Assembly (NCBI GenBank): GCA_903813345.2
Contig: CAIIXF020000009.1
Span: 11,774,030-11,838,029, forward strand
From: Owenia fusiformis
Taxonomy: Eukaryota > Annelida > Polychaeta > Sabellida > Oweniidae
Direction of reading: 5' to 3'
DNA: 64,000 bases
Position numbers and translations under genes: made by a program. Under the pieces are notes generated by a model. That model did not search any database. It saw only the letters and a program-made list of their open reading frames with translations, and had not been told where the DNA came from. How positions within the stretch are numbered: position 1 is the first letter of the stretch; the number at the start of each line of letters is the position of its first letter. Below are positions 1 through 64,000 of the stretch, piece by piece.

Positions 1-3000
1 ATATCTTAGAATACCACTTCTTCATAATATGTATCGAGTTATGCATACAATTTCAGATCCAAAAGTGCAAGATATACATAGGTGTCACTGTAACATGTTA
101 TACTCAAAGTTTCCTTATTCAAAAGGCTCTTTTAGTAATGATTGTTTTGCACGATTTCACCGTAAAATGTGAACGAGAAACTTGATTTTGTGGCTCTTTT
201 GTACAATTTGGAGTACAAACTATATCTCTGATGACTTTATTTTTCGTGCATTTCACTCCTTTTTGCTCAATTTCATATTTTAAAATATGATCATGTGATA
301 TTTGTCCCGCCAGTTAAGTTTATCTTCATTCGAATGACACTTAAAGTCACTTTCATCTACTTGACTTATCTTCTTGGTCAACACTTATTAAAATTCATCA
401 AGATTTATTACATGAATCATTTGTCCTGTGTTATCTTATTTGGTGTATTAGGTAATATGGTATCATACGTTTCAAATTATGACGATATGTATCCATTTAT
501 TTTCTTGTACACATAATGATTTTTAATTTCAATAATTTTTCTTCGGATATTCCGTTGTTCATTAACCTTTTACGTTTTCCTTACATGGCTATACCGAGGA
601 CCTATTGCCACTGTAACATAAACTCTATAACATTTCTTTTTCAAACATTAATCCTTTTCCCCTAATATGATGATTTCAAATGTTTCACTAGTCGTTTTAT
701 GACAAAAATCATAATAAATATCCAAGACTTTAATGAATATCCAATCTTGTTTTAACTTGGTAGACATGATATAATTTGTATCCCATATTTTGCGTTCAGC
801 ACGATTAATGATATGACGATATTGTAACCTTGTTGGCAAGTGCAGAAGCGATTGATTGTTTGACTTCGTCTTGTATAGTTCAATGCCATTTAAAATTGTA
901 AATATAAAGTTTGTTAAATTGTGTAGAAAAGTATTGAATGTATAGAACGCATATTTACTCAGAAAAACGTTTATATTTTCAGCTTGAAAACCAATATATG
1001 TTTATTGTGACATTCTGGTAATCGAATACATAATAACCGTTTCTATGTTTGATATCAAAGTACAGTATGTATAGATGCAGTTCGAATGCAGACAATACAC
1101 ATAAAAACAACTTTGAATTCCAAAACATTTTTTATTTAAGGAATAAGTCGAGGTTGGTTTCCTACTTTAAGAAAAATACGATTTCAACCATGATCTTCCT
1201 TAAACATTTCATTAGAGGGGGCAATCAAGTACACTGTGATTATTCGCAATATGTACCTTAACTATACTGTTTGTATAGCATTTTAATTCAAAATGAATAT
1301 AATAATTTCTCATTGACCTATGTCCAAATTTATATGTGTCAAAGAGTGAAAATTCAATTGGCAAATAATGGTAACACAATAAAGGTAATCTGTAAGTTTT
1401 ACAAATCACACGTGCCACTTTATAAATTATCATGAATTATACGTACACATGACGAAGAAATGTAAATAAACACTTGAAAATCAAATGAATGGCAAAAAAG
1501 AAAATTAAAATTGATAATTCAAGAAAGCAAATATATATTGTTAAAAAGTTCACCATAAATAAAGGTCATCGATGGAATGGCATCGACAATTATGGCGAGA
1601 CTGCTTAGATTAATAAGAGGTTGGATAATTATTACTATACTTCGAATGTTATCAAATCACAAATGGTTGAACAAATACAGGTTGACACAAAAAATGCCCA
1701 ATGCTTTGGTTCAAATTGACAAAACAACATAGAATACATCTGTATGGACTGACACGATGTCAATAGAATAATTAAAATATAATTAATTAGTAATTTCACT
1801 ATACAAGATCCTATAAATCGTACTTTAGATATAATATCATATCAGCAAACGATGGATACAATTATTTGTATGACGATTACTTGACCTTGCATCTGAGAAC
1901 ATTTCAAAGATAAGTATGTATATCACCGTGTACTGCTTTGAACATACTATAAACAAAGACAATCGAAGTGATTCCATCAGTTATTGTAAATTCAAAAACT
2001 TATGGGTTGTTGCATTTCTGGGTTAAAATGTAAAATGCGAGTTTGCATGAGTCTTCACTAACATTAGTTCAAATAGAGATATGATACATTAATAGATGTC
2101 GCCCAAAGCTACAATATGCTTTCCAATAACTGTCACTTGCATCATTCTTTCGTTGCTGATTCTTGAAAGAAATTGAGATAGAAACAGAGGATACTGTTTA
2201 TTACAAATAGAGGTGTTTGCATATAATACGTAAACTACACTTTTCAAAACTGCAAAGCAAGCTGTAGGGATGGAAATAATTAATACTAGGACTACTAACT
2301 TATACAGTAAACTTTGAATTCTGTGTTATTTCTTTTTGCAAATTCAATCTTTATATGAGACCAAACTCAGTCAGCTTTTTTATAGGCACTGTGGTTTAAC
2401 AGAGTAAACTGGTGGCATAGATTTGCTAATTAGATAACCCCACACATTTTCTCTAATCTCTATATAATATTATATTTTTAAAAATTAAAAAAAAATAATT
2501 TAAAACGTTTTACTCACCTCTCTACATTGGGTAGAATCTCTGCATTCTCCCTCCCCACAGGGCGAGCCCCACCCCCGTCTCTAGCCTGTGTCTGAAACAT
2601 ATTCCATTGAAAAACTATTTTAGAAATTTGTTCTACCACCTTAATATTTTAAACATCATGGGTTCGGGGTTGGATTCCATCTAGCGCTCATCATTTAAAT
2701 CTAAATGCTTCATTATACTCTTGTAAGTCCTTTCATCGGAACGGAAAGTTTATGATCCTTCAATTAATTGACTCGGTAGACATATAAATTGAATATCCAG
2801 GAATGGTTCTATTTAGTTTCTCTTTTGACCAACGTCCATCGAGTATTTTGAATAGTAAATATCATGTTCAGCAAATATTAGACACCAATTCAGTACAACA
2901 TTTGGTGAACCATTTTGAAATGTTCTACCCGTGTCGACAATTGAGAGCAATTGGAACAAACAACATATCAGTTTATACAAATATCTAGTCCTAAAAGTGC

Positions 3001-3320
3001 CAAAAGGTTAAATCCTTAAAATGTATTAAAACACGGATAGAACAGAAACGGTTAAGAGTAAAGGCGGGTATGAAGAGACTCTGACCTAACATTCAATGGT
3101 ACGGCGTTGTAGCACCCCTTCCCTACGATTCATAAACCATTATCATTGTATCATTCATAAACCAGCATTACATTATTCAGAAACCATCATTACAGACCAA
3201 GATATCAATTCCGTGTAACATTCCTTTAATACAGATATCATTTGAAAACACGCGAAAACTTGTCGAGGATCACTTGTAAAGAAAAAAGACAAGTACTCAC
3301 AAAAAATAGTACCGTGAGTA
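1..3320. other. AT-rich non-coding stretch
   Basis: No open frame here has recognisable protein features, and the short frames (under 75 codons) lack splice context or motifs. The sequence is AT-rich with no clear repeat structure. A small C-rich patch lies near 2545-2580. I see nothing that supports a gene. Confidence 0.6.
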
Positions 3321-3324
3321 CTGG

Positions 3325-4044
3325 GCTCACATGGTGTTGCTCAAAAGTGAATGATGGCTAAAATGGCAGAAAAAATGTGTATATAATTGTTGCCAATTTT
3401 GTGTAAAAGATTTATTTAATGCAACTACTCTTTACAGTGACATGGCTTTTTACAGTGCAGGAAACCTGAAATTATTTGTAAAGCTAGGAAATGGGCCACA
3501 AGTGAATTTCGCAAGACAAAAATGGCGACCATTTTGAAAATAGGCGAGCTTTTGAACCAGGAGTCATAGAGGAGTTTTCTACATTGATGTTGAACATGAA
3601 TAACTCAAAATGGGAATCCTATCGACAGAGGTTTTAAGGCAAATGGTCCAAAAGTGGATTTCGCGAGATAGATGGACAAATCAATGTTAACTAAAATGGC
3701 TGAAAATAAAAAAAAACGGATACATTTTTTCCCGATTTTTGTAACAAAATTATTTCATACAACTATTCTTCACGGTGACATGGCTTTTTACAATGCAGGG
3801 CACCTGGAATTATTTGTAAAGCTAGGAAATGGGCCAAAAGTGAATTTCGCGAGACAAAAATGGCGACCATTTTGAACCAGGAGTCATGAGGGAGTTTTCT
3901 GTATTGATGTTAAACATAAATAACTCAAAACGGGAATCCTATTGGCAGAGGTTTTAAAACTGGTCAATTGTTGACAGACGGTCAGACAGACAGACGGACA
4001 GACAGACGGACAAGTGGGTGATTGCAATAGCTCACCATGTGAGC
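3325..4044. mobile_element. HINE/Pearl-like non-autonomous element, 3.3 kb
   Basis: The element is bounded by a perfect 12-bp inverted pair, GCTCACATGGTG at 3325-3336 and CACCATGTGAGC at 4033-4044. The core holds two diverged tandem units of about 340 bp; the block around AAAGCTAGGAAATGGGCC recurs near 3480 and 3820. A CAGACGGA-type microsatellite (about 3970-4013) abuts the right inverted repeat. Short subterminal inverted repeats, a tandem core and an adjoining tetranucleotide tract are the known plan of mollusc Pearl/CvE and Helentron-associated (HINE) elements. Two further elements in this window (8859-10309 and 24791-26432) share the plan with unrelated sequence. No coding capacity is seen; an open frame at 3672-3875 lies within the repeat unit and is not credible. 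Confidence 0.6.
3968..4013. repeat. (CAGA/CGGA)n microsatellite
   Basis: This is an imperfect CAGACGGA-type tract immediately before the right inverted repeat of the 3.3-kb element. It is probably part of that element rather than an independent microsatellite. Confidence 0.85.
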
Positions 4045-4350
4045 TAAACATGTGTGTTCTACACAGTTTTTATGTTTGGCTCGTGAATGGGAAATAGTAA
4101 CCTTTCACAAAATATGCATTCTACATAGTTTTTCATCTTTTCACAAAACTGTCTGCTACAACTAGTTTTGTATATTTGGCTCGTGAATGCTAAAGCATCC
4201 ACTCACAAAAAGTGTGTTCTACTACGTAGTTTTGTATTTTTGGTTCGCAAATGCTATTTTAGCATCGTTTCGCAAGAAGGTGTGTTCTACCACATAGCTA
4301 AGTGTTGCTATCATTTCATAAAAGGGTGTGTTTACTACATACGGTAGATA
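4045..4350. repeat. Degenerate tandem repeat, unit about 80-110 bp
   Basis: Three to four diverged units follow the HINE-like element. Each has a block like GTGTGTTCTAC..ACGTAGTTTTGT, then GGCTCGTGAATGCTA, then a CTCACAAAA-type run. They may be an external tandem array of the same family. Confidence 0.5.
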
Positions 4351-7145
4351 CATGTTTGATGTGTAAGTTCTTGCTATTATATGAAATATGAAATATTAAA
4401 TAAAATGTATATATTAAGTTGCCATTTTCGACATCCTACGGGGTATATCCTTAATTCCAATTTTCAATAGAAATCTTATAATGTTTCCGTTGTTCATTTA
4501 GACTTGAGCCGTTACCAGAACAAATTATACAGTCTGCAAAAGTTGGCACACGGCATTTAAAATATTTACATACAGTAATATATAACACAATTATGATGTA
4601 TTCAGTCCAAGAGGTCAGCTATTGAAAATATTACCAACGGCCTTGGAATAATAAATATACTAAATATACTAACCGCATCTACAAAGGTGAACAGGGAATC
4701 GAATTTCATATATTTTTTCCAACCTTGTGGTCGAGTTACAGGGAATGTCGATATTTTGCTCTTGGTAACTTTGGCCATCTTAAGACTTTTGATAAATGTT
4801 TATTTCTTTTGTTGAAAAATGGAGTCATTAAGAATTTTAAGAGTTTCTGTCAACGCTCATAATCAACGACCCAATCGTAAATAACAGATATTTCCTTAAT
4901 CCGGCCTGGAAATGTCAATTTGGGTGTTATGCGTCATTTTGTATCATTCTAATCCGAGACATTCCTTTACATGTCTTTTTTAATCCATGTCTATGTATCG
5001 ATCCAGATTTACTTATCTTCCTCAGATAATAACTATTTTTCACTTCTCATAATTCTATGCCCTACATTCAACTAATATGTACATTTTGAATTCCATTGTA
5101 TTGCTACTTATCCCTCAGCTATATATTATATCTATGTATTTGTTTATGTCATTAGACACTCAAGCACATAATACACATGCGCACATAGTTCTAGATAATA
5201 CTCAGATAAAATGTATCGATCTATGTATATTTAGAGATAAATGTATATCGATTTTAATCCATGATTATGTATTAAGTTGTTTTGAAATATACATTGACAT
5301 TGAATTCTTTGTTTCGATTGTGCTCGCTTGTCGCTTAGTCTTTAACGCCTGTAATAAAGTTTTATTTCACCGACGGGTCCAGTGATCAGCATTAATTGTG
5401 TTCACGTTCTTATTTTTAAACTAATTCTGAAAATTAACTATCTAAACTATTTCAGATATTTTAGTTGCAATTATTGTTCTACTGTTTTATCTATTATTTT
5501 CAAATAATCATTCCTGTAAATTGCGAGTATCCTTAAAATGGCATCACAGTTGACTATCTCTTCGTAATTTATTATTTTCAACAAATTCTTCGTTTGACTA
5601 TATCCTTAAAATTTCTTTAAAATCCATTAATTTATTTTCAAGTAATCCATTGCCTAGTTATACTTAACGACATTGCTTTTGAGTGTTTCTGCAAACCCAT
5701 CCGTGCACTGAAAAACATCTTAAAGTAAATCTAGATTGTCAACCACTGACCATGGGTCAACGTGCCTTGCTTTCATCACAAAGCGATTTAGTTTGTATTT
5801 CCTGAATAAATTCCGCCCGAGGGAAATTTATTTATTTTGATTATCGAAAGCATTCGCTGCTTTCAATTTTCCAAACTGTCCCTTTCTCAGTACAATGAAA
5901 CGCAAATATTTTGCCAAACATACTAATTTTCTATTCCTTTGGTCCATGAGTCCATATTTGAAGTTTCATGACCTCTTAAAGTGGTAATTAATTAGCCATT
6001 TTGAAAAAAATCTTGTAACCTTCTTAAACCTTTTTATACATAAATTACTGACATACACTCGACTGGTGTATAAGGATTTGCATGTTTATTTGTATCTGCA
6101 ACGTTGTTATATAAAATAGGAGCTCGAAAGAAATATTTGTTTAAATCATTTATGCTACCTCTTTAAAGTTTACGAAACTAATTTATTCCATTGAGAATCC
6201 TTAGAAATAAATCGTTGCTGTTTTAGCTTGTATTATTGTTTGCATTCGTGTGCTAATTTCTTTTATTGGGACACAAACGTTGTCCAACGAAATGTAAAAC
6301 AACTTTTATTTCCACTTTGTTGTTAAAACAGCAGCAGCTGTGTTGCATTTTAACTTTTGTAATATTTGTATACTTCAAATCTTCAAATAGTTATTTACCC
6401 GAGGATTTAGTTCATTCGTAGTATGTAGAACGATAAAATAATATAGTTTAGTTTAGTTTAGTTTATTCATTTTTAGTGGTCAGTCTTACAATTCAATTAT
6501 AAAATATCAAATATAAATATATAAAACACGATTAAGTTAAGTAAAGCTGTCTTTCGCATGTTTAGGATGGGTTCTTCTAAATTATAGATTATAATCTGTT
6601 TATTCAATCTAGATGTGTAGATCGAAACTACTAAAAATGAAAAACTAAACCATTATAGTTATAGTTGATCTTAAGTTATGATATTTTAATTTAAGTTATT
6701 TGTTATCATTATTCTTAATCTATAAATTAAGTCGTGGTTCTCCTTAAGCCTTTTGGTCTAACATCTAAAATAAGTAGTTAATATATTATTAGTCATCTGG
6801 TCCTAACAAAAATGTTGCATATAAATAAAATGTGTATAGATGATACGTTTAAAGTGACACCATTATGTTTTTTTGAATTATGTGGTTTTACAATTTGTGA
6901 TATTAACTCTTCGGAAAATTAGATGTCACTCCATATTTTCCCACGAGAACTATTCAACTGAATTACTCAAACAACAATGACACATTTATTGCATTATTAT
7001 GTACTTTTAGTATTCTCAAATATCTGTTAATATCCGTAAATCATTTGATTGATTTTTATTGAAATACATACACTTGGATGAATCTTAGGGATTACATGTA
7101 TGTTTGTATGTTTTTGTCTAATAGATTAATCGTCAATGGATCCTT
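4351..7145. other. AT-rich non-coding stretch
   Basis: No gene is supported. The longest frame (5077-5385, +) is 102 codons, AT-driven, and has no recognisable motif. A short (TTTAG)n tract lies near 6447-6465. The rest is unique AT-rich sequence. Confidence 0.55.
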
Positions 7146-7189
7146 CATATCTACATGATGGGCAATAAAATGGGACACCTTTATATCTA

Positions 7190-8274
7190 CAGGGTGGGCA
7201 ATAAAAATGGTACACTTTGAATCATTCTTAGAAGTATTTATTATCACACAGATAAACCATGTGTTATATACCAAAATATGGGGAATTCATTTAGCTTTGA
7301 TTAGATGTATTCGAACATGCCTGTATTCACGCCTTCTACAAACTGTGAACAAAGTCAAAATTTCACCCGGGGTATATTCGTTAACACTACCCCTGGCAAT
7401 ACGAGTAATATGTGACGTCATAACGACGGGCCGCCGTAATGGTGGACCAATAAATGAATATTTGAAAAAATTTGGTGAGTTTTCATTTTCGAAGCGTAAT
7501 ATACCTATACAGTATATGTAGACCTCAGAGCAGATGTAATATCGACGAATACACCCTTTAGGGCTAGGCACAGAAGCTTTCGAAGGCAAACCGTTTGTGC
7601 CTAGCCCCGCAGGGTGTATTCGTCGATATAACATCATGCTCTTCGGTCTATATTTCTTAAATACTATGTGACTTATCTTCAATCTTGTAGAAATTGTGAC
7701 AGCTTTTGAATGTGATGTTACAATTCACAGAAAAACAGTTTTTACAATCTAAACATGAAGAAATTCATGAAAAGGATGCCGAATATGTCTGCCTCTATCT
7801 GTGATAATAGATCTCGATCTCAGAAAAGTCATCACTGAACATAATGTATTCCTTCCTGAAACCTTTGCTACCATTCATGAATCATTCTAACTTGTTCCGA
7901 TAGTCAATGCGTAATTAACCTATTATCATAACGCAGTTTCCCCTTTGCATAGAAACCGTGAATTAATTTCTTACATAAAGGAAATTGTCCAGGCTAGAAA
8001 TAACAATGATATTTTTGAAAGATTTGAGTGAGATGATTGAAAAATAAGGAGGAATAAAGAGTTGCACCTAAAAATATAAAAATTCTGAAAAATTCTGCAA
8101 TTTCAAAAAAGCTGTTTTCCGAGGAAAAATTGCATTGTTTGATTCGAAATTTCATATACATTAACTAAATTTTCAAACTGTATACTCCGTAATTTCCTTG
8201 ACGTAGCGGTAGGTTCATATCTGCTATTTTAAATAGAAGATATGTAAGTGTCCCATTTTTATTTGGCTACCCTG
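7190..8274. mobile_element. TA-type DNA transposon relic with CAGGGTGGG termini
   Basis: The left end reads CAGGGTGGGCAATAAAAATGG right after a TA at 7188-7189. The right end (about 8205-8274), reverse-complemented, gives CAGGGTAGCCAAATAAAAATGG and continues into a region matching the left terminus of another copy at 11848. The ends resemble mariner/Tc1-type termini. No transposase is recognisable inside. The interior is largely occupied by an unrelated dispersed repeat at 7310-7690. The left terminus is partly duplicated just outside the element, with a 35-bp near-copy at 7148-7182. Confidence 0.5.
7310..7690. repeat. Dispersed repeat (CRE/hairpin family), diverged copy
   Basis: The sequence is homologous to the two copies at 53.7-54.7 kb, sharing the CACCCGGGGTATATTCG block, a full CRE (TGACGTCA, 7413-7420), GGTGAGTTTTCAT and the hairpin arms. 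Here the ATG..donor frame is interrupted: ATG GTG GAC CAA TAA. A long hairpin lies at 7539-7629, with outer arms TATCGACGAATACACCCT and AGGGTGTATTCGTCGATA and inner arms GGGCTAGGCACA and TGTGCCTAGCCC. The open frames on both strands here follow from this structure and are not taken as genes. Confidence 0.7.
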
Positions 8275-8858
8275 TTTTTAACAAAACTTAGTTTATAAGG
8301 GGAGGGTTGTTTTTTCATTTGAGATGTGGACTTAATTTATGACTATTTGACATATTAAACGCTCCTTTTCTCCTTGTGTTTTGGTCTTCCCGCGGCCGCC
8401 GGGCACTTGTACTTACATATTTAGTTTCTTTATGGCTTTGATTTTGTTCTCGGATTAATCATTATTGTTTTCTGATTGTGTGCTATGTGCTTTCATGTTT
8501 TCAATGTTCCGATATATTTTGAGGGTATAAGTTTCTAAAATTGCCATTTATCATTCCTTATCAGTATTTCACACAACACGCCTGCACAACCCACAACTCT
8601 ATAACAAAATAGATGGGGAAAGTCTCAAAATATCAATAGCTGGCGGAACCAAATCAATTTCTTCAGAGGAGGGGATAAATAACGATTTCGCTAGTATATA
8701 CGTGCAAGAATATGAGTAAACCAACGTTTTATACTTTCATTATAATGGAAAAGAGGCAGGGTTAACCATAGTTAATGAACAACATTTAGCTGTTAGTATT
8801 TTGGACAACACCCCTTACTTAGCATTTATATAAATGAAACAAGACACACAGTGATAAA
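8275..8858. other. Non-coding spacer
   Basis: No gene or clear repeat is seen between the CAGGG-ended transposon and the next HINE-like element. Confidence 0.5.
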
Positions 8859-10309
8859 TATCGCACTTTGAAGAGCAAACTGGCCACCATGCAATTTATC
8901 CAGCATGGCCAAAACCTAATCAGACCTTGGCACTAGTCTGCTCTTGCATCTGTAAACATTTCAAGTTGACAAGGTTAGCGGTTTTCCTGCAATTTTGATG
9001 ACAAGAATTTATTTGTAGTGTGGAACTTTGGGAAAATTTAGATAACATCGTTTGTGACCTAATTTGATGACCTTCGACCTTGAAAATTTAACTTTTTCAG
9101 ACCTCAGTAGGTGTTTTGTAATTAAGCTGACCTAAATTTAAATCCAAAATATCAATTTAGAAAATCAACTTTTTTGACCTTTTCAAGGTCACTGAAGGTG
9201 AATGAAAGGTCAAATCTGAAATCTAAGGTCAGATTTGAACTTCTGAGAACTTGTAGATGTTTTAAAAAAAAATTTGGTAAATTTGGAGCAAGTTGAAAAA
9301 TTCAAAATGGCCGCCAAATTGAAAAATTCAAAATGGCCACCATGTAATTCAGCCAGCATACCCAAAACCTAATCAGATCTTGGCAATAGTCTGCTCTTGC
9401 ATCTGTAAAAATTTCAAGTTGAACGGATAAGTGGTTTTCCTGGAAATTTGATGACAAGATTTGTTGAAAAATTCAAAATGGCCACCACGTAGTTTACCCA
9501 GCATGCCCTAAACCTAATCAGATCTTGGCACTAGTCTGCTATTGCATGTGTAAAAATTTCAAGTTGAACAGGTTAGCGGTTTTCTTGGAATTTTGATGAC
9601 AAGAATTGATTTGTAGTCTCAAACTTTGAGAAACTTGGATAACATCATTTGTGACCTAGTTTAATGACCTTGACCTTCGACCTTGAAAATTTAACTTTTT
9701 CAGACCTCAGTAGGTGTTTTGTAATTAAGCTGACCTAAATTTAAATCCAAAATATCAATTTAGAAAATCAACTTTTTTGACCTTTTCAAGGTCACTGAAG
9801 GTGAATGAAAGGTCAAATCTGAAATCTAAGGTCAGATTTGAACTTCTGAGAACTTGTAGATGTTTTTAAAAAAAAATTTGGTCAATTTGGAGCAAGTTGA
9901 AAAATTCAAAATGGCCGCCAAATTGAAAAATTCAAAATGGCCACCATGTAATTCAGCCAGCATACCCAAAACCTAATCAGATCTTGGCAATAGTCTGCTC
10001 TTGCATCTGTAAAAATTTCAAGTTGAACGGATAAGTGGTTTTCCTGCAATTTTGATGACAAGATTTGTTGAAAAATTCAAAATGGCCGCCACGTAGTTTA
10101 CCCAGCATGCCCTTAACCTAATCAGATCTTGGTACTAGTCTGCTCTTGCATCTGTAAAAATTTCAAGTTGAACAGGTAAGCAGTTATCCTGGAAATTTGA
10201 TGACAAGATTTGGTTTATGTCCCGCCCGCCCGCACGCCCGCACACCCGCCCGCACGCCCGCCCAACAGCACAAGACGACGGCAATATAGCACTTTTTCAA
10301 AGTGCGATA
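8859..10309. mobile_element. HINE/Pearl-like non-autonomous element with 600-bp tandem core
   Basis: A perfect 14-bp inverted pair bounds the element: TATCGCACTTTGAA (8859-8872) and TTCAAAGTGCGATA (10296-10309). The core is a higher-order tandem repeat with a period of about 600 bp. The block CTGCTCTTGCATCTGTAAA recurs near 8938, 9400, 9545, 10000 and 10145, so each 600-bp unit holds two related sub-units. A (CCCG/CCGCAC)n tract (about 10218-10264) abuts the right end. The core is rich in TGACCTT/AAGGTCA hexamers, for example near 9176-9200 and 9776-9800, and related sequence forms the array at 61.9-62.5 kb. There is no coding capacity. Confidence 0.65.
10218..10264. repeat. (CCCGCC/CCGCAC)n microsatellite
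   Basis: This C/G-only tract sits inside the right end of the 8.9-10.3 kb element. It is compositionally very unlike its AT-rich surroundings. Confidence 0.85.
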
Positions 10310-11847
10310 AAAAGTGATAAGTGATAAGCGCGTTAATTATTAGCATTCAATTAAACCACATTAAACCAAAGGTATGCCTTTTACATACAATTTTTATCAC
10401 ATAACTAAGTTTATCCCGGAATGTTAACACTATTCCATGTTCTATATGAAATTAGAATAAATTAAAAATACCCAAACTATATAATATAAAAAGTTGTTAT
10501 TCAATTTTAAAGTCCGAGACGGCAAAAATTACACACATCCTAGGACACATTTTAAAACTTAACAAATAGACACCATTTCAATAAGACAAAAAGCAAACGA
10601 TGTATAAAAACCTGTTAGTAAACGATATGAACTAAGGGTGAAAAACCCCAGGGTGAAAATCCCCCCTGATATAATGATAGCTAGTTGGTATTTAACTGGT
10701 TGGTTCGATAGCCAAACATGCGGCTAACTGATAGGTGATGATGCCGATAGGGCTTCATATAGTCGGGGAAGGGGTCTCTCCAGTAGTAGATCAGTGGAAT
10801 AGCTCACCACTGATCTAAACCAATCTGCTGGAACGGAAGGATCCATCTGGTCTGGCGGAAAGGATACAAGACTAGAGAGATTTCCTTTTGCAATATATAT
10901 TTTTGCTGGTATTGGGAAACACGATTAGTCAGTATTTAATCATGGTGTATCCTGATACCAACCTCTTTTTTCTGGTTTAATTCAACTGGAAATGAACTTA
11001 AAGAATACCATGATGTACATTGTCCATCATAAATATGACAATTTCGATAGCATAGCCAGACCAATGTTCGAATCTCAGTTTTATTCCTTTATAACAATGG
11101 TTCGGAAATTTATTACTTTGAAGATTTTATATAAATCGCAAAACATAACTTAAAGTGGTTAATAAGTGGTCCACAAGGGGCTTCCGGTTGTCAAGTGAGT
11201 TGATACACGTAAGTGAGTGAGTGGGTTATGATTGTCCAGCATCAGTGCATAAAAGGAGAGTGTATTTTCGACACATTCACAAATGCTGGTTGATTATTTC
11301 CAGCATTGGCAGTAACATATTTTTCGTATCCGGATCCAACACCTGAAATAACTAATCACTGTGATGCTACAACAACTGAAAACCCTAAAACGACACCAGA
11401 TATCAATGATCATGATGTGATCAAAATTTTAGTATATTTATCCCCTCGTATGTGTACCCAATACGTCTAATGGAAGAAAAGACCCGTCCTCCTAACCTGG
11501 ACTCGAAAATGTAGGCATCCTATATCAAAACGATGCATCCTATGACAAATATGAGTCTCATTAGTATTTTAATTGTAGTACCACGCAATGAGTCGATGTA
11601 CTGTGGTTTAAGAAAGATTATATATATAAGTGTATAAATGTGTATAAGTTTGTATTGGAGTAGTTGATGTTTTGAGTGTTTGAGTGTCACTATGCATGTT
11701 GTTGTCATTCATAATATTGCCTCTATAGAGTTAGATGTCGATCCATGTTTTCCACGGAAATTATTGAATTGAGTAACCATTATATGTAACCACTCTCTTT
11801 ATGACACACTTATCCTATATTTTATGTTTTGAGTATTTTCATATATA
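10310..11847. other. Non-coding stretch with one small hairpin
   Basis: No gene is supported. A perfect 10-bp stem (AGATCAGTGG / CCACTGATCT) with a 10-base loop lies at about 10788-10817. The frame at 11520-11708 (-) is AT-biased and featureless. Confidence 0.5.
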
Positions 11848-11910
11848 CAGGGTGGGCCATTAGGAATGGGACACTCGCATATTCTATTTAAAGGGGTGTG
11901 TGAACCTAAT
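11848..11910 (+). mobile_element. Solo terminal repeat of the CAGGGTGGG transposon family
   Basis: CAGGGTGGGCCATTAGGAATGG is preceded by TA and continues ACTCGCATATTCTATTTAAA. It matches the reverse-complemented right end of the 7190-8274 element over about 60 bp. No partner terminus is found to the right; the mariner at 11958 may have separated or replaced it. Confidence 0.5.
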
Positions 11911-11957
11911 GTCATTAAAATTAATGAGTATCAATTGTTTACATTTCTGACTGAATA

Positions 11958-12884
11958 TACTTAGGTGGGTCAAAAAGTTTTGCAGTTGATGCCATAACTT
12001 CAAGGAAAATAGGACTTTTACAATGAAACTTAGTACACATATGTGTTATACATTTATACATTATACGATAAAATTTGGGACCTCAATTTTGATTGGTTCT
12101 TGAGATATGGTTGCTATGGTAACCAGAGTGGTGGGTACCATGTTCAACCCGAAATTACGTTTTTCCAAATAGTTTTCTTGCTTGAATAAACTCTTTGTAA
12201 AGTGGCAATTAGCAGGTGTAAGTGTCTTTGGGTGGCTATTTTGCTTCAAATTCTTCAATTTTTTCCCAAAATTTTCAAAATGGCAGATGTTTCCACACCA
12301 ACCAAATTGATGAAATGGAAGCATAGAAATCTGATACAGTGCATGGTTCAAAATGGCAAGACTTTGCAAGAGACTTATGAACTGGTTCAGGGAGCATTTG
12401 GAAATGATGCCAAAACGTATCCAGAAATTGCCTAGATGCTGCAAGACACGCTTCCCTTTGCTCCACTGTGAGGAACTTTGGAACCCACTTTGCTGCAACA
12501 TACCGCTTTTTCAAGATTTTTGTGACAATTGTATGGCAGGACCCCCAGTAAATCACTTATTTCCTCTAATGAAATATGTCTGTCCTTTGAATTTGAAGAA
12601 AAATAGCCACCCAAAGACACTTACACCTGCTAATTGCCACTTTAAAAAGAGTTTATTCAAGCAAGAAAACTATTTGGAAAAACGTAATTTCGGGTTGAAC
12701 ATGGTACCCACCACTCTGTTTACCATAGCAACCATATCTCAAGAACCAATCAGAATTGAGGTCCCGAATTTTAACATATAATGTATAAATGTATAACACA
12801 TATGTGTATCAAGTTTCATTGTAAAAGTCCTATTTTCCTTGAAGTTATGGCATCAACTGCAAAACTTTTTGACCCACCTAAGTA
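11958..12884. mobile_element. Rearranged mariner-like foldback element with 285-bp TIRs
   Basis: Long terminal inverted repeats (about 11958-12247 and 12599-12884) begin TACTTAGGTGGGTCAAAAAG and are flanked by TA dinucleotides at 11956 and 12885, as expected for Tc1/mariner target duplication. The 350-bp interior carries two transposase fragments pointing towards each other. On the + strand (12280-12435) is an N-terminal helix-turn-helix start (MADVSTPTKLMKWKHRN...). On the - strand (about 12600-12440) lies the following mariner segment across a frameshift (HISLEEISDLLGV, then KKRYVAAKWVPKFLT), which resembles the family's LGxxKVxARWVPxxLT block. The catalytic domain is missing, so the copy cannot encode an active transposase. 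Confidence 0.8.
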
Positions 12885-13056
12885 TAAACATTTTAAGTCA
12901 AATAATGCAAGCTTTCATATTTTTTGCCTGACACGAGTCAATTCCAATTTGTCAATGTCAGCCATTTTAGATAAACTTCATTTTTTCGTGTTTACTACCT
13001 GACATATCGATAGAATTCTGGGAAAAAGCCCTTACAATAAGATTGTGTAAACTTAC

Positions 13057-13320
13057 ATCTTCTACGATTTCATCAACATCAAATATATCATCGTCTTGGG
13101 CAGTGACATATTGTAGTATACAGTACGACAGTGTCAGCTTTTTCGCCATCCGTTCATTCAGATAACACGTAATACATTGACAATTCAACTTCTTAGATGA
13201 CTGGGCCTTCACCGTTTTCAAGGCGTGAATCTTATTTTCGTATCGTTTAATTTTTTCTTCCATTATCACGTTGTTCTTTGTGGTGTATCCGATACTTCTT
13301 TTAAATTGACAGTCTCCAAA
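13057..13320 (-). CDS. Candidate internal exon of an unrecognised protein
   Basis: On the minus strand a 264-nt open segment is bounded by an acceptor (TTTTACATCCAG before 13320) and a strong donor (GTAAGT, 13056-13051). Both boundaries are phase 0 and give 88 codons. The peptide starts FGDCQFKRSIGYTTKN, has a lysine/glutamate-rich stretch (MEEKIKRYENKIHALKTVKA) that could be helical, a cysteine cluster (NCQCITC), and an acidic end (DDDIFDVDEIVED). I do not recognise the family. No neighbouring exon was identified with confidence. It could belong to a host gene or to a transposon-derived gene, since repeats lie on one side. Confidence 0.4.
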
Positions 13321-13399
13321 CTGGATGTAAAATGTTTTCCAAATCGATTTCAAGGACTGCTAAACGAATTCTCCTCTTTGGTTTATGCACATATACACA

Positions 13400-16040
13400 A
13401 GTAAGGGGTTCTTGAAATTAATAAACATTGTTTAGTTCGTAATGCTAATTTGTTTGGTTATAATGTTGTCTTTTGGTGTTTTCCATGTATTCAGCGTCAA
13501 AAGTACACTCACTAATCCTTCTTGATTCAGGTATTCCAAGCTTTGTTTTATATTTAGAATTTCAAACTTAAAGGCCCAGTTTACCTAACTTATTATTGAG
13601 TAGTCATTTTGACAGTAAGCTTAAGGTTCATATCTGAATCTCTTATGGCTTCCTTTATGCAATAACATTAACTGTCTTACATCTTACACAATGATCAAAT
13701 ATAGATTATAATATTTTGTTCATTTTAATATGTTGATTTTGAATATATTTTATTGTAAGCATAAAAAATAGAAAATGTGCTATATATGAATATAGGAATC
13801 CATTATTTGTTTGCTATTTCAATGTTTTGACTTTTCACTCCGCCTATCTGATCTTGCATTACACTTTCAAATCACCCGATTACACCTCTTATTCAAGCGT
13901 TTATACCCCACAACTTAATATTAAAACGCTTGTAGTTACACAAAGGGCAATCCATTAGGCTATGTAAATATAACGCATGCATTATTTTCGAGAAATTAAC
14001 TTTTAAGAACATTTTCTTGAGATTTTGGATTAGGAAGGGAACCATATCATAAGCGTTGTTTGAGTAAGTAAATATTAATATTTGATTTAAAATAAGTGTA
14101 ATGAGAAAACTAAACAAGGCTTTTGAGCTACTGAGTCAAACGCTGACCCATAAAGTAAAAACATTACACTTTGATTGGTTAGCCATTTTTGAATAGGAAA
14201 ACGGGGAAATATGGATGTCAAGGAAAAATGCTAGTCTATTAACAAATGGCATTGTAAATTCAATAAAAATATCTTTCTTAGATTTTATAGAAAATACGGA
14301 ATAGGTTTGGCCACGGTATGATTTATTCCCAGGAGCTGAAAGAGCCGAATATATTAGACAAATACATCATTGGGTTACTACGTACGTAAACCTTTTAGTA
14401 CAAGAGTGCACTCTTAGTTCATTTCGATTGTAAGATGCAAACGTTAACATGTTTTATTATATGGAGAGGTTTATTTGAACACCCTGTACCTTTTGCAACA
14501 TAACTTTGTAAATACTAAAGAATTTTGCTTGTGCTTTCATGGAAAAAAGTCCAATCAATCACTCACAAAATATATAGTGTATCTGTTAAAGGAATAGACA
14601 ACACATCTTGTAACCCTCATAAATATGCATTTATTTGAGCTAGTCATCTGAAACTTCTTGTGGAGTTGCTCCGTGGATGCTAGTTTTAATGTGCCATAAC
14701 ACAAGTCAGATTTTTTGCCGACAAAAAATTATGCAACATTATGTGGGTGGGTGGCATTTTTGTGCCACCCGGTATGAGAATTTAATTAAAACTCTTTCCG
14801 TGATAAAGTTCTTGCGTATCCTCCTGTCAGATAACGTCAATGAAGTTCCAAAAATACCGACGTCCAACCCGTTCTGAACCACATCCACCTGAGTGTATGT
14901 TCTTCAACACGTTTCAATAACTTGTAGTTTGGTGTGACTGGGTTATTGCCACAACCAAATGCGAACATATGAATCTTTGGACTTGGAAACAATTGTTTGT
15001 GTTCAATACGATGCTTGCTACATAATTGCTTTGAATCAGTTTGTCACGTTTTGAGCGTTTTCAACTTATTTTCATATTTTGACAATGTGATCACAAAATG
15101 TTAAGCATGCTAATTCTAAAAATTGACCACCTTCTAGAAATTAGACACCCAGATAAATACATAATGTTTAGAAAGAGTCACATGAGAGGTTTTTGCCAAT
15201 TAAAATTGTGCTTTTGAGCATCGATTGTTATTAATACCGAGGTGTATCAACAATTATTAGTTATGCAATACGACACAATGAATAATTAGTAGGTTCTACG
15301 CCCTAAGTCTAATGTCGGTCATTTTTTATTTACAATGATTATTTACAGGGAGGGGGAATAATACACTGCTGTATATCCTTTGTACATATCAACATATCAA
15401 TTTTATTCGACGCGAAGTCAACAACCACAAGCGTCTTATCACCTTTAAATATCCAATTCAACTGCCTGTTATGATTAACACATGCTAAATTATGTACTCA
15501 TAGTATACATATATTTAAAGGCCCAGTGGTGCATTTGTTATTCGTTATTTGCATTTAATTAAATGCATAAATGGACAGATTGTTGATTATAATAGTTTAT
15601 ACCGAGGCATCATATTTATTCGTTATTTCCATTTTAATCATATGCATAAGAGCGATGGATTGTTCACTATAGTTTGACGCATTATAGTTACTTGTTTAAT
15701 TTACTCTTCTCCTATAACGCCGTTGACGTTATTAAATCCACTAAAAAGAAGTTTCAAGTTTCATGGTGAAATGCCCATCATCTGTTAAGAAATTACCACC
15801 ACTCCATAATGTGAAAATGTCCATAAAATATAAACTTTGTGTTATTTTAACGTATGTAGACCTCTGATTAAAATAAACCATAAATCTGGCTTCAAACATT
15901 TCAAACTTGACATATGGCCTTTTATAACGGCTACCGTAATCTCAAAGTTCAACACATACCAATTAACACATGTAGATCGTACTTATACGTATAAGCTAAA
16001 AGTACCATCACTGTAAAGTTAAATCTACATCATTGAACCC
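13400..16040. other. Non-coding stretch upstream of the ankyrin gene
   Basis: No gene is supported. ACCCTGTACCTTTTGCAACAT near 14480 resembles a mariner/MITE terminus, but no partner was found. Two diverged units of about 100 bp (15536-15635 and 15637-15735) each contain ATTCGTTATTT and ATGCATAA; the first includes the octamer ATTTGCAT. Confidence 0.5.
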
Positions 16041-16064
16041 AGAGTGATATTACCTTTACAAAGT

Positions 16065-17780
16065 ATGGCTGACAATTCGAATCAATTTGAGGAAGACTTA
16101 TTTCTTGAAACGCTGGTTGAAAAAGACGAACGAAAATTGGCGCTGGTATTACAAAGAATATCTCAATGTCGTAAAGATATTATACTCTGGGCGTTTGAGA
16201 AAGGAGTACACATGACAACAAAAACCATGAAAATCTTGAAAGAAATAGGGGCAGACATTAATGCCAAGAACACATTTGGGAATACCGCACTGATTTTAGC
16301 TACATTGGAGAATAAGATTGACATCGTGAGAAGACTTTTAAATATTGGTGCCGAAGTTGATGCTTGTAATAGTTTAGAAAACACTGCATTAGTATTGGCG
16401 GCAAAGAACAATCACAGTGAATGTATTTCGTTGCTTATTGAACATGGTGCAGATGTCAATCGAAAATATTCAAACCGAAAACCTTGTGCATTATTTTTGG
16501 ATGAACATAATATTACGTTCCCGTTAATGTTGGTCGTAAAACACAACAATCTGGAATCCACACGGCTATTACTGGCAAATGGTGCAGCTGTTAATGCAAA
16601 GGATAATCTAGGGAAGACAGCATTGATGATTGCTGCAGAACTCAATCATGTGGAATGTATGCGTGTATTAATTGATTATAGTGCCTGTGTCAACGAGAAG
16701 GACAAATATGGAACGACAGCATTTATGATTGATGTTGCCCATGGGCATACTGAGACTGCAAAGGTATTGATAGAGTACAATGCAGATCTGGAAGCCACTG
16801 ATGCTGAAGGAAGAACAGCACTGATGTTTGCAGCTACTGATGATCTAGTGGAATGCCTCGAGGTTATAATAGATCAAGGTGCAAATGTTGACACCAAAGA
16901 TAACTCAGGGAAAACTGCTTTAGTATATGCAGCTGAACGAAATCAAGTAAAAAATATCCGAAGATTATTAGATCATGGCGCTGATGTCAATGTCGTGGTT
17001 GACTGTGGGATGACTGCAATAATGTTTGCAGCTGATGGTAACCACTATGAGAGTATCAATGAATTGGGAAAGCATGGTGCAGATATCAATGCAAAAGACG
17101 ATGACGGAAAAACTGCATTGATGTTCGCAGCACAAAATAACCACGTAGAAAGCATCAATGCATTAATGCATCAAAGTGCGAAGATCGATGCCAAAGACAA
17201 CTCAGGAAATACCGCATTGATGTTAGCTGCTCAAAATGATAAAGTGAAAAGCATCCATGTATTAATAGCTCGAGGAGCAGATGTCAATGCAAGGAACGGA
17301 GATGACGATGCTGCCTTGATATTTGCAGCTGATCAAGGCTTCGAAGAATGTGTGTATACATTAGTAGACAGTGGTGCCGATATAAATGCTACTAATGACT
17401 ACAACCAAACTCCAATAACATGTCTACCAGATTCATCCTCTGGATACAAAATATACGCAATGCTAACCATAATGGGCGCCAAAGATGTTAACTACGAACA
17501 CCTTATGTCATTAAAATACACGGTAGGTGATGACAAAAAGAATCGAACAAAGGCAAAACTTAACGAACTCAAAACCAAACACATGTTTGGCTTGAAGTAT
17601 CAAGCGAGACAGTGTCTGTATCAAACTTGTTTGAAGAATAAACGGGTTTACAGAAATGCTATTGAGAGTTTAATGAAAGACGGAACTTTACCAGGTAACC
17701 CAACATTTGAGAGATTTGTGATGTTCAAAATGTCTTCTGATATAAGTGAAATTGAAACGATCATAACAGACACTTTTTAA
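16065..17780 (+). CDS. Ankyrin-repeat protein with SOCS-box-like C-terminus (ASB-like)
   Basis: This is an intronless frame of 571 codons. An in-frame GTG lies seven codons upstream, but the ATG at 16065 has A at -3 and G at +4 and is the likely start. Residues about 1-60 are not repeat-like. From about 71 to 446 run roughly eleven 33-residue ankyrin repeats with the usual TALMFAA..N..ES...L...GADINAKD pattern; the third carries an insertion (about 137-150). The C-terminus (about 506-555) has a hydrophobic LKYQARQCLY helix, then LP and a closing ERFVMF, resembling a SOCS box. Known ASB proteins use ankyrin repeats to hold substrates and the SOCS box to recruit Elongin B/C and Cullin 5. That role is inferred, and the SOCS match is by eye. 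Overlapping AATAAA signals lie at 17963-17972. Confidence 0.85.
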   Translation: MADNSNQFEEDLFLETLVEKDERKLALVLQRISQCRKDIILWAFEKGVHMTTKTMKILKEIGADINAKNTFGNTALILATLENKIDIVRRLLNIGAEVDACNSLENTALVLAAKNNHSECISLLIEHGADVNRKYSNRKPCALFLDEHNITFPLMLVVKHNNLESTRLLLANGAAVNAKDNLGKTALMIAAELNHVECMRVLIDYSACVNEKDKYGTTAFMIDVAHGHTETAKVLIEYNADLEATDAEGRTALMFAATDDLVECLEVIIDQGANVDTKDNSGKTALVYAAERNQVKNIRRLLDHGADVNVVVDCGMTAIMFAADGNHYESINELGKHGADINAKDDDGKTALMFAAQNNHVESINALMHQSAKIDAKDNSGNTALMLAAQNDKVKSIHVLIARGADVNARNGDDDAALIFAADQGFEECVYTLVDSGADINATNDYNQTPITCLPDSSSGYKIYAMLTIMGAKDVNYEHLMSLKYTVGDDKKNRTKAKLNELKTKHMFGLKYQARQCLYQTCLKNKRVYRNAIESLMKDGTLPGNPTFERFVMFKMSSDISEIETIITDTF

Positions 17781-17962
17781 ATGCAGGATTTTAGGACAAT
17801 TAAAGGGAGGGTAATGAACAGGGGTCAGTTATCAGAAGAATATCGTCAGGTTACGTGCATCGTCCTTCATGACACCAAGCTATTGTGGTTGTATTCATTT
17901 GTGATATTTCTAATCGACTAAGGTATGATAGGCGTTTCTACATGACACGATGACTGACAATG

Positions 17963-17972
17963 AATAAATAAA
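17963..17972 (+). terminator. Polyadenylation signals of the ankyrin gene
   Basis: Two overlapping AATAAA hexamers lie 183 bases after the stop codon on the coding strand, the most plausible 3' end for the ankyrin gene. Confidence 0.55.
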
Positions 17973-17984
17973 AGGCAAACTAAA

Positions 17985-19455
17985 GCACACGTTCTTACGC
18001 TTGGAGCAGTTATAGTGAAATATTTGTCAGTCTAAAAGACCAAAACCCACGTAAGAAATGTTCAAGTGAAAAGGCACTTGGTGTGAAGCCCATTGGAATT
18101 TGGAATCTTGAAACGAGATCATCCTTGGTCCAAGGGTATTCCAATTCTTTCCATAAGCTCAGAGAGGCCCGATCTTGAAGGATGTACATACACGAGATCA
18201 ACATGATGTGCCACAATAGATACTCTTAACCCCGTGTGCTGAAATATCTAAGTTGTGGAGAGCATCGCTATCGGGCACAACATTTCCACAGAGCAGTTGC
18301 GTTCCAAATGGAGTATTGAGTTAACTCTTCACATTTGTCTGAGTGCCTCATTCAGACCATATTGAAAATTAATTCCCATGTTTGATGTTGTAACTTAACA
18401 AATTGACCCGTGTCTAAAGTCTAACTTTGATGATGTATATTTCCCTTTATTTCACTGTTACACCTCAAAGGAAATATCTGATCTTAGAGTATTTACCATA
18501 CAGCAGAGTAAAAGAGTGTCGAATATTTACATGTTTGCTGTGTAATTTGCTGATTCTAATAATTCCCACTATGTTTTGCAATTCAAATCATGGCCATTGT
18601 GACATTCGCCTCAAGAGGAGGAGGCTCTTTGTTAACAAGCAAGCGCAACCTTTGAAAATCAAAATACACATCAGCTGAGCAACATTTGAACTCATGCCTT
18701 AACTTCTGATAACAACACACACTGTTATTACAAACATTGAAATTAAAAAGTATGCTAAAAGTACAAGGGCAATATTCTTAACCTTTATCTAAAGCCAAAA
18801 TCATGGACCGCACTCGTGTAGGAATGTTACCAAGTCAAGCATTATCTATTTTCGTACAAAATCACATTCTCCGAACGCAGGGCTTCAGATATCATTCACT
18901 ACGTTCTTTCTTTCCTCCTTCTTTGAAGATCAAGGGTCGAGAGGATGACATAATCTTTGATTGGTATTTGTTGTCAATCTTTAAATAAATGCTAAAGACA
19001 AAAACAAGTCGAACTTGAAATTATAGATTATTCAATTCGCGTAATATTGATTTCAATGGGTTTAAGCAATACCTGCAACCATTGAAAGTGCATAAGTTCA
19101 GTTATAGTAAAGCTTTTACCTTGATTTTACTTTTATTTGAAAGATAAAAGATTCTTTCTGGAAGCTTTTGACATTTTGGCACCAAAACATTTGAAAGAAA
19201 ATTGACAATTTATCACAGAATTTCAAATAGTTACACTCCTAGGTCACGTTGACCTTGGTTTGACCTTTGTTGACCTACTTTTTCCGAAGAGTTAATTTAA
19301 TAAGGTTTACAACAATAACAACATTATTGATGTCAGACAAGTAATAAAAATTGGTAAGGGTTTTGAACTCCCATAATAAATATGGCACATTGTTAAATAA
19401 AAATGAGATAAAGAAAATATATTGTGGCTCGGGCTATGAAATAAAGCAAAAGATT
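17985..19455. other. Non-coding stretch
   Basis: No gene is supported. Short frames at 18010-18216 (-) and 18427-18678 (+) lack motifs and splice context. Around 19240-19280 there are several TGACCT/GGTTTGACC hexamers of the kind seen in other repeats of this window. They may belong to the body of the SINE whose head lies at 19456-19528. Confidence 0.45.
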
Positions 19456-19528
19456 CGCCATGGCCGGGATTCGAACCTGGAAAGTGCATTCACAAGCATG
19501 ATTCTTTAACCACTTGGCCACGACCTCC
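19456..19528 (-). repeat. tRNA-derived SINE head or tRNA(Ser)-like pseudogene
   Basis: On the minus strand a perfect RNA polymerase III A box (TGGCCAAGTGG, 19520-19510) is followed 32 bases later by a perfect B box (GGTTCGAATCC, 19477-19467). The order and the TCGTGGCC start resemble tRNA-Ser. The acceptor stem pairs poorly, the anticodon stem does not close, and the long variable arm of tRNA-Ser is missing. It is therefore not a functional tRNA. A tRNA-derived SINE reading towards lower coordinates is the likeliest reading. Confidence 0.65.
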
Positions 19529-20085
19529 TTGAGTAGTCAGTTTTATATAGATTGTTAATTTTTGAAAATATTTTTTCCACAACATTACAATTATTAGGAA
19601 ATAGTCAATAATCATGCTAAAAATATTAGAATATATAGCTGAGTAAGTATTCTATGCCAAATTCAGAATTAATGATGTCAATTAAGTTTTCAGTTTGATA
19701 ATCTATTTCCTGTCTTGACAGTTAAAAAAACATGGCCTTCAAAATAATTTCTTGTTTCAAATTTTCAAAATGATATATATCCAGGAATCAACTATTTTTG
19801 GCACCTGAACCCATCCTAATAGAAAAACTATTTCCTTGAAGAGTATCTCTTGAAATCCGTCATTTTAGCCTCTGACGTCGTCTTTGAAAGTCACTAAATG
19901 TTATGATAACGGTTGCGGACATTAGATATAGCATATTTTTATTAATAATTTTCTGTATTCAAATTCTACTTTGATTGATGAACAAACGCTTAAGTTTTGA
20001 TTCAATGCATGCTTCTTACATCTGAATTAAATAAGTGGATAACATAGGGTCACCAAAAGAGGCAAATGGACATCTAAATTACATA
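19529..20085. other. Non-coding stretch
   Basis: AT-rich sequence with no supported gene or repeat. Confidence 0.5.
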
Positions 20086-20088
20086 CCA

Positions 20089-20403
20089 AAATTGAGGCCC
20101 AGTATTCTTTACTGCAAAGGCCAAGTCTGATTCTTTGGCGCCTGTGGATTTCAGGGGCACTTTGGGCTCGGAACTGCCTCTGCTCCTTTACATTACCCGA
20201 CATTTTCCACGCCTTTGCTAATTTTGAAGTTGCTGTTCGTAAGTTAGAATTCGATCCATTGCGCTTTTTGGTAGTCTCATACTAATTTTTAACTTGTCAT
20301 TTATCATGGTTATTTCTCTTGCACTGTCTTGATCAAGTCCAACATAGTTAAAGTCCTTTGCAGTGTCTTCCATCGCTAAGTCATATCCCATCGAACCGTT
20401 CAT
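20089..20403 (-). CDS. Possible small exon or exons, unrecognised
   Basis: Two overlapping minus-strand frames deserve mention. The first is a 61-codon frame from ATG at 20403 to a stop at 20218. It has a non-random, acidic-to-amphipathic composition (MNGSMGYDLAMEDTAKD... to ...TYEQQLQN) that looks protein-like. The second starts at an ATG in AAAATGTCG context (about 20204) and runs MSGNVKEQRQFRAQSAPE... to a good donor (GTATGT, about 20088). Either could be a first exon or small ORF. I do not recognise a family and cannot choose between them. Confidence 0.25.
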
Positions 20404-21050
20404 TTAAACGGGAGAACAAAAATTGTATAAGTAGTACAGGTTCATAAATATTTAACAACCAACTATTATAAGTTGACGAACATCGATATTCAAGTGCAAA
20501 TAATGTAATTCACCTTCCAAGCTGTTATTGAAAATGATCACTATAGGATTAAGTTAGTAAAAGTCTGTTCAAATAGGCTCCTTCTTCGCAACTGCTCTCT
20601 AAAAATTAAAAAAAGTGTATGTTTTTTATATTTCTATGAAAATTCGACTTTAAAATAGTTGCCTGGTTACGCTATTGTATAATCATCCCACTCTTCCCAG
20701 CTCTTTTTACATTCTAAAACATTTCCATCTTGATATTTTAGTGCTAGGTATAAAGTGGGTAATAGATACTCAGCAAATTGTAATTCAACTTCTTATTTCC
20801 TCAGCTGATTTCGCATTAACCATGGACACTTTTAACAAGTCCATTAGAGTCATGTTTGAAAACAGAAAATACAGTGGAAAAGTTAAATAATTTTAAGACA
20901 AACATGTTATAACGGAAGAAATTGTAAACATATGTAGAAAGCATTCTACAATCAAAATGAAGAGCAGTTAAAGTATTTGATGAAATTCTTGAAAACAGTA
21001 GTGCACAATGGTGATACTGAACCATGATAGCGATGTTTCATTAATATATA

Positions 21051-21718
21051 CAGAGTGGTCAAAATATGGCAACCCTATATTTTCCTCATATCTTTGTCAT
21101 TTGAGGAACTTACTCCCTGATATTTTACACACTTTTACATCATTTAACTTCATATCATGATATTATATTTCATGACAATCAGCTTGATAGTCACGATGTT
21201 ACAGCACTTTAAACAACATGCTCAAGGACTGAGGTGTGGCCATCTGAGGCCCAGGAATACGTTTAAAATGTTTAAAAAGTCCCCTAGTGTACTGAGTTAG
21301 TAATACGTGGCATATACATGTATATTTATATCTTTCCATCATCGTGCTTAGGCAAACCTGCACACGTTGTCTATGACCAAACTGCAATCCTCAGAATGTA
21401 TGGCCTGAATGACAATAATGATCTCCCTTTTGAGGCCCGCAATTGTCCTGAGGTCATTTTTGTACACTTCATCTTTAAGTTTTGGCATATCCAACAGGTA
21501 GAAGTCGGGTATGAACATTTTGGACGACGGATGCAGGTTTGCCCAGGCCCACAACACAAAATTGGCCTCGGGAGCATGATGTTTAAAGTGCTGTTACATT
21601 GTAACTATCAATCTAATGGTCATGAAATATTGTAGGCTGGTAGGTACTTTTCTAAAATGGCAAGGATATGAGGAAAATAGCGGCAGGGTTGCCGTTTTAA
21701 ATGTATTTGACCACCCTG
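21051..21718 (-). mobile_element. TA-type DNA transposon relic with transposase C-terminus
   Basis: The ends are CAGAGTGGTCAAA and, reverse-complemented, CAGGGTGGTCAAA, flanked by TA at 21049-21050 and 21719-21720. Imperfect inverted repeats extend about 180 bp inward. The interior encodes, on the minus strand (about 21570-21230, at least one frameshift), a fragment like the C-terminus of DD[D/E] mariner-superfamily transposases: ANLHPSSKMFIPDFYLLDM, then KLKDEVYKNDLRTIAGLKRE and a VIDNVCRRVQVCL-type ending. In intact relatives that block reads SPDLNPCDFFLWG. Most of the transposase is gone, so this is a defective copy. Confidence 0.75.
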
Positions 21719-21721
21719 TAC

Positions 21722-22970
21722 TATGTTATTGTCAATAAATATATACCAGTAGAACAAAGAATTAGTTCTTAAGATTAGACCTGCACATAGGTGCTCCCTG
21801 GGTAATAAGAGTATGGGGCCATCCTGATAACTGATCTGTTTGCAGGTCGACCCCACAATTTTATTACCCTAGGAGCATATGTGGCCCTGCAGAGCATTGA
21901 CTATTTTTCGCGATCGTATACTAAATATAATCAAAATTGCAATATGCAATTGCATTTACACGTTCGAAAATTAAATTGATCATTTATTCCATTCTCCTGA
22001 AAAATTATATAATATAAACCCTCACTGCTACACTACAGATCAATAAAATATGTGTGCTTAATAACGTAATTCTCATGCATACCGTCGGTGACTATATTCG
22101 TCAGTGTCAAAGTTGGTCAGGATCATCGGACCTCATGCAATCCATTTCCTTCACTCGATTCATGAACAATTTCACTGATTTCCCGAATATCTCCAGCCGA
22201 AATATTTGCCACTCTTAAGCTTGCATTTGTCATGCCAGTAGGTAGTAGGCAAAATGCAATACGATTGTATACGGTTTATGTTTATACATTTTATTCTTGT
22301 ACAAACCTTGGTTTGAGATAAGTCTTTATAGCGAATGAATTTGATGATTTTAAATGGAACATATGAAATTACGAATGCCCATTGTCTCGACTGTTTCTCA
22401 AATGTTTGTATCAATTGGTATCATATCATCTTTTGTCTGATTCCATTTATTTCTGATCTTTTAGCGATATTTACACTCGGGAATTGTATGTCACATCTTA
22501 AGACTGTGCCAAGAATTTGGAATTAATAATTATAGTTTATATTACGGAAATCAATTAACCAATACACGTTAACAATATCTCATTAGATGGTTATTCAAAT
22601 TACAGGAGTTCTCCAAATAAAATGTTTACAAACATATCATAACCTTGCATGAAACGCCACGGTGGTAGTTCATGAATTCTGAATATATTCAGAACGATGA
22701 CAACCAACAAAATCAAAATTATAGTAACATCGTCAGTACACTGATTTTTCCGTATACAAGTCATAGCACCAGATACTTGTTTTAATTTCACACGGAAATC
22801 AAGTAGATTAAGATTGAGCGAATGGACATTTCAAGCATCGGATCACCAATATTTACTGCAATAAAGGAGAGTTGTTTACCTGGCCAAAGCAAATGCTAAT
22901 TCTATTATCCAAGTGTGTTTGTGCCATAATATTGCATTTGCTAATGAATTAGTTGAGATATTGCTTTGTT
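21722..22970. other. Non-coding stretch with one weak membrane-peptide frame
   Basis: No gene is firmly supported. A minus-strand frame at 22791-22600 (63 codons) contains one strongly hydrophobic segment (VTIILILLVVIVLNIF) between a basic N-terminus and a tryptophan-bearing C-terminus, so a short membrane peptide or exon cannot be excluded. AT-rich composition alone could produce this. Confidence 0.35.
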
Positions 22971-23307
22971 CACTCTTAAAAATGAATTACTTGAGTATTT
23001 CCCAAGTATTTCCCAAGTATAAAAATTACTTAAAGTTAAATACTTAGTTTTACTTCATTTTACTTAGGTTTAACTTATATTGTCATTTTGAGTTTTTTAA
23101 TTGCTTAATTATGTAAATGAGTATTACAATTACTACAGTAAGTATTTCAATTTTTCTCCTTGCATTAGTAAATTCACCATAAATGAATTACTTAAAAATT
23201 ACTTAAATAATCTTGAACTACTGAATAATTTTGAAGTAATTTTTGACTTAAAATGAGTAGTACAATTTCTCAATATAAGGAAATCCAAGTAATAATTTTT
23301 AAGAGTG
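22971..23307. mobile_element. MITE with CACTCTTAAAAAT termini and TTACTT-rich interior
   Basis: The left end CACTCTTAAAAATGAATTAC is matched in reverse by AATAATTTTTAAGAGTG at the right, giving TIRs of about 22 bp that continue into a shared TTTCC/GGAAA. The 337-bp interior is built from many ATTACTTAA / TTAAGTAAT-like words in both orientations, so it can fold extensively. There is no coding capacity. The target duplication is unclear. Confidence 0.65.
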
Positions 23308-23309
23308 TT

Positions 23310-24255
23310 CTCATCACACATGGCAATCATTATACTTCTCCGGTAATAGGGTCGGATTTTAAAAGCAACAATACCTAGTCCTGTGACCTAATATCGTAGC
23401 TCTGTTTCAACACTACATGTTTTTAAAGAGATACCCACCAGCCCTCACGCATTCCTGGGATAATCATGAATCAATCGATTCAGCATCAAGAAAAATATGT
23501 GATTTGGGAAAATCTCAGGTAAAAAAATCAGTATGGTGTGCAATTGAGCCCACACATTTAAAAAATGTTTTAAAATGTATTTTAAGATTACTCATGAAAA
23601 TTACTTCAGAAAAGTATGACTGTCCGAAACATGTTGCAATGACTTATAACTGCTCTTCCCACTCATGTATTCCTATAACAATAAGTCTGGTTAAATCTAA
23701 TTTAATTAATTTAATGTGATATTATGTATTTATCCCACGATTAATGTGTTATCTGTACAATTGCAGCTATTGATATTTCTGATATTATTGAAATCCGTGT
23801 GATATTTTCCAGAAAATCGTTTATCAAACTCATATGCGTGTGATATCGTTTATCTCACGCATATCCGTGTGATATCACATTTCCATTTCGCGCCACAATA
23901 TTGTTCGAAATTAGGTCAGATAGTTTATTCTCTTTTGAGAAAATAATGTAGGTCCGTTAATTGATTCTCTTTAAGTTTCATTGGTGTATTGAATTACGAT
24001 TGTGTATATAATTTGATTAGAAGGCTGCTAACTAACGATTAAAAATGGTATTTATGACGAACTATATCATGTACAGAAAGTAGTGCATATTACTGCGCAG
24101 TGAGTAAAGTACAAATCAAAATGGCCGGTGCAAATTCGTCTGACGAAGAATTAAAAATTAAAAAACATCACATCATCTTTGATATCAACTCGGCGATAAA
24201 AATGATATCACTCAAAATGATGTGATATTCTGTATATTCTTACCTTCTGTCGCAA
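23310..24255. other. Non-coding stretch with a short ATG-bearing segment
   Basis: The 23417-23719 (+) frame has no recognisable motif. Near 23833-23868 the arms ATATGCGTG and CACGCATAT form a hairpin. At 24121 an ATGGCCGG start opens a 34-codon frame (MAGANSSDEELKIKK...). The acidic SSDEE start is typical of exon 1 sequences, but no donor was found and CATCACATCAT / ATGATGTGAT arms lie inside it. Confidence 0.35.
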
Positions 24256-24259
24256 TGTT

Positions 24260-24790
24260 TATGACGTGTCGCAAAAAGGTGGCGCATTTGTTTTTTAAGG
24301 GTATCGCGTGAATGTAACTTTGATTCCCCGGATTATAAGATAATATTCTAATTAAAGTTATATATCATTTTAAAGCTGTTCTAATGAAGTTTTTAGATCA
24401 ACTACACTCCGTTCACAATTCTTGCGCGTTCTTTTTTAAAAAATAGTTTTTTTCCAAAACATCTGGCAAATATCCCCTGTTGACACGTTACATTTTGAAT
24501 TATTTTTCGTCTTTAAACGCTCATAACTCAAACAATATATGACTATTATACTTATTTTTCGTCTTGATAAAGGTAGATAAAAGTTTTATTTCAAAGGATG
24601 AATTTTAGTAAGCGTCCCATATTGTGACGTCATAGAGTCTGAAAAATAGAATCTTCGACAGCGACCTTTTTTGCTCTTTTTTTGTTACCTTCAACTTTTC
24701 AGGTGTACATTAAACAAAAAATACGAGATCAATTTTTAATAAATCATACATGATTATTTTGCTCTTAAACTCTAGTTTATTAATAAATAG
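24260..24790 (+). mobile_element. TA-type TIR element, copy 1, left part (split by a HINE-like insertion)
   Basis: Starting at TATGACGTGTCGCAAAAAG, this segment matches 33845-34370 almost base for base. The match resumes at 26431 after an unrelated 1.6-kb insertion and runs to about 26565. The right terminus of this copy is lost. The intact relative inside the P450 intron defines the element (see 33845-34753). No transposase frame is visible. Confidence 0.75.
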
Positions 24791-24828
24791 TTATCCCATC
24801 GAACGAAGTTCGGAGGGATATAGGGAAC

Positions 24829-24936
24829 GCCTCCGTCCGTCCGTCCGTCCGTCCGTCCGTCCGTCCGTACGTACGTCCGTACGTACGTCCGTCCGTCCGT
24901 CCGTCCGTCCGTCCGTCTGTCCGTCCGTCCGTCCGG
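24829..24936. repeat. (CCGT)n microsatellite
   Basis: About 26 tetranucleotides with TACG interruptions, lying just inside the left inverted repeat of the element 24791-26432. The open frames here (poly-Arg/Pro/Ser/Val on one strand, poly-Thr/Asp/Gly/Arg on the other) are by-products. Confidence 0.95.
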
Positions 24937-25109
24937 GCAATAACTCAAATACCGTTGGCCCGATTTTGATCATATTTTGTACACATATACCCTATGGGGC
25001 AAGAAGTTCTGCTCGAAAGCCGATTTTCAAAATGGCCGCTCATTTCAAAATGGCGGCCATTTTAGTGTCGATATTACAGTAATTTAGGTGCAATATGTAA
25101 AACTGTAAT

Positions 25110-26215
25110 AGCAATATGTTTTAAATGTAAAAAAATTATAAAGGACATTAATAAAGCTACAAATGTAGATATTAAAGAAGCACATGGCAGCCATCTTGAA
25201 AAATGGTGGCCTTTACTCGTTATTTTACGATTTTTACTGTAACTCGAAAAGTAGTGGAGCGATTTTGTTCATATTTGGTATGTGAATACTATAAGCATTG
25301 GACACTGTCTAAAGACATTTTTGGTAGAAGGCGGCCATTTTGAAAAATGGCCGCCATTTTAACGTATTTTACTATAACTCGAAAAGTAGTGGAGCGATTT
25401 TGTTCATATTTGGTATGTAAATACTATAAGCATGGCACACTGTCCTATGATACTTTTGGTAGAAGGCGGCCATTTTGAAAAAAAATTTGAAAAATGGCCA
25501 CAATTTTAACATATTTTACTATAACTCGAAAAGTAGTGAAGCGATTTTGTTCATATTTGGTATGTGAATACTATAAGCATGACACACTGTCCAATGACAA
25601 TTTTGGTAGAAGGTGGCCATTTTGAAAAATGGCCGCCATTTTAAGGTATTTTACTATAACTCGAAAAGGAGTGGAGCGATTTTGTTTATATTTGGTATGT
25701 GAATACTAAAAGCATGGTACACTGTCTAATGACACTTTTGGTAGAAGGTGGCCATTTTGAAAAATGGCCCCATTTTAACGTAATTCACTATAACTTTAAA
25801 AGTAGTGGAGCGATTTTGTTCATATTTGGTATGTTTCATATTTTATATGTGAATACTATAAGCATGGCACACTGTCTAATGACACTTTGGGTAGTAGGCG
25901 GCCATTTTGAAAAATGGCCACCATTTTTACGTTTTTTACTATAACTTGAAAAGTAGTGAAGCGATTTTGTTCATATTTGATATGTGAATACTTATGAGCC
26001 TTGCATACTGTCTCATGACACTTCAGATAGTAGGCGGCCATTTTAAAAAATGGCTGTTATTTTTACATTTTTTACTATAACTCGAAAAGTAATGGAGCGA
26101 TTTTGTTCATATTTGATATGTGAATACTTTAAGCATGGCACATTGGCTCATAAATCTTTGGGGAGTAGTCGGCCATTTTGAAAAATGGCCACCATTTTTA
26201 TGTGTGTTATTTTAC
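25110..26215. repeat. Tandem array, unit about 135 bp
   Basis: The marker GTGGAGCGATTTTGTTCATA recurs at 25254, 25389, 25536, 25671, 25805, 25956 and 26092, with spacings of 134-151 bp. Each unit also carries a GGCCATTTTGAAAAATGGCC palindrome. This is the core of the HINE-like element. Such cores are known to seed satellite arrays in bivalves. Confidence 0.9.
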
Positions 26216-26565
26216 AAGTACATTTGTGTGATTTTTCAAAAATTTTATAGGTGGCTACTTAAAAGCATATTATTTCTTCTGATGACAACTTGGCTAGTGA
26301 GCAACCATTTTGAAAATGGTGGCCTTTCTGGTGTGTTGTTTTATGATATTTGCTATATATTTCGTTTGTAAAAATGCCAGTCATTTCTGTTCGATGGGAT
26401 TCGCTACGCTTTGGCGTTGCCGTTGTTCTGGTTGATTTTGTTCGCAAAAGTATGTGTTTTCTGTTGTATGTGGAAAAGTGGAGGACGAAAGGTTTTCAAA
26501 ATTCATTAAAATAGGGCTAATTTACGCCATTCGCCTATTTTCAAGCACAGCAACACGTATATTTT

Positions 26566-27370
26566 TAATTCATAAGCTCAAATATCGCTAAATGGTGTGC
26601 TCAATGTTATGTCAATGGGAAAAAATATTTTTTTGAAGTGTAAAATACGAGATATAAACTGAGTACAGCTTAACATAATGAAAGCCTATGAAAGAAGGGA
26701 ACCTAGAAGGCTAGCTTCAAAATTTGGACACCAAAATCCCTAGGTCAAAATCTAGGTAAAATTTTCTCAGAAATCCGAATCTGCAAACCAAATTTCAATC
26801 CAACTCCCGGTTCGGAAGTTTTGGCGTTTTGAAATCTCGAAAAACCAATATGACGATATCCCTGTGCTAAGTCAATGGGAAAAATGAAAATACATGAATT
26901 GAAAAATACCAGATACAGACTGGATTCAAATAAAATTAGAGATGAACTACAATAGTTAGAGGACCAATAAAGCTAACCTAATTCAAAATTTGGACACTTG
27001 AATGCCAAGGTCAAAAATTAGGTCAAATCTATGATTTTTCTTGTTTTTACTATCTTGACACTGCACTTAAATATTTCTTTTTGAAATTTAGTATACAGAT
27101 AGCCAAGAGTATGCTAATAGTGTCAGCATTTTGCCGTCAAAAGGTATTTTGACCTAGTTTTGAAATAAAATGCCCAGAAAGTAGGTCAACAAAAAAATCT
27201 TCATATTTATTGTTTGAGGAGTCAAAATAATGGTAAATTCTCTCAGAATTCCAAATCTGAAAACCGAATTGTAATCAGACTACCGGTTTAGATTACACGC
27301 CATTTTGAAATTTCGAAAAAATCAATATATCATGGTAACGTGGTAGAAAGTCAGAAGAACCGAAGAAGAT
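26566..27370. repeat. Diverged tandem repeat, unit about 260 bp
   Basis: Blocks around GTCAATGGGAAAAA (about 26613 and 26872) and TTTTGAAATYTCGAAAAA (about 26830 and 27308) recur with similar flanks, indicating two to three old tandem units. No coding signal. Confidence 0.5.
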
Positions 27371-27389
27371 ATTGAAAAATCAATCCATG

Positions 27390-27605
27390 TATCTATTTAT
27401 TGATCCATTAATTAATTATTTATCTGTTTATTGATCTATTTAATTATCTATTTGATTACCTATTTTATCTATTTATTTTTCTCTATATATATATCTATTT
27501 ATTTATTTTTTATTGATATATTTATCAATTTATTCATCTTATTATTTATTTATTTATCTACTTATTCATTTATTTATCTATCTATCTACTAGCTTTATCT
27601 ATTCA
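27390..27605. repeat. (TATTTATC)n low-complexity tract
   Basis: A/T-rich imperfect microsatellite made of TTTATTTATC and TATCTATT words. Confidence 0.9.
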
Positions 27606-28044
27606 TTAATTATCTATAAACTAAAAACAAATCTGTTATCTGGAGTCTGAAATTGAACTTGTTCAATTTCTAAAGTCTAGTTATGAATTATTCCAATGAC
27701 TAATTAATCTTATTCTTATAAATTAATATTATTAAGTTTTTTTTAAGATCAAATGAACCAATAGTTTTCACAATCTTCAAAAATTTAGCACAGTGGGTCT
27801 TGATTACTATCGGTAAAAACAATACATCGAATGCCAATCGTTTTAACATTTATTGCCACACATATACAATGCTTGCTCTTGTTTTCATCTCACCAAAAAA
27901 ACATTTTCAATATTTAAAATGTATGCCAATTCGAAAATTTCTTCCATCATCATTTACTATTTAAGCCCAAGTTAATTTTGTGATGATACACTTCCACCGA
28001 AGAAAACTTATTTCGCATATCCACAAAGGACAAATAGAATACTA

Positions 28045-28918
28045 CAATCCCCTCCATAAGTTTGGCAACCTTTTTTCCCCCATTGAACTACGTGTTAAAG
28101 CCTCTTTACCTTTGAATTTTTATTTACTTAACCTGCGATGAAAATACTTATACTATTGATGGAAACGTAATTTGACTCTAATTCCAATACCTCCAAATTT
28201 TCTCAATTTTTTTCCTCAATTACAGTAGGTCGAAAATTGATGATGAATTTGATGAATTTTTGAGAATCGACATTTCCATGTTAACCAAAGGGAAATGGTA
28301 GATTTGCCGCAAGTCATATGACAGAATATCCATCCATCCGAGTCCTTGCAAAAAATACGAGTTAGGCAGGTAATTGAATTTGCTAACTATTTAACAAAAA
28401 ATTGATATGTTTCTTCTGGTTCAACAAAGTTATAGGGCTTTAAAGTCAAAATTGTTTTTCAAAAAACCTCTCCCATTGAAATAACACAGGAGGCGAAAAA
28501 TTCTTTTCAAAAATGACCTTGAAGCGCTGTAACTTTAATATTCATCAAATAAACTAAACACTTAGTGTTCAAAAAAGTTAGACAATTCAATTTTCTATAT
28601 GAAAATATTTTTTGCTGAATCTTTTACTGAAAAGATATCCTGATTTCTGATTTGCCCCGAACCCTCCATTTCCCATTGGATTACATGGGAATGACGATTT
28701 TCAAAAATTTATCAAATTTATCATCAATTTTTCGACCTATTGTAATTGAGGAAAAAATTGAGAAAATTTGGAGGTATTGGAAATAAAGTCAAGTTACGTT
28801 TCCATTAATATTATAAGTTATTTCATCGCCGGTTAAGTAAATAGAAATTCAAACGTAAAGAGGCTTTAACACGTAGGTCAATGGAGAAAAAAGGTTGCCA
28901 AACTTATGGAGGGAGTGT
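28045..28918. mobile_element. Foldback element with 260-bp arms
   Basis: The arms 28045-28306 and about 28670-28918 are near-perfect inverted copies beginning TCCCCTCCATAAGTTTGG. A further single-arm copy lies at 62765-63087, with matching central sequence (GGCAATTGAATTTGCTAAC). That shows this is a mobile family and not a chance palindrome. There is no coding capacity. The small frame at 28849-29031 falls on an arm. Confidence 0.75.
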
Positions 28919-29039
28919 AAAATATGGGAAAGTAAACCGCAATTGTTGTATTTTTGGTGTTCACTAAGCGTAAGTATTGACACTAGGTCTCCCTTATCTA
29001 CATTTTTTACCAATTTTTCTAGATTTTGCACATATTATC

Positions 29040-30410
29040 TGGCCTGAAATAATGAGTGCACAAATTTCACGCCTCAAGAATGAAAATAGCTAATTTTATC
29101 ATGTACATTTTGATTTGGTAACATGGCCCTTGACACAGAAAATATGACGTCACATTTTACATTAATTAGGAATCTTTAATCCTGAGCATACCCCTTCTGC
29201 AAACGATATAATATTTAATATTTTGATATAAGATAAGATATTTCACTTTTTGTGATTTTATAACATGGGGTCTTTGGGAAGTCTCCCCGTAAAAGAAGTC
29301 ACATTTTCAAAAAGTTTATAAACAATTTAACAACTAAATAGTTAAAGAACAATAAATTGCATGTTTTCGTTTTCCCCATCGTTCTTTCATCATTTTGTCT
29401 GGGTCATCTTGACTTATAGCAACTAGTTCGGGTTGTATGTGTTTGTAATTAGAGGCCGATGAATATGTTATTAACTCTATAGTACCCCTAGTATACTGAG
29501 TATATTGTATGATTGTGTAGTATAGTGTAAAACCAGGGACCCAGTGAAGGCTTAAATACCGTCAATAATATAGAGTAAAGTATTAACAGATGTTTCATAG
29601 TGATAGAGATTTAGCGTTTATGGACTAATTGATCATATGCATTATATTTTCTAATATCTAATTCACAGAGAGCGAAACTGAGTAACGTCCTTGTTGCATT
29701 GTATAAACGTCCTGGTTGTTTAAGTGAGGGAATTTATTGGAACCGCTGGGCATAAATATGCTTGTGACAGACTAGCTTTCCAGTAACCAGAGCTTACGTC
29801 TACTCATTGTTAAAGATAAATGGAATACAAATCGACCACTTTCTAGGTAGAAATGATGAAAAATGGAAATATTACCATTCTCTGTCGGCGGAAGTCCTTA
29901 TATTTTGTGGGCCGGGGTTTATAACTTTTGTATATTTTTGTTCAACATTATACGTATTTAGCCACACAAACTTTAAACGGTATTCTGCTGTTCGAACCTA
30001 TTTATTTTCATTTTCCTTATCAAACATGTATTTCTTTTCTATTCAAACTGTTCGGCATTCGCATCTTTTACAGGCTTTGCAAGAATTGAAGTAATCTGCA
30101 TGATCTGTCCCATGGAAGCGTTGATTGAATCAGCATGGGTGTAGTAATACATCATAGCGCGCATGCTCAGATTACCGAATTTGTCGAACTGTTTGAATAT
30201 AAAAATGGTTTCCTAAGTACAATGTTGATCACTTTTGGAAGATTTTGGTTGGAACTTTTTTTGTATCATTTTGGTTGTCATTGGCTTTGGTGCCATTGGT
30301 TTTAACCTTTTGATAGAAAATTGAATGAAGTATACTTCATATAGTTTTGATTTTTTTTGTTTCAACCATTTTGAATGTTGAAAATTGGGGTACCATTGAT
30401 CTTCGAATCT
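29040..30410. other. Non-coding stretch 3' of P450 copy 1 with repeat fragments
   Basis: About 29235-29325 is an inverted counterpart of 53320-53415, sharing AAAATGTGACTTCTT and ATTTCACTTTTTGTGATTTT. About 29390-29480 belongs to the CTGGGTCATCTTGACTTATA dispersed repeat also found at 37655 and 38185. The 29807-30094 frame (+) has one or two hydrophobic runs but no recognisable family. Confidence 0.45.
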
Positions 30411-30413
30411 GAA

Positions 30414-30624
30414 TCAAGTGCGCAAAATTGCTCGCACTTTATAACTATTTGGTCGTAACACAATTCCAATCATAAAGCCCCTTGGGTCACATGATGGACA
30501 TCTGGTGCCCTCTTGTGGAAGAAAATCAAACTTCTGCAGCACCGCAGTAAAGAAGAGGAATAATCTCGCACGAGCTAACTGTTCACCAATACAAACACGT
30601 CTTCCTGCGCCAAATGGCATCAGC
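30414..30624 (-). CDS. P450 copy 1, exon 7 (heme-binding)
   Basis: 211 nt encoding the heme loop (FGAGRRVCIG), the L-helix (EQLARARLFLFF) and the C-terminus, stop at 30414. Acceptor CTGTTATAG. Confidence 0.92.
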
Positions 30625-33600
30625 CTATAACAGATGAATGTCAAGTTAAGTAACAGCAAGAACGTAGTTTTTTGAATATGTCAATTTTTATCAGCTATGA
30701 TAATGTCGAGTCAACTATGATTATGTCAAGTAGAATCAGATGCAAGCATCTCATCTTACATCTTTCTTTGATCGACTGGAATAACATCACCGTTTTTGTC
30801 AAGGAAACGTTCTGGTTTAAATATCCATGGATCAGCAAAGTGTCGCTCGTCGTGGTGAAGTCCAAACAAATTCATCCAAATCTGGATATAGAGCATGCAC
30901 ATATTGTAGTAAAACTATAGCAATACTTAAAATGAAGTAGTCACCATCATTGTACAATCTTTGTTGCCTTATTGAAATATGTTAAAGCACAAACTCAGTT
31001 TATACTTGTACCTGGGTATCCTTTGGAATAAAATACTCTCCTAATGATGTATCCTTCGTGGCTTTGTGTGGCGCTGCAAGCGGGACGTTGGAGGTATAGC
31101 GCAATGTTTCTAAGATGAAAGCATCAACGTATGGAAGGTTGTGTCTGTCGTCTAATGTGGGAAACCTAATAATAGAATATATAGGAGGCAGTTGACAGAT
31201 CTTTATGATAATTTCACATCTTACTGGTCTGTTCAAACAGAATGTATTTTCGAGGATAAAACTACCATGTATGATCCTTGGGAATTGTCAAATTATGATT
31301 TTGTTGATGCATAAATTACCGTAGCTGTTTTGCAGTCAGAATCTATTTGTAAGGATAAACTAGCATGTATGATTCTCCTTAGGACTTTTCAAATTATGAT
31401 TTCGCTTGTGCATAATAACTGTTTTAACAATCAGAATATATTTTGGAAGATTAAACTAGCATATATGATTTTCAGTTAAAATGCATATTAGAGTGAAATA
31501 GAATATTATATATATCAACGGATTAAAGATAAAAGTGGGACTAACAGAAATAATTCTCGTTTACCTTTCTCTCCCAAGCTTGGCGTCGATAGACATTTGG
31601 ATTTTCTTTTGAATATCCGGATAGTTCATCAATATAAGAATCCCTGTTTCAATGATGCTCTCTGTTGTTGTGATGCCTATTATAAAAAATAACGTCTACA
31701 TTTATATTCGCTCGAGCTGACTGATAAAGGTTATTACAACTAAATTTTTTATACACCACATACGGTACTTGGACCACTATTATTTATTCTTTACATAAAT
31801 GATCTGCCTTTTGTTGCCCCTAATCTAAAATTTATTATGTTTGCTGATGACACCAATCTTCTTGATAGTGATTATGATTTAAATGAACTTATGACTAGAA
31901 CTAATGCAAACTTGAATTCAATAGATGACTGGATAAAAGCAAACAAACTTTCACTTAATATTGGCAAAACCAATGCTATTCTATTTGGACCCCAAAAAAA
32001 TCAAACAAATCTGAATCTTAAAATACGCAATGAGAACATAAATTTCCGGGAAAAAATTGACTTTCTTGGAATTATTATTGATAAAAACTTGAAATTTAAA
32101 GAGCACGTAAAATCTGTTGAAACAAAGATTTCTCGCGTCATTGGTTCTCTTTATCACATTAAACATCTACTTCAAATAGACAGTTTCAAAACAATTTACT
32201 ACTCATTGATACACTCTCAATTAAATTATTGCAACATAATCTGGGGTAACACATTTAAATCATTTTATGATCGTCTACATAAACTGCAGAAACAATTCTT
32301 AAGGCTAGCTTTAAATAAGGATAGACTTTCTCACTCCGCTCCCCTATTTAAAGATCTTAGAATATTAAATATTTTTGATGTCAACAGATATTGTACTGGT
32401 CAGTTCATGTACAAAATCTTTAATAAGCACCCCAGTCTTCCAAAAAATCTATTTCAAGACTTGTTTGATATCAACATTTATATTCATCATCATTACACAA
32501 GACAATTACATTATTTTCATATCCCTAAATGCTCCAAACTTTCCCTTCGCTATCTGGGTCCTAATCTTTGGAATGCTCTACCACATGATATTAAAAAATG
32601 CTCCACTCTAAATATTTTCAAATCTTCATATAAAAAACTACTCATCTATCGATAATGTATAATACCAATTTCATACTATACTGTTGATTTTATACTGGTA
32701 CCTATTTTTGTAACATTTTTACATTGTACATCCTTAGATTAATTGTTAATACCATTTTATATACCTACATGTAACATAATATAAGTGTTTTCTTTTATAT
32801 GTAGTCTAGTTGTCATTTTAATGATTTCTGTTAAACCGCAACATATACCCACTAGGGTGTCTAGCGGCTTGTTTTTATAGTGTATATTATATAAGAATTA
32901 TGAAATAAAAAATTGAATTGAAATCATTTAAATTGAAATTGAAATCATTTACATCCTCTGTATACAATCGGCCTCATGTGAGCTTTTGCACGATTCAGTT
33001 ATTCATTATGGATGCTATTATGAGTCTGATCGGTTGTTCATATTGCTGTGAAATGACATGGTAGAATATATCTGCAAAGTTGTATACCTGCGTGTAGAAG
33101 ATTCTGTATCATCATTCGAACATTGGTATCAGTGATGGTTGGGTCGTTCTCTTGCGATACTAGTAACCAATCGACCATACCCCGGATCCTGCCTTTCTCC
33201 ATCGTATCCTAAAATGTATATGTGACCCAACAAGAATGATTTTTAGGGATGGAAAATTGTAACAGAACACAGTCAGTAAAAGAAAAAGAGTACACCAGTG
33301 ATATGAAAAACAAAACCAAACTATCCCAATCATAATCTAACGTTAAAAGAAACAATTATCATAATTAATAAAACAAAGGGACATTTCATTCATACAAAAG
33401 TATTTGCCATTCAATGTTGAAGAAAATTAATTACCAATACAATAGACAATACTGTTAATGATTTTATAGATATACCTTTGAGACGAGAATCCATCTATCA
33501 TACAGCTCATTTCGAATAGTAATGAAATGCTCTATTGTTTTGTACGTACTGTTCCCAAAGAACCGAAGCCAAGGGAAATAATCAAGCTCCATTCCTTTCC

Positions 33601-36600
33601 CTACTCCAACTGCTCTTACGATAGTTTCATCCAGCTCTGCAATAGTCTTGATCTCATCTTCGTCTCTCATAGCCTCTCCAAATAACTGAGAACAATGATA
33701 GTGTCGATAATGATAATTTGGGATCTTATTTGTAATTATTTATTAATATTAATTAATTAATTATTTGTTAATAAAATATTTCAATTTTGAATAATTTTAA
33801 GTATTTTCCGAAAATGCCAGAAAAACGATAAAATATCACATTTATAGACGTGTCGCAAAAAGGTGGCGCATTTGTTTTTTAAGGGTATCGCGTGAATGTA
33901 ACTTTGATTCCCCGGATTATAAGATAATATTCTAATTAAAGTTATATATCATTTTAAAGCTGTTTCGATGAAGATTTTAGATCAACTACACTCCGTTCAC
34001 ATTTTTTGCGCGTTCGTTTTTAAAAAAGAGTTTTAAACATCTGGCAAATATCCCATGTTGACACGTTACATTTTGAATTATTTTTCGTCTTTAAACGCTC
34101 ATAACTCAAACAATATATGACTATTATACTTATTTTTCGTCTTGATAAAGATAGATGGAAGTTTTATTTCAAAGGATGAATTTTAGTAAGCGTCCCATAT
34201 TGTGACGTCATAGAGTCTGAAAAATAGAATCTGTTGACAGCGACCTTTTTTGCTCATTTTTTGGTACCTTCAACTTTTCAGGTGTACATTAAACAAAAAA
34301 TACGAGATCAATTTTTAATAAATCATACATGATTATTTTGCTCCTAAACTCTAGTTTATTAATAAATAGTTGATTTTGTTCACAAAAGTATGTGTTTTCT
34401 GTTGTATGTGGAAAAGTGGAGGACGAAAGGTTTTCAAAATTCATTAAAATAGGGCTAATTTACGCCATTCGCCTATTTTCAAGCACAGCAACATGTATAT
34501 TTATTTCACCTAAAATATCAATTGATTCGTGTTTTATGATGCTCCTAGCCCATTAACAATATATATATGATATCAGAGTTATTCGTCTAAAATGTTTTGA
34601 GATAAAGAGGTAAATGTGGAGGACGAAAGGATTTTCATGTGTGTACATTTTTCTCAAAAACGTCACATTCTATCATGTTAAAAGCGAGGATCCTCTGGAT
34701 TACGCCACAAAATGTGTAACAATGCGTGCGCGAGCTTTTTGCTACACGTCATACTGAGATAACAGCATTGAATTTCCACTCTATGCAGACTGTGCTATTC
34801 GAAAACAAGCGGTGTGGAAATCATGTGCGCAAGATGCGGTCGATATTAACGGTCATTATTGAATTTGATTTCGTGATGTTTCACCAACTAAGGCATGTTG
34901 GGTACTCAATCATATTCATACATCTGAACAGGTTCCCTAATAAAATGGAAATTGTGTGAATAGGCGTGTAGTTCGTTCTATAGCAACACATCAAGCAATA
35001 ATAGTATCTTCAAAATGCAAATAATTGCATCTGTTTCACAGCACAGACAACATTCATTCAGTATTAGTGATCGAGATGACCAATCAATACAAATTATATT
35101 TGCATTTTGAATGTTGAAAGATTTCTGTGTGTTTTTATGCAAAGTGGGAAACATTAAAAAAGATGTGCTACCTCTAAACAAGTGGTGCGGATATCCACGG
35201 ATATCCGTAAAGTGACGGATATTTATACCGTGTGTTCTGAGGTAGGACATATCCGTTAAATGTTTCCAGTTTTTTAAAAATGCACACAGAAAGTTTATGA
35301 CTTTCAAAATGTAAAAATAATTTTATCGATTGGTCATCTCGATCACCAATACTCAATGAAGGCTGTAAACTGTAATAAACCAGCAATTTCAAATTCTTTG
35401 ATATGGAGCAAGGATGAATGATTAGTTTGTTGTTAAAGAATGAAGAATACAACTATAGACAGCCTTGCGCACATGATATCTGCACCGCTTGTTTTCGTAT
35501 AGCACAGTCTGTATAGTGTGATCTCGCCCTACTTAAATGCATTCTATCTCAGTATTTAAAGGCACGTACATTAATTCAGAACCAGAGACCTCATATTTAT
35601 TGAGATATCGCTGCTTTCCGTTTCAAAAATTGATGTTCATCAGTCAAATTCAATGTGATGTTCTTCGATCAAATTTTTTAAATACATTATCTTGGATACT
35701 AATCTGCATGTTATTTTGTGTTGTTATAAATCATTTGCTTCTAGGTGTTTTATGATTCTTTCTTAACCGAGATTGCACTTCTATTTGATCTATTAAAAAT
35801 GGTGTGACGTAGCCAACGTGCTGAAGACAATGTTTATGCTATAAATCAAGCAATAATGGACTACACGATCTGTAATAAATACTTAAAAGTGACGTTATTA
35901 TTACAAAATTAATGGCATTGCTGGTTTTGGAAAACAAGTTTCCATACGTTAGATAATAAAGTTTGAATGGGGGGGGGGGGTGTATGGAAGCAGGGGATGT
36001 AACATGTATTTCAGGCGGATGAAATTTACACGAATTCATGTATAAAAAATCAATATTGCAGATTTGTTCAAATTTCTTGCAGAAATAAACTACCCCTCCC
36101 CTCCGTTAATTTCATAGATCATAGGGCGTGATTATTATGTCCCTTGCTTACCACCTTCGTTTCTCCGAATTCTCATCAGCTAGTTTCCGAATATAACTCG
36201 TCGTTGTGATGTTTTACTCGATGCGAACATATTCCTTACATCTTCCTTTATCTTGATGTGAAATAAAACGTTATAATATCGGTTAACACGCCAGAAATCG
36301 ACATATTATTATTCGGAGCGTTTTTAGATAATTTTGAAACCGCTCATTTGTCTGTTGATTTGACCAATCAGCGACCATGTCAATTCTTAATACAGATTTT
36401 AATTATAGACATATATCTTCTCTGAACCCTGGGTGTTTCTCCCTCTTGAATTCACTATTATCTAATTCTGAAATGTCATGATGTTATCATAAATCACTTT
36501 TTAAGTAAGTTGAAAGTCTTTGTGTACTTTTTCGTATTAGGACATCATAACATTTTGATAACGCGTATATGACTTAAATAAGAATTGTCTATGCTTAAAC

Positions 36601-37550
36601 AAAATGTAAGATCGAGTGAATTAGAAATCAGATTAGCAATCAATGATCATGACACTATCGTATTTGGACGGGGATGGGGGAAGATCATTCACTTACGAAG
36701 AGCCTCATAAACTGCCTTCGATCACATGTATGTTACAACTGGGGTTTGGCAGGGGACGTTTTGTTGATAGCTATCTTGATACCTTTAGTTGTATTCTTGT
36801 TAACACATGTTTACAATCCAAACCAACCCTTAGGTATATGGATATGGGTGTACGGCGGCCGAAGCTTCACAAAATCGATATAGAAAATTTACATAGATTG
36901 ATTTTAACTGCTTAACTGCTTACATCTTATGCTGCATATTTCTCTCGATTTTGGGGAGCTACGATCGCCGTACGGTTAGCGTAGGGCAAACATGAATGGG
37001 GAATTACCATTTTAGTAAGGATCTTTATGATGCACCTGTAAACGTCATCTCGGGGATCGAATGGAGAACCTTTCTTGTCCTCAACTAATTTCAAAAATCC
37101 CTTAATCTCATTAGCGTTTACTTGTTCGATACGAGCCATTCCAGTTCCGTACTGTTTTAATCCACTATGAGCTATCTTCCTTCGTTTTTTCTGCTCTGGA
37201 CCATTATCAGCCATTATAATATCTTCGCACATCTCTGTCATCCAAGCAAGACGGTTCAAATATGGTCGCCCTGCAAAATCATCGCCACGTTTAACAAGAG
37301 CTTCATAGCATGACTCCCCATTGATGACGATGATATCCTCTCCTAAAAGGTTTATTTTAAAGACATCCCCGTACTCCTTCGCCCATTTTGCAATTTGTAC
37401 AGGTGAATGTTTCATGTTGAATTCTAAGGTATTTCCTAGTAATGGCCATCCCTTTGGTCCTGGTGCATCGGTCCTCGATTTGGTTATATACCGTATGATC
37501 AGATAAAGAAAGTAAATTGATACAAATCCTAAGGGAACAAACTGAAACAT
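30414..37550 (-). CDS. Cytochrome P450, clan 2-like, complete seven-exon gene (copy 1)
   Basis: Seven minus-strand exons join with consistent phases into 490 codons: 37550-37008, 33685-33476, 33208-33088, 31676-31565, 31165-31012, 30881-30760 and 30624-30414. The protein is a heme monooxygenase of the endoplasmic reticulum type. It has an N-terminal anchor (residues about 4-20), a proline-rich hinge (APGPKGWPLLGN), the I-helix oxygen motif AGITT (291-295), the K-helix ETLR (348-351), FKPERF (401-406), and the heme loop FGAGRRVCIG (425-434; Cys432 binds iron). Length is normal for animal microsomal P450s. The loop resembles clan 2 (CYP1/2/17-type) enzymes; substrate unknown. The usual C-helix tryptophan (WxxxR) is absent, the site reading PEQKKRRK. 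Introns hold a LINE and a TA-type element. The next copy upstream (53158-42573) is a broken duplicate. Confidence 0.92.
30760..30881 (-). CDS. P450 copy 1, exon 6
   Basis: 122 nt encoding IWMNLFGLHHDERHF... with FKPERF, ending ...VDQRK plus two bases. Acceptor CTATATCCAG, donor GTAAGA. Confidence 0.9.
31012..31165 (-). CDS. P450 copy 1, exon 5
   Basis: 154 nt encoding FPTLDDRHNLPYVDAF... to ...FIPKDTQ, with K-helix ETLR. Acceptor TCTATTATTAG, donor GTACAAGT. Confidence 0.9.
31565..31676 (-). CDS. P450 copy 1, exon 4
   Basis: 112 nt encoding (G)ITTTESIIETGILIL... to ...KLGRE plus two bases. It completes the AGxxT oxygen-activation motif. Acceptor TTTATAATAG, donor GTAAAC. Confidence 0.9.
31762..32950 (+). 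mobile_element. 5'-truncated LINE (CR1/L2-like), 1.19 kb
   Basis: The element begins mid-reverse-transcriptase (TVLGPLLFILYINDLP), continues through the catalytic FADD box and the NKLSLN..KT motif, and keeps an open frame to a stop at 32655 (ATG-initiated part 31837-32655). A 295-bp 3' end follows, with AATAAA and an ATTGAAA-rich tail. It lies in intron 3 of P450 copy 1, antisense to the gene. The corresponding intron of copy 2 (about 46190-46215) is the empty site. A 4-bp ACAT duplication flanks it (31758-31761 and 32951-32954). Retrotransposition-incompetent because endonuclease and most of the RT are missing. The clade is judged by eye. Confidence 0.85.
33088..33208 (-). CDS. P450 copy 1, exon 3
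   Basis: 121 nt encoding DTMEKGRIRG... to ...MIQNLLHA plus one base of Gly292, the first half of the I-helix. Acceptor ACATTTTAG, donor GTATAC. Confidence 0.9.
33476..33685 (-). CDS. P450 copy 1, exon 2
   Basis: 70 codons, phase 0 at both ends, LFGEAMRDEDEIKT... to ...WILVSK. Acceptor TTGTTCTCAG, donor GTATAT. It contains the PW motif (DYFPWLRFF) typical of this part of clan 2 P450s. Confidence 0.9.
33845..34753. mobile_element. TA-type TIR element, complete copy in P450 intron 1
   Basis: The left end GACGTGTCGCAAAAAG and the reverse-complemented right end GACGTGTAGCAAAAAG are inverted, with GCGC nearby in both. P450 copy 2 lacks the whole segment (its intron goes from about 47592 directly to the sequence after the right end), so the element inserted in copy 1 only. 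TA at the borders suggests mariner-type target choice. A second copy at 24260 is itself interrupted. No transposase frame. Confidence 0.75.
34785..35522. mobile_element. Foldback element (50-bp TIRs) in P450 intron 1
   Basis: The left arm GCAGACTGTGCTATTCGAAA...TGTGCGCAAG is inverted at the right as CTTGCGCACATG...GCACAGTCTGT. A shortened copy sits at the equivalent place in P450 copy 2 (47622-48188), so the insertion predates the duplication. Parts (TTCTATAGCAACAC) resemble the 850-bp palindrome at 40927 (TTCTATAGCGACGC), suggesting one superfamily. Confidence 0.7.
35523..36926. other. P450 copy 1 intron 1, remainder
   Basis: No coding feature. A poly-G run (about 35969-35978) is present. 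36350-36660 matches copy 2 at 51660-52250 and provides empty sites for the 3.0-kb TIR element (36424-36434) and a retroposon (about 36628-36640). Confidence 0.6.
37008..37550 (-). CDS. P450 copy 1, exon 1
   Basis: 181 codons from ATG at 37550: membrane anchor, hinge and substrate-recognition region. It ends ...IIKILTKM before donor GTAATT, phase 0. The open frame runs on into the intron to 36927, but the donor plus family alignment with the next exon (LFGEAM) fixes the end. Confidence 0.9.
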
Positions 37551-39079
37551 GATTCAACGTCAATACCATGAATTGAAAAAGTAAATTCAAGACGTCTTGT
37601 GTTGTGTATTTTTGCAAGTTGTTGCAGTTGTGTAGACCTTTAACATCTTTTTTGATTTTGTCTGGGTCATCTTGACTTATAGCAGCTAGTTCAGATTTTG
37701 TGTTCATAATCTGATAGCAAGGAATATGTTATATAAATTGTTCATTCTCCGATTACAGGGCTTCAAAATCCAGAATATATTCTTTCTTTTTACCCCCTGC
37801 GATAAGCAGTTAGCATTTCCCCGATTAAGAACTCGCAATCTGATTGGCTGTCGCAACACTGCGACAGAAATCATGTATAAGTCATTGCGCATAATTAGAT
37901 CACATAATTCAGTTTCATCGGGCGCTTCCAAATTGTTTATAGTAGGGGGACGGAAGGAGGTACGGATTCTGGATACCTGCTTAGGAGGATGTAAATTGTT
38001 AAGCCTCCGTAGTGTACCGAGTAATGGATATTGTATATGCAGACTGAGTGTAATGTATAGAACCTTGTACCCAGTGAGGTTTATAAAGAAGGGCGAATGC
38101 TGGAAGACCCTTAAACAACTTAATAGCCAGAAAAAGCGATGGATTCTGACAAGTTATCGTTTACATGATTGTCCCTTTATCATTTTGTCTGGGTCATCTT
38201 GATGTATTACAACTCGTTCAGATTTTATGTTCATAATCTGATACCGAGGAATAAGTTATATAAATTGTTAAATAGATCGCAACTAGTTTAGATTGTGTGT
38301 TCATAATCAGAGACTGGTGAGTATTTAATAAACTGTTAAGTACCACTAGTATACTGAGTTATGTACAGGTTGTCAAATGGACACATTTTGAACTGTGAGT
38401 ATGACCATTTTAAACAGCCTACCACGGCTACTAGTCTAGCTGAACAAGTTAAAAGAGTACAGAAAAGAGAAATGTCTTTCACGAGAGATCTCAATGCATA
38501 TTGTGGTTCTTGTGCAGGACATTTTTGGAATATTTGTTGTTTGCAACTTCAGTTTCCATATAATGCTCTGTTTTATCCATTGATATTAGCTCGATCTACT
38601 CTGCAGCATCCAAGTCGGAGGTGTTGCTTGGGTTATACCAAAAAGGTCTATGCAAGATTCATTAAAAATCAAGAGAAAGAGCAGTTTACTTGTACATTCC
38701 GAATGCATGTAGAATTAAGTAGAAGCATCTAACTCATCTAGGGTTCATTTTATCCAGAATTGAATGCTCCTTCCAATGACATGCATATTGTTCTAATGGC
38801 ACTTCTAGTTTATGGTGTGGAGGGGGAGGGGCACAACACCATTTGACACCCTGAATATTGTATGATTGTGTAGTATGAAACCTGGGACCCATGCCAGTAA
38901 AGGCTTATTAAGAAGGGCCAATGTTGAAAGTTACACAAACACTTTATTTCAATAAATGTTATTTACAAACCATTTCTTTAAATAACCCCCGTATACTTTT
39001 CGTTTCACCTAAAATATGGTCGAAAATGGGCTCTCCCATATTTCTAAAAACGGACCACTTTCAAATAATTATAGGATAG
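37551..39079. repeat. Region upstream of P450 copy 1 with dispersed repeat fragments
   Basis: The block CTGGGTCATCTTGA...GTTCATAATCTGATA occurs at about 37660, 38190 and (partly) 38280, and also at 29397. A linked block TGGGACCCA..GTAAAGGCTTA occurs near 38885 and 29540. The frames 37726-38202 and 38361-38732 (+) fall on these repeats and have no recognisable domains. No TATA element was seen close to the P450 start codon. Confidence 0.5.
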
Positions 39080-39210
39080 CCTATGATTTTGAGGAATATC
39101 ATTTTTATCTACGAGGTGATATTGATATCTGCACGAGAGAGCAAAGCGATCGGGTGCATATATCAATATCACCGAGTAGATTAAAATGATATTCTGAAAA
39201 AAATCATAGG
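39080..39210. repeat. 130-bp palindromic MITE-like repeat
   Basis: Arms of about 55 bp (CCTATGATTTT...GGTGATATTGATAT) are inverted around an 18-base loop, GAGAGAGCAAAGCGATCG, and end ...ATCATAGG. A related word pair (TATCCTACACTTATA / TAAGTGTAGGATA) lies at 39225-39365. Confidence 0.65.
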
Positions 39211-39729
39211 ATGTTCTTATTATCCTACACTTATAAGGAGTGTACTAAATATATAATATACCTTCCAAAATGAATTTCATGCCAAATACAGTCAATTTGG
39301 TGGAAACTCAACAAGCAGAGTATATCGTCACAATATATCAGATATTATCCTAAGTGTAGGATAAGTTCTGATATACTCTTAGGTACGCCCATATAAACTA
39401 AAATAAGTTGTGTATATCATTGCAACGTGTATATCTTTACTGAACTATATTCCACGTATATGCCTCAATGTAAGAATCAAACCTACTATATGTGGTGAAA
39501 ACAGCTTATATTAGATAAAGACTTAAAATTCAACACGTTTGAAATTAGAGTTGAATTATTTTATTTCCGGTTGATATAACGTCTTAGCGTTAGTGAAATC
39601 GAACGCGATATCAACTGATTGGATAGCATGATGTGATCATGAGTAGGTTATGTGAGTGGATGCACGATGGGATCGTGTTATTCTGCGAGTAGCAACCGAA
39701 GCGTTTATACACAGTTTAAGTAAATGTTG

Positions 39730-40063
39730 CACTGGCGGATCTGGGGGGGGGCCCAGGGGCCCGGGCCCCCCCCCCCCCCCCCCTTGGGTGGGCCCAGAAA
39801 AAAAAATTGGGCCCAAAAAAAATTTGGAGCCAAAAAAGGCCTTGAGGCCCGAAAAAGTGGGCCTTTTTGGTCATAAATGGGCCTTCTAAGGCCTTATTGT
39901 TTAGTTTTAGGCCAAATTTTGAAGAAAATGGGCCTCAAAATTTCAAAATTTGGGCCCACTTTTTGGTTTTAGGGGCCCAAAATTTTTTTTCGCGCAAGCG
40001 CGGAAGTTTTCTTTCAGACCTAAAATATGGGCCCCCCCTTGTTGGTTCCCAGATCCGCCCCTG
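39730..40063. mobile_element. MITE with CAGGGGCGGATC-type ends
   Basis: The left end CACTGGCGGATCTGGG and reverse-complemented right end CAGGGGCGGATCTGGG define the TIRs, flanked by TGTTG on both sides. The interior is extremely skewed, with long G, C and A runs and repeated GGGCC words. MITEs with this terminus are common in invertebrate genomes and are usually linked to hAT-type transposons; that assignment is from memory of the terminus, not shown here. Confidence 0.75.
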
Positions 40064-40926
40064 TGTTGTAAGTTGTCATACAACCGATTCGAAAATTTAG
40101 TTTTATTGTTCGAGGAGGCATACCTTTTTCCTTTCGAAAGTCACAAAGATTTTGATCTGGGTTTTAACGGTGTCAGGTCGATAAACTAAAGTTTTTCATA
40201 TTGAAGTCAACGAACACTTTTTTAGTGCTATTGGCCAAATCAACGTTTTTGAATGAAGTATACGTGTTCTGACGTTGATGTAACCTGTTCCCAATAATTA
40301 CTATTTTGGGAAGTATATTTTTCTGCAATTATTACAAAGCATTGCATAACATAGGATGTTAATTAAGTTAATTAAAACATTTAGATATTAGGTTTCTAAG
40401 AAGCAATTATGTAATGTGCATATAAATCTGAAACTCAAGGCATGGCTTTTTACGGTCCCTTTTTACTGACAGCGCATTGAATCTAAGTGAATAAATATGT
40501 ATTTAAGTGCGTTTCTGTCATATTGTTTCAAGGAAGGCACAACGTTTTGCTTTTAAAGATATTGATTATATCCGAAAGTCCTTCATATTTTTAGATATGT
40601 AATATCTATTTCCAGAAGGGCATCAATTTTGGTAATTTAGTTGATAGTTGTGTTTCTTTACAACATTTACAGTAGTTGTGTTATATCAGTGTGACAAACA
40701 CATTAAGAGAAGTGCTTGTCAACTATTTGCATTTTATATTAAACAGATAGTATTTAGATTTACAACGTTTCGAAGAATTGTTCTTTTGCTTTTGTTGCAA
40801 TACGAGATAAGTTTGTATTAAGGTTTGCAAAGCATGGTGCTTTCCAGATATTATATTGTTCATCACAATAGTTTTAGAAGATCGTATGATTTTTGTAGTC
40901 CGGTCGTGTATTCTTGTGATAATCAC
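40064..40926. other. Non-coding stretch
   Basis: AT-rich, with no supported gene. It flanks the 850-bp palindrome. Confidence 0.5.
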
Positions 40927-41776
40927 CACCCTATGCAGACAGAGCCTGTGGGAAATATTGGGTGCGGAGCAAATGAGCGGAGGGTGCGGAGCTAACGGTT
41001 ATTTTTGAATTTAAATTTGGGATATTTCTGAAACTAAGCCGTTTTGGGACTTCAAATATACCAAGATATGTGTATTTGACACCAAATATCAATACAATTG
41101 TGAAAATAGTAGCGCAATTCATTCTATAGCGACGCAGTGTGCCTTAAACCTTTCCCAGACCTATATATTTTTAAATTATCCTTTTAATACTGAGTCCCCA
41201 GCATTCATAAAAAATGGTGTTCAAGGTACCTTATCTATACAAATTATCTTGGCATCTTGGAAGCCAGGCAGTATCTGTGTGATTTTGTAAAAATTCGGAA
41301 ATGTTCTTCAGATATGAGCCCCCTCTAAATATTGGGTGCGGAGGAGCTCCATAAACGTAGCTCCGCACCCAATATTTAGAGGGGCTCATATCTGAAGAAC
41401 ATTTCCGAATTTTTATAAAATCACACAGATACTGCCTGGCTTCCAAGATGCAAAAATAATTTGCATGGGTAGTGTATCTTGAACACCATTTTTTATGAAT
41501 GCTAGGGACGCAGTATTAAAAGGATAGTCTCAAAATATATAGGTCTGGGAAATGTTTAAGGCATACTGCGTCGCTATAAAATGAATTGCACTACTATTTT
41601 CACAATTTTATTGATATTTGGTGTCAAATACACATATCTTGGTATATTTGAAGTCCCAAAACGGCTTAGTTTCAGAAATATCCCAATTTTAAATTCAAAA
41701 ATGACCGTTAGCTCCGCACCCTCCGCTCATTTGCGCCGCACCCAATATTTCCCACAGGCTCTGTCTGCATAGGGTG
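40927..41776. mobile_element. Nearly perfect 850-bp palindrome (foldback transposon)
   Basis: The two arms (40927-41346 and about 41355-41776) are near-identical inverted copies around a loop of only a few bases, starting CACCCTATGCAGACAGAGCC. A 5-bp ATCAC direct repeat flanks it (40922-40926 and 41777-41781), showing that it inserted as a unit. Both arms carry the same 63-codon frame on outward strands (MNC[AT]TIFTI...), which is a by-product of the symmetry. Near-identity of the arms implies recent insertion or ongoing correction. Confidence 0.88.
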
Positions 41777-41781
41777 ATCAC

Positions 41782-42570
41782 GGAATTTTTGTATTTTGTG
41801 ACCAACAATGTCGCATATTACGACAGTTTATTAAGGAAGGAAGTTTCATTAACTTTCTGAGTTACGTGTTTTGCCAAAAGGCAATGTTATGGTTACAGTG
41901 CAAGTCTGTAGACAGTGATTTAGATTATTGTTATGTATTAATGACAGTGCGTGATTACTGTATTAGATAGTGAGGCATGTTACTCACAGATTTTGCATAG
42001 TGCTAGAAGGCACTATATACATGTATGGTCCTTATAAAAGTTTTTTATATTGCAAGTTGACAGATAGTCACAATTTAGAATTGGTTTATTCCGAAATTTG
42101 TGAATTAATTTGAGATCTTGGACGTGTTAACAAACGTATAGCCACAATGGTTTTAATGACAGTTGATCATTAGATATGGATGGGTTGTTGGATTTAGATG
42201 TTTTAATTAGGCACACGGTGCCTTATTGATGCCTTGAAGGCAATTAAACATCGTAAATCAGCAGCGAGGTTGGGAGCCGAGGATGGATGTTGGGTATATT
42301 TGAACCTAAGAGGTTTTTGGCATTAATGCCATCGGCATCGTGGTCGCTATGACATTGGCATCGTGGCCGTCATAGGTACCTGGATGCATCGCGGCCTGGC
42401 TACATTTTTTCTTTTTTTCACTCATTCTTTGTATCAGATGTACTTAATGCTATTCCAATAAACGCGGGCTGCTGGCTCGAATTTAATCCTATAATATATG
42501 TGATATTATGTTGTGTGGTTTGTGGTGAAGACTGTTTAATTAGGAAATAAAGACTATTCTAAACTATTCT
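41782..42570. other. Non-coding stretch between the P450 copies
   Basis: No gene. Short GGCATCGTGG repeats lie at about 42330-42370. AATAAA near 42458, with ACTATTCT repeated at 42551-42568, could mark the end of a solo LTR, but I could not find the opposite terminus. Confidence 0.4.
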
Positions 42571-42572
42571 TG

Positions 42573-42787
42573 AATCAAGTGCGCAAAATTGCTCGCACTT
42601 CATAACTATTTGGTCGTAACACAATTCCAATCATAAATCCCCTTGGGTCACATGGTGGACATCTGGTGCCCTCTTGTGGTAGAAAATCAAACTTCTGCAG
42701 CATCGCAGTAAAAAAGGAATAATCTCGCACGAGCTAACTGTTCACCAACACAAACACGTCTTCCTTCGCCAAATGGCATCAGCCTAT
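42573..42787 (-). pseudogene. P450 copy 2, exon 7 with frameshift
   Basis: The heme loop is kept as FGEGRRVCVG (Ala to Glu before the Gly compared with copy 1). The frame then shifts by a 2-nt loss near 42711 and ends early. Confidence 0.85.
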
Positions 42788-42917
42788 AGCAGATGAATGT
42801 CAAGTTAAGTAACAGCAAGAACGTACTTTTTTAATATGTCAATTTTAATCAGCTGTGATAATGTCGAGTCAGCTATGATTATGTCAAGTAGAATCAGACG
42901 CAAGTATCCCATCTTAC

Positions 42918-43039
42918 ATCTTTCTTTGATCGACTGGAATAACGTCACCGTTTTTGTCAAGGAAGCGTTCTGGTTTAAATATCCATGGATCAGCAAAGTG
43001 TCGCTCGTCGTGGTGAAGTCCAAACAAATTCATCCAAAT
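42918..43039 (-). pseudogene. P450 copy 2, exon 6
   Basis: 122 nt as in copy 1, open, with FKPERF and intact splice sites. Confidence 0.85.
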
Positions 43040-43089
43040 CTGGATATAGAGCATGCAAAAATTGTGGTTAAACTATAACAATAACTTAA

Positions 43090-43453
43090 AGGGGCAGCAA
43101 GGACTGTAGAGAGAAAATTCAATTTTTTATATTTTTTCTGAGCTATCAGGGCAACATTTGGCTTAATATTTTCTTTGACATACCTTTTTTCTTAAAATGT
43201 ATGGATAAACTATCAATTTCAGCATTAAGAAGAGTAAATTCAATTCAACGCTTCTATTAAGGGAGTCCCAATTATAGATTTTTAAGATCCAAGACGTTTC
43301 AAGTGGAATATCAGCTGAAATAATGTTCATCCTGGGGGTTTCTTTGTAGATCATAAAAATATATGTTAGTCTGTATGAAATATCCAAACTAAGATATATT
43401 TTGACACTGGTCCATGATCGTTGAATGGCACCTCTGCACTAATTGTTGCACCT
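43090..43453. mobile_element. TTAA-target MITE in P450 copy 2 intron 5
   Basis: The element is flanked by TTAA on both sides (43086-43089 and 43454-43457). The matching intron of copy 1 has a single TTAA at this point (about 30935). Short TIRs are AGGGGCAGCAA and AGGTGCAACAA. TTAA targeting is a feature of piggyBac- and Kolobok-type transposases. 364 bp, non-coding. Confidence 0.8.
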
Positions 43454-43541
43454 TTAAAATGAATTATATAGTCACCATCATTGTACAATCTTAGCTGCCT
43501 TATTGAAATATGTTAAAGCACAACTCAGTTTATCCTTGTAC

Positions 43542-43695
43542 CTGGGTATCCTTTGGAATAAAATACTCTCCTAATGATGTATCCTTCGTGGATTTGTGTG
43601 GCACTGCAAACGGGACGATAGAGGTAAAGCGCAATGTTTCTTAGATGAAAGCATCAACGTATGGAAGGTGGTTTCTGTCTTCTAATCTGAGGAAC
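43542..43695 (-). pseudogene. P450 copy 2, exon 5 with nonsense codon
   Basis: 154 nt as in copy 1 with intact splice sites, but TTA (Leu347 of copy 1) is TAA at 43643-43641, directly before ETLR. Confidence 0.88.
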
Positions 43696-43718
43696 CTAAT
43701 AACAGAAGAATAAATAGG

Positions 43719-45723
43719 TATGTAAGTAAGTAAGTAAGGTATTTATTAGAGTCTCACGCTGTACAAATTAAAATACATTTTGATACAATTGATTAAAACA
43801 ACAGCTCAGCCGGCTCCGGCTTACGAGAGACTTAAAGATCGAATAGTTCTAGGAGTATAAAATGTCTAAAAATGTAAATCTAATATTGCACCTTGTATTA
43901 TATTACACTTCATAGCATCTTCGTGTTATCATGATTTTATTTATTGTTTTCGCTATTAGTCTTTGTACTGATATAGTGTTCATCATTGTGCAATATTTGC
44001 CCATGCTCGATAAGTTGTTAAAGTCCGGTATTTGAAGAGCACATGCTTCTATAAGGGTTTTTCTATTGTCATCGTGTAGGGGGCAGTCAATTAGGATATG
44101 GATTTCGTCTTCAACACTTTGGTTGCATAAGCATACTCTGTCGTGTAATTCGACACCTGTGAATCGCCCGGTTTCAATTCTTATAGGGAGGGTTCCTGAT
44201 CGAATTCGTGCCAAGTAACTACGTTCATATTTATGCATAGGTAATTGAACGTACGGCTCAGGGGTTGTCGCATGCGGTTTATGTAGTCTATATGTTCTTA
44301 GTTTATTGCCATGTTCTTGGTTTCTGCGATCGTTCCACAATGAATGATGCCAAATTTCATGTTCAGTAGAGCTCAAACGATGTCCTAGTTGTTTCAAATG
44401 TTGTTTCACATTAGAAATTTTATCCTGCGTTATTAGCATTTCAGCTCCGTTGTCTGATAGCAGAGTTTTTACTTTTGATTCCCAGGAACCGCGTAGGCTA
44501 AGTGACCAAACATGTATTTTCTCAAGTGTTCGTTGAGGGGACATGTTTTTAATGCGGCACCACATCCGTGCTGATTCGATATTGTGTCGTGTATCTATGC
44601 TTGTCCAGCACATGTCTCCTTGTACTGCCGAGTTGGGGGCATGTTGGCCCACACCAAGAAAGAATCGTTGTGCCTTGTTTTGTACAACGGTGGCGGGTGC
44701 AGTTGTCGCTTTATTGATGCCCCAAATTCCAGAGCCATACGTCAGCACCGGTGCTACGAGTGAGTCATAGACATGAGTAAATACGTCGTACGACATTCCT
44801 CCTGTTGCTCTTGACTTGGCCATTATTGCACCAAGTGCCCGTGAACCGGACTTGGCCAGCACTGTGGCGGTTGCCACCATATCCATGTGCTCGTTGAGCG
44901 TAATTCCCAGGTATTTGTAACTCGATGTATAGTCCAAATCGATATCACCACAGTGAAACTGGAAACGTGAGCGTAATGTTGTACGTGGGCGATGGTGAAT
45001 CACGTTGGTCTTAAGACCGTTAACAGTCATACGCCATTTACTGCACCAAAGATTCATAGTGTCCAGCATACGTTGCAGGTTGTTTTCATTTTCAGCGATT
45101 AGCACAATATCGTCGGCGTATAATAATATCCCAACGCGCGTGTCACCTACTGGTACGCCGCATGACATTGCGTCAATTTCATCGGCCAGGTCGTTTACGT
45201 AGACGGCGAACAGCGTCGTGGAAATCTTGCAGCCTTGTTTCAAACCAGAGTTGACGTTAAACCATGACGTTAGAGTTCCGTTTATGCGTACAGCGTATTT
45301 CACTCCAACATAAAGTGATTGGATTGCATTTAAAATACGTCCTTTTACTCCAGCCAGAGTTAACTTGTAGTACATACACTGTCGATTTATGGTATCAAAT
45401 GCACGTTTTGCGTCAACGTACGTCGACTGCTTAGCACACTTACGGTTATTAATAATTGACGTTAAAGAGTATATATGATCCATGCAGCTTCGGTCGCCTC
45501 TAAATCCGTTCTGGTGATCACTTAGTTTTCGGTTAATCTCAAGCCATTGGATGAGTCTTGAATTGAGCACAGTGCAGTATATTTTGCATGGGATAGACAT
45601 AAGACAAATGCCACGATAATTCATTGGTACTTTACGATCCCCAGATTTAAAAATGGGGTGGATAATTCCTTGATTCCATATCGAGGGTACCTTTCCAAGG
45701 GCAAAACATACAGACGTTATTTT
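43719..45723 (-). mobile_element. 5'-truncated LINE with YADD reverse transcriptase, 2.0 kb
   Basis: The element lies in intron 4 of P450 copy 2, in the gene's own orientation, flanked by ATAGG (43714-43718 and 45724-45728); copy 1 has a single site. The open frame starts at the truncation point (KITSVCFALGKVP...) with the first ATG at 45624 and stops at 43903. RT blocks are visible in order: FRGDRSCMDHIYSL, VDAKRAFDTIN, GLKQGCKISTTLFAVYVNDLA, LLYADDIVLIAE, and WCSKWRMTVN. The C-terminal region ends with a cysteine/histidine motif (CLCNQSVEDEIHILIDC). The 3' tail is a (CTTA)n microsatellite. Endonuclease is absent. The clade is uncertain. Confidence 0.9.
43903..45624 (-). CDS. LINE reverse transcriptase ORF2 fragment
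   Basis: 573 codons from the first ATG, open and free of stops. The conserved catalytic YADD is at about residues 169-172. It is the 3' two-thirds of an ORF2-type polyprotein, missing the N-terminal endonuclease because of 5' truncation. The long intact frame suggests a recent insertion. Confidence 0.85.
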   Translation of the reverse strand: MNYRGICLMSIPCKIYCTVLNSRLIQWLEINRKLSDHQNGFRGDRSCMDHIYSLTSIINNRKCAKQSTYVDAKRAFDTINRQCMYYKLTLAGVKGRILNAIQSLYVGVKYAVRINGTLTSWFNVNSGLKQGCKISTTLFAVYVNDLADEIDAMSCGVPVGDTRVGILLYADDIVLIAENENNLQRMLDTMNLWCSKWRMTVNGLKTNVIHHRPRTTLRSRFQFHCGDIDLDYTSSYKYLGITLNEHMDMVATATVLAKSGSRALGAIMAKSRATGGMSYDVFTHVYDSLVAPVLTYGSGIWGINKATTAPATVVQNKAQRFFLGVGQHAPNSAVQGDMCWTSIDTRHNIESARMWCRIKNMSPQRTLEKIHVWSLSLRGSWESKVKTLLSDNGAEMLITQDKISNVKQHLKQLGHRLSSTEHEIWHHSLWNDRRNQEHGNKLRTYRLHKPHATTPEPYVQLPMHKYERSYLARIRSGTLPIRIETGRFTGVELHDRVCLCNQSVEDEIHILIDCPLHDDNRKTLIEACALQIPDFNNLSSMGKYCTMMNTISVQRLIAKTINKIMITRRCYEV

Positions 45724-46024
45724 ATAGGAGGCATTTGGCAGATCTTTATGAGAATTTCACATCGTCTTGGTCTGTTCAAACAGAATGTGTTGTAATATTT
45801 TCGAGGATGAAACTACCATGTATGATCCTTGGGAATTGGCAAATTATGATTTCGTTGGTGCATAATTTACCACAGCTGTTTTACAATACAATCAAAATAT
45901 ATTTTGGAGGATTAAACTAGCATATATGATTTCAAGTTTAAATGCATATTAGAGTGAAATAGTTATTATAGATATCAAGGAATTAAAGATAACAGTGGGA
46001 CTAACAGAAATAATTCTCGTTTAC

Positions 46025-46136
46025 CTCTCTCTCCCAAGCTTTGCTTCAATAGACATTTGGATTTTTTTTTGAATATCCGGATAGTTCATCAATATAAGAA
46101 TCCCTGTTTCAATGATGCTCTCTGTTGTTGTGATGC
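46025..46136 (-). pseudogene. P450 copy 2, exon 4
   Basis: 112 nt, open, with splice sites and ITTTESIIETGILIL kept. Confidence 0.85.
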
Positions 46137-46370
46137 CTATTATAAATAACGTCTACATTTATATTCGCTCAAGCTGACTGATAAAGGTTATTACAACTAC
46201 ACCACATCCTCTATGTATACAATCGGCCCCAATTGATCATTGCACGATTCAGTTATTCATTGTGGATGATATTATGAATCTGATCGGTTGTTATTCTTAA
46301 ATATCTCTGAGAAATAGAGGCTTCATATCGCTGTAATGACATGGTAGAATTTATCTGCAAAGTTGTATAC

Positions 46371-47003
46371 CTGCGTGTAGAAGATTCTGTATCATCATTC
46401 GAACATTGGTATCAGTGATGGTTGGGTCGTTCTCTTGCGATACTGGAGAGGTTAAGCTTTGCATATATAATCGAAACTGAACCTGTACGTATCACTCGAC
46501 CATATACAAATTCATGTAGCCTTCTCATATAAATAGCCGTTCAAATCCAGTGTTTGTTTAGACTACACCATAGCGTGTAATGATTCTATAGTATGTCATT
46601 GATGCGGTTGTATAGCTGGTTTTCTAATACACATTTTAAACGAGCTCGTTTCGTAAGATTTGTGGCGCTAAATCATGCATGACATACATCATCGTGTTCA
46701 GCAAGAATTCAACTGTGCATCGAAATCAAAATTGACAGCCTGGTGTTCAATAGACACGAGTAAAATGGTTCCCGTTGACCCAACGTCAAATTTCAAAATC
46801 TCCCGTTCTAAACCCGAAACTCTGAAGCTGAAAGAGTATCTGAAGTAGACTAAGCGCGCATAAAACTATGAGCGCTCGATACATTACTTTGTTAATTTTT
46901 GTACTTTGCGTTCACGGTTACGTTGTGAAAAACATCGTTAGCTTAACCTCTCCATTATTAACCAGTCGACCATACCCCGAATCCTGCCTTTCTCCATCGT
47001 ATC
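46371..47003 (-). pseudogene. P450 copy 2, exon 3 split by a MITE
   Basis: The exon is present in two pieces, 47003-46954 and 46444-46371, with the element 46445-46953 between. Outer splice sites are unchanged. Confidence 0.88.
46445..46953. mobile_element. MITE with GGAGAGGTTAAGC ends inside a P450 exon
   Basis: The ends GGAGAGGTTAAGCT and AGCTTAACCTCTCC are inverted. Comparison with the intact exon of copy 1 places the insertion next to ACT, with a possible 3-bp duplication (ACT/ATT). A shorter relative lies at 63232-63361, with the same subterminal TTGTGAAAAACAT and AGCTTAA. 509 bp, non-coding. Confidence 0.85.
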
Positions 47004-47270
47004 CTAAAATGTATATGTAACCCAACAAGAATGATTTTTAGGGATGGAAAATAGTAACAGAACACAGTCAGTAAAAGAAAAAGAGTACACAAGTGATATG
47101 AAAAACAAAACCAAACTATCCCAATCATAATCTAACGTTAAAAGAAACAATTATCATAATTAATAAAACAAAGGGACATTTCATTCATACAAAAGTATTT
47201 GCCATCCAATGTTGAAGAAAATTAATTACCAATACAATAGACAATACTGTTGATGATTTTATAGATATAC

Positions 47271-47480
47271 CTTTGAGACGAGAATCCATCTATCATACAG
47301 CTCATTTCGAATAGTAATGAAATTCTCTATTGTTTTGTATGTACTGTTCCCAAAGAACCAAAGCCAAGGGAAATAATCAAGCTCCATTCCCTTCCCTACT
47401 CCAATTGCTCTTACGATAGTTTCATCCAGCTCTGCAATAGTTTTGATTTCATCTTCGTCTCTCATAGCCTCTCCAAATAA
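47271..47480 (-). pseudogene. P450 copy 2, exon 2
   Basis: 210 nt, open, differing from copy 1 at few residues (for example R to W in DYFPWLWFF). Confidence 0.87.
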
Positions 47481-47621
47481 CTGAGAACAATGATAATTTC
47501 GATAATGATAATTTGGGATATTATTTGTTAATAAAACATTTCAATTCAAGTATTTTTTAAAAAGCTAGAAAAACGATAACATATCATATTTATTTACTGA
47601 GTTAACAGCGTTGAATTTCCA

Positions 47622-48188
47622 CTCTATACAGACTGTGCTATTCAAAAACAAGCGGTGTGGAAATCATGTGCGCAAGATGCGGTCGATATTAACGGTCATT
47701 ATTGAATTTGATTGCGTGATATTTCACCAACTAAGGCATGTTGGGAACTCAATCATATTCATACATGTGTACAGGTCCCCTAATAAAATGGAAATTTTGT
47801 AAATAGGCATGTAGTTCGTTCTATAGCAACACATCAAGCAATAATAGTCTCTTCAAAATGCAAATAATTGCAGCTGTTTCACAGCACAGACAATATTCGT
47901 TCAATATTGGGGATCGAGATGACCAAGGCTGTAAACTGTAATAAACCAGCAATTTCACATTCTTTGATATGGAGCAAGGATGAATGACTAGTACGTCGCT
48001 AAAGAATGAAGAATACAACTATAGACAAAATTTCCCTTTTATTAGGTATCCTATACGTAAAATGGATGACTATAATTGAGTACCCAACATACCTTAATAC
48101 CATAATTCAAAAATGACCGATAATATCCTCGCCTTGCGCACATGATATCCGCATAGCTTGTTTTCGTATAACACAGTCTGTATAGTGT
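47622..48188. mobile_element. Foldback element, copy in P450 copy 2 intron 1
   Basis: Counterpart of 34785-35522 with the same arms (ACAGACTGTGCTATTC / CACAGTCTGT) and a partly different interior. It was present before the gene duplication. Confidence 0.65.
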
Positions 48189-48563
48189 GATCTCGCTCCA
48201 CTTAAATGCATCCTATCTCAGCATTCAAAGGAACATATATAAATTCAGAACCAGGGACATCATATTAATTGTGATATCGCTGTTTTCCGTTTCAAAAATT
48301 GATGTTCATCAGTCAAATTCAATGTGATGATCTTCGACCTTTTAAAAATACATTATCTTGGATACTAATCTGCATGTTATTTTGCGTTGTAAACTTTTAG
48401 AAAATTTTGAAACCGCCATTGAATGACCTTATTTGTCTGTTGATTTGACCAATCAGGGGCGATGTGAATTCTTAATACAGATTTAAAGTATAGACATATA
48501 TCTTCTCTGAACCCTTGCACTGGGGATGAACTGGAAACGAGGGAGGTTTTGCCTCGTATCAAA

Positions 48564-49754
48564 ATGGCGGCGTGTGAAAAAATTTCATTCGGTAAGATTT
48601 TTGTATTTTACAATTTTTGTGCTTTTACCCTTCAAATTAAAACTTAATATTTGGCAAGTAAATAGTTCATAAGTTCCGGTTTTATAATATGATTACAAAT
48701 TAGAAATCAATACTGGCATCGCTGAGATATTTACATATCAATTCTCTCACTTAGGAAACGAGGCATGTTTCTCAAGGAAACGAGGCAGCTATATAACATT
48801 CTTAAGAATGAAACGAGGCAACCTTACTTCCTGCGAAAGCTATTGGATTTTGATATAATAGCTTTCCCACGGAGCATTTGGACAGCTCAATGATCGTGAC
48901 CTTTGAAATCGAATTAAGTCGATCCGCGGCTTACATTTGGTCTCTAACTGTGTCTTACATCAGTATCATCAATCCGTGTAAGTATCGGAGCGCTGGAGTA
49001 CTTCTTTTTCGATCAAGACTTGTAATTGTTAGTCGAGTGAATCGTTTTACTGCCAAATTCCAATATGGCGGTTTCTGCTCGGACATTTTCGTAAATCTCC
49101 GGAGGTTGTCCGAACCTAACTAATTCTCAAAATTCATTTCGTTCGTTGCGTATCTCGCACCTAGCAAACCGCCATATTGGAAATAGGTCTAAAAAACTTT
49201 CACTCGATGAACAATTTACAAGTCTTGATCGAAAAAGAAGTACTCCAGCGCTCCAATACTTACACGGATTGATGATACTGATGTAAGACACAGTTAGAGA
49301 CCAAAAGTAAGCCGCGGATCGACTTAATTCGATTTCAAAGGTCACTATTGATGAGCTGTTCACTTCTCCGTTTGAGAGCCATAAGTTTCAAAATCTAACA
49401 TGGCTCTCGAACCGAGTAAAGGCAACCATATTTAATTAAAAATGTTTTGTTTTTATTACAGAACGGGGCCTACAAAAAGAAGCGTCCCTGTTCAAATGCT
49501 ATTTCTGTAACACAGGAAACGACAACATTGCTGATATTGTATTCCATATGATGCAACAGCATGATGGTAATCTCTCTGTACGGAAACGAACGTTAGATGA
49601 GAAAACAGGTTCATTTGTATACACGTCTCATAATTTTGGCGTTGCCATTGAACGTGTAAGAACGCTTAAGAAGGAAGGGCATACTGTGATGATAAATTCT
49701 GAAATTTTTGGGAGTGGTGACTTAGACCATGTCTTGAGACATCACCCGTTGTGA
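48564..49754 (+). CDS. Two-exon transposon-borne C2H2-type zinc-finger protein
   Basis: Exon 1 (48564-48591, MAACEKISF plus one base) ends at donor GTAAGA inside the left TIR. Exon 2 (49462-49754) follows acceptor TTTTATTACAG. The join G|AA keeps phase and yields a 106-residue protein. Residues about 22-43 read C-x2-C-x12-H-x4-H (FKCYFCNTGN...IVFHMMQQH), a C2H2 zinc-finger pattern. The remainder (NLSVRKRTLDEKTGSFVYTS..., ...VMINSEIFGSGD) is unrecognised and could be a small alpha/beta fold. The ATG sits in CAAAATGGCGGC, which also resembles a YY1 initiator site. A role in binding the GAAACGAGGCA iterons is a guess from context. It could also be a captured host fragment. Confidence 0.6.
48870..49370. 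mobile_element. 500-bp foldback element nested in the zinc-finger intron
   Basis: The arms 48870-49085 and 49150-49370 are inverted copies starting CGGAG...ACAGCTCA. Each carries a frame on the outward strand (IVTFEIELSRSAAY...), so similar 70-80-codon frames appear on both strands. Non-coding in my view. It may have been inserted in the TIR transposon. Confidence 0.75.
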
Positions 49755-49761
49755 ACACGCA

Positions 49762-50258
49762 TAACACCCCAGTCACATTTGTCGCACGGCGGACATAAGT
49801 CGACCGCAGAACAATTAAATCGGTGAATTTATGCGGCGAGCGTAGAAAAACTACGCTAGCCTTGCGGCCTCCGTACGGCGAGTGCAGATTTTTACAGACC
49901 GCGGGGAAGGCGTAGAAATTATAACTCGGAGTTATAATATTTGTTCATTTCTGAGGTCCCCATAGAAATCAACTGGCTCAACAAGATTGAATCATTATTT
50001 GTCAATATTTCACGATCACTTTTCATTTGATATTACATCCTAACACTATGAATAACATTTATAAATTGTCTTGATGTAAATAAAATGAAAAAAAGTAATA
50101 TTTATCAACAAAAATTTAAAATTCACCGTGCGGCTGCCGTGGGAAATGTGACTGCAAAAGTATGAGAGCGCAGAAATTCTACGGCAAGCGTAGAAAAGCT
50201 ACTGGCCGCAGAAATGATAGACCGCAAGGTCGCCGGAGGAAATGTGACTGGGGTGTTA
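49762..50258. mobile_element. MITE with TAACACCCCAGTCACATTT ends
   Basis: Perfect 19-bp TIRs (49762-49780 and 50240-50258). The interior is locally GC-rich, with repeated GTAGAAA.CTACG and CGGC words. It begins 7 bases after the zinc-finger stop codon. The 50123-50314 frame falls across the MITE and is rejected. Confidence 0.8.
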
Positions 50259-50559
50259 GTCATGCAATCGGTGTTAAATGGTGAGCGGTCTCGTTTAGGG
50301 GACCTGGGAGACATAGTCTAGTGTCTAAGCTTCCCCGAACCACCGTCAGTGATTATGTGACAGGTAGAGTATATTTAGTTGATCCTAGGATGATGACATT
50401 CGTGGTGTCACTCCTATTGTCATTTTTGTAGAGAAAGGCCGGACATCACGATCAAGTAGTGGATCTTGTCCTTACTTGTGAGTCACAGTAAGGGCCCAAG
50501 ATGTTTCGAACTCATGGTTGGTGGTCCATGATATGTTCTTCATCAGCAGCCTAATGAGG

Positions 50560-51030
50560 GGGAGGGGGATGGGTTGTCCCCGATTTGGTTTTGTTTTGGG
50601 ATTGTCTCCAGTTGGAGACAGTTAGTTGGGTACTAAGTAAATTGGTATCATAGTTTGGTTGTGTTTGTAGATTGTGCCTGATTGTGTTTAATAGTGTAGT
50701 TTAATTGATATAGTATTGGGTTGTGACTGACTCTGTTACGTTGGTTTGTGTCAGGTTGTGTTGTGATGATTCAACAATGGGTTGATTTGAATTTGGTCTC
50801 GTTGGCTATGTTGTATTGTGTTGGTTTGTTGTTTGGTTGTGCTCCATTGTGTTAGTTTGATAGTCGATTGTGTTTTGTTGGTGGTTGTTTGTCTGGTTGA
50901 GCCTGGTTGTGTTGTGTAAGTTTGGTATCGGGTTGTGTCTCATTAAGTTATGTTAATTTCAAAGTGGTTGTGTTATGTTGTAATTGTGTTGTGCTGGTCG
51001 GTAGCGGGTTGTGCCCAGTACGTCGGATTC
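50560..51030. repeat. G/T-rich low-complexity tract
   Basis: Strand-asymmetric sequence dominated by GGTTGTGTT and TTGTGTTGG words, almost devoid of A+C runs. It resembles a decayed microsatellite. Confidence 0.75.
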
Positions 51031-51440
51031 ATCCATGTTGTCTTGCTCTGAAAGATAAATGACCAGTGTAGCGCTTTATGAACAATATGGTTATTCTTTT
51101 TAACTCTTACATATATAATCATGTATATCGTGTAAAACGTAATCGGTCGTATGTGACCAGAACGGTGGAAATAAGATCATTAAATGTAGACACTATCACA
51201 GAAAGAATAGTTGCCTCGTTGCAAGTCAAACATTGCCTCGTTTCATTGTTACAAAATGTAGACAGGTGCCTCGTTTCCTAAGTGAGAGAATTGAAATGTA
51301 AATATCTCAGCAATGTCTGTATTGATTTCTAATTTGCAATCATATTATAAAACCGGAACTTATAAACTATTTACTTGCCAAATATTAAGTTTTAATTTGA
51401 AGGATAAAAGCACGAAAATTGTAAAAAACAAAAATCTTAC

Positions 51441-51468
51441 CGAATGAAATTTTTTCACGCGCCGCCAT
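51441..51468 (-). promoter_or_regulatory. Mirror copy of exon 1 in the right TIR
   Basis: On the minus strand the right TIR repeats ATGGCGGCG...TTCG followed by GTAAGA (MAAREKISF plus one base). No partner exon was found in that direction. It shows that the 5' gene end is part of the TIR itself. Confidence 0.6.
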
Positions 51469-51539
51469 TTTGATACGAGGCAAAACCTCCCTCGTTTCCA
51501 GTTCATCCCCAGTGCCTTGGTGTTTCTCCTTCTTCAATT

Positions 51540-51960
51540 CACTATTATCTAATTCGGAAATGTCATGATGTTATCATTAATCACTTTAAGTATTTTCAAG
51601 TAAATTGAAAGTATTTGTATACTTTTTCGTACTAGGACATCATGACATTTTGATACTAACGCGTGAAACCGCCATTGAATGACCTTATTTGTCTGTTCAT
51701 TTGACCAATCAGCGGCGATGTGAATTCTTAATACAGATTTAAATTATAGACATATATCTTCTCTGAACCCTGGGTGTTTCTCCCTCTTGAATGCACTATT
51801 ATCTAATTCGGAAATGTCATGATGTTATCATAAATCACTTTAAGTATTTTTAAGGTAAATTGAAAGTCTTTGTATACTTTTTAGTATTAGGACATCATGA
51901 CATTTTGATACTAACGCGTATACGACTGAAATAAAAATTGTTTATGCTTAAACAAAGTGT
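51540..51960. repeat. Local tandem duplication in P450 copy 2 intron 1
   Basis: The block TTCACTATTATCTAATTCGG...GACATCATGACATTTTGATAC occurs twice (about 51536-51662 and 51788-51913), separated by GAAACCGCCATTGAATGACC. Copy 1 has it once (36450-36560). Confidence 0.7.
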
Positions 51961-51998
51961 AAGATTGAATGAGTAAATTAGAAATCAGATTAGCAATC

Positions 51999-52226
51999 TT
52001 TTTTTAACTTAGTATAGGAAATACAATTATTATTTCAAAATCTATGCATATTATGTAGCTTACATATTGAAAATATCTACAACCTGATGGATGTTCCAAG
52101 AAGTTTTCATTTTTTTAAATAACATTTATTTTCCTTTAAGATTAACTTACAATTATACATTAACATCAATCATACAAAATAAACATACATGTCTACAAAC
52201 TTAATATCTTTTGTTTATGAAACTCG
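51999..52226 (-). mobile_element. Retroposed insert with 12-bp target duplication
   Basis: AGATTAGCAATC flanks the insert (51987-51998 and 52227-52238). P450 copy 1 has this word once at the same place. On the minus strand the insert ends in a short A tract (seven or eight A), so it looks like a LINE-mobilised transcript (SINE or mRNA fragment) of 228 bp. I do not recognise the source. Confidence 0.75.
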
Positions 52227-52615
52227 AGATTAGCAATCAATGATCAGAACTATCGTACCTGGACTGGGATGGGGGAAATTCATTCACTTACAAAGAGCCT
52301 CATAAACTGCTTTCGATCACATGTATGTTACAACTTGGGCTTAGCAGGAGACGTTTTGTTGATAGCTATCTTGATGAATTAATTTGACCTTCAGTTGTAT
52401 TCTTGTTTACACATGTTCACAATCCAAACCAACCGCTAAGTATATGAATACTTCACCCTCAATTACATTTGCTCTACGCCGGGTGTACGGTGGCTGAAGC
52501 TTCACAAAATCGATATAGACATCGAACTGCTATCTTATGCAGCATATTTCTCTCGATTTTGGGGAGCTACGATCGCCGTAAGGTTAACGTAGGTCAAACT
52601 TGACTGAGGACTTAC

Positions 52616-53158
52616 CAATACAGTGAGGATCTTTATTATGTACCTGTAAACATCAGCTCGGTGATCGAATAGAGAACCTTTCTTGTCCTCAACTAATTTC
52701 AAATATCCCTTAATCTCATTAGCGTCTACTTGTTCGATACGAGCCTTTCCAGTTCCGAACTGTTTTAATCCACTATGAGCTATCTTTCTTCGTTTTTTCT
52801 GCTCCGGACCATTATCAGCCATTATCATATCTTCGGACATTTCCGTCATCCAAGCAAGACGGTTCAAATATGGTCGCCCTGCAAAATCATCGCCACGTTT
52901 AATAAGAGCTTCATAGCATAACTTCCCATTGATGACGATGATATCCTCTCCTAAAAGGTTTATTTTAACGACATCCCCGTACTCCTTCGCCCATTTTGCA
53001 ATTTGTACGGTTGAATGTTTCATGTCGAATTCTAAGGCATTACCTAATAATAGCCATCCCTTTGGTCCTGGTGCATTGGTTCTTTGTTTGGTTATATACC
53101 TTATTATCATAAAAATACAGTAAATTGATGCAACTCCGAGGAGAACATACAGGAACAT
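52616..53158 (-). pseudogene. P450 copy 2, exon 1
   Basis: 181 codons, open, donor GTAAGT. The anchor and APGPKGW hinge are kept. It lies before the downstream disruptions and could still give a truncated product if transcribed. Confidence 0.87.
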
Positions 53159-53735
53159 GATTTAATAAAGTTATTCCCATGAATAGACTAGGTGCGAGTA
53201 GAAATGATCTTGATTTACGTCATTAAATATTCAAAATTCAGTCAAGGTGATGTCATATTTGAAATCTGCATGTAAAAGTACATCTAGAAATATGGTTTCG
53301 AAAATTGCTTATCAACTTTGAATTTTTTTTTTTTTGAAAATGTGACTTCTTGTTCGGGTTGATTCCCCATAGACCCAATGATACAAAATCACAAAAAGTG
53401 AAATATCTTTTCTTGTATTGGATAGATAACATTTTCTTTTACTGGACATATTTCAATTTGCATAACTATTAGATGCATAAGGGTCATATGAAAATTGAAC
53501 CATTAAAACAGATGTGATTTAAGTTAAAGGGAACTTTCTCCTATACCCGCCATGCTATCTGACCCGAACGAGCCACCTGGTGGTGAATCTGGTAACTACC
53601 TACTCGCATCTGCGTTATTGAAAATATAGGTTAATGATACCTATACAGGGAAAAGTATTTTGACTTTATTCTTAAATAAATTTACTCCCCCGTTTTATTT
53701 ACCAATATGAAAAAACCACAAGGTTATAAATACAA
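53159..53735. other. Non-coding stretch upstream of P450 copy 2
   Basis: Contains the inverted counterpart (53320-53415) of 29235-29325. No promoter element is recognisable. Confidence 0.5.
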
Positions 53736-53739
53736 TTCG

Positions 53740-54165
53740 AACATGTCTGTATTCACGCCTTCTATTAACTGTAAACAAAGTCAACATTTCACCCGGGGTA
53801 TATTCGCGAATAATGCCCCTGGTGATACGTGTAAAGTGTGACGTCATAACGGTGGGCCGTAGTAATGGCGGACCATAATGAATATTCGAAACATTTTGGT
53901 GAGTTTTCATGTTTGAATCGTAATATAAACCTCAGAGCTCCTTTCGGTCGTTCGGGGTACAGAAAACGTTTGTGCCTAGCCTTGCGGGGTGTATTCGACG
54001 AGATTACTCCTGCTCTTCGGTCTATATATTTTTTAAGTATAACCTGGAAAAGCAATCTTCTTTTGGAGAGAGGGCAAGAGGAAGCTGGACAAGCCATGAA
54101 GACGAAACGTTTTTTCTGTTCAGTATCATTCCAAGATTTCTCTCCCTAGCGGCGATTCTATTAAT
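53740..54165 (+). repeat. CRE/first-exon repeat family, copy A
   Basis: The sequence contains CRE TGACGTCA (53839-53846), then ATG at 53865 starting MADHNEYSKHF, 34 coding nucleotides and a GTGAGT donor at 53899. The hairpin's left arm is missing, but the right arm (TTTGTGCCTAGCC...GGGTGTATTCGACGAG) is present. It ends with AAGACGAAACG...CTCTCCCTAGCGGCGATTCT, shared with copy B. The long frames on both strands follow from the conserved repeat. Confidence 0.75.
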
Positions 54166-54189
54166 ATATTATATTCGATTCTAAATATT

Positions 54190-54672
54190 CGAACATGACT
54201 GTATTCACGCCTTCTATAAACTGTAAACAAAGTCAACATTTCACCCGGGGTATATTCGCGAACAAAACCCCTGGTAATACGTGTAATGTGTGACGTCATA
54301 ATGGCGGGCCATAGTAATGGCTGACCATAATGAATATTCGAAACATTTTGGTGAGTTTTCATGTTCGAATCGTAATATAGACCTCAGAGCAGGTATAATA
54401 TCGTCCAATACACCCCTTAGGGCTAGGCACAAAAGCTTTCGAACCCCTCACTCCCTTCGATCGTTCGGGGTACAGAAAACGTTTGTGCCTAGCCCTGCGG
54501 GGTGTATTCGACGAGATTACCCCTGATCTTCGGTCTATATATTTTTTAAGTATAACCTGGAAAAGCAATCTTCTTTCGGAGAGAGGGCAAGAGGAAGCTG
54601 GACAAGCCATTAAGACGAAACGTTTTTTCTGTTCAGTATCATTCTAAGATTTCTCTCCCTAGCGGCGATTCT
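54190..54672 (+). repeat. CRE/first-exon repeat family, copy B
   Basis: Tandem neighbour of copy A. CRE at 54291-54298, ATG at 54317 with the same MADHNEYSKHF and GTGAGT donor (54351). The full hairpin is present at about 54400-54515, with arms AATACACCCC / GGGGTGTATT and GGGCTAGGCACAAA / TTTGTGCCTAGCCC. It ends like copy A. Confidence 0.78.
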
Positions 54673-54947
54673 TAGAAGTTTCACCCCTGAAATTATAACC
54701 CACATATGGATTATTGCGTTTTCATCTGTTCTGTACATAAAAGATCTTCAGTTTACTGAATTCATCATTTGAAAACGTGAGTTTTCGAGAGTGTATACTG
54801 GACGATACAAATCGTCAAAAGTCCCCACTCTCAGGCACTCCCTGACATGATATATTTAGACCGTTGCTTTTTTTCCTTTAACTTCTACAGCAATACCATG
54901 ATCGGATTAAATGTTTGCATAAATGCACATTAGTCAATGCATAACAT

Positions 54948-57900
54948 TTAGGCCAGGACATAGCATGGGTTTTGGGAAGTTCAAGGGCCACTTGATAGAC
55001 ATAATGTTTCTAAAAGATGACTTCATTTAGCATCGATTCATATATGTCTGGGTCTTTTTAGTTTGTGGATGAAGGATTCTGAGCAGTTTTACCCCCCTAG
55101 AATAATATTTCAGGGGGGTACTATATTATCATTCTATAAAATCAGTTATACATTAACTATAGCACTGATTTATTGATATTATGTTGCTAGCACTGTAGTC
55201 AAGTGCTTCCCAAAGTTAAAGGGAGATATTTTGATCGGTTTTGACAAAAACACAATTTATAGTAATAAATAAGCATATTTTCATTCGTTTTTTAGTCTCG
55301 CCAACTTTATTGTTGCAGCTTCAGAGAAATAATTGGCACCAATACTGCTTTAAGAAGTAATCTAAAATTATTTCCAATCTATGTGGGGAATTGTAATATA
55401 AAGAATGTAATGATACAATACTATTTGGAATTTTAAATATGGCTTTGGTGACCCCTACCCCTTAGAAATATAAGAAAGTGAAGGTGGCACAATTAGATCA
55501 GAAATTCTATAATGAGTACTAATACTTCTCCAAGTAGCATTTAAAGATGTATTTGTGTGATATATATAGGTAATTTAATGGGAGGGATGAAATATGAATT
55601 TTATTCTGAGGGAAAATATGATATTGGCCAAGGAAAACATCATATTGACTGAGGGCAATAGCCCGAGTGTTAATATGATAGTTCTCGAGGCGAATAAAAT
55701 AAATAAAATTCATATTCCACCAACACCATCAATAACCTATTTATTAAATTGTTTTTTTTCTGAAACATAAAAATCAAGAGAAATCCCCGGGAATGGTTCT
55801 GATATAGGATCTGATATGTGATTTAGGCTGATACAGGATCCAATACGGGATCTGATATAGGAATCTAGCTATAATATGGGATCTTTTGAATATCAATTCT
55901 ATTACGGCCTGTTTATTTCCCAGGGAAAACATGCTATTATGGAATAATGTTATAATTTTGTAATGATCAACTGTTTTTGTTTTTTTTCTGGATGCCTTTG
56001 TTAGTCTAAAGGGTCATTTCTTCATGTTAAATTCTTGTTTTTATATTTTTCTTTTTCTAAAAATTTATCAAGAATTTCTCTTTATAAGTCAAGGTCTTAC
56101 GATTCTTATTCAGATGCATCAGTCTGCATTTGTATGCTCATTATTTCATTTAATATATCCTTAAAAGTACAATAATTTACATCCCAATGATGCCTTGAAG
56201 CATGAGCTCTGTCTAGTCCAGCATAGCTTACCCAGGCAGGCACATGTGCATTTTATCAGCTAAAGGATTCCTTCCAGGGGGAACAGGTAATTACTATTGA
56301 GTCTATGCTGTCAATCTTAAAACTAAATATAGTTTAATAGGGAGTAGCCATATCAGCATCTTCTATATTCCCCCCGCCCTATAATCATTCAATAGGGACA
56401 ATTGATGTTACATACTTATTCACATAGCACTCTTAAATGCACTGTTTATCACTGAAGGAATCCTACAGTTGATTAAATTCACATATGACTCTAAAATACA
56501 TCTTTACCCATGAAAGAATTCTCACTCGGGAAGTTCAGCTGCATCTCTGAGGATGCGTTGTAGAGCTGTTAGCTGTTTGTGCTTCCGAGGAAAATTCTTA
56601 TATGATTTATTCACGAAGGGATTCTATTTGTTTACCCCCCAGTCCCACTCCGTTCATGAGTATATACTCACTTACTTCAAAAGTAGTTCATAAAGCAAAC
56701 CTTTTAAAGTCATGGCAAGATTCTACAGTTGATACATTTCACCCATTTCTCTGAGGGTTAAGAAACTGTATAATGTTTGTGGTTTGTGCTTTTAAGGAGA
56801 ATTTTAATCTACAGTTGTACCTTAACCTCCCCTCACCCCATCCATTAACAAAGGAGGAAAATTCTTATATGACTTATTCCTCCCCAATTTATCAATAGAG
56901 GATGGCTGATGCTCCCAAGGAGAATTTTAATCTACCTTAACCTCCCCCTCACGTCATTCATGAACAAAAGGAGATGTAAAATGTCTCCACCTGCCATTTG
57001 CTACAGATGTCGACCATTGACTGCCAACTGCCAACCTTCTAACACCATCCACAAAATACTATAACAAAAGGAGATAGACAGCAGTCACTTATTCCAAAAG
57101 TATTTCTAATAACATGGCCATAAAGGGATTCTACAGTAGATAAAGTTCACATATACATATGTACCTCTGAGGGTGGTGTGTGGAACTGTTTACAGTTTGT
57201 GCTTCAAAGGGAAATCGTAATATGACTTATACAGTTTATATACACTACCTCAGAGGGTCATGTTTGGTACTGTAAACAGTTTTTGCTCCCAAGAAAAAGG
57301 ATAGGTATTGATATGGTGAACTGAATTCAACAATGTTTTTCTCTAAACCAATTATTGAAAACATTCTGTAAAAAACACGGTCCTTTATGTAATTTTGACC
57401 GATTGGCAACAATTTAATGCAAAAATTATTTATATATATTTTATATAAATGTTTTTGTTAACATTTTTTGTTTTTTTAGTGCAATTGTTTTTTGTTCCTT
57501 TCTACCAATTGTTGGTACAAAATAGCATATACAACATTTTCTTAGACCTCTCAATATTATAGTTATACAAAGGAAATTTTGGTTGATTTTACAATAAGTA
57601 TGCAAAAACCTTTACAAAACCCCCCAAAATAGATAAAAATTAAGTTCAACCTTTAATTTCATTAACAAAATACTTTTTTTAATATCAACCAAACCTTCCT
57701 TTGTACGATTACAATATTGAGAGACCTACACACGTTGTGTTTATGTCGTTTTGTTCCAATGAGGTTGGGATAGATGTTTCATTTCATTCGGAACATATGA
57801 TACCAAGAACAAAAGAAGTGTCTCATGTGTTATCTTAAACAATATAGAGAAAAGTATATAGATATATTTCAAATTATAATGTTACCATACAAAAGATAAC

Positions 57901-59480
57901 CATTAAATTGACGATGTGTAAAATTTTCAGAATGTTTGATGACTGGTTTAAGAGAAACGTGTATTCAAAAAGTTCACCATATCGATACCACTCCTTTGAA
58001 GATGACTTAACCCCCTTCTGCTCCACTTTATCCATGAGCAAAAGGAGAAAGACAGAAATGATTGTTCAGGAGTATTTCTTATAATATTCCTTTTATATCT
58101 AAAAATGATTCTACACTAGATAAAGTTTGCATGTACCTCTGACTCTGAAGAAACTCCGAATGACTCCCCCTCCCCCATTTCATTCAATTAATAAGGGAGA
58201 AGGACTGGACTTTTCTCACTTATTCCAAAATCAAAATTTTTTCAAATATCCCCTTTACCCATGTGCAGTTGAGCATAATTCAAAGGTTTGTTTGAGACCC
58301 CCCACATGGGAAGTGGTGAAGGTTTTGACAAAATAAAGATTGAGCTGTCAAACTCAAATCATGGGAGTAACCTATTGAGTCAACTTCCCCACCCTGGAAG
58401 CAATAATAGAGAGTCAAATATATTGAAAATTCCTATTATTAACAATATACTTTCGAAAGTCTCTACTCTCAGGACTCTTTGAATGGCGCATAATATTTGA
58501 GAATGTATAATGTTCATGTTCACTAGGAAAATTCTAATTATGTCAAACTTTACTTCGTGCACTCTATATTAATAGGCATTCTTAGCATGTACATTATTTT
58601 CTTTCAGCCCATAAATTCCCATCCTCTAGGTCTATATATAAACACTGAAACAGGCTTTTGACCCAAGAAATTTGTGTTTTATGACACTTGTGAAACATAT
58701 TCTTGAAGAAAATAATATACAAGGCAGGACATAAATAGTCATCATAGAATTTCTGATCCAATTGTGTCACCTCCGCGTTCTTGTATTTCTAAGGGGTAGG
58801 GGTGAACAAAGCCATATTAAAAATACAAAATAGTACTTTATCATTACATTACTTACATTACAATGTCATACATAGCTTGGAAATGATTTTTGAATACTAC
58901 TTGGAGCACTATAACTGCCTATTATTTCTCTGAAGCTGCAACAATAAAATCGGTAAGGCTAAAAAGGGGTAAGGGGTAGGGGTCAACAAAGCCATATTAA
59001 AAATACAAAATAGTACTCAATCATTACATTCCTTATATTACAATGTCACACATAGCCTGGAAATGATTTTTGATTACTACTTGGAGCACTATTACTGACT
59101 ATTATTTCTCTGAAGCTGCAAAAGTAAAATTGGTGAAACTAAAAAGATAACGAAACTATGCTTTTTATTTCGATAAATTATATTTTCTCCCAAACCAATC
59201 AACATATCTCCCTACAACTTTGGGAAGCACTTGACTACAGAGCTAGCAACATAATATGTATAAATCAGTGCTATAGTTAATGTATAACTGATTTTATAGA
59301 ATGATAATATAGTACCCCCTGAAATATTATTCTAGGGGGGTAAAACTGCTCAGAATCCTTCGTCCACAAACTGACCTAGACATATATGAATTGATGCTAA
59401 ATGAAGTCATCTTTCAGAAACATTATGTCTATCAAGTGGCCCTTGAACTTCCCAAAACCCATGCTATGTCCTGGCCTAAT
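54948..59480. mobile_element. 4.5-kb inverted-repeat structure (large foldback element)
   Basis: The arms 54948-55515 and 58740-59480 are inverted copies (TTAGGCCAGGACATAGCATG at the left; matching blocks GTACCCCCCTGAAATATTAT and CTAAGGGGTAGGGG further in). The right arm contains a tandem duplication of about 185 bp (58785-58970 and 58975-59150). The 3.2-kb centre has no gene. It holds degenerate direct repeats (GGATTCTACAGTTGATAAA-like words near 56465, 56727, 57127 and 58108) and a nested foldback at 57302-57990. It is unusually large for a non-coding foldback, and the superfamily is unknown. Confidence 0.75.
57302..57990. mobile_element. Nested foldback element
   Basis: The outer arms (GGTATTGATATGGTGAACT... 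and ...AGTTCACCATATCGATACC) are about 70 bp. A second inner inverted pair (GACCTCTCAATATTAT at about 57544 and ATATTGAGAGACC near 57713) is centred on about 57635. No coding capacity. Confidence 0.7.
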
Positions 59481-59740
59481 TATGATAGATTTGAAATGTC
59501 AATCTCCTTCCAATTGAATTTTATTTTATGTCTATTTCAGGACATGCTCCAAATGTGCTACCTGGCGCAGAAGAAAGTAATCTGATTTGCTGTCTGGGTT
59601 CAAAATAGAATTGACTTCGGAAACTGAAATGGAAGAGTGTTATGCCTTGGTCACATTGGTCGATTTTCACTACGGCGCCCGCGCCGATTGAGTATTTTGT
59701 TCAAAATTGAATACAATATTGAGCAAAACACTCAATCGGC

Positions 59741-60323
59741 TTCATACTTTATTCAATCACATTGAAAATTTTACAGATGATGTAGAAAATATTAACCTAT
59801 TGAATAAGATCACATACAATGGGTTAGCAACAATGCCATTGTTATGGCGGTTACTTTTTCTTTTTTTAACTACTATGGTAGCCATTGTTTTGGGTAGGCG
59901 GGGCACCCTTTAACAAGCTGCCTTTGAGGATAATTTGTTGAGTTTTTACATGCTGTATATCTCCCAATGACCTCACAAGGTAACCTCTAAAGTTGTGAAG
60001 ACGCGACTCGATCAGGACGACCATTTCAATTGCACTTTGCAGTCATTGAATGAATGTGACATGTTTAACGTCTTTAAGATTATTAGTTAAAGGTAGTCTT
60101 ACAGGTGAATTTGACATATTTGGAGGTATACAGCATGTAGAAAAACTATAAATTATCTTTAAATGCCGCTTCTCAAAGGATGCACCGTCTACCCAAAAGA
60201 ATGGTTACCATAGTAACCGCCATACCAATGACCTAGATGCTAACCAATTGTTCTTGGTCTTATTTAATAGGTTAATAGTATCATCATCAGTAAAAATGTC
60301 ATGGTGATTGAATAAAGCATGAC
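59741..60323. mobile_element. 580-bp foldback element
   Basis: The arms are inverted (TTTATTCAATCACATTG / CATGGTGATTGAATAAA), with a second pair near ATGCTGTATA / TATACAGCAT. The frames 59707-59913 (+) and 60405-60205 (-) encode related peptides (NLLNKI... / INLLNKT...) only because they are the two arms. Confidence 0.7.
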
Positions 60324-60645
60324 AAAATGGGAGCAGTTGGTTACTTACTTTCTTATCGGGCCTATAGATCAAACGCTCGACAAGCGTCAAAATAGTGTCA
60401 TTCATGAGAATTAGCAGTTGCCTTCCAATATTTTGTGCTAATGTCTATGGTTATTGATAATAGCTGAAATTGAACATCATTTTGGTAAAGTTGAAAGATA
60501 CCATGCCATCTAAGATGTAGTAAAATTACAACAATCGCTTATTAATGAAGAAGTATGAAGGCACGATCTTTTTTCTTTAGTTGCAGCGTGTAAACACGAT
60601 ATGATAATTTAACATTTTTACTTCCATTAACCATGGGCTTTTTTA
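60324..60645. other. Non-coding spacer
   Basis: AT-rich sequence with no supported feature. Confidence 0.5.
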
Positions 60646-61880
60646 TGTCACCACCAAAAAGTGATGACATATTTTTATGGTCTCCTTTTTTGTGACGACG
60701 GCTGGCGTCTCAGAAGTTCAAATCTGACTTTAGATTTAATATTCGACCTTTAATAAGCTTATCAAGTCCATGATTTTTTCAACTTGTTTCAAATTGACCA
60801 ATGTTTTAAAAAAAATATTTAGAAATCCAGAACAAGAAGCTCAGAAGCTCAAATCTGACTTTAGATTTGAGATTCGGCCTTCAATGACCTTCTCAAGGTC
60901 AAAATAGGCCAAAAAAGTATTTGACCAATTTTCTTTAAGGTATGAGTACCGTAATCCAACGCCAAATTCGAAAATTCATAACAATACTTTGCACATATGG
61001 CGTTCGTGACCAACTATAAAACGCTTACCCCCCATAGTGTTATATATCAAAATGTACCTGTTCATATAGGGGTTTGATTGATCTACATCAAATTATAGGG
61101 AGTCAGGTTACTTTTTGAGATATCAGCGTCCGTTTATTGTGACTCGCGTTTGCTACCACTTCCTCAATTCTGATATGACGGGCAAACGCGTAGTAAACAC
61201 CTTCACGTCGGAACTATTTTTGACCTACATCGCTATTTTCGTAATTCAAATGAAAGTTGAACTCCTCCTCTTTATTTTGATACCAAATAGTGGCATACTA
61301 GGTACCCTAGAAGCAAACTATGGCGTTATTTAGAACAATACCACGAGTTTTTAAATGGACTATATAGGGGTCATACCTTTTGGCGGATGGATATGGAACC
61401 TCATACCTTAAATTTCATCTACAAGTTCGCAAAAGTTCAAATCTGGTTTCAGATTTGAGTGACCAGCTAGTGTTGACATTTTGTCATCTAATGTCTCGTC
61501 TAATATTGTCATAAATATGTATATGAGGCTTAAACATAGAAAACAAGTCTTATCACAGATTTTTAAATGCTATGATTTTTTTGTTTATCTTCAAGAGCAC
61601 AAAATGACCTTTCAAATGAGACATGGCTTATATCTTAACAAATTTCCATTACATACAGTATATACCAAAACTATTGGGACAAACTTTGGCTCTGGGGCAC
61701 AATTTTAATTTTTGTGATAAGCCCGATGTAAAAGTAATAGTAATCCCCAAGAAACACGGTCCTGGACCATGCTTCCTAGATTTAGATATCATATGGATGG
61801 TGAATTCTAGTGTTTATGGTCTCGATAGGACTGTCATTCCAACCATTTTATATTAATACAAGGCATTAATATGACAAAAT
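60646..61880. repeat. Repeat-rich region with TGTCACCACC borders
   Basis: It begins ATGTCACCACCAAAAAGTGATGACAT, itself an inverted repeat. Two copies of CAGAAGTTCAAATCTGACTTTAGATTT-like sequence (about 60711 and 60850) follow, then unique sequence, then another TGTCACCACC at 61881. The frames at 61115, 61481 and 61623 (+) lack recognisable motifs. It may be a further tandem-core element like those at 8.9 kb, but its ends are not resolved. Confidence 0.45.
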
Positions 61881-61899
61881 GTCACCACCTAAAACAATT

Positions 61900-62490
61900 T
61901 GGTCAATTTAAAGCAAGTTTTGACCTTTTTTGACCTTGAGAAGGTCATTAAAGGTCAAATGTCAAATCTAAAGTGAGATTTGAACTTCTGAGAACTTGTA
62001 GATGATTTTGAAAAAAAAATTAGTCAATTTGAAGCAAGTTGAAAAAATACCTTTTTTGACATTGAGAAGATCATTGAAGGTCAAATGTCAAATCTAAAGT
62101 CAGATTTGAATTTCTGAGAACATGTAGATGATTTTGAAAAAAAAAATTAGTCAATTTGAAGCAAGTTGAAAAAAGACCTTTTTGACCTTTTTTGACTTTG
62201 AGAAGGTCATTGAAGGTCACATGTCAAATCTTAAGTCAAATCTAAAGTCAGATTTGAATTTCTGAGAACACGTGGATGATTTTGAAAAAAAATTGACCTT
62301 TTTGACCTTTTTGACCTTGAGAAGGTCATTGAAGGTCAAATGTCAAATCTAAAGTCAGATTTGAAGGTCAAATGTCAAATCTAAAGTCAAATCTAAAGTC
62401 AGATTTTAATTTCTGACAACATGTAGATGATTTTGAAAAAAAATTTAGTCAATGTGAAGCAAGTTGAAAAAAGACCTTTTTGACCTTGCA
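61900..62490. repeat. Tandem array rich in AGGTCA/TGACCT, unit about 120 bp
   Basis: About five units each contain TTTTTTGACCTTGAGAAGG, TCATTGAAGGTCAAATGTC, a CAGATTTGAA...TCTGAGAAC block and GTAGATGATTTTGAAAAAAA. Related to the core of the 8.9-kb element. AGGTCA half-sites recur as direct repeats with a 4-base spacer at 61942-61957, 62204-62219 and 62323-62338. Confidence 0.85.
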
Positions 62491-62559
62491 AAACGAAAAG
62501 TTTGTTGAAAAAATTCATCAACGCTCGTCAACGCGCACAAAATGGGGAAAAAAACAAAA

Positions 62560-62755
62560 ACACGGGCGTTGGCTTAGCGGTGCACCGCTGAAGCCGGCGT
62601 TGCTTTAGCGTTGGTTAAGCGGTTGCGAGCGGTAGCTAGCGTTTGTTTAGCGGTAATGCGAGCGTTGGTATAGCGGCGTTCTGCGCATGAGAGCGTTGCC
62701 TCGGCGGGGGTATAAATAGCAGCAGCGTTGGTTTAGCAGCATATCAACGTTTAAA
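62560..62755. repeat. GC-rich tandem repeat of GCGTTGGTTTAGCGG words with TATA box
   Basis: Eight or so degenerate copies of a GCGTTGG(T/C)TTAGCGG word make a local GC-rich island in AT-rich DNA. It is followed by a canonical TATAAATA at 62711-62718 in a GC-rich setting. No downstream frame is evident within 200 bp. Promoter function is possible but not shown. Confidence 0.6.
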
Positions 62756-62764
62756 AAAAAAAAG

Positions 62765-63087
62765 TTAGGTAGGCAATTGAATTTGCTAACTTTACATTAT
62801 TTAACAAAAATTGATATTCTGTCATATGACTAGCGGCAACCCTACCATTTTCCATTGGTTAACATGGGAATGTCGATTTTCAAAAAGTCATAAAATTTAT
62901 CATCAATTTTCGACCTGTTGTAATTGAGGAAAAAATGAGAAGATTTGGAGGTATTGAAAATAAAGTCAAATTACGTTTCAATCAATAGTACAAGTATTTT
63001 CATCGCAGATTAAGTAAATAAAAATTCAAAAGTAAAACGTAGTTCAATGGGGGAGCTAAGGTTGCCAAACTTATGGAGGGGAGTGTA
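62765..63087 (-). mobile_element. Single-arm copy of the 28-kb foldback family
   Basis: Matches the centre and right arm of 28045-28918 (GGCAATTGAATTTGCTAAC, then TCGACCTGTTGTAATTGAGG, and GGTTGCCAAACTTATGGAGG at the end). The left arm is absent. Confidence 0.75.
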
Positions 63088-63231
63088 TGTTTTTCAATAG
63101 TATTACTTGATATATTCAATGCACAGCTGTCAATTCATTGATCATCATAATAATTTATAAACTTTTACTCGTTCGTTAAATCGATGCAATTGACAATTGT
63201 GTTCTTCCGTATCACGTTCTAATTGGTTAAT

Positions 63232-63361
63232 GGGGAGTTTAAGCTAGCATATAAAATCAAAAAACGAACCTCCACGTATGACCAATCGCCCATACAAATA
63301 CATCGATCGAATATTTTCCGTTCACGTTTAGATTGTGAAAAACATTGCAAGCTTAAATTCC
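63232..63361. mobile_element. Short relative of the P450-exon MITE
   Basis: GGGGAGTTTAAGCTAGCATATA at the left and TTGTGAAAAACATTGCAAGC at the right match the ends of 46445-46953, with most of the centre deleted. Confidence 0.6.
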
Positions 63362-63746
63362 TTAGTGTGTATGCCATATACCGCGGGTGAATCTGTCATC
63401 TATGGAATTTTTTCTGCATCTTTATTCGATTTTCACACTTTTGTATTTGATTACAACCATTCGATATTCCACTCTATTAAAATGATTCGAAACACGTAAT
63501 AAATTTGTTTGTTTTTACACATTTATATTTGATTTATGTACCTATATATGCGGTAAATGCACTTGTATATGCGGTTCATGTTTTTCAGTGTTTGGTAAAA
63601 TATCACATATTTAAGTCCATGTACACACACGAACAAAGACAGTTGACACATATATTTAGAACACGCATCAAATACAAATACACTTTAGAACCAAACAATG
63701 TTCATTTACCGAACAATCATAGAGTACAAAATAGCACGGACATATA

Positions 63747-63822
63747 GTGACTTACCCCACATAATTTATGACATGTTTCGCATAAAATTATGTGGGGTAA
63801 GTCACGTGACTTACCCCACATA
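63747..63822. repeat. Inverted GTGACTTACCCCACATAA repeats
   Basis: GTGACTTACCCCACATAATTT (63747 on) is inverted at 63784-63804, and a third copy in the original orientation runs 63805-63822. CACGTG lies at the junction of the second and third. A cruciform or a transposon end is possible. Confidence 0.7.
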
Positions 63823-63892
63823 AATGACACATGCTGCATGTAGCATAAAACCATTCGGTAAATCACGTGACCAGTGACGTAGAAATTTCAAA

Positions 63893-64000
63893 ATGGATGA
63901 AACAAGCGAGGAAAAAGAATTTGAATACGATTCATATTCACAATTCAGAGAGGAAATTGAGAAGTTATTAGATCATTACAACAGGCATGAGGCTACATAA
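63893..64000 (+). CDS. Candidate first exon or short ORF at the window edge
   Basis: ATG in TTCAAAATGG context opens 35 codons (MDETSEEKEFEYDSYSQF...REEIEKLLDHYNRHEAT) and meets TAA at the last bases of the window. The acidic start and amphipathic helix are protein-like. CACGTGA and TGACGT lie within 35 bp upstream. No donor is visible before the stop, so it may be a true short ORF, an upstream ORF, or part of a repeat. The family is unknown. Confidence 0.3.
   Translation: MDETSEEKEFEYDSYSQFREEIEKLLDHYNRHEAT

Follow-up and report, generated by a model that had tools for sequence, protein, structure and literature searches.

A transposon family in Owenia fusiformis whose inverted repeats appear to hold a first coding exon

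The stretch of Owenia fusiformis DNA analyzed here (64,000 nucleotides, hereafter the window) contains an element whose two inverted ends each hold a start codon and a splice donor, which raises the question of whether a mobile end can double as the first coding exon of a gene, and of which gene that would be. A transposon with terminal inverted repeats (TIRs) at 48518–51514 had been proposed in an earlier note from the letters of this sequence, and these boundaries were borne out. The element is 2,997 bp long, its inverted arms (48517–48772 and 51260–51515, 256 nt each) are 95% complementary, and a 5-bp target duplication, CCTTG, is present on both sides (Table 1). The flanks are part of a tandem repeat of ~254 bp, and a sister copy of that repeat (window 51756–51790, containing CTGAACCCTGGGTG) serves as a proxy for the empty site, being one base off the predicted unfilled sequence. 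Iterons are present in the TIRs as the note had it, but its count of three to four was too low: allowing at most one mismatch, each end has five. Two of these face each other within the first ~45 bp, and the other three are direct copies, with the inner two located past the end of the 256-bp arm. Of the 11 iteron matches in the window, ten fall inside the element ends, compared with a chance mean of 0.53 for the entire window.

Table 1. Features of the element and its surroundings, in window positions
Feature	Position	Strand	Remarks
Left target-site duplication	48513–48517		CCTTG
Left TIR	48518–48772	+	starts CACTGGGGATGAAC; 95% complementary to right arm
Facing pair of terminal iteron-like sites	48534–48560		
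Left mini-exon 1	48564–48591	+	ATG, 28 nt, MAACEKISF + G; donor GTAAGA at 48592
Three direct iterons	48755–48820	+	GAAACGAGGCA at 48755, 48777 and 48810
Palindromic insertion in intron	48824–49421		598 bp; GGCAACC duplication
Zinc-finger exon 2	49462–49754	+	acceptor TTTTTATTACAG; TGA at 49752–49754
Second probable nested insertion	49762–50258		19-bp perfect inverted ends TAACACCCCAGTCACATTT; 93.8% copy in L020
Candidate exon for right end	51018–51047	-	acceptor CTTTCAG; in phase with right mini-exon; weak
Right-end direct iterons	51212–51277	-	at 51267, 51234 and 51212
Right TIR	51260–51514	-	
Right mini-exon	51441–51468	-	ATG, 28 nt, MAAREKISF + G; donor GTAAGA at 51440–51435
Right target-site duplication	51515–51519		CCTTG

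A start codon, a mini-exon and a GTAAGA donor are indeed found in both TIRs, with the correction that the 28 nt already count the ATG and do not follow it. The left TIR reads ATGGCGGCGTGTGAAAAAATTTCATTCG up to the donor GTAAGA, and in the right TIR, read inward, CGT replaces TGT. Joining the left mini-exon in phase 1 to the exon at 49462 gives the protein of 106 amino acids (aa) that had been predicted, with its C-x2-C-x12-H-x4-H zinc finger. The genome search for further copies of this exon, which the note had proposed, was run on the 498-Mb assembly and returned at least 40 scored DNA matches, namely the window and 39 others; this number is a lower bound, as a rough first look gave 245 candidates of which 40 were scored, and two of the 40 rows are parts of a single element (L021). 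With the zinc-finger protein as query, 71 genome matches had E ≤ 0.001, and many of these are distant or interrupted by stop codons.

The matches include three families of elements, F1 (to which the window copy is assigned), F2 (L012–L016) and F3 (L017 and L046–L052). The TIR sequences of F2 and F3 are unlike that of F1, while the CACTG start, the 5-bp duplications and the iterons are as in F1, and TIR length in this group is ~250–270 bp. F2 elements begin with a TIR of ~272 bp (CACTGGTGATCC...) in which the mini-exon ATGGCTGCTGTTCCGGCTGAAGAAATTG is joined directly to the donor sequence GTAAGAATTTT, followed by GTTACnGAAACG iterons and then the zinc-finger exon, which is 38–43% identical to the zinc-finger protein of the window. 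In F3, a TIR beginning CACTGCTACCCACC... contains ATGGCGGAACTTCCTCCGGGTCAAGGTTTCG adjoining GTAAGATTTTT, and TTACACTGACGAA iterons and the zinc-finger exon follow; this exon is whole in L017 and shortened or absent in L046–L052, and F3 derivatives reach down to miniature TIR–TIR elements of ~550 bp. Exact 5-bp target duplications flank 22 of 24 two-ended elements. The two exceptions are one of 16 in F1, an element on C12 that is off by one base (TATGA/CATGA), and one of three in F2, which has AAGCTT on both sides (6 bp); all five in F3 are exact. This count leaves out an additional end in L006 that has no partner (3 mismatches), as well as an additional right-end match, a fuzzy one with 5 mismatches, in the F3 copy located on C1.

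A phase-1 mini-exon occupies the equivalent spot in all three families and joins in frame to a homologous C-x2-C-x12-H-x4-H exon. The encoded peptides differ (MAAREKISF-E in F1, MAAVPAEEI-E in F2 and MAELPPGQGF-E in F3), and the three families agree in start (ATGGC), place, phase and donor. Among the TIRs that could be read, an ATG followed by GTAAG is kept in 41 of 48 in F1 (40 with 28 nt and one with 29), 10 of 12 in F2 and 12 of 13 in F3. If the ATG and donor were coincidental, the TIR would be non-coding and the zinc-finger gene would begin elsewhere. In favor of such a reading, non-autonomous copies do at times lack part of the cassette: of the seven F1 misses, two are ends from a diverged line, and the other five are defects of the cassette parts, with the ATG lost in one, the exon truncated in one and the donor lost in three. 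To these can be added the 29-nt F1 mini-exon at one end, which is out of phase, and one of the F2 mini-exons counted as kept, which contains a stop. Against it stands the recurrence of the mini-exon at one place and phase in families with unlike TIRs. When the TIRs were shuffled with preservation of dinucleotides (5000 shuffles per family), an in-phase ATG...GGTAAG mini-exon arose in 29, 20 and 29 shuffles for F1, F2 and F3, respectively, or ~0.5% per family, whereas the real TIRs of all three have one; because the families are related these results are not three independent draws, although beyond the first bases the TIRs are unlike. We therefore regard coincidence as improbable. The shared layout strongly suggests that the TIR exon is spliced to the zinc-finger exon, and together with the many copies of that exon it upholds the proposal that the mobile end is a first coding exon.

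Gene capture by transposons is common, and the zinc-finger exon could in principle be a host gene fragment picked up by the element. We consider this highly improbable, and a single capture of this kind was rejected, because F1, F2 and F3 all have a homologous exon in the equivalent position, preceded by a mini-exon of the same kind, and because in L017 the exon runs on into a gene body. Across five lineages with identity down to 14%, the invariant columns are the two Cys and two His residues plus one Gly. Structure prediction of exon 2 alone gave a mean pLDDT of 54, too poor for a fold search. The exon is common to other copies up to about 49702–49705: the match stops at query position 266 (window 49705) in 13 of the 40 DNA rows, at 220–221 in seven, at 203 in two, at position 120 in nine and elsewhere in eight, and only the row of the window itself spans the remainder. 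As none of the 39 other rows extends beyond 49705, the C-terminal ~15 residues of the 106-aa protein are private to the window copy, and the recurring end points inside the exon indicate that lines truncated within it have multiplied.

The most informative locus for the gene behind the zinc finger is L017 (F3), in which the mini-exon and iterons are followed by the zinc-finger exon (donor GTACGT), a small exon, a 190-aa frame and a 1,221-aa frame; a right TIR was not found in ~9.8 kb downstream of the long frame. Relatives of the long frame, with about 26–31% blastp identity to it, were found on C5 (1,467 aa), C11 (1,438 aa), C7 and C3, and the C-terminal part of L028 has nine genome matches at seven sites. 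A YqaJ domain scores above the cut-off of 22 bits in two of the four relatives (31.5 bits in L028 and 39.7 bits in L029) and below it in L031 (17.5 bits), while L030 gave no match at E ≤ 10 and the corresponding region of L017 no Pfam match at E ≤ 1. For the C-terminal part, neither Pfam nor PDB gave a match that would identify a catalytic domain, and sequence searches of the window and related loci against Pfam and PDB found no known transposase. A sub-threshold match to TNP-like_RNaseH_N (PF21787) was obtained for one relative, in one of 12 segments (18.7 bits against a cut-off of 24.6, E 0.0022). In the same part of the protein, D-G-Q is invariant in five of five sequences, D-x2-H in three of three, and S-E-x2-F in the two that reach it; these motifs, which coincide with no domain match, are possibly the triad of a DDE nuclease, with S-E-x2-F closing it. 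Neither a TIR nor an in-phase, CACTG-linked mini-exon was found in 7.5–9.9 kb around each of L028–L031, the nearest case being an ATGG..GGTAAG stretch in L030 that is in another phase and has no CACTG.

The gene body was not found in 15 F1 loci and the window, where a query with the L017-type protein matched only the zinc finger, and none of the loci found is a complete autonomous F1 copy. One F1 element on C12 does retain more than the others. Its ends lie 40,999 bp apart, with the zinc-finger end inside and ~136 bp of the right TIR missing, and abutting its right end is a stretch (el12 40216–40863) that is 40.6% identical to aa 15–231 of the L017 protein (E 6e-44). This fragment indicates that F1 had its own gene of L017 type, which extended from the zinc-finger end toward the right end. 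The same C12 element contains large nested insertions, including a putative gypsy-like LTR element recognized by eye. Taking together the zinc-finger exon in three families, the gene of L017 and the C12 fragment, the zinc-finger exon is most likely exon 2 of a transposase-type gene belonging to the family itself. Of the three guesses offered at the outset, an accessory factor, a repressor or the relic of an unfamiliar transposase, the last fits best, given the zinc finger in front of the 1,221-aa frame in L017 and the gene fragment on C12.

If the non-autonomous copies maintained the zinc-finger protein as a repressor or accessory factor, there would be a precedent in the KP repressor of small P elements (PMC7776569, as far as the account could be seen), and the zinc-finger exon is stop-free in most F1 rows, an in-frame stop occurring in the aligned part of just four of 28. 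The alignment of copies that had been suggested as a check for purifying selection gave changes close to the neutral expectation, however. Synonymous, non-synonymous and stop changes number 13/25/4 in F1 (28 rows) against 10.8/28.9/2.3 expected (P = 0.26), 6/25/0 in F2 (seven rows) against 7.8/21.7/1.5, and 1/8/2 in F3 against 2.7/7.7/0.6, the last for six of eight rows after two with at most 60 bases were dropped. Thus no purifying selection on the exon is seen among the F1, F2 and F3 copies, which fits movement in trans and not a protein needed by each copy. Insertions or deletions not divisible by three break the frame in five of the 28 F1 rows, the sublineages cut inside the exon (the rows ending at 120 and at 220–221) have been amplified, and the window protein ends in a private tail. 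Both the accessory role proposed earlier and a maintained repressor are accordingly unlikely.

We thus consider it likely that the window element is a non-autonomous, internally deleted F1 copy, from a group in which the TIR is at once recognition end, promoter and first coding exon. In a full-length element, transcription from the left end would lead to translation from the ATG inside the TIR, and phase-1 splicing at GTAAG would connect the mini-exon to the zinc-finger exon and then to the long protein body, which would contribute a nuclease domain of YqaJ type and a possible DDE nuclease as its C-terminal domain. The zinc finger would recognize the ends through the iterons and the encoded protein would perform catalysis. 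The promoter function of the TIR is suggested by analogy with MuDR, and the right TIR would share the start and donor because the two ends are kept alike. The sequence of the window copy has lost the gene body and taken up two nested insertions, so that the copy would be mobile in trans only and, if expressed, would yield nothing beyond the 106-aa zinc-finger peptide.

The right TIR could instead be used in its own right, with a second, convergent gene sharing the first coding exon. F1 right ends do show an acceptor (CTTTCAG; CTTATCAG in L065) and a 44-nt in-phase open stretch (EQDNMDESDVQDINQ) followed by GTGAGT in L005 and L065. The donor is ATGAGT in L020 and L064, however, and the stretch is cut or changed in L007, L008, L021, L023, L024 and the window. 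For F2 and F3 a right-end gene was rejected as unconvincing: in F2, the stretch is missing from L013 and L014, altered in L063 and interrupted by a stop in L062, and in L015 it stays open for 29 codons before a stop, and F3 right ends have no comparable exon. No long right-hand frame was seen. Use of both start exons is consequently doubtful, and the F1 right end is kept as a lead only.

Compared by their descriptions, none of the known superfamilies appears to fit, the nearest by its ends being Transib/RAGL. Target duplications are 2–3 bp in CACTA elements, 8 bp in hAT, and TTAA in Kolobok and piggyBac. Transib/RAGL elements share the 5-bp duplication. According to the portions available of PMC7204232, the ends of RAGL elements are similar to the RSS heptamer, with CACT as the first letters in protostomes, but the ends found here (CACTGGGG, CACTGGTG and CACTGCTA) do not match the protostome consensus CACTWMCAAACKTYKBB; only CACT is in common, and no heptamer-like or CACTWMCAAACK end was seen. 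The protein also differs in having a zinc finger, plus YqaJ in two relatives. No RAG1 (PF12940) match was obtained among three candidates scored in this genome, a result to be read beside the 14 control genomes, none of which matched either, and two profiles of the protein family (A1 and A3) matched no RAG1 structure. P elements and THAP9 are alike in that internally deleted copies could encode DNA-binding remnants, and in the sub-threshold TNP-like_RNaseH_N match of one relative. In the sections seen of PMC7776569, however, they are described with 8-bp duplications and with TIRs of 31 bp (fly) and 13 bp (zebrafish), in contrast to the 5 bp duplicated here, and 13 PF21787 matches mark P-like genes elsewhere in the genome, with none at the studied loci. 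ISL2EU of the PHIS group resembles L028 and L029 in encoding a YqaJ domain; as far as the extracts of PMC4482050 go, this domain has an ORF of its own next to a DDE/HTH/THAP transposase, the target is A|AT|T and the ends are usually GG. Here YqaJ lies within one long protein, the ends are CACTG and the duplications 5 bp, and neither a 2-bp AT duplication, GG ends nor a separate DDE-THAP ORF was seen. The closest functional analogy is MuDR/Mutator, whose TIRs of ~215 bp, in the part of PMC3440606 that was accessible, are promoters of convergent genes with start sites at ~+165 and just inside the TIR; unlike those, the TIR here additionally holds an ATG, a coding exon and a splice donor. No Pfam match to a MULE transposase domain occurred in 13 scanned segments, a set that excludes the catalytic part of F1 itself.

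On these sequence comparisons, the elements most likely constitute an undescribed group of cut-and-paste transposons. We found no description of a start-codon exon in a TIR or of a zinc finger–YqaJ transposase in the portions available of the open-access literature, from which subscription papers or Repbase may differ, and both are absent from the accounts, as far as seen, in PMC4482050, PMC3169594, PMC3903597, PMC7776569, PMC10045372, PMC3440606 and PMC7204232. More tentatively, and with rather less than even confidence, the group may represent an undescribed superfamily with CACTG ends, 5-bp duplications, a zinc finger–YqaJ–DDE-like protein, a TIR that is both promoter and first coding exon, derivatives that spread such cassettes, and perhaps a second gene at the F1 right cassette. 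This candidate superfamily would stand near RAG-like end types (CAC ends and 5-bp duplications), with a YqaJ nuclease domain in the long protein of some members. Were it real, its derivatives would sow cassettes of promoter, ATG and splice donor genome-wide in both orientations, and miniatures consisting of TIRs only would retain an exon-trap cassette, a direct route from a DNA transposon to alternative first exons or N-termini of host genes. With the start codon in the recognition end, gene and end would be inseparable, and each excised end would carry a 5' exon.

None of the 15 other F1 loci compared has the 598-bp intron insertion, and in them the left TIR adjoins the zinc-finger exon directly. 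In L019 the order is reversed, an F1 element sitting inside another copy of the 598-bp type, and the unfilled site for that F1 insertion (CTCTAACTGTGTC) is visible in the copy nested in the window.

Searching the genome of Owenia fusiformis with the terminal inverted repeat (TIR) of F3, one of the three related transposon families, revealed TIR–TIR miniatures in at least 16 facing pairs of matches spanning approximately 540–550 bp (e.g., C8:17891861-17892407); 40 of 741 rough candidates for this TIR were scored. Judging from alignment extent, the TIR alignments of these miniatures cover the mini-exon at 95–99% identity.

Nested insertions were found within copies of the families (table). The F1 element at locus L019 is itself inserted into another copy of the palindromic insertion carried by the window element. 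The sequence downstream of the zinc-finger exon is probably a second nested element within the window element, and a 93.8% copy of it is present at L020 (6891-7391). One nested insertion of the enlarged C12 element contains a 1,237-aa frame and, by sequence look only, appears to be a gypsy-like LTR retrotransposon. The frame within the F2 element presumably resembles a piece of a mariner-type transposase. At the insertion site of the window element, the left flank (48408-48515) is 97% alike to 51664-51771.

Features associated with the transposon copies
Feature	Location	Strand	Remarks
Nested palindromic insertion, 598 bp	window 48824-49421		GGCAACC duplication; inside F1 intron
Second nested element, probable	window 49762-50258		19-bp perfect inverted ends TAACACCCCAGTCACATTT
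180-aa frame nested in F2 element	L014, 1712-2251 of oriented copy	minus	
Tandem repeat, ~254 bp	window 51515-51919		host site of window F1 element
F1 element enlarged to 41 kb through nested insertions	C12:16806800-16848300		loci L053-L056, L010

The genome also contains 13 matches to TNP-like_RNaseH_N (PF21787), which are separate P-like transposase genes; four have identical scores and are perhaps recent copies. A diverged end type (CACTTGGGAT..., with ATGGATG or TTGGATG and without the GTAAG donor) was observed at the F1 loci L007 and L065, and these ends probably belong to another related family.
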